Assembly: GCF_039822205.1 (NCBI RefSeq)
Contig: NZ_JBAGBW010000019.1
Location: 1 to 40,100 of the forward strand
Direction: 5' to 3'
DNA length: 40,100 bases
Source: Thermodesulfobium sp. 4217-1
GTDB lineage: Bacteria; Thermodesulfobiota; Thermodesulfobiia; Thermodesulfobiales; Thermodesulfobiaceae
Shown here: positions 1 to 40,100 of the stretch, piece after piece
Numbering within the stretch: the first letter of the stretch is position 1
How the letters are laid out: each line of letters begins with the position of its first letter
Made by a program: the position numbers and the translations under genes
The notes under the pieces: generated by a model
What the model was told of the DNA's origin: nothing
What the model saw: the letters and a program-made list of their open reading frames with translations, nothing else
The model's database searches: none

Positions 1-285
1 ATAGAGCACAGAAATGAAATTAAAAAAAGCTTTTTAGTTTTGAATCGTTTACTTGTAGGTATTATTTTATTATTTCTAATAGCACTTATTCTTATGATTA
101 GGTTTGGTTTTCAAATTGAATTTTTTAACTTGATTTATATAGCTTTTATCGTAATTGTAATAGTTTATTGTTTGCCACCCTTAATTACATTTGTATATCC
201 GATTATTTCAAGGATATCTATAAGTAACGTTGCAATAGATTTTGCTGATATTCCTCACAAGGATAGAAAATCCGATTTTCATTAA
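1..285 (+). CDS. C-terminal part of a membrane protein (5' end outside window)
   Basis: The reading frame is open from base 1 to the stop at 283-285, so the visible part is probably the C-terminal 94 residues of a longer gene, although a TTG at base 40 could also start an 81-residue protein. The protein has two strongly hydrophobic stretches, at about residues 16-34 and 41-67 of the visible part, and ends in a short charged tail (HKDRKSDFH). This looks like a membrane anchor with a cytoplasmic tail. I do not recognise a family and no catalytic motif is visible. The gene is followed by a promoter-like region for the isocitrate dehydrogenase gene. Confidence 0.45.
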   Translation: MEHRNEIKKSFLVLNRLLVGIILLFLIALILMIRFGFQIEFFNLIYIAFIVIVIVYCLPPLITFVYPIISRISISNVAIDFADIPHKDRKSDFH

Positions 286-337
286 ATGAACCAAATCAAT
301 AACCAAAATTCAATCTATTCCAACCGCTAAATAAGTT

Positions 338-343
338 TATAAT
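338..343 (+). promoter_or_regulatory. -10 element of the isocitrate dehydrogenase gene
   Basis: A perfect TATAAT lies at 338-343, with no good -35 hexamer at the usual distance. Transcription would begin near base 350, which rules out the GTG at 349 as start codon and supports the ATG at 382. Confidence 0.5.
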
Positions 344-381
344 ATTTTGTGATAGAAAATAAATTTGAAGGGAAGATTGCT

Positions 382-2619
382 ATGAAAGATAGAGTGAAGG
401 TAATTTGGACTATTGTAGATGAGGCGCCATATCTTGCCACCTTTTCCTTGCTACCGATAGTAAAGAAATTTTTTGACATGTCAGATATCGAGATAGATAT
501 AAAGGATATCTCTCTTTCGTCAAGGATATTGGCCAATTTTTCTGACTTTCTAACCGAAGATCAAAGGGTCTCTGATGATCTCTCTATTCTTGGTGAACTT
601 GTAAACCAGCCAGATACCATTCTCATAAAGCTGCCAAATATAAGCGCTTCTCTTCCGCAACTGAAGGTCGCCATAAAGGAATTGCAGGCAAAAGGATACA
701 ATCTGCCTGATTATCCAGATGATCCAAAATCAGATCAGGATGAGCAGATAAGAGAGAGATATTCCAGGGCATTGGGCAGCGCTGTAAATCCTGTATTAAG
801 GCAGGGGAACAATATTCGCGCGGTCCCAAGGTCTATAAAAGAAACTGCCAGGAAGTTTCCGCAGTTGATGGGACTTCCTTTAAAAGAATACGATAGCTCA
901 TCGAAGACTCACGTCTCATATATGACAGAGGGAGATTTTTACGGAAACGAGAAGTCTATTACTCTTTCAAATGCTGCCAGGGTAAGGATAGAGTTCGTAG
1001 ACCAGAAGGGCAGCGTTACCGTCTTTAGAGAGCTGGATCTTTTAGATGGCGAGATATTTGACGGCTCATTTATGAGCGTAAAGGCTTTGTCTGATTTCTA
1101 TGAGAATCAGATAAGTGATGCAAAGAAAGAGGATATTTTGTGGTCATTGCACCTCAAGGCCACTATGATGAAGGTGTCCGATCCAGTATTATTTGGCTAT
1201 GCTATCAGGGCATATTTTAAGGATATCTTCGCAAGGCATCAAGGTGCTCTCAATGAGATAGGAGTTAATCCAAACAGCGGCCTAAACGATCTATTCGCAA
1301 AGTTGGAAAAATTGCCTGACGATAAGAAAGCTGAGATAAAAAAGGACATAGAAGCCGTTTATGAAAAGAATCCAGGTCTATATATGGTCGACTCGAACAA
1401 AGGAGTCACAAACCTTCATATGCCAAACCTTGTGCTTATAGATGCGTCAATACCTACCATAATCAGAGACGGCGGAAAGGCCTGGGGACCAGATGGTCTG
1501 CCTCACGATGTAAAGATAGTCATTCCTGATAGGTCATACGCTACTATGTATGCCAAAATAGTAGAAGATTGCAAGAAAAACGGCGCTTTTGACAGGGCGA
1601 AAATGGGAACTGTCATAGACATTGGTCTGATCGCTATGAAGGCTGAAGAATACGGATCTCATGACAAGACTTTTATAGCGCCCGATGATGGAGTTGTCAG
1701 GGTGGTAGATGCTGAAGGCGGGAAAATTCTTATGCAGCACTCGGTAGAAAAGGGCGACATCTGGAGAGGGTGCCAGGTAAAGGATGTTGCCGTCAGAAAT
1801 TGGGTTCAGATTGCAGTAGAAGAGGTAAAGAAAAATAATCTTCCTGCAATATTCTGGCTGGATGAAAACAGACCTCACGATGCAGAAGAGATCAAGAAGG
1901 TTAGAGAATACCTGAAAGATTACGATCTTACTGGTCTGGATATAAAGATAATGTCTCCTGAGAACGCTATGAAGGCTACAGTAGAGAATATCCGTAAGGG
2001 GAAGGATATGATCGCAATTACTGGCAACATATTGAGAGATTATCTGTCCGATCTATTTCCAATATTGGAAGTCGGCACGAGCGCAAAGGTATTCTCTATA
2101 GTGCCCCTTCTCTCAGGCGGGCGTATGTTCGAGACTGGTGCTGGAGGCAGCGCCCCAAAGCATGTAGAGCAATTTCTCGAGCAAAATCATTTGAGATGGG
2201 ACTCCATTGCAGAATTCGTAGCCCTTTCTCAAAGCCTGAAGTTCATAGCTGACAAATATAATCACAAAAGGGCTTCCATATTGGCAGAATCCTGCGAGAA
2301 GGCAATATCAGAGGTGCTTGCCAATAGAGAGTGGCCATCAAGAAAAGTAGGAGAGCTTGATAACAGAGGCGAACATTTCTATTTCGTTAAACACTGGTCA
2401 AATGCGCTATCATCTCAAGCAGAAGACGCTCAGATAAAGGAAAAGTTTACGGCAGTTAGCGATAAGCTCAGCAAAAATGAACCTTTAATAAAGGAAGAGA
2501 TGCTCAGCGTTCAGGGTCAGAAGGCTGACATAAAAGGCTATTATAGGCCAGATGAGGATATTGCGAAAAAGCTAATGCGTCCGAGCTCGACTCTAAACAA
2601 GATAGTGGACGAGATATAA
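382..2619 (+). CDS. icd: NADP-dependent isocitrate dehydrogenase, monomeric type
   Basis: The enzyme interconverts isocitrate and 2-oxoglutarate plus CO2 using NADP. The 745-residue length and sequence match the monomeric IDH family (about 740 residues, Azotobacter/Corynebacterium type), not the common 400-residue dimeric form. Family signatures are visible throughout: [14 protein letters not shown] near the N terminus, [29 protein letters not shown] (substrate and metal site), [36 protein letters not shown] and [10 protein letters not shown] (NADP-binding basic residues). I chose the ATG at 382 because GAAGGGAAG ends six bases upstream and the -10 box at 338 would place the transcript start at the alternative GTG (349). 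It is monocistronic and ends in a hairpin shared with the convergent gene. With the dehydratase and kor genes downstream it completes a citrate-to-succinyl-CoA route. The identity is very secure; direction in vivo is not shown by the sequence. Confidence 0.97.
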
Positions 2620-2633
2620 GAATCAAAATCTAT

Positions 2634-2685
2634 GTTGGCCGCTAAACTTAGCGCAAGCTTTATGGGCGTCCATTTAGCGGTCAAC
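2634..2685. terminator. Bidirectional terminator-like inverted repeat
   Basis: Arms at 2634-2646 and 2673-2685 pair over 13 positions with one G-T, around a 26-base loop that contains a small nested hairpin (GCTAA/TTAGC). It lies between the convergent isocitrate dehydrogenase and lyase-family genes. The T-tract is weak on both sides, so termination is inferred mostly from position. Confidence 0.5.
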
Positions 2686-2696
2686 TTTATTATTGT

Positions 2697-3575
2697 TTAT
2701 TTTTCTGGCAGGAATTTCTTTTCCAAATCTCGAATTTCAGGGAGTTCTATCAATTTATTAAACTCTTTAAATGGAAAGATCTTGTCCTGAAGATTTTTAT
2801 TTGTGCCGTCTTTATACAGCTGATTTAGGTTGTCATATAGTGCTTTTGCAACGGTGTATATGGTCATTACAGGAACGCTTACTCTTGAAAATCCCAGGTC
2901 TTCGAGCTCCTTGAAGGTAAGCAGAGGAGTCTTACCGCCGTCGAGCATGTTCGCGCTTATTCTTATGCCCTTTGGGACGAGCTCGCTTGCATACATCTTT
3001 AGCTCTTCTAAAGACTCTGGGGCCTCCAGGAATATCAGATCTGCGCCTGCCTCCCAATAGAGCTTGGCTCTTCTAATAGCTTCTTGCGGTCCATATTTCT
3101 GCCTTGAATCAGTCCTTGCGTTTATCACGAAATTCTTATCTTTTTTCGCCCAGACTGCTGCCTCTATCTTTTTCGCCATTTCCTCAGCAGATATTACCTC
3201 TTTGCCATCCATATGACCGCATCTCTTGGGCCATACCTGATCTTCAAGGTTTATTCCTGCTGCGCCTGCCTGTTCAAATTCTTGAACTGTTCGGATGACA
3301 TTTAGCGAGTTTCCATAGCCAGTATCGCCATCAGCCATTACGGGTATATTTACTGCATTGCAGATGTTGTGAGTATGACGCAAAACTTCATCGAAGCCTA
3401 AAAGTCCTATGTCGGGCTTTCCTAATAGACTGGCACTGAATCCATATCCAGACATCTGAACAGCCTTAAATCCTGCAAGCTCCACCATCTTTGCAGACAG
3501 ACAATCGTATGCGCCTGGCATTACCAGAATTTCTTTTGCTTTTAATAGATCTGATAGCATTTTGGCTTTAGACAT
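2697..3575 (-). CDS. Isocitrate lyase/PEP mutase family enzyme (methylisocitrate or dimethylmalate lyase-like)
   Basis: This is a 292-residue TIM-barrel enzyme of the isocitrate lyase/phosphoenolpyruvate mutase superfamily, whose lyase members split a C-C bond in 2-hydroxy-dicarboxylic or tricarboxylic acids. The metal-binding DGDTGYG (residues 82-88), the ED pair at 111-112 and the catalytic loop PKRCGH (116-121, Cys119) are all present. The active-site cysteine argues for a lyase, such as 2-methylisocitrate lyase or 2,3-dimethylmalate lyase, rather than a mutase. The start ATG has an AAGGAAT ribosome site. The gene is divergent from the dehydratase genes and convergent with isocitrate dehydrogenase, so its substrate may be isocitrate-related. 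No methylcitrate synthase lies nearby and no malate synthase is seen, so the exact substrate cannot be named from the sequence. Confidence 0.85.
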   Translation of the reverse strand: MSKAKMLSDLLKAKEILVMPGAYDCLSAKMVELAGFKAVQMSGYGFSASLLGKPDIGLLGFDEVLRHTHNICNAVNIPVMADGDTGYGNSLNVIRTVQEFEQAGAAGINLEDQVWPKRCGHMDGKEVISAEEMAKKIEAAVWAKKDKNFVINARTDSRQKYGPQEAIRRAKLYWEAGADLIFLEAPESLEELKMYASELVPKGIRISANMLDGGKTPLLTFKELEDLGFSRVSVPVMTIYTVAKALYDNLNQLYKDGTNKNLQDKIFPFKEFNKLIELPEIRDLEKKFLPEK

Positions 3576-3606
3576 TGTAATTCCTTTCTAAACAAAGTTT
3601 ACTAAA

Positions 3607-3665
3607 ATTATACTCTTATTATTTTAATAATTTTATTAGTAATATATGCAAATATATTTTATAAT
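3607..3665. promoter_or_regulatory. Divergent promoter region between the lyase gene and the dehydratase operon
   Basis: The intergenic region is extremely AT-rich. It contains a perfect TATAAT on the plus strand at 3660-3665, facing the dehydratase operon, and a perfect TATAAT on the minus strand at 3612-3607, facing the lyase gene. Neither has a convincing -35 hexamer, so an activator or an extended AT-rich UP-like region may be involved. Confidence 0.5.
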
Positions 3666-3698
3666 TTGGTTAATAGAAAATGAAAGGACGTGAGAGCT

Positions 3699-4952
3699 TT
3701 GGCCAAAACAATGGTTCAGAAGATCTTTGAGATGAAGACTGAAAGTGATGTAAGTCCTGGAATGATGATAATTGTACCTGTCGATCTTGTTTACGTTCAG
3801 GATGGCACGGGTCCCCTATCTTTTAGACAGTTTGAAAAGCTTGAGAAGGATAGCCTGGCATTTCCCGAAAATACCGCTATATTTTTAGATCATGCTGCTC
3901 CCTCTCCACGAAAAGAGCTTTCAAACGACCACGTTTATCTAAGAAGCATGTCGTCTAAGCTGGGCTGCAAGCTTTACGATGTGGGTCAGGGCGTATGTCA
4001 TCAGATCGCGATAGAATCTCTGGTGAGGCCTTGCGACATAGTTGTGGGGGCAGACTCTCACACCTGCACAGGCGGTGCTCTTGGCGCCTTTGCCACAGGC
4101 ATGGGCTCTACCGATATAGCTGTTTCTATGGGTCTTGGGAAGAACTGGTTTAGGATTCCTGAAAGCATATTCATAAACCTAACCGGGAAGATGGCTCCAT
4201 ATATTACAGGAAAAGATATTATTATATCTGTCGTAAAGCACTTTGGGTCAAACGGCGCCAGCTATCAAGCGCTGGAATTCGGAGGGGATATAGAAAACAT
4301 TCCAATCTATGATAGGCTGACCATATCCAATATGGCAATTGAGTGCGGCGCAAAGGTCGGGATATTTCCATCTGATGAGGTTACAAGAGAATTTCTGGAC
4401 AAGAATAACCGATTTGAAGACTTTAAAGAACTAAAGCCTGATCTGGATGCAGAATACGTCGATAGACTGGAATTCAAACTTGATGAGATTGAGCCAATGG
4501 TCAGCGTCCCCCATTACGTGCACACCGCAAGGAGAGCGAAGAATCTGAAAGATATAAAGCTTAATCAGGTCTTTCTGGGCTCTTGCACGAATGGCAGACT
4601 TGAGGATCTGAGGATGGCTGCGAAGATATTGAAGGGAAAGAGCGTCGCAAAGGGCGTAAGGCTGATAGTGGTTCCTGCATCGAAGAAGGTATATCTGGAT
4701 GCTCTTAAAGAAGGCATTATTGAAACTTTGGTAAACTCTGGAGCGAGCGTAATGGCGCCAGGATGCGGTCCTTGTGTAGGCGTTCATGAAGGGATCCTGG
4801 GAGACAACGAAGTAGCTCTTGCCACGTCAAATAGAAATTTCCATGGCAGGATGGGTAATCCTGATTCATATATATATCTTTCTTCGCCTCTTACAGCGGC
4901 GGCTTCTGCGATTACAGGATATATTACCGATCCAAGAGAATTTGACATTTAG
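3699..4952 (+). CDS. Aconitase/3-isopropylmalate dehydratase family, large subunit
   Basis: This is the catalytic [4Fe-4S] subunit of a two-subunit hydro-lyase of the LeuC/homoaconitase type, here 417 residues, the normal length. The three cluster cysteines are visible: Cys296 in GSCTNG, and Cys356 and Cys359 in APGCGPCVG. The N terminus (MAKTMVQKIF) aligns with the usual LeuC start if the TTG at 3699 is used, about ten bases after AAAGGA; the upstream GTG at 3690 would sit only one base from that site. The small subunit follows after 36 bases. LeuC-like pairs act on isopropylmalate, homocitrate, citramalate or citrate. The neighbouring isocitrate dehydrogenase, KOR and succinyl-CoA synthetase genes, and the absence of other leucine genes, favour the citrate/isocitrate reaction. 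That substrate assignment is inference. Confidence 0.88.
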   Translation: MAKTMVQKIFEMKTESDVSPGMMIIVPVDLVYVQDGTGPLSFRQFEKLEKDSLAFPENTAIFLDHAAPSPRKELSNDHVYLRSMSSKLGCKLYDVGQGVCHQIAIESLVRPCDIVVGADSHTCTGGALGAFATGMGSTDIAVSMGLGKNWFRIPESIFINLTGKMAPYITGKDIIISVVKHFGSNGASYQALEFGGDIENIPIYDRLTISNMAIECGAKVGIFPSDEVTREFLDKNNRFEDFKELKPDLDAEYVDRLEFKLDEIEPMVSVPHYVHTARRAKNLKDIKLNQVFLGSCTNGRLEDLRMAAKILKGKSVAKGVRLIVVPASKKVYLDALKEGIIETLVNSGASVMAPGCGPCVGVHEGILGDNEVALATSNRNFHGRMGNPDSYIYLSSPLTAAASAITGYITDPREFDI

Positions 4953-4988
4953 TTGCCGAGAACAAATTTATTTTAGGAGGATTGAAAA

Positions 4989-5492
4989 TTGGCCATTTCA
5001 GGGAGAGTCATAAAAGTTTCAGACAACATATCTACCGACCATATCATTCCAGGAAGATATTTTCATCTAAGATCAGATTTAGAAAAGCTATCTGAACATG
5101 CCCTTGAAGACGTAGTAGAAAACTTTCACGAGAAGGCAAAAAGCGGCGTAATACTCGTAGGCGGCAGCAATTTTGGCATAGGTTCCTCAAGGGAACACGC
5201 GCCAATAGTGCTAAAAATGAGCGGTGTAAAGGCGGTGGTAGCCAAATCTTTTGCCAGAATATTCTTCAGAAATGCTATCAATATAGGCCTGCCTGTTATC
5301 ATAGTGGACACAGAAAAGATTTTTGATGGGGATGACATCACGATAGATCTCGAAAAGGGCGTTTTAAGAGAGAAAAGAGACAGCTACCAGCTGAAATTTC
5401 CGCCTCTTGATATCAGAATCCAATCAATAATAGATGACGGAGGAATTGTAAATTACATAAAAAAACATGGCGACATTTCGTTTGAGATGTAA
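4989..5492 (+). CDS. Aconitase/3-isopropylmalate dehydratase family, small subunit
   Basis: This is the 167-residue swivelling-domain subunit that pairs with the upstream large subunit and closes over the Fe-S active site. Visible signatures are STDHIIPGRY (residues 15-24), NFGIGSSREHAP (61-72) and KSFARIFFRNAINIGLP. The loop after IIPG, which sets substrate choice in this family, reads RYFHLRSD here. It differs from the YLRT loop of methanogen homoaconitase but keeps an arginine, which would suit a substrate with an extra carboxylate. The start is a TTG eight bases after a full AGGAGG. It is the last gene of the two-gene operon, and no clear terminator follows. Confidence 0.86.
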   Translation: MAISGRVIKVSDNISTDHIIPGRYFHLRSDLEKLSEHALEDVVENFHEKAKSGVILVGGSNFGIGSSREHAPIVLKMSGVKAVVAKSFARIFFRNAINIGLPVIIVDTEKIFDGDDITIDLEKGVLREKRDSYQLKFPPLDIRIQSIIDDGGIVNYIKKHGDISFEM

Positions 5493-5544
5493 ATAGTCTA
5501 AATCACTTAATATAATAGATATAAAAGTTTTTTTATCGATAGCA

Positions 5545-5564
5545 TAAGATATATCGATATCTTA
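5545..5564. promoter_or_regulatory. AT-rich dyad upstream of the kor operon (possible operator)
   Basis: Eight-base perfect arms (TAAGATAT and ATATCTTA) flank a four-base ATCG centre. It lies 80 bases upstream of korD, before TATAAT boxes at 5581-5586 and 5593-5598, so it could be a regulator site. The low-complexity composition makes chance a real alternative. Confidence 0.3.
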
Positions 5565-5644
5565 ATAGTATTTTTAGTAATATAATTTAAGATATAATTT
5601 ATTTATAAGAATACAAAATATTATTTTGTTTGAAAGGGGAAGTT

Positions 5645-5860
5645 ATGTCACAAAGTTCTCATCTAGAACCTGTGGTAAACAGGGCTTTTTGTAAGGGGTG
5701 CGGTATATGTATAGAATTTTGTCCAGCCAACATTCTGGAATTCGATGAGCAGAGAAAGTGCAGAGTAACTGATCCCGAAAAATGTATAAAGTGTTATCAG
5801 TGCGAGATGAGATGCCCAGATTTTGCTATAGAACTCGTTGAAAAAGGTGAAAAAAAATGA
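5645..5860 (+). CDS. korD: 2-oxoglutarate:ferredoxin oxidoreductase, delta (ferredoxin) subunit
   Basis: This 71-residue protein carries two ferredoxin-type [4Fe-4S] motifs, CKGCGICIEFCP (Cys16, 19, 22, 26) and CIKCYQCEMRCP (Cys47, 50, 53, 57). It passes electrons between the thiamine-diphosphate site of the complex and soluble ferredoxin. The ATG at 5645 is preceded by AAAGGGGAA; an in-frame TTG at 5630 would include that ribosome site in the coding part and is rejected. It overlaps korA by four bases (ATGA), so the subunits are translationally coupled. The D-A-B-C order is typical of KOR operons. Confidence 0.93.
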   Translation: MSQSSHLEPVVNRAFCKGCGICIEFCPANILEFDEQRKCRVTDPEKCIKCYQCEMRCPDFAIELVEKGEKK

Positions 5861-6993
5861 GCGCAAAACTTGTTCAGGGAAACGAGGCAGTTGTTTACGG
5901 TGCATTTAAAGCAGGCTTAAAATTTTTTGCAGGATATCCTATTACCCCATCTACAGAGATAGCTGAGATGTGTTCAAGGGATTTGCCAAAGGTCGGCGGG
6001 GCTTTTATTCAGATGGAGGATGAGATATCTTCCATAGCTGCCTGTATTGGGGCATCCCTTGCGGGATTTAGATCTATGAGCGCCACCAGCGGACCTGGAT
6101 TTTCTTTAATGCAGGAAAATATTGGCTACGCGATTATGGCTGAGGTGCCATTGATAATTGTAGATGTTCAGAGAATGGGGCCTAGCACGGGTATAGCTAC
6201 TGCGCCATCTCAATCTGATTATATGCAAGTAAGGTGGGGGACGCATGGCGATCACCCTATGGTCTCCTTTGCTCCATTTTCCGTTGAAGAGTGCTTTACT
6301 GAGGCCATAAGGGCATTTTATTGGTCTGAGAGAATCTCATCGGTGGTAGTGCTGCTCCTTGATGAAGTTGTGGCGCATATGAGAGAGGGCATAGACATTG
6401 ACAATGTCGAGAATATTCTTGAAGTCCCTGATAGAGGCTCATTTTCAGAGGAAAAAGGGACTTTTCGTCCTTATAAAGTTGATAGAGATAAGGGAGCAAA
6501 ATTGCCTCCTCTTGGAACAGGCTATAGGTTTAACGTTACAGGCTTGGTCCACGATGAAATGGGCTTTCCTGTGGAAGATCCTGAAAAAACAGGAGATTTG
6601 ATTAGAAGACTGCACAATAAGATAGACGCAGTTGAAGACGAGATGTCTTCTTATGACGAAAGATACACGGAAGATGCTGACGTGATAGTGATTTCTTATG
6701 GTTCTGTTGCCAGATCGAGCCTGCGCGCTGTGAGAGAACTCAGAAAAAATAACGTTAAGGTTGGTTTTTTCAGGCCTATTACAGTATGGCCATTTCCATC
6801 GAAGAGAGTTAGGGAATTGTCAAAGAAGGTCAAAAATATAGTTGTGGCAGAGATGAGCATGGGCCAGATGGTGCACGAGGTTGAGAGATCGGTCGGTGAT
6901 AGCTGCCAAATCACATTGCTTCGAGGCATAAAGGGAGAGCTTATCACCCCTGATGCTATACACAATACTGTAAGTGAGGTGATCTCAAAGTGA
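5857..6993 (+). CDS. korA: 2-oxoglutarate:ferredoxin oxidoreductase, alpha subunit
   Basis: The 378-residue alpha subunit of the KOR family supplies the pyrimidine-binding and CoA-handling domains. GYPITPSTEIAE (residues 26-37) is the hallmark of the pyruvate/2-oxoacid oxidoreductase alpha chain, followed by MEDEISSIAACIGAS and SGPGFSLMQE. The long GTGYRFNVTGLVHDEMG region and the C-terminal VAEMSMGQMV are typical of KorA rather than PorA. The complex reversibly converts 2-oxoglutarate, CoA and oxidised ferredoxin to succinyl-CoA, CO2 and reduced ferredoxin. It overlaps both neighbours by four bases. Branched-chain 2-oxoacid specificity cannot be ruled out by sequence, but the adjacent sucCD genes favour 2-oxoglutarate. 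Confidence 0.94.
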   Translation: MSAKLVQGNEAVVYGAFKAGLKFFAGYPITPSTEIAEMCSRDLPKVGGAFIQMEDEISSIAACIGASLAGFRSMSATSGPGFSLMQENIGYAIMAEVPLIIVDVQRMGPSTGIATAPSQSDYMQVRWGTHGDHPMVSFAPFSVEECFTEAIRAFYWSERISSVVVLLLDEVVAHMREGIDIDNVENILEVPDRGSFSEEKGTFRPYKVDRDKGAKLPPLGTGYRFNVTGLVHDEMGFPVEDPEKTGDLIRRLHNKIDAVEDEMSSYDERYTEDADVIVISYGSVARSSLRAVRELRKNNVKVGFFRPITVWPFPSKRVRELSKKVKNIVVAEMSMGQMVHEVERSVGDSCQITLLRGIKGELITPDAIHNTVSEVISK

Positions 6994-7817
6994 TAGGAGA
7001 GCTTACCAACAAATATCTAAGAATGGACAGGTTGCCTCATATGTGGTGCCCGGGCTGCGGACACGGCATTGCCCTTGGTGCGCTGCTTAGAGCTTTTGAT
7101 AGGGTGAAGATTGATAAAGATAAGACAGTCATACTCTCTGGCATTGGTTGTGCATCAAGAGCGGTAGGATATTTAGACTTTAGTACCGTTCACACCACTC
7201 ACGGAAGGGCTCTGGCATTCGCAACGGGACTAAGACTGCTGAGAGATGACGTGAAGGTTATCGTGATAATGGGCGATGGAGATGCCCTGGCTATTGGCGG
7301 AAACCACTTCATACACGCCTGCAGAAGAAATATAGATATAACTGCAATTGTTTTAAATAATCAGATTTACGGTATGACGGGCGGGCAGAGCTCACCTACT
7401 ACTCCTCAGTCCAGGCTGTCTACCACTACGCCATACGGGAACTTTGCAAGGGCATTTGATTTTTGTAATCTTGCAATAGGCGCAGGGGCGACTTATGTAG
7501 CCAGAGCTACTGCATACCATGCCTCTCTTATGACAGAGCTTTATGCGAACGCCATAAAGCATCACGGCTTTTCCTTTGTAGAAACCTTTACACAGTGTCC
7601 AGTTAATTATGGGAGAAGGAACAAATTCCCTGATCCTGCGTCAATGCTTCAATATATGAAAGACATCTCTGTGCCATTTAAAGTAGCCCAGAATATGGGA
7701 AGCGATGAATTGCAAGGAAAGATTGTGATAGGCGAGCTGATAAAAGAAAAAGAAGACGTTGAGCTAAACGAAGTGGTTAGAGAGCGCATAATGAAATTTA
7801 GAGGAGGTGCCCAGTGA
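6990..7817 (+). CDS. korB: 2-oxoglutarate:ferredoxin oxidoreductase, beta (TPP-binding) subunit
   Basis: The 275-residue beta subunit binds thiamine diphosphate and a [4Fe-4S] cluster. WCPGCGHG gives Cys20 and Cys23, with further cysteines at Cys54 (GIGCAS) and in FTQCPVNYGRRNK. The diphosphate/magnesium motif is GDGD at residues 95-98, followed by NNQIYGMTGGQSSPTTP. It starts with GTG inside the end of korA (GTGA overlap) and ends in the same way over korC, so the three subunits are tightly coupled for stoichiometric synthesis. Confidence 0.95.
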   Translation: MIGELTNKYLRMDRLPHMWCPGCGHGIALGALLRAFDRVKIDKDKTVILSGIGCASRAVGYLDFSTVHTTHGRALAFATGLRLLRDDVKVIVIMGDGDALAIGGNHFIHACRRNIDITAIVLNNQIYGMTGGQSSPTTPQSRLSTTTPYGNFARAFDFCNLAIGAGATYVARATAYHASLMTELYANAIKHHGFSFVETFTQCPVNYGRRNKFPDPASMLQYMKDISVPFKVAQNMGSDELQGKIVIGELIKEKEDVELNEVVRERIMKFRGGAQ

Positions 7818-8383
7818 CAAAGGAATTAAGATTTGCTGGAACTGGGGGTCAGGGCCTGATACTTGCAGCTATCATATATGCTGAGGCCGCCCTCTACGAT
7901 GGACACAGAGTCTTGCAGAGCCAATCGTATGGACCTGAATCAAGAGGGGGAGCGAGTAAGGCAGACTGCATTGTTTCTGATACCGAGATAGATTACCCAA
8001 AGGTTTATTTAGCTGACTTTTTGCTTGCTATGTCTCAGAAGGCATTCGATAAGTATAAGGCTGATGTAAAAAAGGGATCGGTAGTGCTGTTTGATTCTAC
8101 TTACGTGGAAATTCCAGAAAAGGATGAAAACATCATATATTTCAGCGCTCCTATTTCAAAGACAGTTAGAGACAAGATTGGCAAAGAGCTGGCATCAAAT
8201 ATAGCCGCTCTTGGAGCTATTTCAGTGGTGTACCCTTTGGTCGGCGAAGAAATATTGTTAAAAGCTATATTGCATAGAGTGCCAAAGGCTACCACAGAGC
8301 TGAACAAAAGTGCTTTCAATGTAGGCAAAAAGTTGGGCAAGGAGATCTTGGAGTCGCAAGGCTCTATAGAATTTGTATTTTAA
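7814..8383 (+). CDS. korC: 2-oxoglutarate:ferredoxin oxidoreductase, gamma subunit
   Basis: This 189-residue gamma-domain protein has the characteristic AGTGGQGL turn (residues 8-15) and SYGPESRGG (38-46). It completes the four-subunit KOR complex. It uses GTG, overlapping the korB stop by four bases, and sucC follows eleven bases later with its own ribosome site (AAGGGGTG). That indicates one korDABC-sucCD transcript. Confidence 0.93.
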   Translation: MTKELRFAGTGGQGLILAAIIYAEAALYDGHRVLQSQSYGPESRGGASKADCIVSDTEIDYPKVYLADFLLAMSQKAFDKYKADVKKGSVVLFDSTYVEIPEKDENIIYFSAPISKTVRDKIGKELASNIAALGAISVVYPLVGEEILLKAILHRVPKATTELNKSAFNVGKKLGKEILESQGSIEFVF

Positions 8384-8394
8384 GGGGTGAATTT

Positions 8395-9489
8395 ATGAGA
8401 CTTTTTGAATATCAGGCTAAAAGTATATTGGGTCAATTTGTAAACGTTCCAAAAGGCGTACTTGTTGACAAAGAAAATATGAACCAAATGATCCCAAAGC
8501 TAAGTCTGCCATGTGTGCTAAAGGCACAGGTGAAGGTTGGAGGCAGAGGAAAGGCTGGGGGAGTCCTAAAAGTAAAGGACTCAAAGGATCTGAAGAGCAA
8601 TTTTGAAAAGCTCTTTTCTATGGAGATCAAAGGAGAAAAAGTAGAAAAGGTTCTCGTAGAAGAGCTTATAGATATAGAAAGAGAGCTGTATTTCAGCGTA
8701 ATTTTTTATAGGCCTTCCAGGAGGTTTATGCTCGTTTTTTGTGAAGATGGCGGAGTCGACATAGAACAGCTTGCCGAAACAAAACCTGATGCCATTACTA
8801 AGGTAAAGGTTGACCCGATTATAGGCATAAAGGACTTTATGCTAAGGAATCTAATAAAGGATTTTGAGTTATATAGCGTATTAAATAAATTTGTAAAAGA
8901 GGCATACAAAATCTTTGTTGAAAAAGATCTTGTAATGCTTGAAATAAATCCGCTCGTCATTACAAAAAATAAAGAAGTGGTGTGCGCGGATGCCAAAGTA
9001 GAATTTGACGACAATGCAATGTATAAGCACCCTGAATTTGAGGCCTTCCTTGAAAAGTCCGAAATAGAGGCGAAGAAATTGGGCTTTTCATATGTGTCAT
9101 TGGATGGAGATATAGGAATTTTAGGAAATGGAGCAGGGTTGGTGCTCGCCACTATCGACTCTGTAACCAGAGCGGGCGGAAAGTGTGCCAATTTCTTGGA
9201 CATTGGCGGCGGTGCAAAGTCTGAAAGGGTGAAAAGCGCGCTAAAGTTTTTAGTAGAACAAAAGAAATTAAAGGGTATTCTGATAAACGTATTTGGCGGG
9301 ATTACGAGGGCTGATGAGGTAGCAAAGGGTCTGCTGGAATTCGAAGAAGAGTACAAATTGAATCTTCCAGTAGTAGTCAGGCTTTCTGGGACCAAGGCTG
9401 ACGAGGGATTAGAGCTGCTTCATGGAAAATATGAGATAGTATCATCTCTAAGAGATGGCGCAAAAAAGATAGTCGACTTGGCTAAATAA
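8395..9489 (+). CDS. sucC: Succinyl-CoA synthetase, beta subunit
   Basis: This ATP-grasp subunit works with SucD to interconvert succinyl-CoA and succinate with substrate-level nucleotide phosphorylation. It begins with the family signature MRLFEYQAK and shows KAQVKVGGRGKAGGV (nucleotide site), EINPLV (metal site) and NVFGGITRADEVAKG. At 364 residues it is about 20 shorter than the usual 385-390; the loss appears spread over the middle of the protein, and the catalytic regions are intact. It follows korC closely, so succinyl-CoA made or used by KOR is handled by the same operon. Confidence 0.93.
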   Translation: MRLFEYQAKSILGQFVNVPKGVLVDKENMNQMIPKLSLPCVLKAQVKVGGRGKAGGVLKVKDSKDLKSNFEKLFSMEIKGEKVEKVLVEELIDIERELYFSVIFYRPSRRFMLVFCEDGGVDIEQLAETKPDAITKVKVDPIIGIKDFMLRNLIKDFELYSVLNKFVKEAYKIFVEKDLVMLEINPLVITKNKEVVCADAKVEFDDNAMYKHPEFEAFLEKSEIEAKKLGFSYVSLDGDIGILGNGAGLVLATIDSVTRAGGKCANFLDIGGGAKSERVKSALKFLVEQKKLKGILINVFGGITRADEVAKGLLEFEEEYKLNLPVVVRLSGTKADEGLELLHGKYEIVSSLRDGAKKIVDLAK

Positions 9490-9513
9490 TAAAAGGTTAT
9501 TGGAGGTGTAAAA

Positions 9514-10473
9514 TTGAGCATTCTTTTAGATAAAAGAAGTAAGATTCTTGTGCAGGGCATCACGGGGAGAGAGGGTTCTTTTCACGCAGAACAGATGTTA
9601 AATTATCCAAGCAGAGTAGTAGCTGGGGTTACTCCGAAAAAGGGAGGAACCTTATTCTTAGATAAAGTGCCAATATATAATTCAGTCGAAGAGGCAGTCA
9701 ACGAAACCGGTGCAAACGTTAGCGTGATATTTGTGCCGCCCTTTGCCTGTCAGGATGCTATATTTGAGGCTATATTTGCAAAAATAAAGCTGATAATATG
9801 TATCACAGAAGGTGTAAGCCTGCACGATATGGCAGACGTGTATAGCTTTTTAAAAACAAAAAAAGATGTAAGACTGATAGGTCCAAATTGTCCTGGGATA
9901 ATAACACCGGGCGTTTGTAAGGCTGGGATTATGCCTGCGAATGCATTTATGCCAGGTTCTGTAGGGATCATTTCAAGGTCTGGAACTCTTACTTATGAAA
10001 TTTCACATATGCTTACCTCCAATGGAATTGGCCAATCTACAGTAGTTGGGATAGGCGGAGACCCTATCATAGGCACTACATTTAAAGATGTGCTTATGCT
10101 TTTCGAAAGGGACACCCAGACAGAGATGGTGTTTCTCGTTGGAGAGATTGGCGGCACTGACGAAGAAGACGCCTGCGATTTTATCAGAGAGATGACGAAG
10201 CCTGTGGTCGCCTTTATCTCTGGCGCAAGCGCTCCTGAGGGCAAGAGAATGGGCCATGCGGGAGCAATTGTTTATGGAAAGATGGGCAGCGTCCAGAGCA
10301 AGATAGAGGCCTTCAGATCGGCAGGAGTGCTGGTAGCCGAGAGCATTGACGACCTCTTGAACATTGCAAAGAAAACCCTGGGAGTGGTAAAGACTTCAAA
10401 GGGGTCGAAGCAGCACCTATTTGAGTATTATATCTCCCAAATTGAAGGAAGCGACTTTAGCGGCAGATTTTAG
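9514..10473 (+). CDS. sucD: Succinyl-CoA synthetase, alpha subunit
   Basis: This is the CoA-binding and phosphohistidine subunit. The N-terminal Rossmann segment has GITGREGSFHAEQML, then IGPNCPGII, ISRSGTLTYE and GIGGDPIIGT. The phosphorylated histidine is His248 in RMGHAGAI. At 319 residues it is about 30 longer than usual because of a C-terminal tail after LLNIAKKTLG. The TTG start sits behind GGAGGTG. The stop overlaps the convergent hypE stop by four bases, leaving no room for a conventional terminator. Confidence 0.93.
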   Translation: MSILLDKRSKILVQGITGREGSFHAEQMLNYPSRVVAGVTPKKGGTLFLDKVPIYNSVEEAVNETGANVSVIFVPPFACQDAIFEAIFAKIKLIICITEGVSLHDMADVYSFLKTKKDVRLIGPNCPGIITPGVCKAGIMPANAFMPGSVGIISRSGTLTYEISHMLTSNGIGQSTVVGIGGDPIIGTTFKDVLMLFERDTQTEMVFLVGEIGGTDEEDACDFIREMTKPVVAFISGASAPEGKRMGHAGAIVYGKMGSVQSKIEAFRSAGVLVAESIDDLLNIAKKTLGVVKTSKGSKQHLFEYYISQIEGSDFSGRF

Positions 10474-11480
10474 CATATTCTTGGTAGGTTTTCACCTATT
10501 GGCATATCTAAAAATCTCTTGCCGCCTATCTTTGTATTTAGAATGACTCTTCCTGGCACCTGGGAGCTGGCACGACCTATTATCATGGCATCTTTCCCAA
10601 GGGGATGGACTCTTAGCATGTCTAATAAATCTTGCGCAACGTTTGGGGCGCATGCGATGAGCATCTTTCCTTCACAGGTCATAGTAAAGGGATCGAGCCC
10701 CAAGGGATCAAGGAGTCCAAATATTTCATCTTTTATTGGAACGTTTGCCTCGTCTATTTCAATGCATATTTTTGAGGATGAGGCAAATTCATTTAGAACC
10801 GTAGAGAGACCGCCTCTTGTGGGGTCTCTCATTGCGTGTATATCGTTTTGAAATCTTTCTACTGCTGGCAAAATAAGCTTATCAAGACAGGCGCAATCAC
10901 TTTCTATATTCGACTTTAGTGGGAATTCTTCTCTAGCCAGCAAAATCGCACAGCCGTGATCGGCAATGGTTCCAGTGATTATAAGAACGTCATCTTCTCT
11001 GATGTTTCTTGAATTGATATTTAACTCTGTTTTTTTCTGACCCACTCCTGCTACGCTAAGATATACGCCGTCGCCTTGTCCCTTTGGGACTACCTTAGTA
11101 TCTCCTGCGACGACCTTTATATTACATTCATCTGCGGCTCTTTTTATTTCATCTGAAAGCTTTTTTACTGTGCTAATTTCCACGCCCTCTTCTATTATCC
11201 AGCCAAGTGTCAGGTAAAGGGGTTTGGAGCCCATAGCAATAAGGTCGTTTACCGTTCCGTATATAGCAAGCAGTGATAGATTCCCCCCAGGGAAGAAAAT
11301 AGGATTTACCAGGTGAACGTCTGTACATAAGGTAAGCTCGTTTTCCTTTCCTGAAAAATCTAAAACTGCCGCATCGTCAAATTTTAATGGCTTTTCAAGA
11401 TAAACCGAGAAAACATTTTCAATTAATTCTGAAGTGAGCCTGCCTCCCGCTCCATGTGCAAGAGTTATTATATCTGACAT
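10470..11480 (-). CDS. hypE: [NiFe] hydrogenase maturation protein HypE
   Basis: HypE is an AIR-synthase-fold ATPase that dehydrates a carbamoylated C-terminal cysteine to thiocyanate, giving the cyanide ligands of the hydrogenase iron. The 336-residue protein begins with LAHGAGGR and has GTVNDLIAMG, VVAGDTKVV and MRDPTRGGLST. It ends in the diagnostic PRIC with Cys336 as the last residue. It is the third gene of a hypC-hypD-hypE unit, 47 bases after hypD. No hypA, hypB or hypF lies in the window. Confidence 0.96.
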   Translation of the reverse strand: MSDIITLAHGAGGRLTSELIENVFSVYLEKPLKFDDAAVLDFSGKENELTLCTDVHLVNPIFFPGGNLSLLAIYGTVNDLIAMGSKPLYLTLGWIIEEGVEISTVKKLSDEIKRAADECNIKVVAGDTKVVPKGQGDGVYLSVAGVGQKKTELNINSRNIREDDVLIITGTIADHGCAILLAREEFPLKSNIESDCACLDKLILPAVERFQNDIHAMRDPTRGGLSTVLNEFASSSKICIEIDEANVPIKDEIFGLLDPLGLDPFTMTCEGKMLIACAPNVAQDLLDMLRVHPLGKDAMIIGRASSQVPGRVILNTKIGGKRFLDMPIGENLPRIC

Positions 11481-11527
11481 TAAATTCCTCCTAATTAAGG
11501 TGTATTGTTATGATGAGTATTCTAAGT

Positions 11528-12607
11528 TTACATTTTTCCATACTTGTAGTGAGCTGCGCACGAGCCTTCACTAGAAACCATACATGGGCCTACTGGCTTT
11601 ATAGGGGTGCAGGCTTTACCAAAAAGCGGGCACTGATATGGCTCTATCAATCCCTGTAAAACCTCTCCGCATTTGCAGCCTGGGGGATCCACGCTTTTCT
11701 TGCTTTTGAGATTAAATTTTGTTTTGGCACAAAATCTTTTATATTCATCCCTGAACCCAAGACCGCTCTCTGGTATGGTTCCCATGCCTCTCCACTCGGC
11801 GTCTTCGGCGGCAAACACTTCATTTATGAACTTCAAGGCATTTGGATTTCCTTCATCCCTGACAGCTCTACTGTAGTTGTTTATCACGCTCGGCTGATTG
11901 GCCTGTTTCATTTTTAAAAGCTCTAAGATAGCAGACAGTATATCTACCGGTTCAAAGCCAGCAATTACTCCGCCCTTATTAAATTTTCTAAGAACATCTC
12001 TATAAGGTTCTATACCTATCACGGTGCTTACGTGACCAGGATAAATAAAGCCGTCAATTTTTGGGTTGGTGGATAAAAGTGCGTTTAGAGCGGGAGGGAC
12101 AATTTTGTGAAATGAAAGAACGCTGAAATTATCGATATTTTGCTCTTTTGCCTTCTTTACTGTAGCTGCTACTGTGGGCGCTGTGGTTTCAAAACCTATT
12201 CCAAGAAATATAACCTGAATTTCTGGATGTTCAGCAGCACATTTTAAGGCATCAAGAGGCCCATAAATAATCTCAATGTGCTTGCCCTCAGACCTTGCCT
12301 GGGCTAAATTTGATTTTGAGCCTGGCACCTTGAGCATATCGCCAAAAGTTGTAATACATATATTTGGAATTGAAGCGGCCTCCACTGCAAGATCGCAATC
12401 TCCTTGTGATGTCACACAGACAGGACATCCTGGCCCTGAAATGTGCTTTATATTTTTCGGGAGAAGGGATCGAACGCCCGATCTGAGGATACTTACCGTA
12501 TGGGTTCCGCAGACCTCCATAAATGTATATGGCAAATCATATTCTTTTATCTGTGCAAGTATTTTTTGGGATAATTGCGGTGATTTAAATTCTTCAAGCC
12601 AATTCAA
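11528..12607 (-). CDS. hypD: [NiFe] hydrogenase maturation protein HypD
   Basis: HypD is the Fe-S scaffold on which the Fe(CN)2CO unit of [NiFe] hydrogenases is assembled with HypC. Conserved residues are visible: MEVCGTHT (Cys33, His35), GPGCPVCVT (Cys61 and Cys64) and a C-terminal cluster-binding region with cysteines in GCKCG, QCPLFG, ACTPIKP and GPCMVSSEG. The length of 359 is normal. It overlaps the end of hypC by 14 bases, which suggests coupled translation of the two partner proteins. Confidence 0.96.
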   Translation of the reverse strand: MNWLEEFKSPQLSQKILAQIKEYDLPYTFMEVCGTHTVSILRSGVRSLLPKNIKHISGPGCPVCVTSQGDCDLAVEAASIPNICITTFGDMLKVPGSKSNLAQARSEGKHIEIIYGPLDALKCAAEHPEIQVIFLGIGFETTAPTVAATVKKAKEQNIDNFSVLSFHKIVPPALNALLSTNPKIDGFIYPGHVSTVIGIEPYRDVLRKFNKGGVIAGFEPVDILSAILELLKMKQANQPSVINNYSRAVRDEGNPNALKFINEVFAAEDAEWRGMGTIPESGLGFRDEYKRFCAKTKFNLKSKKSVDPPGCKCGEVLQGLIEPYQCPLFGKACTPIKPVGPCMVSSEGSCAAHYKYGKM

Positions 12608-12863
12608 TGCTTTTTTCCTCGACTAGTTTTGGCTCTGTTTTATCAAAGGAAAGGTCTTCGAGCTCTTTCCACAATTTAAGGGCTTCGAGAGCTGACTCTT
12701 CATCAAGGACATCCATAGCAAAACCTGCATGCACCAGGATATAATCACCTACTTTCACCCCTGGCAAAAATGCTGTGCAAGCACGCGTTTCTGTCCCCAT
12801 ATAGTCTGCTGTAGCCATATCATTTTCTATCGACGTAACCTTCATAGGCACTGCTAAACACAT
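12594..12863 (-). CDS. hypC: [NiFe] hydrogenase maturation chaperone HypC
   Basis: This 89-residue OB-fold chaperone begins with the invariant MCLAVP, whose Cys2 carries the iron unit, and has GDYILVHAGFAM. It is preceded by a strong GGAGG site and opens the hypCDE operon, divergent from the aminotransferase gene. The C-terminal tail after residue 75 is variable in the family. Its presence implies a functional [NiFe] hydrogenase encoded elsewhere, because the hydrogenase-like complex in this window lacks the metal ligands. Confidence 0.94.
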   Translation of the reverse strand: MCLAVPMKVTSIENDMATADYMGTETRACTAFLPGVKVGDYILVHAGFAMDVLDEESALEALKLWKELEDLSFDKTEPKLVEEKSIELA

Positions 12864-12931
12864 AATACCCTCCTATTTATTGCTATACTTGATGATATTT
12901 ATTTTACTACATATTCACAATATCAAAGAAA

Positions 12932-12960
12932 TTAGACTATATCTGACTTTATTGTATAAT
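12932..12960 (+). promoter_or_regulatory. Promoter-like sequence for the acetylornithine aminotransferase gene
   Basis: A perfect TATAAT at 12955-12960 lies 31 bases before the ATG. The hexamer 17 bases upstream of it (TTAGAC) is a poor -35 match. The call rests on the -10 box and on position. Confidence 0.45.
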
Positions 12961-12991
12961 TATTAAGATAAATAGCGCAAAGGAGTGTATT

Positions 12992-14182
12992 ATGAAAGCT
13001 AATGAGTGGATGGAATTGGAACATAATGTTCATTTTCAAACTTACAAGAGATATCCTGTAGTCTTAGCCAGCGGCGATGGAGTGTACTTAAAAGATATTG
13101 AGGACAGGAAATATATGGATTTTATAGGCGGAATATCTGTATGTTCACTTGGACACTCTCATCCAGAGATTGCAGAGGTTCTCCATAAGCAAGCTCATAC
13201 TTTGATTCATGCGAGCAACCTTTTCTATCATCCAAATCAGATCCTGCTTGCAAAGAAATTGGTAGACCTATCTGGTCTGGGCAAGGTATTTTTCTGTAAT
13301 TCTGGAGCAGAGGCGAATGAGGGCGCATTGAAACTGGCAAGGGCATATCATTTTTCTAAGGGCAATCCTGACAGAAATAAATTTCTTGCATTTGAAGGAG
13401 CATTTCACGGTAGAACTTTTGGAGCTCTTTCTGTAACTGGTCAGAAGAAATATCAAGAACCGTTTAAGCCTCTTGTACCTGGTGTAGTTTTCGGTCCTAT
13501 GGACGATCTTGATAAGTTCTTAAAGATTTTAGAGAAGGAGAAGAATCTGGCTGCAGTAATAATAGAAACGATGCCTGTAGAGGGTATGGGAGTTTTCGTA
13601 CTGCCAAAAAAATTCGTGAAAAGAGTCAGAGAAATATGCGATCAAAATGACACCTTGCTGATTTTAGATGAAGTGCAGGCAGGAATGGCCAGAACTGGCA
13701 AGATGTTTTGCTATGAGCACTATGACGTTACCCCTGACATAGTCAGCCTTGCAAAGGGATTGGGTACGGGCGTTCCTATTGGAGCGATGCTTGCAAAGGA
13801 CAGTGTGGCATCTTACTTGAAATTTGGACACCATGCCACTACATTTGGGGGCTCTCCACTAATTTGTTCTGTGGCGCTAAAGGTCTTAGAAATAATGGAA
13901 AGAGACAATATAGTAGAGCACGTTAGCAAGCTGGGCAAGTTGGCAGATGACGTTTTCGACAAGTGGATGAAGGAAGGCTTGCTAAAAGATTATAGGGGCA
14001 TGGGACTTCTTTGGGGGATTGATCCAGTAAAGAAAACTGATGATGTTTTCGCCAAGGCAGTGGAATTGGGCCTTTTCGTAAATATGCTTGGGGCAAATAC
14101 CTTGAGAATCGCACCTCCTCTAATTATTTCTAATGAAGAGCTTGAAAAGGGCTTAAATATACTGGAGAAAGCTTTAAAGTAA
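12992..14182 (+). CDS. argD: Class III aminotransferase, acetylornithine aminotransferase type
   Basis: This pyridoxal-phosphate enzyme probably transfers an amino group between N-acetylornithine (or succinyl-diaminopimelate) and 2-oxoglutarate. The 396-residue sequence has the ArgD hallmarks: DFIGGISVCSLGHSHP, FCNSGAEANEGALKLAR, FHGRTFGALS, LILDEVQAGMARTG and the PLP lysine Lys255 in LAKGLGTGVPIGA, ending with LRIAPPL. An AAAGGAG site precedes the ATG. No other arginine genes are adjacent, so a broader class III role such as GABA or ornithine transamination is possible. Confidence 0.88.
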   Translation: MKANEWMELEHNVHFQTYKRYPVVLASGDGVYLKDIEDRKYMDFIGGISVCSLGHSHPEIAEVLHKQAHTLIHASNLFYHPNQILLAKKLVDLSGLGKVFFCNSGAEANEGALKLARAYHFSKGNPDRNKFLAFEGAFHGRTFGALSVTGQKKYQEPFKPLVPGVVFGPMDDLDKFLKILEKEKNLAAVIIETMPVEGMGVFVLPKKFVKRVREICDQNDTLLILDEVQAGMARTGKMFCYEHYDVTPDIVSLAKGLGTGVPIGAMLAKDSVASYLKFGHHATTFGGSPLICSVALKVLEIMERDNIVEHVSKLGKLADDVFDKWMKEGLLKDYRGMGLLWGIDPVKKTDDVFAKAVELGLFVNMLGANTLRIAPPLIISNEELEKGLNILEKALK

Positions 14183-14216
14183 GAAGTAAAAGTTTTTTTC
14201 GATGTGAAAATCTAAG

Positions 14217-14253
14217 CACACCCTCAAAGTTGTTTTGAGGGTGTGTATTTTTT
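14217..14253. terminator. Rho-independent terminator shared by two convergent aminotransferase genes
   Basis: A perfect 12-base-pair stem (14217-14228 with 14234-14245) around a five-base loop is followed by TATTTTTT on the plus strand. It sits about 35 bases after argD and just past the stop of the convergent gene, so it probably serves both. Confidence 0.92.
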
Positions 14254-14255
14254 AG

Positions 14256-15425
14256 TTAGAAAATTTCTGACAAGCGCTTTATGCCTACTTCGATCATATC
14301 ATTTTGTGCATTGGAGAAGTTCAGCCTCATCGTGCTTTCTCCTCCGCCATTGGCGTAAAAACAAAATCCCGGTACGTATGCTACATTTTTTTCAATAGCC
14401 TTGTTAAACAATTCTTTTGTATTATACTTATCCTGCAACTGTACCCAGATAAATAGTCCGCCCTCTGGCTTGGTCCAATCAGATCCTGATGGAAAATATT
14501 TTTCAATAGAATCTAACATCAATTTGCATCTCTCTCCGTAAATCTTTTTTATCTTTGGCAGTTGAGTTTCGAGTATGTTGTTCTTGCAAAGCTCATTTAC
14601 TACCATGTGAATAAATGGACTGGAGCAAAGATCTGCTCCTTGCTTTGCCTCCACTAACTTTATCATTATATTATCTGGTGCTACTATCCAACCAATTCTT
14701 ACGCCAGGGGATAGGATTTTCGAAAAAGTGCCCAGATATATGACGTTATCGTTTACATCTAACGCTTTTATCGGGCTAAGGCTCTCTCCTGTGTATCTGA
14801 GATCGCCGTAAGGATCGTCTTCTATTATCAACGAACCTGTTTTGTTCGCAATCTCTATTACCTTTTTCCTTCTTTCGAGAGACATCGTTATCCCTGCTGG
14901 GTTATGAAAGTTTGGTAAAAGATAGATAAACTTAGGATTATATTTTTTTATTTTCTCTTCTAGTAAATCTGTTACAGTGCCGTTTTTGTCTATTGGAATA
15001 GTTGCGAATTTGGTTTCGTAAGCCGTAAATGCTTGTATAGCACCAAGATATGATGGCTCTTCCAGGAGTATGTAGTCGTCAGGGTCACACATGATCTTCG
15101 CTATAAGATCAAGGGCTTGTTGGGACCCGTTTGTAAGAAGAATATTTTTTGCGCTGCACTTTATGCCCTTTTTTGAAAGATATGATGCGATAAATTCTCG
15201 TAAAGGCGGATACCCCTCAGTAATAGTATATTGGAGAGCCTGTGTGCCACTATCTCTAAGAACCTTGTCTGATGCCTCTTTAAATTCATTGACTGGAAAT
15301 GTTTCTGGACCCGGCAAGCCACCTGCAAAGGATATCATTTCCTTTTTGGCGGTAAGCTTCAAGAGCTCTCTTATGACAGAGCTTTCTAACAAATTTGTTC
15401 TTTTTGCCATTCGTTCAGCCCACAT
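14256..15425 (-). CDS. Class I PLP aminotransferase, LysN/2-aminoadipate type
   Basis: This 389-residue fold-type I aminotransferase resembles Thermus LysN and the aminotransferase domain of MocR proteins, but lacks their DNA-binding domain. Visible landmarks are ISFAGGLPGPETFP at 31-44, NFHNPAG with Asn175, EDDPYGDLRY (PLP-contacting Asp and Tyr), the PLP lysine Lys236 in GTFSKILSPGVRIGW and MRLNFS near the C terminus. Substrates in this group are 2-aminoadipate, aromatic or branched-chain amino acids with 2-oxoglutarate as acceptor; the specific one is not readable. The ATG at 15425 has a GGAGG site seven bases upstream. Upstream lies the long regulatory region of the divergent ribonucleotide reductase locus. 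Confidence 0.88.
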   Translation of the reverse strand: MWAERMAKRTNLLESSVIRELLKLTAKKEMISFAGGLPGPETFPVNEFKEASDKVLRDSGTQALQYTITEGYPPLREFIASYLSKKGIKCSAKNILLTNGSQQALDLIAKIMCDPDDYILLEEPSYLGAIQAFTAYETKFATIPIDKNGTVTDLLEEKIKKYNPKFIYLLPNFHNPAGITMSLERRKKVIEIANKTGSLIIEDDPYGDLRYTGESLSPIKALDVNDNVIYLGTFSKILSPGVRIGWIVAPDNIMIKLVEAKQGADLCSSPFIHMVVNELCKNNILETQLPKIKKIYGERCKLMLDSIEKYFPSGSDWTKPEGGLFIWVQLQDKYNTKELFNKAIEKNVAYVPGFCFYANGGGESTMRLNFSNAQNDMIEVGIKRLSEIF

Positions 15426-15617
15426 TTAAAAACCTCCACTTATTTATTTGGTATTTCTCTAAACCCAATTTAATAGTTAAATCAACATGCTTATAACCTT
15501 ATTATATTAGAAATTTTAGAAAAAGTGAATTTTTTGTAATCTATATAATTTATTGTAATAATTGATATAAGCATCTCTTATGTAATAATTTTGGCCAAAA
15601 CGAAAAATTTATTGTAA

Positions 15618-15629
15618 ACTATATATAGT
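15618..15629. promoter_or_regulatory. NrdR box 1
   Basis: The perfect 12-base palindrome ACTATATATAGT matches the core of the NrdR operator consensus. It lies 89 bases before the nrdD start and 29 bases (centre to centre) from a second copy, close to the roughly three-helical-turn spacing known for paired NrdR boxes. The remaining upstream DNA (15426-15617) is AT-rich. It contains two copies of AATTTATTGTA and a TTTTGGCCAAAA palindrome of unknown role. Confidence 0.8.
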
Positions 15630-15641
15630 AATTTTGAAGTA

Positions 15642-15663
15642 AATAAACTATATATAGTTTATT
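15642..15663. promoter_or_regulatory. NrdR box 2, overlapping the promoter
   Basis: This is a perfect 22-base palindrome centred on ACTATATATAGT (15647-15658) and extended by AATAA/TTATT arms. It covers the -35 position of the TATAAT at 15677-15682, so a bound zinc-ribbon regulator would block RNA polymerase. Together with box 1 it forms the classical two-box NrdR operator. Confidence 0.85.
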
Positions 15664-15676
15664 GTTTCTCTAATTA

Positions 15677-15682
15677 TATAAT
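15677..15682 (+). promoter_or_regulatory. -10 element of the nrdD-nrdG operon
   Basis: A perfect TATAAT lies 25 bases before the nrdD ATG. Its -35 region lies inside NrdR box 2 and has no consensus hexamer. The predicted leader is about 18 bases and carries the AAGAAGGGG ribosome site. Confidence 0.6.
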
Positions 15683-15706
15683 TTTTAAGGAAGAAGGGGT
15701 AGGAAG

Positions 15707-17983
15707 ATGAAATGTCCTTATTGTGATTCAAATGATTCTAAGGTTATTGATACCCGCTTTGTAGAGGATAGCGGAGTTATAAGGAGAAAAAGAGAGTGTC
15801 TCTCTTGCGGAAAGAGATTTACTACACATGAGGTTTACGAAGAGGGTTCTAAAAAAGAGATAGATACCAATTCTGATGAGACTGTTATATTTTCTCCCGA
15901 TTTTGTAAAAAAGAGGGATGGCAGGGTAGTGCCCTTTGATATTTTCAGGATTGAGAGGGCTATTTCAAAGGCGTTTAAAGCTGTAGGGGAGCACCTTGGG
16001 GCAGAAAGAGACTTGACCGTAAGGGTCTCGAAAAAACTTTATCGTCAGTACAAAGATCAAGATGTAGTAGATATTGAAAGAATTCAAGACGTAGTGGAAG
16101 AAGTCTTGATAGAGAATGGCTTTGCAAAAGTTGCAAAGGCCTACATCCTTTATAGAAGGAAGAGACAAGAAGCAAGAGAAAATCTTTCTTGTGCAGTGGA
16201 CATAGAGCACATAATCCAGGATTATCTTCATCAGGAAGATTGGAGAACGAATGAGAACTCCAATACCACATATTCTTATCCAGGGCTGGTTCTTCACGCT
16301 GCGGGATCGGTTATGGCTCACTACACTTTGAATCGTATCTATCCTGATGAGGTAAAGGATGCCCATGTAAGCGCTGATATGCACATTCACGACCTTTCGT
16401 ATGGCATTACAGCTTATTGCGCAGGCTGGTCTCTGGAGGATCTATTAAGGGAAGGCTTTGGCGGCGTTCCTGGTAAGGTCGCAGCAGGCCCTGCAAAACA
16501 TCTCTCGGCTCTTACCGGACAAATGGTTAACTTCTTGGGCACAATGCAGATGGAATTTGCAGGCGCACAGGCATTCAACTCTGTAGACACCTATCTTGCA
16601 CCATTCGTGAAAGCAGATGGTTTGGACTATAAGAACGTGAAACAGATAATTCAACAAATGGTTTTTGCGATGAATGTACCTTCCAGATGGGGATCTCAGC
16701 CTCCATTTATCAATTTTACCTTTGATTGGACTGTGCCAGAAGATATGATGGACAGGCCTGTGCTGATAGGTGGAAAAGATTGTCCAGAGTATGGCACATA
16801 CGGCGAATGTAAAAAAGAAATGGATATGATAAATAGAGCATATATAGAAGTAATGTTAGAAGGGGACTATGATGGCAGAATATTTTCATTCCCTATTCCT
16901 ACATATAACATTACAAATGATTTTCCGTGGGAAAGCGAGAATGCGAACCTTTTGTTCGATTTAGCAGCGCGATATGGCGTTCCATATTTCCAAAACTTTA
17001 TAAATTCTGATTTGAAACCTTCCGACATCAGAAGTATGTGTTGCAGACTTCAGCTGGATCTCAAAGAGCTCAGAAAAAGGTGCGGCGGACTCTTCGGATC
17101 TGGAGATAAGACTGGTTCTATAGGCGTGGTAACTATTAATTTGCCAAGGATTGGGTATCTCTCTAAGAGCGAAGGGGAATTTTTCGCAAGACTTGATAAA
17201 GTGATGAATCTTGCAAAGACATCTCTGGAAATCAAGAGAAAAGTGGTAGAAAGAAACCTTAAAAACGGTTTGCTGCCATATACAAAGAGATATTTGGGCT
17301 CATTTTCAAACCACTTCTCGACAATAGGTCTGGTAGGGATGAACGAAGCCTGTCTAAACTTTTTAGGCGTATCTATCTCTACCGAACAAGGAAAGAGCTT
17401 TGCTATCAAAGTATTGCAGCACATGAGAAACAGACTGTCTGATTATCAGGAGGAGACTGGCAACCTCTACAATCTGGAGGCTACTCCTGCAGAGGGAACG
17501 TCTTATAGGCTTGCAAAGCATGATAAGAAGAGATATCCAGATATCATTGCGTCAGGAGAGAGCGAGCCATATTATACAAATTCGACTCATTTGCCAGTAG
17601 GCTATACAGAAGATCCTTTTGAAGTAATGGATCATCAGGAGGAGTTACAAAGGCTCTACACAGGCGGCACGGTTATTCATGCCTTTTTGCCAGAATCTCC
17701 AGCGCCTGAGGCTGCTAAGCAGTTTGTAAAAAAGGCATTTGAAAATTATTCCTTCCCATATATCACGCTTACCCCTACTTTTTCTATATGTCCTACACAC
17801 GGCTACATAGCAGGCGAACATTTTACGTGCCCAGAGTGTAACAAAGAAACAGAGGTATATTCAAGAGTAGTCGGATATTATAGACCTGTAAGAATGTGGA
17901 ACAAGGGCAAGAAAGAAGAATTTAAAAACAGAGTGGAATACGATATTAACAAGAACTCAATTAACAGATTGGTTGTAAGGTAG
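15707..17983 (+). CDS. nrdD: Anaerobic ribonucleoside-triphosphate reductase fused to an NrdR-type zinc ribbon
   Basis: This 758-residue class III ribonucleotide reductase makes deoxyribonucleotides by glycyl-radical chemistry. The catalytic part has YCAGWSL, the finger-loop MCCRL, the C-terminal metal site ICPTHGY/CPEC (Cys695, His698, Cys708, Cys711) and the glycyl radical Gly723 in RVVGYYRPV. The ATP-cone (VKKRDGRVVPFD onward, about residues 67-155) is normal for NrdD. What is unusual is the first 45 residues: they are an NrdR zinc ribbon with Cys3, Cys6, Cys31 and Cys34 at NrdR spacing, the KVIDTR segment, the basic DNA-contact triad Arg26-Arg27-Lys28 and GKRFTTHE. The same reading frame continues without a break, so this is a fusion and not a neighbouring gene. 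Two NrdR boxes lie in its own promoter, so the enzyme may repress itself. nrdG follows after three bases. Confidence 0.94.
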   Translation: MKCPYCDSNDSKVIDTRFVEDSGVIRRKRECLSCGKRFTTHEVYEEGSKKEIDTNSDETVIFSPDFVKKRDGRVVPFDIFRIERAISKAFKAVGEHLGAERDLTVRVSKKLYRQYKDQDVVDIERIQDVVEEVLIENGFAKVAKAYILYRRKRQEARENLSCAVDIEHIIQDYLHQEDWRTNENSNTTYSYPGLVLHAAGSVMAHYTLNRIYPDEVKDAHVSADMHIHDLSYGITAYCAGWSLEDLLREGFGGVPGKVAAGPAKHLSALTGQMVNFLGTMQMEFAGAQAFNSVDTYLAPFVKADGLDYKNVKQIIQQMVFAMNVPSRWGSQPPFINFTFDWTVPEDMMDRPVLIGGKDCPEYGTYGECKKEMDMINRAYIEVMLEGDYDGRIFSFPIPTYNITNDFPWESENANLLFDLAARYGVPYFQNFINSDLKPSDIRSMCCRLQLDLKELRKRCGGLFGSGDKTGSIGVVTINLPRIGYLSKSEGEFFARLDKVMNLAKTSLEIKRKVVERNLKNGLLPYTKRYLGSFSNHFSTIGLVGMNEACLNFLGVSISTEQGKSFAIKVLQHMRNRLSDYQEETGNLYNLEATPAEGTSYRLAKHDKKRYPDIIASGESEPYYTNSTHLPVGYTEDPFEVMDHQEELQRLYTGGTVIHAFLPESPAPEAAKQFVKKAFENYSFPYITLTPTFSICPTHGYIAGEHFTCPECNKETEVYSRVVGYYRPVRMWNKGKKEEFKNRVEYDINKNSINRLVVR

Positions 17984-17986
17984 ATC

Positions 17987-18691
17987 TTGTTTAAGGGCTG
18001 GATAAAGCTTTCTTTTATAGATTATCCTGACAAGCTTTCTACTGTTCTTTTTACTGAGGGCTGTAATTTTCGATGTCCATATTGCCATAACTTTGAACTC
18101 GTTTTGCCCTATTTCAAGAGCGAAGAAGGCTTAGGGGATGTAAATGTTGATGAATTTTTTAACTTTCTCGAAAAAAGAAATAATAAGATAGACGGGGTGG
18201 TTATCTCTGGCGGAGAGCCACTCCTTCACAGTAAGGAATTGGAAGGCTTTATCGAAAAAGTTAGGGAAATGGGTTTTTTGATTAAAATCGATACAAACGG
18301 CTCATTTCCAGAGAAGGTTTTCGATTGGGACAGAAGAGGCCTGGTGGATCTGTGGGCTGTCGACTACAAGCTGCCCTTTGAGAAATACGATCTGGTTGGA
18401 GGCGATGGTGAAAAATCAAGGGTAACCATTCGTTATCTATTAGAAAAAAATACTCCTTCATCGTATGAGCTTCGTACTACGATTTTCCCAAAATTTCACG
18501 ATATTGAGGTCTTAACGAAGATGCTGTTTGAGATTGAGGGGGCCACTCTGTGGTACTGGCAAAACTTTAGAAATGACAGGACTCTTGATGAAAGCGCATC
18601 TCTGGTTCAGCCATATAACAGAGATGTTCTAAACGATTGGCAGAACAGATTGGATATATTTAAAAAAGTCGGCAAGATTATAATTAGATAA
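17987..18691 (+). CDS. nrdG: Anaerobic ribonucleotide reductase activating enzyme (radical SAM)
   Basis: The 234-residue radical-SAM enzyme installs the glycyl radical on NrdD. The cluster motif is GCNFRCPYCHN with Cys26, Cys30 and Cys33, followed by GGEP (SAM binding) and IKIDTNGS. The N-terminal KGWIKLSFIDYPDKLSTVLF is typical of the NrdG2/PflA-like branch found in strict anaerobes. The TTG start is only three bases after the nrdD stop, behind AAGG in the end of nrdD, so the two are co-transcribed and probably translationally coupled. Confidence 0.93.
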   Translation: MFKGWIKLSFIDYPDKLSTVLFTEGCNFRCPYCHNFELVLPYFKSEEGLGDVNVDEFFNFLEKRNNKIDGVVISGGEPLLHSKELEGFIEKVREMGFLIKIDTNGSFPEKVFDWDRRGLVDLWAVDYKLPFEKYDLVGGDGEKSRVTIRYLLEKNTPSSYELRTTIFPKFHDIEVLTKMLFEIEGATLWYWQNFRNDRTLDESASLVQPYNRDVLNDWQNRLDIFKKVGKIIIR

Positions 18692-18704
18692 TTTTTATTT
18701 AGAG

Positions 18705-18734
18705 CCCAGGGCATAACGCCCTGGGTTTTATTTT
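18705..18734. terminator. Rho-independent terminator after nrdG
   Basis: A perfect eight-base-pair GC-rich stem (CCCAGGGC/GCCCTGGG) around ATAAC is followed by TTTTATTTT. It lies 13 bases after nrdG and runs into the stop codon of the convergent secreted-protein gene, so it may serve both. Confidence 0.93.
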
Positions 18735-19354
18735 GGCACACCGTTTATGGTATAGGTCCATGAAGGAATCTTGAATGTGGATGATGGAATTTCTTTCCCG
18801 ACAGAAATATCAGTAATTAAAACAGTCGTGTCGCCCTTTGGAGATTGTATGTATATCTTTCTTATCCATGAAGTATAGTCCTCTACCCAAACGGTAAAAT
18901 TTAAATTTTCTCTGCTAAATGTATATACGTGACATGGTCCTACGCTAAGGGTGTCGGTGCCGTCTGGTGTGGCTGATGATGCAATTTGGCTGCCTTCTGT
19001 GGGGAAGAATAGATAGTTAAACGTTCTGTCGGCGTATTTTTCAAGGTCTTCTTTTGACATCAAATATGCTATGTGAAGAAGATGAGAGTTGAAAAAGTAC
19101 TGATTATCGGCGACATTTATTACTGCACTTCCATCTCCGATTATGAATGGCCCATCAATTCTGACCTTGTCTTGAGTAGCCCAGGCTTGAAATGTGCCGT
19201 TTATCTTATACCCTGAAATTTGCAATACAAAAGACTGTGGTGGAGTAGAATCCAGCACAGATATGATTCGGTTTACGTCTGCATAAGACCTATTTCCAAA
19301 AGATATTACAAAAAGCAAAGAAACAAATATACACAATATTTTTATATATTTCAT
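18728..19354 (-). CDS. Secreted LolA-like outer-membrane protein-sorting fold protein
   Basis: The 208-residue protein starts with a typical signal peptide (basic MKYIK, hydrophobic core, cleavage near SYA-DV at residues 23-26). The mature part has short beta-type segments such as FVLQISGYKINGTFQAWATQDKVRID... patterns seen in LolA/LppX-like periplasmic lipid-binding proteins, ending in a C-terminal STFKIPS that recurs in that fold. No catalytic motif is visible. It is followed by nothing on its strand and preceded by a lipoprotein gene 29 bases upstream with the same GGAGG-AAAA-ATG start arrangement, so the two form an operon. The LolA-like call is by pattern only; the function is unknown. 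Confidence 0.55.
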   Translation of the reverse strand: MKYIKILCIFVSLLFVISFGNRSYADVNRIISVLDSTPPQSFVLQISGYKINGTFQAWATQDKVRIDGPFIIGDGSAVINVADNQYFFNSHLLHIAYLMSKEDLEKYADRTFNYLFFPTEGSQIASSATPDGTDTLSVGPCHVYTFSRENLNFTVWVEDYTSWIRKIYIQSPKGDTTVLITDISVGKEIPSSTFKIPSWTYTINGVPK

Positions 19355-19383
19355 TTTTCCTCCTGGATAGTTTGATTTATTTG

Positions 19384-19971
19384 CTAAATTGAAAGGCTTT
19401 TGAAGTTCTCATTGTCGTTCCACATTCTGTCGAAGTAATTCTCACACTTCTTCGCAAAAGCCTGATCGCTGACCACTACAAACATTTCATCATTTGTATC
19501 GGTAGCTGCCTTTGAGTAGTTGTAGCTTCCTGTGGTGGCTATAGAATCGTCTATTACGCTCATTTTCAAGTGCATAAGTCCTGAATGTGTGTTTACTTTA
19601 ACTGGAATTTTATCTATCAGCAGGGTATTTATCGCGTGTTTCATTACATTGCCGTTTGATTGTTCCCTGTCCACGATCACCCTTACATCTACACCTCTTT
19701 TCTTGGCATTGGTTAGAGCTTTTAAGATTTCTGGCTGAGTAAAGCTATATATCGCCACATCAATCTTCTTCTTTGCGTTGTTATAAAGGTTTGTCAATAC
19801 TGGTACGGGATTTTCATTCTCTCTTGGAAACAGCAGCTCAACCGATTTTGAGCTTATCTGTTCTGTTGATGGGGCGGGAGTTTTGATCTCTCCCTTTGTA
19901 ACAGGATTGTTACAACCTGATAAAATGAATACAAAAAGCAAAGGAAATAAAAAGACTAAAATTCTTTTCAT
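19384..19971 (-). CDS. Phospholipase D-like (single HKD) lipoprotein, putative nuclease
   Basis: This 195-residue protein has a lipoprotein signal peptide with the lipobox ILSGC (Cys20). The body is a single phospholipase-D domain: HLKMSVID (His134, Lys136, Asp141), then TTGSYNYSKAATDTNDE, and IVDREQSNGN before it. Single-HKD proteins of this length, such as the bacterial Nuc endonuclease, act as homodimers on phosphodiester bonds, often DNA. The ATG at 19971 is chosen because the GGAGG lies just upstream; a more distal in-frame ATG at 19989 would place that site inside the coding sequence. The predicted location is periplasmic, membrane-anchored. DNA scavenging or uptake is possible, given the neighbouring prepilin peptidase, but this is inference. 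Confidence 0.83.
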   Translation of the reverse strand: MKRILVFLFPLLFVFILSGCNNPVTKGEIKTPAPSTEQISSKSVELLFPRENENPVPVLTNLYNNAKKKIDVAIYSFTQPEILKALTNAKKRGVDVRVIVDREQSNGNVMKHAINTLLIDKIPVKVNTHSGLMHLKMSVIDDSIATTGSYNYSKAATDTNDEMFVVVSDQAFAKKCENYFDRMWNDNENFKSLSI

Positions 19972-20095
19972 TTTTCCTCCTAAATTCATAAGATTAATTT
20001 TTTTGCTAAATTTTAAATTATAATATTTTATTATATTTTTTGCTAATTAAAGAAAAATTAGACCTTTTTGAAATCAAGATATGGAGGCTTTATAT

Positions 20096-20833
20096 ATGGA
20101 TTTTGTATTTATAATCTCATTTGGAGCGATATTTGGAAGCTTTTTAAACATGCTCATTTATAGACTTCCCAGAGAACAATCCATAATCAGCCCGCCTTCA
20201 CGATGCCCGAAGTGCGGCAACTCTCTGAAGTGGTATATGAATGTTCCGATATTGTCCTATATATTCTTAGGCGGCAAGTGTTTTTACTGTAAGGAACCTA
20301 TTCCTATTAGATATTTAGTGGTAGAGATTCTTGAAGTGATGATCTTTTTGGTATGTTACCTGGATTGGGGACTTGGTCTGGAGTTCTTTTTGCACGTTTG
20401 GTTCTTCACTGCATCTCTGGGCATATTTTTTACCGATCTTGAGACTCTTTTGATTCCCGATTCATTTTCATTATTATCTCTAATTCCTGCAGTTGGAATT
20501 GCTATTTTGCGGGGCAATCTGATAGGATCCATTGTAGTTGCTGTCGGGATATTTCTGCTATTTTACAGCGTTTCTGTGATAACGAATGGCGGTATGGGCG
20601 GAGGGGATACAAAATATTCTGCTTCAATGTCATGCTTTCTTGGCGTATTTCATTCTTTTTTTGGATTTTTCACTGCCTTTTTGCTTGGCAGCATAATCGG
20701 AATTGTTTTTAGAACTTTTGGCGTAATTAGAAAGGGTGAGCCTATACCCTTTGGTCCATTTTTAGTGCTTGGCTGCATGATTTCATACGGGTTTGGAGAT
20801 TACTTTATTCGTTTATACCTTTCTTTGTTCTAA
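20096..20833 (+). CDS. pilD: Prepilin peptidase / N-methyltransferase
   Basis: This polytopic aspartyl protease cleaves type IV pilin-like leader peptides and methylates the new N terminus. The 245-residue sequence has the methyltransferase region with two CxxC motifs (Cys37/40 in RCPKC, Cys62/65 in KCFYC). It also has the protease aspartates Asp114 (FFTDLETLLIPD) and Asp171 (GGMGGGDTK). The start ATG at 20096 is eight bases after GGAGG; the ATG at 20081 lies upstream of that site and is rejected. It is a single-gene unit that meets the CPBP gene with a four-base stop overlap. Its pilin substrates are not in the window. Confidence 0.94.
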   Translation: MDFVFIISFGAIFGSFLNMLIYRLPREQSIISPPSRCPKCGNSLKWYMNVPILSYIFLGGKCFYCKEPIPIRYLVVEILEVMIFLVCYLDWGLGLEFFLHVWFFTASLGIFFTDLETLLIPDSFSLLSLIPAVGIAILRGNLIGSIVVAVGIFLLFYSVSVITNGGMGGGDTKYSASMSCFLGVFHSFFGFFTAFLLGSIIGIVFRTFGVIRKGEPIPFGPFLVLGCMISYGFGDYFIRLYLSLF

Positions 20834-21390
20834 AGCCTGTCGGGATCGAGCCAATAGTTCGCTATCCCAACGCAAAACTTTACAGAAAAATGCGCTATTA
20901 TCGGCGCCGTAATGGTATGGGTGTAGTTATACAGCAGCCCAAAGCAAAGCCCTAAAAATGCAAGGTACATTGCATTCGCCATGCCTTTGTTAGTCCACTC
21001 CGACATATGAAACAGCCCAAAGACTAAAGCAGCAAAGGGGACGTCAAAAAGCCTTTGCAAGAGACCTCTAAAGAATATCTCTTCGCAAAAGGAAGATAGG
21101 AGGGCAAGATAAAATATTTCAAGTGCGCCTATATCCTTGAAGATAAAGGACTGTATCTGATTTCCCATATCTTTTATGAAGTCAAATTTTCTGCTGAGAA
21201 AGTATGTAAATATAAATAGTCCGCCGCCTATGGTGGTTGAGATAAATATTACCGTTTTAGTAGTGCTGAAATATATTGGATGGTCAAGGAATCTGAGAGC
21301 CAGAATCGCAACTATTGCAAACATAAGCTCGCTAACAGTTAACAAGAGAATCTTTAAATCTTCTGATTTTTCAATATTATTATGTTCCAT
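20830..21390 (-). CDS. CPBP family intramembrane metalloprotease
   Basis: The 186-residue membrane protein has the three CPBP (CAAX protease/bacteriocin-processing) motifs: EEIFFRG (Glu103, Glu104, Arg108), FGLFH (His128) and a final His167 in APIIAHFSV. These build a metal- or glutamate-dependent intramembrane protease of the Rce1/abortive-infection group. Several hydrophobic segments flank them. Substrates in bacteria are mostly unknown. It is monocistronic, and its stop overlaps the convergent prepilin peptidase stop. The 87 bases upstream are AT-rich with no clear promoter. Confidence 0.87.
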   Translation of the reverse strand: MEHNNIEKSEDLKILLLTVSELMFAIVAILALRFLDHPIYFSTTKTVIFISTTIGGGLFIFTYFLSRKFDFIKDMGNQIQSFIFKDIGALEIFYLALLSSFCEEIFFRGLLQRLFDVPFAALVFGLFHMSEWTNKGMANAMYLAFLGLCFGLLYNYTHTITAPIIAHFSVKFCVGIANYWLDPDRL

Positions 21391-21477
21391 AACAGACTAT
21401 ATTTTACTATTAATAAAGAGAACTGTGAACATAAATTTATTAATTTTATATGTAAGACTTTTTAATTTCAAAATTTA

Positions 21478-22929
21478 TTAATAGGCTCCTTCTCTCTTAA
21501 TTACGACCGATAAAGTTTTAAATAGTATCTCCAAATCGAGCCATACAGACCAATTTAGAATATACCATACATCAATATTTAACCTCTCGTTAAAGTTGAG
21601 CTCACTTCTGCCAGATATCTGCCACAGGCCTGTGATTCCTGGCACTGTAAGCAGTATTGTTTCCTTATAATCTTGCATGTCAGGTATCTCTGAATATAGA
21701 TAGGGCCTTGGCCCCACAAGGCTCATTTCGCCTTTTACGACATTAAAAATCTGTGGGAGCTCATCAAGAGATGCCTTTCTAAGAAATCTGCCAAACTTTG
21801 TAACCCTGGGATCGAACCCCTTTATCTTTTTAAATTTCTGCCATTCTAACTTTTTTTCAGGGTTTTCATTAAGATAATTATTTAATACCTCATCAGAATT
21901 TGATATCATTGACCTAAATTTTATGCATTTGAATGGTCTGCCGTGCTTTCCCACACGCTCTTGAATAAAGAAGACACTGCCTTCCGAGTCCCTTTTGATA
22001 AACATAGCTATTATAATTATAATGGGCAAGATTAGCCAGGAGAAAGCCAGACATAAAACTAAGTCAAATATTCTTTTTACTACCTGGCTTGTTTTCGACT
22101 TTAAGTTGTTCTTGATACTTATCAAAAATAGCCTCTGATCGAATAGGGTCAGCAGCTCAGAATTCAAAAGTGCCACTCCTTTAAAGTCAGGAACTACTAT
22201 GACCTTGTTTACCAGTAACTGCACCTTTCCAACGAGCTTGGATGACGATTGGGCGTCAAGAGATGGCATAGCTATTACGATAGTAGAAATGTTTAATTTT
22301 TTGATAAATTTTTTAAAGTGATTTATGCTGCCAAAGACTTTATAGTTTTTGCCGCATATTTCTAATAAATCGCCCCATTTCTCCTTGTCGTCATCTAAAA
22401 ATCCCACCAGGTGATATCCGAGATATTTATCGTATAATAAACCAGATGCGCTATCTTTTGCGGTTTTTCCAGCTCCCAGAAACAATATTCGCTCTTTAAA
22501 CAGGTTAAAATTGAACAAGGTTAATTTTACTATGAGCCTTAATAGGGGAAATAAAAATAGACTGATAAACCAGAACAAGATCAAGACACCCCTTGATACC
22601 TCATCGAGAAGCCTACCCAAAGATACCATTGCAAATATTAATACAGAATTTAATGTAAGTATTTTGATTAAAGTTGAGGCCTCAATCCAGAAGGGCAGCC
22701 GCTTTTTATATAAATTCATTGTCCATATAAGAACTATGGTTATGAAGGGCATCCACCACATTTTTAAAAATGATAAGAATGGAAAAGACATTGGAACCAG
22801 TCTCCCTGGCAGCAGGTAGAAAAGAATGTATCTGATCTGATAGGCTAAAAATAGGCTAAGATAAAAGGATAATAGGTCTGTAAGGACAAGAGCTATTATT
22901 AGTATAAAGTTAGTTTTGAAAATTTTCAT
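21478..22929 (-). CDS. Undecaprenyl-phosphate sugar-1-phosphate transferase, WbaP type
   Basis: This polyprenyl glycosylphosphotransferase starts surface-polysaccharide repeat synthesis by moving a sugar-1-phosphate (often galactose) onto undecaprenyl phosphate. N-terminal membrane segments are followed by a Rossmann-like CoA-binding region (ERILFLGAGKTAKDSA, VGFLDDD). The C-terminal catalytic domain has KRIFDLVL, FFIQERVGKHGRPFKC, KFRSM, KASLDELPQIFNVVKGEMS and VGPRPY. The frame is open to a TTG at 23043 (521 residues). I prefer the ATG at 22929 (483 residues) because it fits the usual WbaP length of about 476 and places a short basic N terminus before the first membrane helix; neither start has a clear ribosome site. 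No other glycan genes are adjacent. Confidence 0.85.
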   Translation of the reverse strand: MKIFKTNFILIIALVLTDLLSFYLSLFLAYQIRYILFYLLPGRLVPMSFPFLSFLKMWWMPFITIVLIWTMNLYKKRLPFWIEASTLIKILTLNSVLIFAMVSLGRLLDEVSRGVLILFWFISLFLFPLLRLIVKLTLFNFNLFKERILFLGAGKTAKDSASGLLYDKYLGYHLVGFLDDDKEKWGDLLEICGKNYKVFGSINHFKKFIKKLNISTIVIAMPSLDAQSSSKLVGKVQLLVNKVIVVPDFKGVALLNSELLTLFDQRLFLISIKNNLKSKTSQVVKRIFDLVLCLAFSWLILPIIIIIAMFIKRDSEGSVFFIQERVGKHGRPFKCIKFRSMISNSDEVLNNYLNENPEKKLEWQKFKKIKGFDPRVTKFGRFLRKASLDELPQIFNVVKGEMSLVGPRPYLYSEIPDMQDYKETILLTVPGITGLWQISGRSELNFNERLNIDVWYILNWSVWLDLEILFKTLSVVIKREGAY

Positions 22930-23110
22930 AAGAATATTATAAACCGTATACAAAATAATTATAAATCTTAAAGGTATATTCAATATTATTGCATTAAATA
23001 GTTTACCTGGAATACCAATGTTAAACAATTCTGAACTTTTCAATAATTTAAATTATACAATTTTATAAATTTGGTTCTACAATATATTAAATATGTTTTT
23101 GGAGGTATTT

Positions 23111-23692
23111 ATGCAAACAGTTTTGTGGGATGAAAAGTTTAGTGGGAAGGTTGAGAAAGGTTCTTTTGAAGATTTTAAAAGAAGAGCTGAAGCAGTTTCT
23201 GCTGAGGTATACTTCACTAATCTGAAAGATGCGAAGAATACCATTCAAGAAATTTTTAAAAGGGAAAATGCGAAAAATATTATTGCCTTTAAATCAGATC
23301 TGGTGGACAATATGGGGATTGATAAGATTTCAAAGGATATGAATATAAATTTCTTCTTTGAGGGAGGCAAGAAAGAGGCAAATATTGCTGACATCGGCAT
23401 TTCTGAGATGGAATGCGCTCTGGCCGAAACAGGATCTGTCATAGAGTGGTCATATCCAGTTTGGAAGAGATTGGTTTCTGCAATGCCAAACGTCCATATA
23501 GCTCTGGTAAGATCAAACAGAATTGTAAAGGATTACGAGTCAATGTTCGAGATCTTTAAAGAAAAATTTGAAAGTGGACATATAAGTTTTATTACAGGAC
23601 CTAGTAGAACCGCAGATATTGAGAGGGTTTTGACCATTGGAGTGCATGGCCCTAGTAAGTTAGTGGTAATGCTCATAGAGGAGGAAGAATAA
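23111..23692 (+). CDS. lutC: LUD-domain protein, LutC/LldG-like lactate oxidation subunit
   Basis: This 193-residue protein has the LUD fold of LutC/LldG, recognisable in ALAETGSVIEWS and in the C-terminal SFITGPSRTADIERVLTIGVHGP. It pairs with the next gene as the small component of the iron-sulfur lactate dehydrogenase described for Bacillus LutABC and Shewanella LldEFG. The ATG at 23111 is five bases after GGAGG; an upstream in-frame ATG at 23093 precedes that site. Its stop and the next start overlap by one base (TAATG). Confidence 0.87.
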   Translation: MQTVLWDEKFSGKVEKGSFEDFKRRAEAVSAEVYFTNLKDAKNTIQEIFKRENAKNIIAFKSDLVDNMGIDKISKDMNINFFFEGGKKEANIADIGISEMECALAETGSVIEWSYPVWKRLVSAMPNVHIALVRSNRIVKDYESMFEIFKEKFESGHISFITGPSRTADIERVLTIGVHGPSKLVVMLIEEEE

Positions 23693-25851
23693 TGATTACA
23701 AAAGAGCTAAAAGACAAGATTAAAGATAAGCTGAAAGACAATATCCAGAGAAAGAACCTGGGGACTTTTTCTGAGGTGTATCCAGGAGCACGCGCAAAGG
23801 CTTTCGAAGGATATGATATTGAAGATTTGCGTGAGCAGATTGCAAATATTAAAAAGAACGTAGTTAAAAATTTAGATAAATTAGCTGATCAATTTCAAAG
23901 TGAAGTAGAAAAAAGAGGGGCTATAGTTTATCGCGCCAAAACTGATAAAGACGTTATCGACTACATTATGAAACTTTGCAGAGAGAAAGATGTCAAACTG
24001 GTAGTAAAGAGTAAGTCTATGGTATCTGAAGAGGTAGAGCTAAACGAAGCCTTTAAAAAAGAAGGAATAGAGTCTCAGGAGACCGACTTAGGTGAGTGGA
24101 TAATTCAGATTGCAGGGCATAAGCCTTCGCATATGGTTATGCCTGCTATACATCTAAACAGACAACAGGTGGCAGACTACTTTTCTAAAGAATTAGGCAA
24201 GGATATGGAGCCAGATATACCATTTTTGGTTCATACTGCAAGGGTTCAACTCAGAGAAAAATTTTTGAAAGCTGATATGGGTATTTCTGGAGCTAATATA
24301 GCCGTTGCAGAAAATGGCTCTCTTTTCATAGTGACAAATGAGGGCAATGGAAGGCTTACTGCTACTCTGCCAAGAATTCATGTGATATTGGTAGGTTATG
24401 AGAAATTAGTAGAAAAGATGACAGATGCTATACCGATATTGAGATTCTTACCCAGAAATGCTACAGCTCAAGTTCTAACAAGCTATGTAAACTTGATTTC
24501 TGGTCCATCAGAAGCGATAGTAGAAAATCCTGACGGATCTTTTTCAGTGCAAAAGAAAGAACTGCATATAGTTTTGGTGGATCATGGAAGGCTTGAGATG
24601 GCAAAAGATCCTGTGTTCAAAGAACTTTATCAGTGCATAAGGTGTGCCGCCTGTACGAACGTATGTCCTGTGTATGCGCTTTTGGGCGGTCATGTGTACG
24701 GTCATGTATATAGTGGTGGCATTGGCGCTCTTCTGAACTCATTCATTGGTAGCAAAAATACTGCAGATCAGATTCAAGAGCTTTGTCTTACCTGCGGAAG
24801 GTGTACTGAGGTTTGCGCTGGCAAGATAAATATTCCCGAGCTCATAGTAGAGATGAGAAAAAGGAGTGTAAAAAAAGCTGGTTTGCCTACCCTGCCCAAA
24901 GTGGTATTTCAAAATATAATGTCAAATAGACAGCTTTTTCACAATATGTTAAGAATGGCCAGTCTTGGCCAAAAGCCATTTAAGAGCGGCCCATTTATTA
25001 GAAATTTGCCTATGTTTTTGTCGGGTTATACAAAGGATAGATCTTTGCCTGCTATTGTGGATCAGCCCTTTAGAGATAGGTTTAATGGGCTAAAACAGAA
25101 AAAGGAAACAAAAAAGCAAACAATAGCATTTTTTAGTGGTTGTTTGATCGACTTTGCATATCCTGAGATTGGGGAGGCGGTAGTCGAGAGTCTTAATTGT
25201 GCAGGTTTTAAAGTGAATTTCCCTCAAGATCAGACATGTTGCGGTACGCCTATGTTCTTAATGGGGGACCTTGAAAGTGCTAAAAAGGTTGCTATGCAAA
25301 ATCTTGATGCTATGCAAAAGGAAAATCCAGATTTCATAGTTTTAGCCTGTCCGACTGGTGTAGAGATGTGGGAGAGATACCCAGAATTGATGAAGGATAA
25401 TCAAAGATACTATGAGATTGCTGTAAAGTTTAGTAAGAGAATAAAAGAATATACTTCGTATATCAATGAGCTTTGTGAAAAGGGAGAAATGAAATTAAAA
25501 TCTCTCAAAGGAAGGGGTCTTGTAACGTATCATGATTCCTGTCATCTGAAAAGGGTTTTGGGGATCTTTGAAGAACCAAGAAATATAATAAACAAAACAG
25601 GAATAGATTTTGTAGAAATGAAGCACTGTGATCAGTGTTGTGGTATGGCTGGATCATATTCAGTTAAATTTCCAGAGATCTCAGGAGAGTTAGCCGATCA
25701 AAAGCACAAGGATATAATGGAATCAAAGGCAGATATTGTGCTAGCTGGATGCCCAGCTTGCGTTCTTCAAATTAAGGGCTTAATCGATAAAAAGGGTGGA
25801 AATGTGAAAGTAAGGCACATTGCTGAGTTGATAAAAGAAGCTCTTAAATAA
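23692..25851 (+). CDS. Fused LutB-LutA type Fe-S lactate dehydrogenase component
   Basis: This 719-residue protein joins an N-terminal LUD domain (LutB/LldF, residues 1-300), two ferredoxin motifs (Cys315, 318, 321 and CPVY; Cys365, 368, 371, 375) and two C-terminal CCG domains (TCCGTPMF near residue 517, DQCCGMAGS near residue 645) that correspond to LutA/LldE. The same fusion is known in Desulfovibrio lactate operons. It would oxidise L-lactate to pyruvate at the membrane, with electrons passed to quinone or another carrier. The start is coupled to lutC by TAATG, and a strong terminator follows. No lactate permease is adjacent, so the true substrate may be another 2-hydroxyacid or a product of internal metabolism. 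Confidence 0.88.
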   Translation: MITKELKDKIKDKLKDNIQRKNLGTFSEVYPGARAKAFEGYDIEDLREQIANIKKNVVKNLDKLADQFQSEVEKRGAIVYRAKTDKDVIDYIMKLCREKDVKLVVKSKSMVSEEVELNEAFKKEGIESQETDLGEWIIQIAGHKPSHMVMPAIHLNRQQVADYFSKELGKDMEPDIPFLVHTARVQLREKFLKADMGISGANIAVAENGSLFIVTNEGNGRLTATLPRIHVILVGYEKLVEKMTDAIPILRFLPRNATAQVLTSYVNLISGPSEAIVENPDGSFSVQKKELHIVLVDHGRLEMAKDPVFKELYQCIRCAACTNVCPVYALLGGHVYGHVYSGGIGALLNSFIGSKNTADQIQELCLTCGRCTEVCAGKINIPELIVEMRKRSVKKAGLPTLPKVVFQNIMSNRQLFHNMLRMASLGQKPFKSGPFIRNLPMFLSGYTKDRSLPAIVDQPFRDRFNGLKQKKETKKQTIAFFSGCLIDFAYPEIGEAVVESLNCAGFKVNFPQDQTCCGTPMFLMGDLESAKKVAMQNLDAMQKENPDFIVLACPTGVEMWERYPELMKDNQRYYEIAVKFSKRIKEYTSYINELCEKGEMKLKSLKGRGLVTYHDSCHLKRVLGIFEEPRNIINKTGIDFVEMKHCDQCCGMAGSYSVKFPEISGELADQKHKDIMESKADIVLAGCPACVLQIKGLIDKKGGNVKVRHIAELIKEALK

Positions 25852-25871
25852 AGAGCAACACAGCTTATCCG

Positions 25872-25907
25872 ATGGACAGCACAATTTAAAATGCTGTCCA
25901 TTTTTTA
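25872..25907 (+). terminator. Rho-independent terminator of the lutC-lutBA operon
   Basis: A perfect ten-base-pair stem (ATGGACAGCA/TGCTGTCCAT) around a ten-base AT-rich loop is followed by TTTTTTATTG, 20 bases after the stop. Confidence 0.93.
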
Positions 25908-25948
25908 TTGTTAGTTCTATACCATATTAAAAATTAATTATATATTAT

Positions 25949-25977
25949 TTGTATTTTTTATAGTTCTATGCTAATAT
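25949..25977 (+). promoter_or_regulatory. Promoter-like sequence of the PDZ-protein gene
   Basis: TTGTAT at 25949-25954 and TAATAT at 25972-25977 are separated by 17 bases, 32 bases before the ATG and after the preceding terminator. Each hexamer has one or two mismatches. Confidence 0.45.
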
Positions 25978-26009
25978 TCTATCTTAACCAGTTTTAAGGA
26001 GGGTGTTAA

Positions 26010-27119
26010 ATGAGGGCTAAGATTTTAATTTTTTTATTTGCATTTTTAATGATTTTTTCGAGTGTATCCTTTGCTGTAGAACTAAATTCAAAAGATTTGC
26101 AATGGGAACCAAAATGGTATAAACCTCAGGTTTTAAGTTCTGTTGAATTAGCAAAATCTATTCTTACAAACCTAATGGCTTCTCAGAAATTTTCAACATG
26201 GCTGGGATATATTCCTACAAAGATTGATGCTGATAAATACGGTCTAAGAGTTTTTGGAGTATATGGCGATCAGCAGGAGACTTCTGTTATAAATCTTACT
26301 GAGGTCAGGGATGCGTTTATTTATTACTTACCTAATCTTGATAGGGATTTTAAATGGTGCGTAGTGGTAGTTCTATCTCATCAGGATCCAAGCTTCCAAT
26401 ATTTCAGGACTCAAGATTTAGAGACTGCTCAAAAACTTAGCGATGTAATAAGTACATTTGCTTTAGCAGCTGGGTCTAAGTTGTATACACCTACTGGTAT
26501 TGATTATTTTGTAGATGAAAAAAAGATGGATAAATTAAAAAAAGATACTTGCTGGAGTGAAAATTATGGTGCATTTGTAGAGAGTGTCGAGAGCACTTCG
26601 CCTGCTGATACAGCAGGCTTTAAGCCAAATGATATTATTACAGAAGTCAATGGTGAAAAAGTGAAAGACAATATGGGTTTTGTTGGACTTATCCAGAATG
26701 GTGTGGAGGGAAAGGAGAGTGCACAGTTTAATGTAAAGGTTTATAGAAACAAGACCTTTTTAAATCTTTCTATGACAGTACCAAACTTTAATTATGGAAA
26801 AGAGAAATTAGTATCAGATACAAATCAACAAAAACCTCAAATTTTAAGCAAAGCCAGTCTTGGCATAGACGTAAAATCAATTTCATACTCAACTGATACT
26901 GGAGAGACTTATAATGGCTTGAAGGTATTAAACATAAAGCCAAATGGGTTGGCTGAAGAGTCTGGGATTAAAGTAGGAGATATAATTTTAGAGATAAACG
27001 ATAAGCCAGTTAGAGATATACCTTCTATGGCAAGTATTATCTCAAATGAGATGCCTATTAAGTTTAAAGTCTTAAGAAACGGCGAAATTCTTACGCTTGA
27101 TGCTGCTCAGAGCTTTTAG
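26010..27119 (+). CDS. Secreted protein with two PDZ domains
   Basis: The 369-residue protein has a signal peptide (MRAKILIFLF, cleavage near SFA-VE at residue 22). It has two PDZ domains: residues about 185-258 (AFVESVESTSPADTAGFKPN, then DIITEVNGEKV) and about 283-365 (LKVLNIKPNGLAEESGIKVG, then DIILEINDKPV). Residues 30-180 form an N-terminal domain I do not recognise, and no serine-protease triad is visible. It is therefore not a DegP protease but probably a periplasmic scaffold or sensor that binds protein C termini. GGAGGGTG gives a strong start. It is preceded by its own promoter. Confidence 0.8.
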   Translation: MRAKILIFLFAFLMIFSSVSFAVELNSKDLQWEPKWYKPQVLSSVELAKSILTNLMASQKFSTWLGYIPTKIDADKYGLRVFGVYGDQQETSVINLTEVRDAFIYYLPNLDRDFKWCVVVVLSHQDPSFQYFRTQDLETAQKLSDVISTFALAAGSKLYTPTGIDYFVDEKKMDKLKKDTCWSENYGAFVESVESTSPADTAGFKPNDIITEVNGEKVKDNMGFVGLIQNGVEGKESAQFNVKVYRNKTFLNLSMTVPNFNYGKEKLVSDTNQQKPQILSKASLGIDVKSISYSTDTGETYNGLKVLNIKPNGLAEESGIKVGDIILEINDKPVRDIPSMASIISNEMPIKFKVLRNGEILTLDAAQSF

Positions 27120-27144
27120 AAATGTTGTGCTAAAATCATATTTA

Positions 27145-27417
27145 ATGGGCAAGAAGATTAATGAAAAAATTTATAGATGGGATGGAATAAATTCTGATCA
27201 AGAAATACTAATCAGAAAGATGCTTTATGCTGATCCAGGAGATATCTTATCTAAATATAGTGAAGGCATTTTAAAAGATGTTTTTTTGAGAAATATTCAT
27301 CGATTTAAAAGGAAAAACAGGAGCTTTTGGAAATTAATTTTAGGAGTATCAGACGATGAAGTTGACGAGGCAGCAGCTAAGTGCTTTAGAAGTAGTTCTG
27401 AGTTATGGGATAGATGA
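27145..27417 (+). CDS. Small protein upstream of AbiEii-like remnant (probable antitoxin-side partner)
   Basis: This reading frame starts just after the PDZ gene. The ATG at 27145 gives 90 residues; the frame extends back to a TTG at 27097 inside the PDZ gene, and no ribosome site separates them. The central NIHRFKRKNRSFWKLIL segment recalls small proteins encoded just before AbiEii-type nucleotidyltransferases, and the frame overlaps the next gene by 62 bases. That pairing is the main support. No DNA-binding motif is visible and I cannot name a family. Given the broken partner it may also be decaying. Confidence 0.45.
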   Translation: MGKKINEKIYRWDGINSDQEILIRKMLYADPGDILSKYSEGILKDVFLRNIHRFKRKNRSFWKLILGVSDDEVDEAAAKCFRSSSELWDR

Positions 27418-27784
27418 GGGTTTTTATCTGGCAGGAGGGACTAGTATAATTAAAAAATTAAATTATGATGAGAATTTAAAAATTTCACTTGCTTCAGATG
27501 AAGATATAGCTTGTATGAAAGCATTGGCGATTACACAGATAGGAAGCAAAAAAGATTTTTTTGATTTATGGTATCTATTGAAGAAAAATTTTTGGGGTCT
27601 ATTCACTTTAAGAGAGTTTTTAAGAATAAAGTATAAAAATTTCAATTTTGGTATTTTTTTAAAGGCTTTAACATATTTTGAAGACGCTGATAAAGAAAAT
27701 TTTGTTGACATTGATCCAAAATGGTATGCTATAAAAGATTTTTTTAAAACAAGCGTAAAAAACAAAAACTGGATAAAACTCTAA
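27356..27784 (+). pseudogene. AbiEii/MNT-like nucleotidyltransferase toxin remnant, internal deletion
   Basis: The 142-residue frame matches the ends of an AbiEii-type nucleotidyltransferase: N-terminal LTRQQLSALEVV and GFYLAGGTSI, and C-terminal DIACMKALAITQIGSKKDFFDLWYL followed by the ILKALTYFEDAD-like end. Family members are about 200-260 residues. The piece between GGTSI and the C-terminal half is missing. That piece should carry the GHR(x)SxDxDLF-like catalytic aspartates. The protein should therefore be unable to transfer nucleotides. The frame itself is intact, so the lesion is a clean in-frame deletion of roughly 55 or more codons. It overlaps the upstream small gene and its stop overlaps the convergent lrp stop. 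Confidence 0.72.
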
Positions 27785-28236
27785 ATTAAAATTGAGCCTC
27801 TTTCTTTGAATCTTTTGATTATAATTTCTGATCTTAAGCTTTTCACACCATCAATTGCCTTCAAACTTTCAATAAAATTGCTTGTATGAGTTTGATCTTC
27901 AAATAGGGCGTGAACGTGTAGGTGAGGGAATGAACTCATCTGATATATATTTGTTATTTCTTCTCTTTCCAATAATTCTTCTGCCACTTGATTTATTTTA
28001 GGCCATTCTGTTTCAATCTCAAGATACATTGAGATATTTTTTCCAGCTTTCAATGGATTTACTATTATGGTGAACTTATCTATTATCCCGTTGTCAACGA
28101 GCTTATTTACCCTATCTCTAACTCCAGCTCTGGTTAGGCTTAACATCCTACCAAGTTCTGCATTGCTAAGCCTTCCATTTTCTGATAGATATTTCAATAT
28201 TTGTCTGTCTACTTCGTCTAAGTTTTTAAAGTGCAT
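27781..28236 (-). CDS. Lrp/AsnC family transcriptional regulator
   Basis: This 151-residue regulator has an N-terminal winged helix-turn-helix (VDRQILKYLSENGRLSNAEL, then RMLSLTRAGVRDRVNKL) and a C-terminal RAM ligand-binding domain with the beta-strand pattern around residues 65-140. Lrp/AsnC proteins sense amino acids or related metabolites and often control the neighbouring gene. It is divergent from the TauE permease with 172 bases between them, which makes that transporter a candidate target. An AAGGAG site precedes the ATG. Confidence 0.9.
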   Translation of the reverse strand: MHFKNLDEVDRQILKYLSENGRLSNAELGRMLSLTRAGVRDRVNKLVDNGIIDKFTIIVNPLKAGKNISMYLEIETEWPKINQVAEELLEREEITNIYQMSSFPHLHVHALFEDQTHTSNFIESLKAIDGVKSLRSEIIIKRFKERGSILI

Positions 28237-28343
28237 CCCGACTCCTTACTTATTTTTTTAGTGCAATCATTCTAACAGAAATTTTAGCTTAATTAATAAA
28301 TTTTTTGCGTTATTTCTTACAAAGTAAAATAAAATTATTTTTA

Positions 28344-28373
28344 TTGACCACAATGTATATAATATATTATACT
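28344..28373 (+). promoter_or_regulatory. Promoter of the TauE/SafE permease gene
   Basis: TTGACC at 28344-28349 and TATACT at 28368-28373 are 18 bases apart, in the region shared with the divergent Lrp-family gene. The leader after the expected start site is about 28 bases and includes AAAGGCGGTG. Confidence 0.65.
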
Positions 28374-28408
28374 TATGATTGAAATTAAATTAAAGGCGGT
28401 GCGTTAAT

Positions 28409-29158
28409 ATTTTTATCTATTTAATATTATTTGTGGTTTCTTTTTTTGCTGGTGTCCAAAATGCCCTTGCTGGCGGAGGTTCATTTTTAACTCTGCCTAC
28501 CCTTATGTTTACTGGTTTAAATGCAAGGGCTGCAAATATAACATCAACCATAGCTCTTTTTCCTGGTCAGATTACTACAGGACTTGCTGGCAAAAAGCAC
28601 GTTTCAGATTTACCTCTTGTTTCATTTAAGGTACTATTTTCAATTAGCTTGGTCGGAGGAATAATAGGGGCATTTTTATTAATTAAGACGCCTGTAAAAA
28701 TCTTTGAGTATCTTGTACCTTGGCTGGTTCTTTTTGCCACTCTTGTTTTTATTTGGGGTAGTTATTTTAAGAAAAAAACCGAATCAAACTCTCACATCTC
28801 TCCTACGAAAACCATTATTTCGCAGTTTATAATAGCAATTTATGGAGGATATTTCGGAGGCGGAATTGGCATTTTAATGTTGGCTGCCCTTACTCTTTCT
28901 GGACTTGCTGTGAGAAATGCAGGGGCTACAAAGAACGTTTTGGCTGCTGTGATGAACGCATCGGCGGTAGCGGTGTTTCTCTTTTCAAAGGATATTGCCT
29001 GGACCCAGGCGTTAGTGGCATCTGTTGGCGCGATAATTGGAGGACAGGTCGGGGCGTATGCGCTTCACAGGGTAAACGAAAAATTACTTAGGGTTTTTAT
29101 AATAGTTTTAGGGTTGACTCTTGCAGTAGGGCTGTTTTTCAAGGCAGGAAGCATATAA
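28409..29158 (+). CDS. TauE/SafE family sulfite/anion exporter-like permease
   Basis: This polytopic membrane protein of the TauE/SafE family moves sulfonates, sulfite or related organic anions. Both family repeats are visible: FFAGVQNALAGGGSFLTLP early, and GGYFGGGIGILMLAAL with AGATKNVLAAVMNASA in the second half. The start matters. The first ordinary start is GTG at 28433 (241 residues), but that cuts the first helix in half. The frame is open back to 28391, and an ATT at 28409 stands seven bases after AAAGGCGGTG. It would give FIYLILFVVSFFAGVQ, a full first helix and 249 residues. I list the ATT start with GTG as alternative. Confidence 0.8.
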   Translation: MFIYLILFVVSFFAGVQNALAGGGSFLTLPTLMFTGLNARAANITSTIALFPGQITTGLAGKKHVSDLPLVSFKVLFSISLVGGIIGAFLLIKTPVKIFEYLVPWLVLFATLVFIWGSYFKKKTESNSHISPTKTIISQFIIAIYGGYFGGGIGILMLAALTLSGLAVRNAGATKNVLAAVMNASAVAVFLFSKDIAWTQALVASVGAIIGGQVGAYALHRVNEKLLRVFIIVLGLTLAVGLFFKAGSI

Positions 29159-29161
29159 ATC

Positions 29162-31726
29162 TTAGAGTTTAGGTACCAAACAAAAATTTTCAATTTCTAA
29201 GCTATCCACCAAGCTATTTAATTTATATGCTCTTTTTTTGAGGCTTTCTAAGTCTTTATTTAGTCTATTTTTATCGTTTAGCTCGCTTATTAGTTTTTCG
29301 GTAATTTTATGTAGGGCTACATGATGCGTCTCTATGTCTTTGTATTTTTTAGAATTTGCATATTTTTCAGCGTTTGAATAAAACCACTTTCCAAATGCGC
29401 AATTCTTATAGTCTTTCAGTGTATATAAGCTGTCTTCAAATTTTTTCTCTTTGATAATAGAGTCTATTTTTCTTATAAATCTATAAATTTCATATTTAGC
29501 TTTTATTAGCTCAAAGTCCATTGTTTTCGTGCTCTTTCTTAAAAAGTCTAAAAGAGTGCCATCTAATTTGAAATTCTTTACAAATGATATAAAATCATTT
29601 AGAGGTATCGGTTCAGACAAGAAATATCCCTGCAAGAAATCGCAATTTAAGTGGTTGAATGCAAAAAATAAAAATTCGCTTTCAACCCCTTCTGCGGTTA
29701 TATTGTATTGTAAGTTATCTAACATATGGATTATCGATGAAACAAGAATTGCTAATTTTGGATCCTTTTCGCATTCAAATACAAAGCTCGAATCTATTTT
29801 AATGTTTTTAAAGTCGAAACGGTTTAAATATGACAAAGAAGAGTATCCTGTTCCAAAGTCATCCATATTGAAATATATGCCCATTCTTCCAAGCTCTTCA
29901 ATGTGTTTTTTGGTTCGTTCTACATTTGAGAGGGCTATTGATTCAGTTATTTCAAACCTATAGTGATTTGGGTTAATATTTTTTTTATAAAAAATATTTT
30001 TAAAATTTTCCAAGAAATCATCTGATAAAAATGTCCTGCCGGTGAGATTGGCTGATATGGATATGTTTATGTTGTGATCTTGAAGGGTTTTTAGATCGTT
30101 TAGGCCTCTTTCTATAACGTAGTAGTCAATTTTTTCTATTAAGTCAGACTCCTCGGCAAAAGGTATAAAAGCATACGGTGCTAAAATGCCCCTCTCATTG
30201 TGTCTCCATCTGATAAGAGCTTCTGCATGATTTATGTTTTTAGAGCTTGTGTCAAAGATAGGCTGATAAAATAATTCAAATTCAAATCTTTCAATTGCCT
30301 GAGTTATTTCGGTATGAAAGTATATCTTATTTTCAAAGTCTTTTTGGATCGATTCGCTGTAGAAAACGCACTGCCCCTTTCCAAGTTGCTTCGCCTTTAT
30401 ACACGATGCCTGTGCGAAACTAATTATTGAATCTGTCTCACTTGAATCGATAGGAAATAAAGAAATGCCAAGGCAACTTGACAGCTGGACTTTATTTGAA
30501 TTTATGGTGAACTCTTTCTTTTTTATTCTGCTATTAAGGTCTTTTATGTAATCAGTTGCTTCTTCTGGAGTATTCTTAAGAGATATTATCGCAAATTCGT
30601 CAGATCCAAAATAACAAACGTAATCTTCTTTTTCGCAGGTATCTTGTTCTAAGAAGCGTCCAAAATCTCTTAACAGGGCATCTCCCTTTTCAATTCCATG
30701 TGTGGTGTTTAAATATGCAAAATTGTCTAAGTCTATATAAACTACTATAAAGTTGTTTTTGCCAGCTGCAAGAGCGTTTAACTTATCATAAAAACCCTTA
30801 GTATTTAGAAGCCCCGTTTTTGAGTCGTGAAGCATAAGGTATTCTATCTTTCTGTCTTTATCTTCTAAATCTGAGATATCTACAAAGAAGCTGGTGTAGT
30901 AAATTATCTTGCCATCTTTGTCCTTGATAGTGCTAAGGGTTATGATCTCTGGATATATAGTGCCATCCTTTCTTTTGTTGTATATTTTCCCACTAAAGAA
31001 GCCATCTTCTTTTAATTTCTTCCACATATCGGAGTAAAATTCTTTTGAGTGCATATCTGATTTCAATATAGATGGCTCTTGACCAATTGCTTCATCTTGG
31101 GCATAACCAGTTATTTTGGTAAAGGCAGGATTGGTGTAGATGATTTTATTATCTGAGTCGGTTATTACAATGCCTTGAATAGATCTGCTTAATACGTCTT
31201 CCAAAAGAATTTTTTCCTTCATATTTTCTATTATGCTTAAGACAACTCCAAATGTGCTGGCAAGATTGGACAATATTTCCATCTTTCTGGTAGTAAAAAA
31301 GCCTATTTCGTCAGAATATATGCTCAAAATTCCTGAGATTTTATCGTTTGGTAAGATTGGAAATAGCGCAGCAGATTGAAGGTTGTACTTCTTGGCGTTT
31401 TCATGTATGTATTCAAACCCTTTGTCCAACAAGAGATTGTTAGCTATTAGCGGTTTTTTTTCTTTAATTACGCTCAATGATGTTTGGAGCATTCTCTTTT
31501 TATATTCTGCGCTCTGGTTTATGTATTCAGAGGCTGGGCCATATGGCTTGGAAAATAAAATATCGTCATTTCTTATCATTCCGAGCCAGATAAGTCTAAG
31601 TTTAAAATCTACAGCAATAGTTTCAAGAAGTTTTTCAATTAAAACTTCAGGCTCGTCAATATTTTGCAGAAAAATCTCGTTAGCCCTAGAAGCTATTTTA
31701 GAAAAGTTGTACTCTTTTTGTTCCAT
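29162..31726 (-). CDS. GAF-PAS-GGDEF-EAL-CZB cyclic-di-GMP signalling protein
   Basis: The 854-residue soluble protein has a GAF domain (about 20-165), a PAS domain (about 175-290), a GGDEF domain (295-455), an EAL phosphodiesterase domain (465-715) and a C-terminal CZB-like zinc-binding domain (740-815). The GGDEF signature reads FGSDEF (residues 373-378), so the diguanylate-cyclase site is altered, though one substitution of the second Gly to Ser can be tolerated. The EAL site is intact: EALIRW at 502-507, the EITES glutamate, DDFGTGYSSL and AEGVES. The CZB part has CAFGKWF and HHVALHK, but the first histidine expected in helix 1 is a tyrosine in AKYEIYRF. The net activity predicted is c-di-GMP hydrolysis. 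Its promoter implies a leaderless mRNA. Confidence 0.88.
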   Translation of the reverse strand: MEQKEYNFSKIASRANEIFLQNIDEPEVLIEKLLETIAVDFKLRLIWLGMIRNDDILFSKPYGPASEYINQSAEYKKRMLQTSLSVIKEKKPLIANNLLLDKGFEYIHENAKKYNLQSAALFPILPNDKISGILSIYSDEIGFFTTRKMEILSNLASTFGVVLSIIENMKEKILLEDVLSRSIQGIVITDSDNKIIYTNPAFTKITGYAQDEAIGQEPSILKSDMHSKEFYSDMWKKLKEDGFFSGKIYNKRKDGTIYPEIITLSTIKDKDGKIIYYTSFFVDISDLEDKDRKIEYLMLHDSKTGLLNTKGFYDKLNALAAGKNNFIVVYIDLDNFAYLNTTHGIEKGDALLRDFGRFLEQDTCEKEDYVCYFGSDEFAIISLKNTPEEATDYIKDLNSRIKKKEFTINSNKVQLSSCLGISLFPIDSSETDSIISFAQASCIKAKQLGKGQCVFYSESIQKDFENKIYFHTEITQAIERFEFELFYQPIFDTSSKNINHAEALIRWRHNERGILAPYAFIPFAEESDLIEKIDYYVIERGLNDLKTLQDHNINISISANLTGRTFLSDDFLENFKNIFYKKNINPNHYRFEITESIALSNVERTKKHIEELGRMGIYFNMDDFGTGYSSLSYLNRFDFKNIKIDSSFVFECEKDPKLAILVSSIIHMLDNLQYNITAEGVESEFLFFAFNHLNCDFLQGYFLSEPIPLNDFISFVKNFKLDGTLLDFLRKSTKTMDFELIKAKYEIYRFIRKIDSIIKEKKFEDSLYTLKDYKNCAFGKWFYSNAEKYANSKKYKDIETHHVALHKITEKLISELNDKNRLNKDLESLKKRAYKLNSLVDSLEIENFCLVPKL

Positions 31727-31734
31727 AATAGGTT

Positions 31735-31764
31735 ATTATATTTTAATTTTTAATAAGTTGTCAA
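31735..31764 (-). promoter_or_regulatory. Strong promoter of the GGDEF-EAL gene, predicted leaderless
   Basis: On the minus strand TTGACA (31764-31759) and TATAAT (31740-31735) match the consensus exactly with 18 bases between. Only eight bases separate the -10 box from the ATG at 31726, so the transcript should start at or within a few bases of the start codon. There is no ribosome site in that stretch. Confidence 0.85.
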
Positions 31765-31773
31765 ACGACTTTT

Positions 31774-33651
31774 TCACCTTGTAAATTTAAAATACATCAA
31801 GGTTATAATAAATGCGCCTATTATGTATGCTATATACCAGTGGATGCTTGAGTTCATAATGGTCTTTGAGAAGAAAGAGCTTATCTTGTTAGAAAGCTTT
31901 GTGATAAATGAGTAAAATGTCTCTATTATGTCTATACTGTAAACATAGGCCGTATCGCTTTCTCTTATTTCTTTAGTTTGATTGAGAGGCTTTAGGAGAG
32001 ATTCTACTATAAATGAATAGGCGCCTATTTTAAACGATTCAGTGCTCAAAGCCTCTAATCCTCCAACCCACGGTGACACCCTTTTTACATCTTTTTCCTT
32101 GCTCTTTAATTTCCAAAGAGCTACGAAAAATATAAAAATCATAATTGCGAATATTGTTGGAGACAAGACTCCAAAAATTGGCCTGCTTGAAACTATCAAA
32201 AGAGGCTTCGGGACCGCCAAAAGGCCATCTAAGAATGTAGGATATCCGAGGCCAATTACAATCAAAGGCGATATAAATCCTAAGGCGATAACCAGAAATA
32301 TCAGGATTGCTTCAGAAATTTTCATCGTCAGCGATTCTATATTTATCACTTCTTTAGTTTTTGTTCCAAGTGCGCTAAATCCTATTAATTTTTTCATACC
32401 GAATGAGCTAAGACCTATTGCAAGAGTAATTAAAATTGCAGAAAAGGTTACGATTAATTTTAAAGATAAATCATCAATCTTGTAAGATTGGAAGAAGGTT
32501 TCGAGTAACATCCAATCGGATACAAAGCCTATCAGGGGAGGGAAGGCGCTTAGAGAAAGGCCTGCGATAATTATGCCTAAGCCAGTTATCTTGCTTACAT
32601 ATTTGAAAACTCCACCCACATTGTCAATTAGCTCTTCTGAAAAAGCCTCTTTTGCATGGCCTATTGAGAGAAAAAGAGCTGTTTTGGAAAACGAGTGTGA
32701 AATTATTATAAATAATGCAGTAAGCATGGCAAATTGCGATAGGTACTGAAGACTTTGTGTGTTTGCAGTTAAGTAAGCTATGCCTAAGCTTGCAAGTATC
32801 ATGGAATTGTTCTCTATGGTAGAGTAAGCTGGCAATTTTTTAAGGCTCCTGGATCTGGCTGCCTGTAGCGCTCCCCAAAGAGCACTAACAGAACCTAATA
32901 AAATGCTTATGATTGCAAATATTTCTATATTTGGGTTTAAAGCAAATATTCTAAATATGCCATAAGTTCCTATTAGGGTAACTGGTACAGAAAGTATTGC
33001 AGCTACGTTTGAAGGAGATTTCGAGTATGTGGAGCTTATCCAGACGTGAAAGGGGATTATGTCCATTTTTATTATGAATGCTAGATAAGCAAAGCTCATA
33101 AATACAATATTGCCTACAGCATTCGCTATGATAAAGCTCCCAGTCTGAGCCCAAAGTGCGCCAAATGCAATAAAAAGTGCTATAGATGATGCTTCGCTAA
33201 ATGCAAGAAAGCTAAATGCCTCTTTATATGTATTTTTTCTCTCAAGAATGCTAAAAAATATTGCTATGGTCATACATTCGAATGAAATCAAAAAGGTTAT
33301 TGCATCTTGAGATGTCAAGATAAAAAACATTGCAAGCATTGAAATATTTATAAAGAGTGCCATCTTCTTGCTAAATAGTTTGTTAAAGTCTATCGAATAA
33401 AATGCGATTATCCCAAAAGAGATAAAGGCTATTATTAAAAAGATTGAAGATGTTTTATCGATTCCAAGCCTCAACGATATATCTGGAAATAGCACAAGAT
33501 TTAGAATATTTAGGGATCTTTCAAACCCCAGTATGCCAACTGCTATTGAAAAAACAGATCCAAGTACAGCAAAAATGCAGCTTAATTTATTCTTAAAAAA
33601 AGAAATTATTCCAAGCAAAAAACAAACAACACTTAATGTATAAAATATCAT
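31774..33651 (-). CDS. HyfB/NuoL-like antiporter subunit of the hydrogenase-like membrane complex
   Basis: This 625-residue polytopic protein belongs to the Mrp/NuoL/HyfB family of proton- or sodium-translocating subunits. The charged residues of the pumping path are kept: Glu in ISFECMTIA (TM5), the lysine in KMDIIPFHVWIS (TM7) and the lysine of SHSFSKTALFLSIGHAKEAF (TM8). C-terminal GGLEALSTESFKIGAYSFI matches the HyfB/HycC tail. It is the last gene of the six-gene operon, overlapping the small-subunit gene by four bases. In ordinary complexes this subunit is driven by the redox arm; here that arm has lost its metal sites. Confidence 0.88.
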   Translation of the reverse strand: MIFYTLSVVCFLLGIISFFKNKLSCIFAVLGSVFSIAVGILGFERSLNILNLVLFPDISLRLGIDKTSSIFLIIAFISFGIIAFYSIDFNKLFSKKMALFINISMLAMFFILTSQDAITFLISFECMTIAIFFSILERKNTYKEAFSFLAFSEASSIALFIAFGALWAQTGSFIIANAVGNIVFMSFAYLAFIIKMDIIPFHVWISSTYSKSPSNVAAILSVPVTLIGTYGIFRIFALNPNIEIFAIISILLGSVSALWGALQAARSRSLKKLPAYSTIENNSMILASLGIAYLTANTQSLQYLSQFAMLTALFIIISHSFSKTALFLSIGHAKEAFSEELIDNVGGVFKYVSKITGLGIIIAGLSLSAFPPLIGFVSDWMLLETFFQSYKIDDLSLKLIVTFSAILITLAIGLSSFGMKKLIGFSALGTKTKEVINIESLTMKISEAILIFLVIALGFISPLIVIGLGYPTFLDGLLAVPKPLLIVSSRPIFGVLSPTIFAIMIFIFFVALWKLKSKEKDVKRVSPWVGGLEALSTESFKIGAYSFIVESLLKPLNQTKEIRESDTAYVYSIDIIETFYSFITKLSNKISSFFSKTIMNSSIHWYIAYIIGAFIITLMYFKFTR

Positions 33652-34115
33652 TTTTTCTCATCACCTTTCATGAAGGCTAATATGTAGGAAAGCATTTCAT
33701 CTCTTGAGACATCACCCTTAATATGGCCTATTACATTGGGTATATCGAAATTGTCAAAACTAATGCCCAGGTCGTTGTTCTCAGTTAACAGTACGCCAAA
33801 AGGTTCGGGCATTTGGTTTATAGCTTCCAGCATTAGGGGGACCATTTTTTCAGTTGGCCTGCCTAAAACGATCAAAAGATCGGCCTCCCTTGGTGTTTGA
33901 GTAAAAAATATGCCAAGCCTGTGTAAATTGTATTTTGGCGACAAAAGCGCAAATATTTCAAAGTTTAAGGCATTATCATTTCCTACATCTATACAAAATA
34001 TGTGGATAGACCTCTTAAAAATATTTTTTATATATAGTTGCTTGAGATTTAATTTTGAAATATTTAATTTTTTTTCAGTATATTTTTTTGTTAAACCATA
34101 AATTGGCCAGAACAA
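33648..34115 (-). CDS. Hydrogenase small-subunit/NuoB-like protein lacking all Fe-S ligands
   Basis: The 155-residue protein aligns along its length with NuoB/HyfI-type small subunits, including FEIFALLSPKYNLHRLGI, READLLIVLGRPTEKM and MPEPFGVLL. The four cysteines that bind the proximal [4Fe-4S] cluster are gone. The CNGCD position reads DNALN (Asp47, Leu50), the GDCA position reads TENN (Asn113) and the PGCPP position reads HIKGD (Lys133 region). Only one cysteine remains, Cys41, outside the motif. The TTG start is behind GGAGG at a distance of five bases. The fold is kept but electron transfer through it is not possible by the known mechanism. It is encoded between the large subunit and the HyfB-like subunit with tight spacing. 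Confidence 0.85.
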   Translation of the reverse strand: MFWPIYGLTKKYTEKKLNISKLNLKQLYIKNIFKRSIHIFCIDVGNDNALNFEIFALLSPKYNLHRLGIFFTQTPREADLLIVLGRPTEKMVPLMLEAINQMPEPFGVLLTENNDLGISFDNFDIPNVIGHIKGDVSRDEMLSYILAFMKGDEKK

Positions 34116-34136
34116 TTTTTTCCTCCTTGATATTTT

Positions 34137-35372
34137 TTATCTTGCACAGTCGCAGAAAAATGCCCCAAAAGAATCGACTGTAAAAGGAAAGTCTGTAAAT
34201 ATCTGTCCTACCAATGCCTTTTGGATAGCCCTAAATAAAAAGGTGGATGGTGTACTGATATATACATAGTCAATCTTTTGATCTTTGATCTCTACATAGT
34301 ATGTTATCGATCCACTTGCCGATTCACTTTGACCGATTCCTGAGTCTCTCTTTTGAGAAGTCTTTAGAGATTTTGGGCTTTCTGGTTGAGTTTCTTGAAG
34401 TAATTCTATCGATTCTTCTATGATTTCCAAAGACTGACTTACTTCTTTGGCTCTTACTATCATTCTGGCAAGCGAGTCTCCCTCTTCTTCCAATATGGGT
34501 TTGAAATTTTTGGTGGTTTTGCTAAATTCTCTAATATCAAGACTGTAATTCATCGCTTTAAGCGCTGGCCCATCAAAGCCAATGTTATAAAAATCTTCTA
34601 TTGTTAGAATTCCTGTATTGTGAAGTCTGTCTAAATAATTTCTGCTGTCTAAACTGAAATTGTATATTTTCTTAAATTCATTTACTACTTTTTTTAGCTC
34701 TTCTAAGTAATTTAGGAAAAGCTCTTTCGGAAAATCTTTAACCTCTCCAACCCTTTTTATCTTCTTTAAGAAGGTGGAGTTAAAGTATTTTGAGTTTAAA
34801 GAAATGCATCTTTCGAACAAGTATAATAGATGAGAAGAATAAACTTTTTGGGCTGCTGATATAGAGAGCTTTACAATAACATAAATATGATTATAAATTC
34901 TCTCTATTTCTAAGAATATTACTCTTAGAAGCTTTGAATAGCCGCTTAGCTCTATACCAAGGGCCTCTTCTATTGCCTGGGTAAATGCTACAGAGTGAGA
35001 AAATGCAAAGTTTGAGCAAACTGACTCTGCAAGAGGTATGGCCTCATCAAAAGATCGACCAACCATAAGATTTTCAATCTTTCGTGATTTATAGGTTTGG
35101 TCTATGTTTACTGCAAGCATTCTTTCACCATAAGTTTTAAGATGGTAGATTGAGCACTCCTGATTGGCTCCTGCTAAAGGACCTAGCCTGAAATTAAATA
35201 CCTCTTCTGACGTAATGTTAGAATCTGTGTAAACATAGTCCCTATCTCTAAGCCAGTCATAATACTTAAAGTCTGTTTTTTGAGATAGATCAACAAGCCC
35301 TGTAAATGTGCCAGAGGATACAAGTAATTTTTCTGTATTATCTGAAGATATTATCCCTAAAAGTCTTTTCAT
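34137..35372 (-). CDS. Hydrogenase large-subunit/NuoD-like protein with degenerate NiFe site
   Basis: The 411-residue protein follows the group 4 hydrogenase large-subunit pattern: FRLGPL, ENLMVGRSFDEAIPLAE, FSHSVAFTQAIEEALGIE, then SITYYVEIKDQKIDYVYIST and the C-terminal DSFGAFF. The L1 motif R-I-C-G-x-C reads SVCSNF: Cys119 stays and the second cysteine is Phe122. The L2 motif DPCxxC reads GAFFCDC with Cys407 and Cys409 off register. The EAPRG arginine loop reads ESASGS. A four-cysteine NiFe centre cannot form. The family fits Ehr (energy-converting hydrogenase-related) complexes, which are defined by the loss of these motifs. It overlaps the HyfF-like gene by four bases. Confidence 0.85.
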   Translation of the reverse strand: MKRLLGIISSDNTEKLLVSSGTFTGLVDLSQKTDFKYYDWLRDRDYVYTDSNITSEEVFNFRLGPLAGANQECSIYHLKTYGERMLAVNIDQTYKSRKIENLMVGRSFDEAIPLAESVCSNFAFSHSVAFTQAIEEALGIELSGYSKLLRVIFLEIERIYNHIYVIVKLSISAAQKVYSSHLLYLFERCISLNSKYFNSTFLKKIKRVGEVKDFPKELFLNYLEELKKVVNEFKKIYNFSLDSRNYLDRLHNTGILTIEDFYNIGFDGPALKAMNYSLDIREFSKTTKNFKPILEEEGDSLARMIVRAKEVSQSLEIIEESIELLQETQPESPKSLKTSQKRDSGIGQSESASGSITYYVEIKDQKIDYVYISTPSTFLFRAIQKALVGQIFTDFPFTVDSFGAFFCDCAR

Positions 35373-36745
35373 TTTATTATTCCTCCAAGAAAGCTGTATA
35401 AAAATGGAATTGCAATCAAGAATAACAGGGACAAAGAAATACTTATCATAGGAATGTATACGAATTTGCTTTCAATAAAAGGTTTTTTGTCAGACTCACT
35501 GAACACCATGGATATGACTTTGTTGTTAATAAAGAGAAACGCAATGCACAAAAACGCAAACAGCACCGCTCCTGTGATATAACCATATATTTGGATTACC
35601 TTTGATAGTATTATCAGCTCCCCTACAAAGGTAGCAAATGGTGGAGCTCCTGTCACGGCAAGCGATCCGAAGAAGAAGAACAAACCTGTTTTTGGCATAA
35701 GGTTTATCATATTTTTTACATCTTCAATTTTTTTAGTTTTAAATCTGTGAAGTATGTTACCAGTCAACATAAAGGTTCCTGACTTTGCAAGGGCATGGGA
35801 GAAGATTAGAATTATGGCTCCAAAGAGACCAAAAGTTCCAAGGCTGATGCCAATCAAGGACATGCCCATATTTTCAATTGAAGAATAAGCAAACAGTCTC
35901 TTGTAAATTGTTTGTGAGCCTGCAATGATAGCTGCTGTGGCCACGCTAAGAAATCCTAAGGAAAATGCAAAGAGGCTAAGGTAGTAATTTGGAAATATTT
36001 CAAATATTCTAATCAAAGGATAAAGGGAGACTGGCAAGAGTACTGCAGAAAATATAGCGCTCACTGGTGCTGGAGCCTTTCCGTGAGCGTCAGGAAGCCA
36101 TGTGTACATTGGGAAGATGCCGGCCTTAGTGCCGTATCCAATGATTGACAAGAGAGATCCCAATAAAAATATGCTATCAGTTGGGTGGAGTTGCAATAAG
36201 CTAAATATAGATAGTGTTTTCTCGCTAGAGTATATAAATAGGGTAGCTATAAGAGATATTATTAAGCCAACTGACACAATTATTATATATCTGTATGCTG
36301 CCTCGACTGCAATTGAGTCGTTTTGGGTAGACACCAAAAGAGCGCTAGTAAAGGTTGTGGCTTCAATTCCTACCCAAATTAAGCCAAGGTTGTTCAATAC
36401 AACTGATGCAAATAGAGCTGAGACGAAGATATTCAATAAGCTAAAATACTGATGAACTTTTATCAGTTTGTTTTCAATGTGATTGATATATTCTATGGAA
36501 AAAATTACAACGCTTAAATATACAATTGATATCATTAGAGAGAATACTTTGGAAAGATTGTCAACGTATAGGTAATTGTTTTGTACAGTTGGCTCCCAAA
36601 ATCCTACAATGACTGATAATATGCAAAGTACAGAGGACGCAATAGAAATGGTTTTTGCAAATCTTTTAAATGCAAAAAAGCCAATAATTGATGCAATAAA
36701 AGAAATTAGACAGGGTAGTAGATAAATAAATTCAAAATTAATCAT
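35369..36745 (-). CDS. HyfF/NuoN-like antiporter subunit of the hydrogenase-like membrane complex
   Basis: This 458-residue antiporter-like subunit keeps all residues that make a Mrp-type channel work: Glu in VGIEATTF, lysine in YGTKAGIFPMYTWLPDAHGK, and the Lys/His of IFSHALAKSGTFML. The extended APAPVSAIFS loop is normal for HyfF. At about 14 hydrophobic segments it is a complete pump module. It overlaps hyfE by four bases upstream and the large-subunit gene downstream. Because both antiporter-like subunits are intact while the catalytic ones are not, the complex probably still moves ions. Confidence 0.9.
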   Translation of the reverse strand: MINFEFIYLLPCLISFIASIIGFFAFKRFAKTISIASSVLCILSVIVGFWEPTVQNNYLYVDNLSKVFSLMISIVYLSVVIFSIEYINHIENKLIKVHQYFSLLNIFVSALFASVVLNNLGLIWVGIEATTFTSALLVSTQNDSIAVEAAYRYIIIVSVGLIISLIATLFIYSSEKTLSIFSLLQLHPTDSIFLLGSLLSIIGYGTKAGIFPMYTWLPDAHGKAPAPVSAIFSAVLLPVSLYPLIRIFEIFPNYYLSLFAFSLGFLSVATAAIIAGSQTIYKRLFAYSSIENMGMSLIGISLGTFGLFGAIILIFSHALAKSGTFMLTGNILHRFKTKKIEDVKNMINLMPKTGLFFFFGSLAVTGAPPFATFVGELIILSKVIQIYGYITGAVLFAFLCIAFLFINNKVISMVFSESDKKPFIESKFVYIPMISISLSLLFLIAIPFLYSFLGGIIK

Positions 36746-37365
36746 CCGTATAGCTCCTCCTCATTGTCTATATTTTCCTTTCTGAGCCTCATTATTATGG
36801 AGCTAACCAAGACAATTCCCAATATATCGAGTACTATGCCTGCCTCTACTATGAAAGGGAGTCCACTGAAGATATATCCAAAAAGAAAGATAGAGTTCTC
36901 CATTACCAAATATCCAATCAACTGATTGTACGCATTTGACTTTGAAATAATGAGAAAAGCACCTTGTAGCATGAGGGTGATGGGGATAGATTCGAGAACT
37001 GAGCCAGAATTTGACAGAGCTATTGAATATAGCCCATAACTAAAAAGCGCAAGACAGATAGAAATGATGATCGAAAGGCTCACGCCAAGTGGATTTTTCG
37101 ACTCTCTAACTCTCCAAATATCCTTTTTAATCGTTTTTAAAAGATATCGAGGGATAAAAATGGCTCTGGTTAAGATGGTTAAAATTGCAAGAATTATTAA
37201 AGTAGGCTCTCTATTTATAATGCCTATGGCAAGAAGAAAAATCCCCAATATCCATGAAGAAAGATCAAAGGTTTTTATTGTAGTGGAAATATAAGATTGC
37301 CACTGCATAAAAACTATCAGTATTATCTGTATAAATCCAACCAGTATAAATATATTATTTTGCAT
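36742..37365 (-). CDS. HyfE-like membrane subunit
   Basis: The 207-residue protein has about six hydrophobic segments and matches the HyfE type (a NuoK-related membrane subunit), seen in NAYNQLIGYLVMENSIFLFG and GIVLDILGIVLVSSIIM. A glutamate within the VMENS helix is the residue usually kept in this family. It lies eight bases after the HyfC-like gene and overlaps the HyfF-like gene. It would form part of the connecting membrane arm between the NuoH-like and antiporter subunits. Confidence 0.85.
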   Translation of the reverse strand: MQNNIFILVGFIQIILIVFMQWQSYISTTIKTFDLSSWILGIFLLAIGIINREPTLIILAILTILTRAIFIPRYLLKTIKKDIWRVRESKNPLGVSLSIIISICLALFSYGLYSIALSNSGSVLESIPITLMLQGAFLIISKSNAYNQLIGYLVMENSIFLFGYIFSGLPFIVEAGIVLDILGIVLVSSIIMRLRKENIDNEEELYG

Positions 37366-37373
37366 TTTCTACC

Positions 37374-38336
37374 TCACATTTTCGTGGTATAAAAGACTAT
37401 CATTGCAATAAGTGCAAAGGCGAAGCCTACCGATATGAAATCAAATATTTTCATCAATCTATACTTGGAAAGGGTAGTGTTTATAAGGGCGAAGATAAAA
37501 ATTAGAATTAACATCTTGAAAAAGTTAATGAACATGTATATAAGAACATTTAATATATTCATTTGCATTGGCACAAAGAATGGGAATGTGAACACGTTTA
37601 TAAACACGTTCATTAACAAGAAGGCTTTTATATAGCTTCCCCATTTATTTAGAGCAAGCTCTTTCCCTGAATATTCAAGATTTAGAGATTGATCTATCAT
37701 GCCAAGCTCGTTGCTAGAATCAGATTCAATAGGCAGGCTGCCTGTCTCGATGATCAGAAGAAAAAAGAATGCTGCTGCAATAAAGATATGTGTTAGTGAA
37801 AAATACCACAAATTAGATGTTTGGAGTATGTTGTTAATTACATAAGGATTATTCGTTCCAGATATTACTCCGAACATTATAAATATGAGTAATAATATAG
37901 GCTCTGTGAAGACCCCAATTGACGATGCTCTGGATGCACCAAGAATAGAGTAATTGTTTCTTGTGTCAAGAGCTGCTATCTTTTTTAATGTAGATGCTGC
38001 TGCGAAAATTAACCCACCTCCTATAAAGTCAACCACTGGACCGAAAGTAAGAGGAAATGCAGTAATGATGGGCAATACAAGAGTCAATAACAGATACATT
38101 GCAAAGGTTAGATATGGCGTGATCTCGAAAAGGACCGATGTGGTGATCGGATATGTACTTTGTTTTTTGAAAAGCTTAAAGAGGTTGTAATACTCTTGAA
38201 AGATTGATGGACCAATTTTTGATTCTATTCTTTCTTCAACCTTTCTGAGTATGCCTACTGCAAGGGGAGCAAGTGTTACAACGTAAATTAATTGGACAAA
38301 AGATAGGGCTAAGAGCTCAAAATCTTTACTAAGCAT
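37374..38336 (-). CDS. HyfC/NuoH-like membrane anchor subunit
   Basis: The 320-residue protein has eight or so membrane helices and is the NuoH/HyfC/EchB homologue that normally anchors the soluble catalytic arm. KVEERIESKIGPSIFQEYYNLFKLFKK matches the conserved cytoplasmic loop (R-x-GP-x-x-x-Q), and ETGSLPIESDSSNELGMIDQ is the second signature with its conserved acidic residues. It is the first structural gene of the operon. The ATG has only a weak upstream site, and a twelve-residue leader frame overlaps it by eight bases, so its translation may depend on that leader. Confidence 0.88.
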   Translation of the reverse strand: MLSKDFELLALSFVQLIYVVTLAPLAVGILRKVEERIESKIGPSIFQEYYNLFKLFKKQSTYPITTSVLFEITPYLTFAMYLLLTLVLPIITAFPLTFGPVVDFIGGGLIFAAASTLKKIAALDTRNNYSILGASRASSIGVFTEPILLLIFIMFGVISGTNNPYVINNILQTSNLWYFSLTHIFIAAAFFFLLIIETGSLPIESDSSNELGMIDQSLNLEYSGKELALNKWGSYIKAFLLMNVFINVFTFPFFVPMQMNILNVLIYMFINFFKMLILIFIFALINTTLSKYRLMKIFDFISVGFAFALIAMIVFYTTKM

Positions 38337-38367
38337 AATTTTTGCCTTTTTGACAAATGAAACTCAT
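38329..38367 (-). CDS. Short leader reading frame between the riboswitch and the HyfC-like gene
   Basis: Minus-strand ATG at 38367 lies eleven bases after the AGGAG at 38383-38379. It opens a twelve-codon frame (MSFICQKGKNYA) whose stop overlaps the first bases of the HyfC-like gene by eight. The arrangement is that of translational coupling: ribosomes loaded at the riboswitch-controlled site would end at the next start. It could instead be an accident of sequence, with the AGGAG acting on the main start from a distance. Confidence 0.35.
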   Translation of the reverse strand: MSFICQKGKNYA

Positions 38368-38377
38368 TGGCGTTTCA

Positions 38378-38450
38378 ACTCCTTTCAAAAATATACTAGG
38401 AGTCATCAGCCATCTATGGGGCATTACGGTGAACTCCATCACCGAAAGCT
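38378..38450 (-). ncRNA. Fluoride riboswitch (crcB motif) with a Shine-Dalgarno-sequestering platform
   Basis: On the minus strand GGTGATGGAGTTCACC (38443-38428) is the crcB stem with its loop, and GGCTGATGACTCCTA (38411-38397) is the highly conserved 3' half. The loop GGAGT (38437-38433) can form the defining pseudoknot with ACTCC (38403-38399), and GCC (38422-38420) pairs with GGC (38411-38409). Downstream, AGGAGT (38383-38378) can pair instead with ACTCCT (38403-38398). This puts a ribosome-binding sequence in competition with the aptamer. Fluoride would free it, giving an ON switch at translation. The promoter ends right before the aptamer, so it begins the transcript of the hydrogenase-like operon. 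Confidence 0.92.
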
Positions 38451-38452
38451 AC

Positions 38453-38482
38453 CTTATACCACAAAAAGACATTGATTGTCAA
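38453..38482 (-). promoter_or_regulatory. Promoter of the riboswitch-controlled membrane-complex operon
   Basis: Minus-strand TTGACA (38482-38477) and TATAAG (38458-38453) are 18 bases apart. Transcription would begin near 38446, three or so bases before the aptamer stem, which is exactly where a riboswitch transcript should start. Confidence 0.88.
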
Positions 38483-38507
38483 TAAAGGCAAATTAAAAAA
38501 ATAAAAT

Positions 38508-38535
38508 TTGGCTTCTTTTGTTATAGAATTATATT
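38508..38535 (+). promoter_or_regulatory. Weak promoter-like sequence of the beta-hydroxyacid dehydrogenase gene
   Basis: TTGGCT at 38508-38513 and TATATT at 38530-38535 are 16 bases apart, back to back with the riboswitch promoter. Both hexamers carry mismatches. Confidence 0.35.
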
Positions 38536-38562
38536 TATATAGATTACTTGGAGGTGAATGTT

Positions 38563-39420
38563 GTGAATATTGGTTTTATAGGGCTTGGAATTATGGGTTC
38601 TGGGATGGCAAATAATTTATTAAAATCAGGATTTAATATGTATGTCTTTAACCGTACAAGAGAAAAGGCAAAAGAATTAGAAGATAATGGCGCTAAATTT
38701 TGCAGCACTCCAAATGAACTTGCAGAAAAGAGCGAATTAATTTTTATGATGTTAACTGATGTGAGAGCGTGTAGGGCTGTGAGTGAGGGTAAAGATGGAT
38801 TTTTAGAAAGCTTAAGCAAAGGTAAGGTTGTAGTGAACTTTAGCACAGTTCATCCAAATTATTCTTTGGAGCTACGCAACATGGTTAAAGACAAGGAAGC
38901 TATGTTTTTGGAGTCTCCTGTTTTAGGAAGCAAGATTCCTGCCCAAAAGGGCGAGCTTGTAATTCTCGCTGCTGGTGACAAAGAGGCTTTTGAAGCGTGT
39001 ACAAACTCATTTGAGAAGATTTCAAAGAAGGCAATGTACTTGGGCGATGTTCCGAAGGCATCCTATGTGAAGGTCGTGAACAACGAGGCTTTCGCTACTT
39101 CTTTGACAGCTTATCTTGAAGGCTTAGCTTTTGCCAAAAAGATAGGTTTAGATCCTGAGATGGTATTTAACATATTGAATGCTGGCGCTCTTGCCAACCC
39201 ATATTTTGAGTTTAAGATTAAGAAGGTCTTAAACGACGACTTTGAAACTCATTTTTCTCTTGCAAATATGAAAAAGGATCTTGGATTTGCAGTAAGCGTT
39301 GCTGATGAATTTAAATGTTATTGTCCTACTCTTGCTGCTGTAAATGAAACATTTAAAAAGGGTTTAAAAAGACATGCAGAGGAAGATATGAGCGCAATAT
39401 ATAAAGTGTTTGATGAATAA
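38563..39420 (+). CDS. NAD(P)-dependent beta-hydroxyacid dehydrogenase, glyoxylate/succinic-semialdehyde reductase type
   Basis: This 285-residue enzyme reduces small aldehydes or 2-oxoacids such as glyoxylate or succinic semialdehyde, or oxidises beta-hydroxyacids. The Rossmann turn is GLGIMGSGMANNLL (residues 7-20) with NRT at 30-32, which favours NADP. The substrate loop SPVLGSKIPA (118-127) is the GLYR form, and the catalytic lysine is Lys170 in YVKVVNN with Asn174. The GTG at 38563 is six bases after GGAGGTG. The divergent neighbour is the fluoride-controlled complex, but no functional link is shown. Confidence 0.88.
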   Translation: MNIGFIGLGIMGSGMANNLLKSGFNMYVFNRTREKAKELEDNGAKFCSTPNELAEKSELIFMMLTDVRACRAVSEGKDGFLESLSKGKVVVNFSTVHPNYSLELRNMVKDKEAMFLESPVLGSKIPAQKGELVILAAGDKEAFEACTNSFEKISKKAMYLGDVPKASYVKVVNNEAFATSLTAYLEGLAFAKKIGLDPEMVFNILNAGALANPYFEFKIKKVLNDDFETHFSLANMKKDLGFAVSVADEFKCYCPTLAAVNETFKKGLKRHAEEDMSAIYKVFDE

Positions 39421-39500
39421 TTTCACCTTTTAACCATAGATATCTTGTGAAACAGCAATTGGTTTAAAGAAATTTTAATTTTTTTTATATAAAGTTTAAG

Positions 39501-39506
39501 TATAAT
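39501..39506 (+). promoter_or_regulatory. -10 element of the SLH-protein gene
   Basis: A perfect TATAAT lies 45 bases before the predicted start, in AT-rich DNA without a clear -35 hexamer. The 131-base gap before the gene holds no other recognisable element. Confidence 0.4.
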
Positions 39507-39551
39507 TTATACATTGGTAAACAAAGAATTTCGGAAAAAGAGGAATTGAGA

Positions 39552-39998
39552 TTGAGAAAGTTATTGTTAGGATTTTTAACTGTATCAATTTTATTAATAA
39601 TGCCTACTTTGGCTCAGGCAGGTCCATTTTCTGATGTGCCTGCCTCCTCTTGGGTTTATAGGGCGTTGCAGGAAGAGGCGTCAAAGGGACTCATAGTTGG
39701 CTATGGGGATTCTACATTTTCAGGCAAGAGACTTGCTACGCGTTATGAGATGGCAATGGTGGTGGCAAGGATGCTAAATAATTTTGAAAAAGGGCAAGAT
39801 GAGACAGGTAACAAGATAAGGCTTAATGCGAGCGACATAGCCACCCTTATGAAGTTGGCGGAAGAATTTAAGCCTGAGCTATCTTCATTGGACGTTAAAG
39901 TTTTAGCATTAGAAAAGAAATCTGTAAACGATAGCCTGAGATTCTCTGGAGATGCGACCTTTAGCTTTGGGAGCGAAAGCATTACTTATTATAAGTAA
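39552..39998 (+). CDS. SLH-domain outer-membrane protein, apparently truncated
   Basis: The 148-residue product has a signal peptide (MRKLLLGFLTVSILLIMPTL, cleavage near AQA-GP at residue 24) and one SLH domain (FSDVPASSWVYRALQEEA, then GLIVGYGDSTFSGKRLATRY at residues 26-77). A helical segment with coiled-coil character spans about 85-125. This order is that of diderm SLH-porins, which tether the outer membrane to the wall and continue with a long beta-barrel. Here the frame ends at the first barrel-like strand (LRFSGDATFSFGSES) with a normal TAA. Either this is a short paralogue or a gene cut by a nonsense or frameshift mutation. The TTG at 39552 is seven bases after GAGGA; the TTG at 39546 is too close. 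The last 100 bases show no gene. Confidence 0.7.
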   Translation: MRKLLLGFLTVSILLIMPTLAQAGPFSDVPASSWVYRALQEEASKGLIVGYGDSTFSGKRLATRYEMAMVVARMLNNFEKGQDETGNKIRLNASDIATLMKLAEEFKPELSSLDVKVLALEKKSVNDSLRFSGDATFSFGSESITYYK

Positions 39999-40100
39999 TA
40001 TTCCCCGATGAGTTGTTGTATTGATTTAATTTTCATAAAAAATTGCTTTAGCCATGGCTTTCAATAAGCTAAAAGATTTACCGAAATTTCTCTCACTTTC

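Follow-up and report, generated by a model that had tools for sequence, protein, structure and literature searches.

A fluoride riboswitch heads an operon for an Ehr-type, complex-I-like membrane complex that lacks hydrogenase ligands

Why should a fluoride riboswitch stand ahead of genes that resemble a hydrogenase? The question is raised by a 40,100-nucleotide stretch of Thermodesulfobium sp. 4217-1 (contig NZ_JBAGBW010000019.1, positions 1 to 40,100 of the forward strand; hereafter the window). A first-pass annotation of its letters had described a crcB-motif aptamer with a near-consensus promoter at the head of six coupled genes, and had proposed that the encoded complex belongs to the fluoride response as an ion pump or antiporter that restores ion balance. 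The features are as follows, in the direction of transcription.

38453 to 38482, minus strand: candidate promoter TTGACA-N18-TATAAG, read in the sequence (TTGACA at 38482-38477, TATAAG at 38458-38453)
38390 to 38452, minus strand: fluoride riboswitch aptamer (RF01734), scoring 41.0 bits (cut-off 34; E 3.8e-8)
38379 to 38385, minus strand: Shine-Dalgarno-like AAAGGAG, predicted to pair with ACUCCU of the aptamer (38403-38398)
38329 to 38367, minus strand: 12-codon leader ORF, read from the sequence, whose stop overlaps the HyfC start
37374 to 38336, minus strand: HyfC/HycD/NuoH-like membrane subunit, 320 aa (PF00146, E 1.8e-30; best PDB match formate hydrogenlyase subunit 4, 7z0s_D)
36742 to 37365, minus strand: HyfE-like membrane subunit, 207 aa (NF008556, E 1.1e-9, below the curated cut-off; no Pfam match)
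35369 to 36745, minus strand: HyfF-like antiporter subunit, 458 aa (PF00361, E 7.5e-49)
34137 to 35372, minus strand: large subunit, a hydrogenase/complex I homologue without NiFe ligands, 411 aa (PF00346, E 2.2e-21; HycE fold, TMq 0.88)
33648 to 34115, minus strand: small subunit of the NuoB/HycG type, 155 aa from a TTG start, lacking the FeS-cluster cysteines (NuoB model match under the cut-off, E 9.7e-12; fold match 7z0t_G/7z0s_G)
31774 to 33651, minus strand: HyfB-like antiporter subunit, 625 aa (PF00361, E 1.6e-24)

All six genes lie on the minus strand, and neighbors either overlap or are at most 21 bases apart, a spacing that supports one transcript; coordinates and profile matches agree with the series HyfC, HyfE, HyfF, large, small, HyfB described at first. 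The statement that the operon holds no fluoride exporter is likewise borne out, and CrcB (PF02537) has no match in the window genome as a whole. Downstream, a 12-of-12 promoter match at 31764-31735 (minus strand) precedes the gene after HyfB and is consistent with an operon that ends at HyfB; the scan that gave it listed 18 promoter-like sites, 10.8 being expected by chance. This next gene, of the GGDEF-EAL type, was considered as a seventh member and dropped for its own promoter match.

The aptamer lies directly upstream of the operon (order C-E-F-Large-Small-B) and exceeds the Rfam gathering score in a covariance search, as the crcB-motif call implied; it is the single RF01734 match at E <= 0.001 in the window genome (2,000,902 bases, rated 100% complete). 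"Near-consensus" is a fair description of the hexamers and their 18-base spacing, which we treat as a candidate promoter. This candidate is absent from the output of our consensus promoter scan because the scan accepts only T as the final -10 base. The leader RNA has a predicted minimum free energy of -32.7 kcal/mol (z -2.23), with 6 of 200 shuffles folding equally well or better. No terminator was found in the expression platform of the window riboswitch. A GGAG/GAGG-like motif follows the aptamer within about 90 nt in 38/43 loci, a raw count without a chance control, and translational coupling of HyfC to the leader ORF is possible in the window.

The pairing of this riboswitch with this operon recurs widely. 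In 80 loci selected by HyfC protein similarity, a strong match at HyfC (at least 32 bits, same strand, within about 420 nt) was present in 42, a weaker one in 24 and a distant weak one in 2, and the 12 loci without a match include Nitrososphaerales or related loci (L096-L100 and L117). Weak matches are placed nonrandomly, with 24/40 falling in roughly 1.3% of the sequence that was searched, and Rfam confirms the riboswitch in 15 of the 18 loci submitted; matches to a second riboswitch model, R2, were left uncounted, as they scored 20 to 26 bits on both strands of high-GC loci. Twenty further loci gave a riboswitch in 4/4 with the order C-E-F-Large-Small-B, one of them probably the Desulfurella acetivorans genome again, versus 0/16 with other orders, 15 of which have HyfB ahead of HyfC. 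Four genomes were searched in the window's own phylum: three carry both operon and riboswitch, and one carries neither. The operon clade is monophyletic in an 89-row tree (SH-aLRT 97) and includes bacteria and archaea. Other riboswitch units adjoin the operon in some loci, with CrcB, DUF190, Usp, MutS_V or dynamin genes. Recurrence in two domains of life gives good support to the proposed place of the complex in the fluoride response.

What kind of complex it may be is suggested by the Ehr literature. In the parts covered of PMC6349859, PMC10432482, PMC10284858 and PMC4378227, Ehr complexes have a large subunit of the group 4 kind, in which the CxxC motifs for NiFe are missing, joined to membrane subunits that resemble antiporters or complex I, and no tie to fluoride is drawn there; in Sulfobacillus, six syntenic genes of unknown function lie near each Ehr-type large subunit (PMC4378227, same limit). 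The window complex likewise has a group-4-like large subunit without CxxC motifs together with antiporter-like subunits, but its small subunit, with one Cys in total and no CxxC, has also lost the FeS cysteines. Across the clade, an NiFe Cys pair in L1 or L2 of the large subunit occurs in 0/67 rows (row L133 ends before L2, and outgroup row L068 has both pairs). The antiporter-like subunits have kept their charged residues: E128, K207, K282 and K321 of HyfF are invariant in 66/66 rows, and E125, K195 and K323 of HyfB in 58/58. By alignment to solved relatives we take these Glu and Lys residues to be those of the ion path; they do not tell which ion is moved. Conserved Glu and Lys in antiporter-like subunits are shared with the Mrp antiporter, but in place of the MrpA-G gene set the window operon has C-E-F-Large-Small-B only.

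The reading we favor, with about even confidence, is that of a fluoride-induced ion translocator of the Ehr type, without NiFe, in which two antiporter-like subunits would exchange H+ for a cation. An ion pump or antiporter that restores ion balance, as first proposed, is the best fit to a complex whose ion-path residues are intact and which has no ligands for redox centers, but fluoride export remains a live rival. Riboswitch, operon, clade, loss of the redox ligands and retention of the ion-path residues are computational results; the ligand response, the ion species and direction, and the cap role are inferred, as follows. At low fluoride, aptamer ACUCCU would pair with the AAAGGAG ribosome-binding site and keep translation low; with fluoride present, the aptamer pseudoknot would fold and free that site. 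Entering HF would acidify the cell and disturb its cation balance, and HyfF and HyfB, with HyfC and HyfE, would draw on a gradient already in place to swap H+ for a cation, Na+ for example. Lacking redox-center ligands in the bacterial version, the large and small subunits would serve as a structural or gating cap, although a plain antiporter has no obvious need of them, conserved as they are. The complex would occupy the slot held elsewhere by riboswitch-controlled Na+/H+ exchangers (PF00999), which follow fluoride riboswitches in other genomes; those are single-gene systems, not known to be related in fold, whereas the window complex takes six genes.

With no known fluoride exporter found in the window genome, the complex could itself be one, a multisubunit machine coupled to H+ or Na+ that replaces CrcB/Fluc and CLC-F. 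We consider this unlikely. The CLC-F signature is GREGT/V, together with GNNLI/GMGLI and GEVTP, in the part covered of a review (PMC11139923). Our CLC-F positive control has GNNLI, GREGT and GEVTP; both CLC proteins of the window genome have GREGP in place of GREGT/V, and the only fluoride riboswitch found in that genome stands ahead of the operon. Among 50 operon genomes, nearly all metagenome-assembled by title and with completeness not given, CrcB is above the cut-off in 13, and 36 give no match to it at E <= 0.001. Among the 37 without CrcB above the cut-off, none of the motif-read CLCs has GREGT/V (four matches were left unread), and this set includes Desulfurella acetivorans A63, whose genome is complete. 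Many exporter-less carriers belong to groups that we take to be acidophiles or hydrothermal organisms. CrcB is also rarer in operon genomes than in relatives without the operon (13/50 versus 48/110, Fisher p 0.036). However, riboswitch genomes without the operon can do without CrcB and CLC-F too (8/17), six of those eight having a riboswitch-led Na_H_Exchanger, and the direct comparison is weak: a known exporter is present in 13/50 operon genomes versus 9/17 riboswitch genomes that lack it (Fisher p 0.07). On those two grounds, exporter replacement was not accepted as the main reading. None of the six subunits matches a known fluoride carrier family, and a riboswitch-led CrcB adjoins some members of the clade; the 13 operon genomes that also carry CrcB fit a helper role, which proves nothing. 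A third class of fluoride exporter, with six subunits derived from complex I, its redox chemistry lost and a proton or sodium gradient expelling fluoride, common to bacteria and archaea without Fluc and CLC-F, is a proposal we hold to be unlikely.

A redox-driven ion pump of the Mbx/MBS kind, in which ferredoxin or another donor would serve to re-establish the gradient across the membrane under fluoride, is quite improbable in our view. The membrane subunits do match MBS, MBH and formate hydrogenlyase, the best PDB matches of HyfF being Pyrococcus MBS (6u8y) and MBH (6cfw), and the small-subunit CxxC is kept in 44/67 rows, namely the archaeal members and four bacterial rows, where redox chemistry may be retained. 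MBS and MBH presumably carry further membrane genes. But 23/67 rows, the window's among them and all bacterial, have lost the cluster cysteines, and no subunit of the window operon is ferredoxin-like. These missing ligands also argue against the function suspected for Ehr complexes, a redox reaction coupled to charge translocation, in the case of the window.

The association of crcB RNA with "formate hydrogen lyase" has been in print since 2010 (Weinberg 2010, PMC2864571; review PMC11139923; parts covered), and the review, in that part, takes the genes as a formate hydrogenlyase of sugar fermentation, which would imply an enzyme induced under fluoride to turn metabolism toward fermentation. 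The likeness is a fluoride riboswitch ahead of genes so annotated, and the published loci would be those of the clade described here; in outline, then, the pairing is already known. The family names that fit best, and several of the top PDB entries, are indeed HyfB/F, HycD, HycE and HycG, and E. coli formate hydrogenlyase-1 (7z0s/7z0t) is the closest solved fold for the large and small subunits and also supplies the PDB sequences nearest to HyfC and HyfB. In contrast to that enzyme, the window operon has no NiFe site, FeS cluster ligands, HycB, FdhF or maturation gene; within its six genes there is neither a formate dehydrogenase nor a HycB/HyfA-type FeS gene. The clade as a whole lacks both NiFe Cys pairs, its bacterial subclade the FeS ligands as well, and these missing ligands led us to reject a hydrogenase reading for the clade. 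Judged by these residues, the product is not formate hydrogenlyase, and induction of such an enzyme is a highly improbable account. A degenerate or fortuitous riboswitch that leaves the operon unregulated is scarcely credible: 41 bits is a modest score for an aptamer known here from sequence, but it recurs ahead of this operon across many groups and also in the loci added later.

The fluoride-induced ion translocator that we favor bears on a family whose function several papers, in the parts covered, describe as unknown. Our data link one Ehr clade, which has no hydrogenase ligands, to the fluoride response. In the bacterial branch of that clade the FeS ligands of the small subunit are lost as well, but the ion path is retained. 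As the pairing recurs in bacteria and archaea, the complex is probably a little-understood part of microbial fluoride survival. If this reading is true, it would be a naturally occurring case in which ion machinery of the complex I type works without electrons, and a pointer to how fluoride may be handled in organisms that have neither Fluc nor CLC-F.

The six genes that the first-pass annotation had placed behind an aptamer (HyfC-, HyfE- and HyfF-like, large, small and HyfB-like) were all found on one strand. The aptamer itself was upheld as crcB RNA by an Rfam covariance search of the window, in which RF01734 matched over its full model length at 41.0 bits, above the cut-off of 34. This match is the only one at E <= 0.001 in the whole window genome.

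Upstream of the aptamer, immediately, minus strand: candidate promoter TTGACA-18-TATAAG, read in the sequence
38452-38390, minus strand: RF01734 fluoride riboswitch
38367-38329, minus strand: 12-codon leader ORF, read from the sequence, downstream of the ribosome site
38336-37374, minus strand: HyfC/NuoH, first operon gene
37365-36742, minus strand: HyfE-like, second
36745-35369, minus strand: HyfF-like, third
35372-34137, minus strand: large subunit, fourth
34115-33648, minus strand: NuoB-like small subunit, fifth
33651-31774, minus strand: HyfB-like, sixth
31764-31735, minus strand: perfect promoter match TTGACA-18-TATAAT, upstream of a GGDEF-EAL gene (31726-29162) and so standing between the operon and the next gene

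The promoter that the annotation had given the aptamer is a candidate: the TTGACA-18-TATAAG pair is present but missing from the list of a strict consensus scan. In the minimum-energy fold of the leader, the aptamer strand ACUCCU (38403-38398), presumably the pseudoknot partner of GGAGU as in the riboswitch family, pairs with AAAGGAG (38385-38379) on the same minus strand (z-score -2.23; 6 of 200 shuffles fold as well or better). Because of this pairing, and because a leader scan found no terminator, the riboswitch probably acts on translation and would be turned on by fluoride. By raw count, 38 of 43 loci have a GGAG/GAGG-like motif no more than about 90 nt 3' of the aptamer. Since the stop of the leader ORF overlaps the HyfC start, the two may be translationally coupled.

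Among 116 sampled genomes, 23 have an RF01734 match, and in six of these (the window, two congeners, G095, G099 and G100, the last scoring 32.7, under the cut-off) it lies about 3-4 kb upstream of a large-subunit homologue, immediately before HyfC. A HyfC-alignment scan of genome contigs extended the survey; the best 80 of at least 549 relatives were kept as loci. Their record titles and taxonomy place them in Desulfurellales and other Campylobacterota, Bacteroidota, Thermotogota, a Spirochaetales MAG, Thermococcus, Archaeoglobaceae, Thermoplasmatota, Nitrososphaerota, Streptosporangiaceae and others. Our own riboswitch model, built from 29 riboswitches, six of them from operons ordered C-E-F-Large-Small-B, placed a match of at least 32 bits on the same strand within about 420 nt upstream of HyfC in 42 of these best 80 loci, a weaker match at HyfC in 24, a distant weak match in 2 and none in 12. 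Eight of the 24 weak-match loci have a strong same-direction riboswitch further upstream; among the 12 without a match, L146 has merely about 50 bases of upstream sequence and L132, a rearranged operon, has a 32.4-bit match ahead of HyfF. Weak matches fell at the expected place, about 1.3% of bases, in 24 of 40 cases, far above chance. Rfam, which is independent of our model, confirmed 15 of the 18 loci submitted, with L086, L105 and L114 short of confirmation. Pairing of crcB RNAs with hyf/ehr operons, which the annotation had proposed to survey, thus recurs in bacteria and archaea.

Gene order was compared with the riboswitch in a further 20 loci with their surroundings, taken from a broad large-subunit alignment search of 386 genomes. 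All four loci with the order C-E-F-Large-Small-B have a match at HyfC (57.5, 56.5, 42.5 and 21.6 bits in our model), whereas none of the other 16, in 15 of which HyfB lies upstream of HyfC, has one at the operon start, which in L291 falls outside the contig (4/4 versus 0/16; Fisher p 2e-4). One of the four, L281, is probably from the same genome as D. acetivorans, leaving three independent loci. Rfam confirmed all three submitted of the four, giving 35.4 to the one scoring 21.6 in our model, and found no riboswitch in the eight submitted of the other 16. A large-subunit tree of 89 rows, from a quick search without bootstraps, separates the clade (64 rows, one gene twice, rows without a riboswitch included) from 25 others with SH-aLRT 97. 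Its bacterial branch lacking the FeS cysteines comprises 20 rows and has SH-aLRT 100. G003, the one congener that lacks the operon, lacks any fluoride riboswitch match as well, so a joint gain or loss of the two is possible.

Pfam assigns the window large subunit to PF00346, with a weaker match to PF00374; the AlphaFold model of this subunit (mean pLDDT 90.0) is nearest to E. coli HycE (TMq 0.88). For the small subunit Pfam gives no match, and its NuoB family matches are all under their cut-offs; its predicted model (mean pLDDT 79.9) is nearest to HycG. By sequence, the nearest solved structures are formate hydrogenlyase subunits for HyfC and HyfB, and MBS and MBH for HyfF. A complete L1 or L2 Cys pair occurs in none of the clade's 67 large-subunit rows, which include the window and two congeners, count one genome twice (L064, L090) and contain one row, L133, that ends before L2. 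The first L1 cysteine is retained in 28 rows; in L068, an outgroup row, none of the four cysteines is missing. The small-subunit CxxC is kept in 44 of 67 rows, archaeal except L065, L144, L148 and L151, and is absent from 23, all bacterial and including the window, whose small subunit has one cysteine in total. HyfF E128, K207, K282 and K321 are invariant in 66/66 rows and HyfB E125, K195 and K323 in 58/58. On sequence grounds, the electron path of the complex is lost and the ion path retained.

The window genome has no CrcB match and encodes two CLC proteins, both GREGP. A 2024 review (PMC11139923) gives the CLC-F signatures as GNNLI/GMGLI, GREGT/V and GEVTP, and this typing works, because a riboswitch-led CLC in genome G055 carries all three. 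Our census covered 50 operon genomes, out of 78 genome handles behind these 80 loci. CrcB scored above its cut-off in 13 of the 50 (14 at E <= 0.001); 32 of the other 37 have CLC matches, and no readable CLC among them has a CLC-F motif, all being GREGP except one GREAA (L203 and L208 show no motif; G129:C34 and G124:C5:4812 were left out). Operon genomes are not alone in lacking a known exporter: of the 17 sampled genomes that have a riboswitch but no such operon, eight have CrcB, one has CLC-F and eight have neither. In six of those last eight the gene behind the riboswitch encodes a PF00999 Na+/H+ exchanger; one of the remaining two has a prenyltransferase-like protein there and the other a dynamin. 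The operon thus seems to occupy the place held elsewhere by a Na+/H+ exchanger; together with the unexceptional absence of exporters, this makes ion balance the likelier function, which we infer, and fluoride export a less likely but possible one.

Other genes share these riboswitches and neighborhoods. Dynamin_N GTPases stand behind fluoride riboswitches in several genomes of different families (L071:1866-3611, L072:1463-3193, L087:4181-5977, L045:1-1485). The Bacteroidota locus L087 has extra riboswitches ahead of its dynamin-like GTPase and of a CrcB gene followed by DUF190, and four loci from Streptosporangiaceae have, upstream of the operon, a Usp-like gene led by a strong riboswitch (Pfam shows Usp in L144, and in L147 it shows DUF190; the remainder were judged by look alone). 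The DUF190 genes (L087:9331-9726, L147:9472-9858), which sit between the riboswitch-led CrcB or Usp-like gene and the operon, could encode an unrecognized fluoride protein. MutS_V proteins behind riboswitches in L089 (797-2383) and archaeal L132 (12372-13892) agree with a mutS link printed in 2010. The G099 operon is followed at once by a molybdenum/tungsten riboswitch (L063:9299-9418; RF01055, 87 bits) together with a gene for a solute-binding protein. In G095 the large- and small-subunit genes are separated by one for a CitMHS transporter (L065:6713-7768), and in congener G002 HyfF is broken into two ORFs (L067:13169-14545) by sequencing error or decay. Elsewhere in the window genome, a [NiFe] hydrogenase-like large subunit (L300, G000:C3:107557-108711, minus strand) has an in-frame TGA at the second cysteine of L1. 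This type, with congeners L301 and L302, reads RVCGI*SM[TS]HP at L1 and retains DPCLSCTQR; one TGA occurs in all four congeners, with the sequence read in three, and selenocysteine in L1 is possible.

The riboswitch does stand before the operon, and in broad terms this association was already on record. Weinberg 2010 (PMC2864571) lists formate hydrogen lyase among crcB-RNA genes, and PMC11139923 counts it among the commonest such enzymes, ties it to fermentation and places Na+/H+ antiporters second in frequency, behind exporters. Passages in papers on Ehr complexes (PMC6349859, PMC10432482, PMC10284858, PMC4378227) give the function as unknown or suspect redox coupling, and the word "fluoride" is absent from the main texts of PMC10432482 and PMC4378227. 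Among the titles listed by our searches of the openly licensed part of PMC, none links a fluoride riboswitch to a NiFe-less Ehr-type complex. As far as our searches go, it is new that the complex represents an Ehr-type clade devoid of NiFe ligands and recognizable by its gene order and riboswitch, that its bacterial branch has lost the FeS ligands while the ion path is intact, that the clade spans two domains, and that several of its carriers are without any known fluoride exporter.
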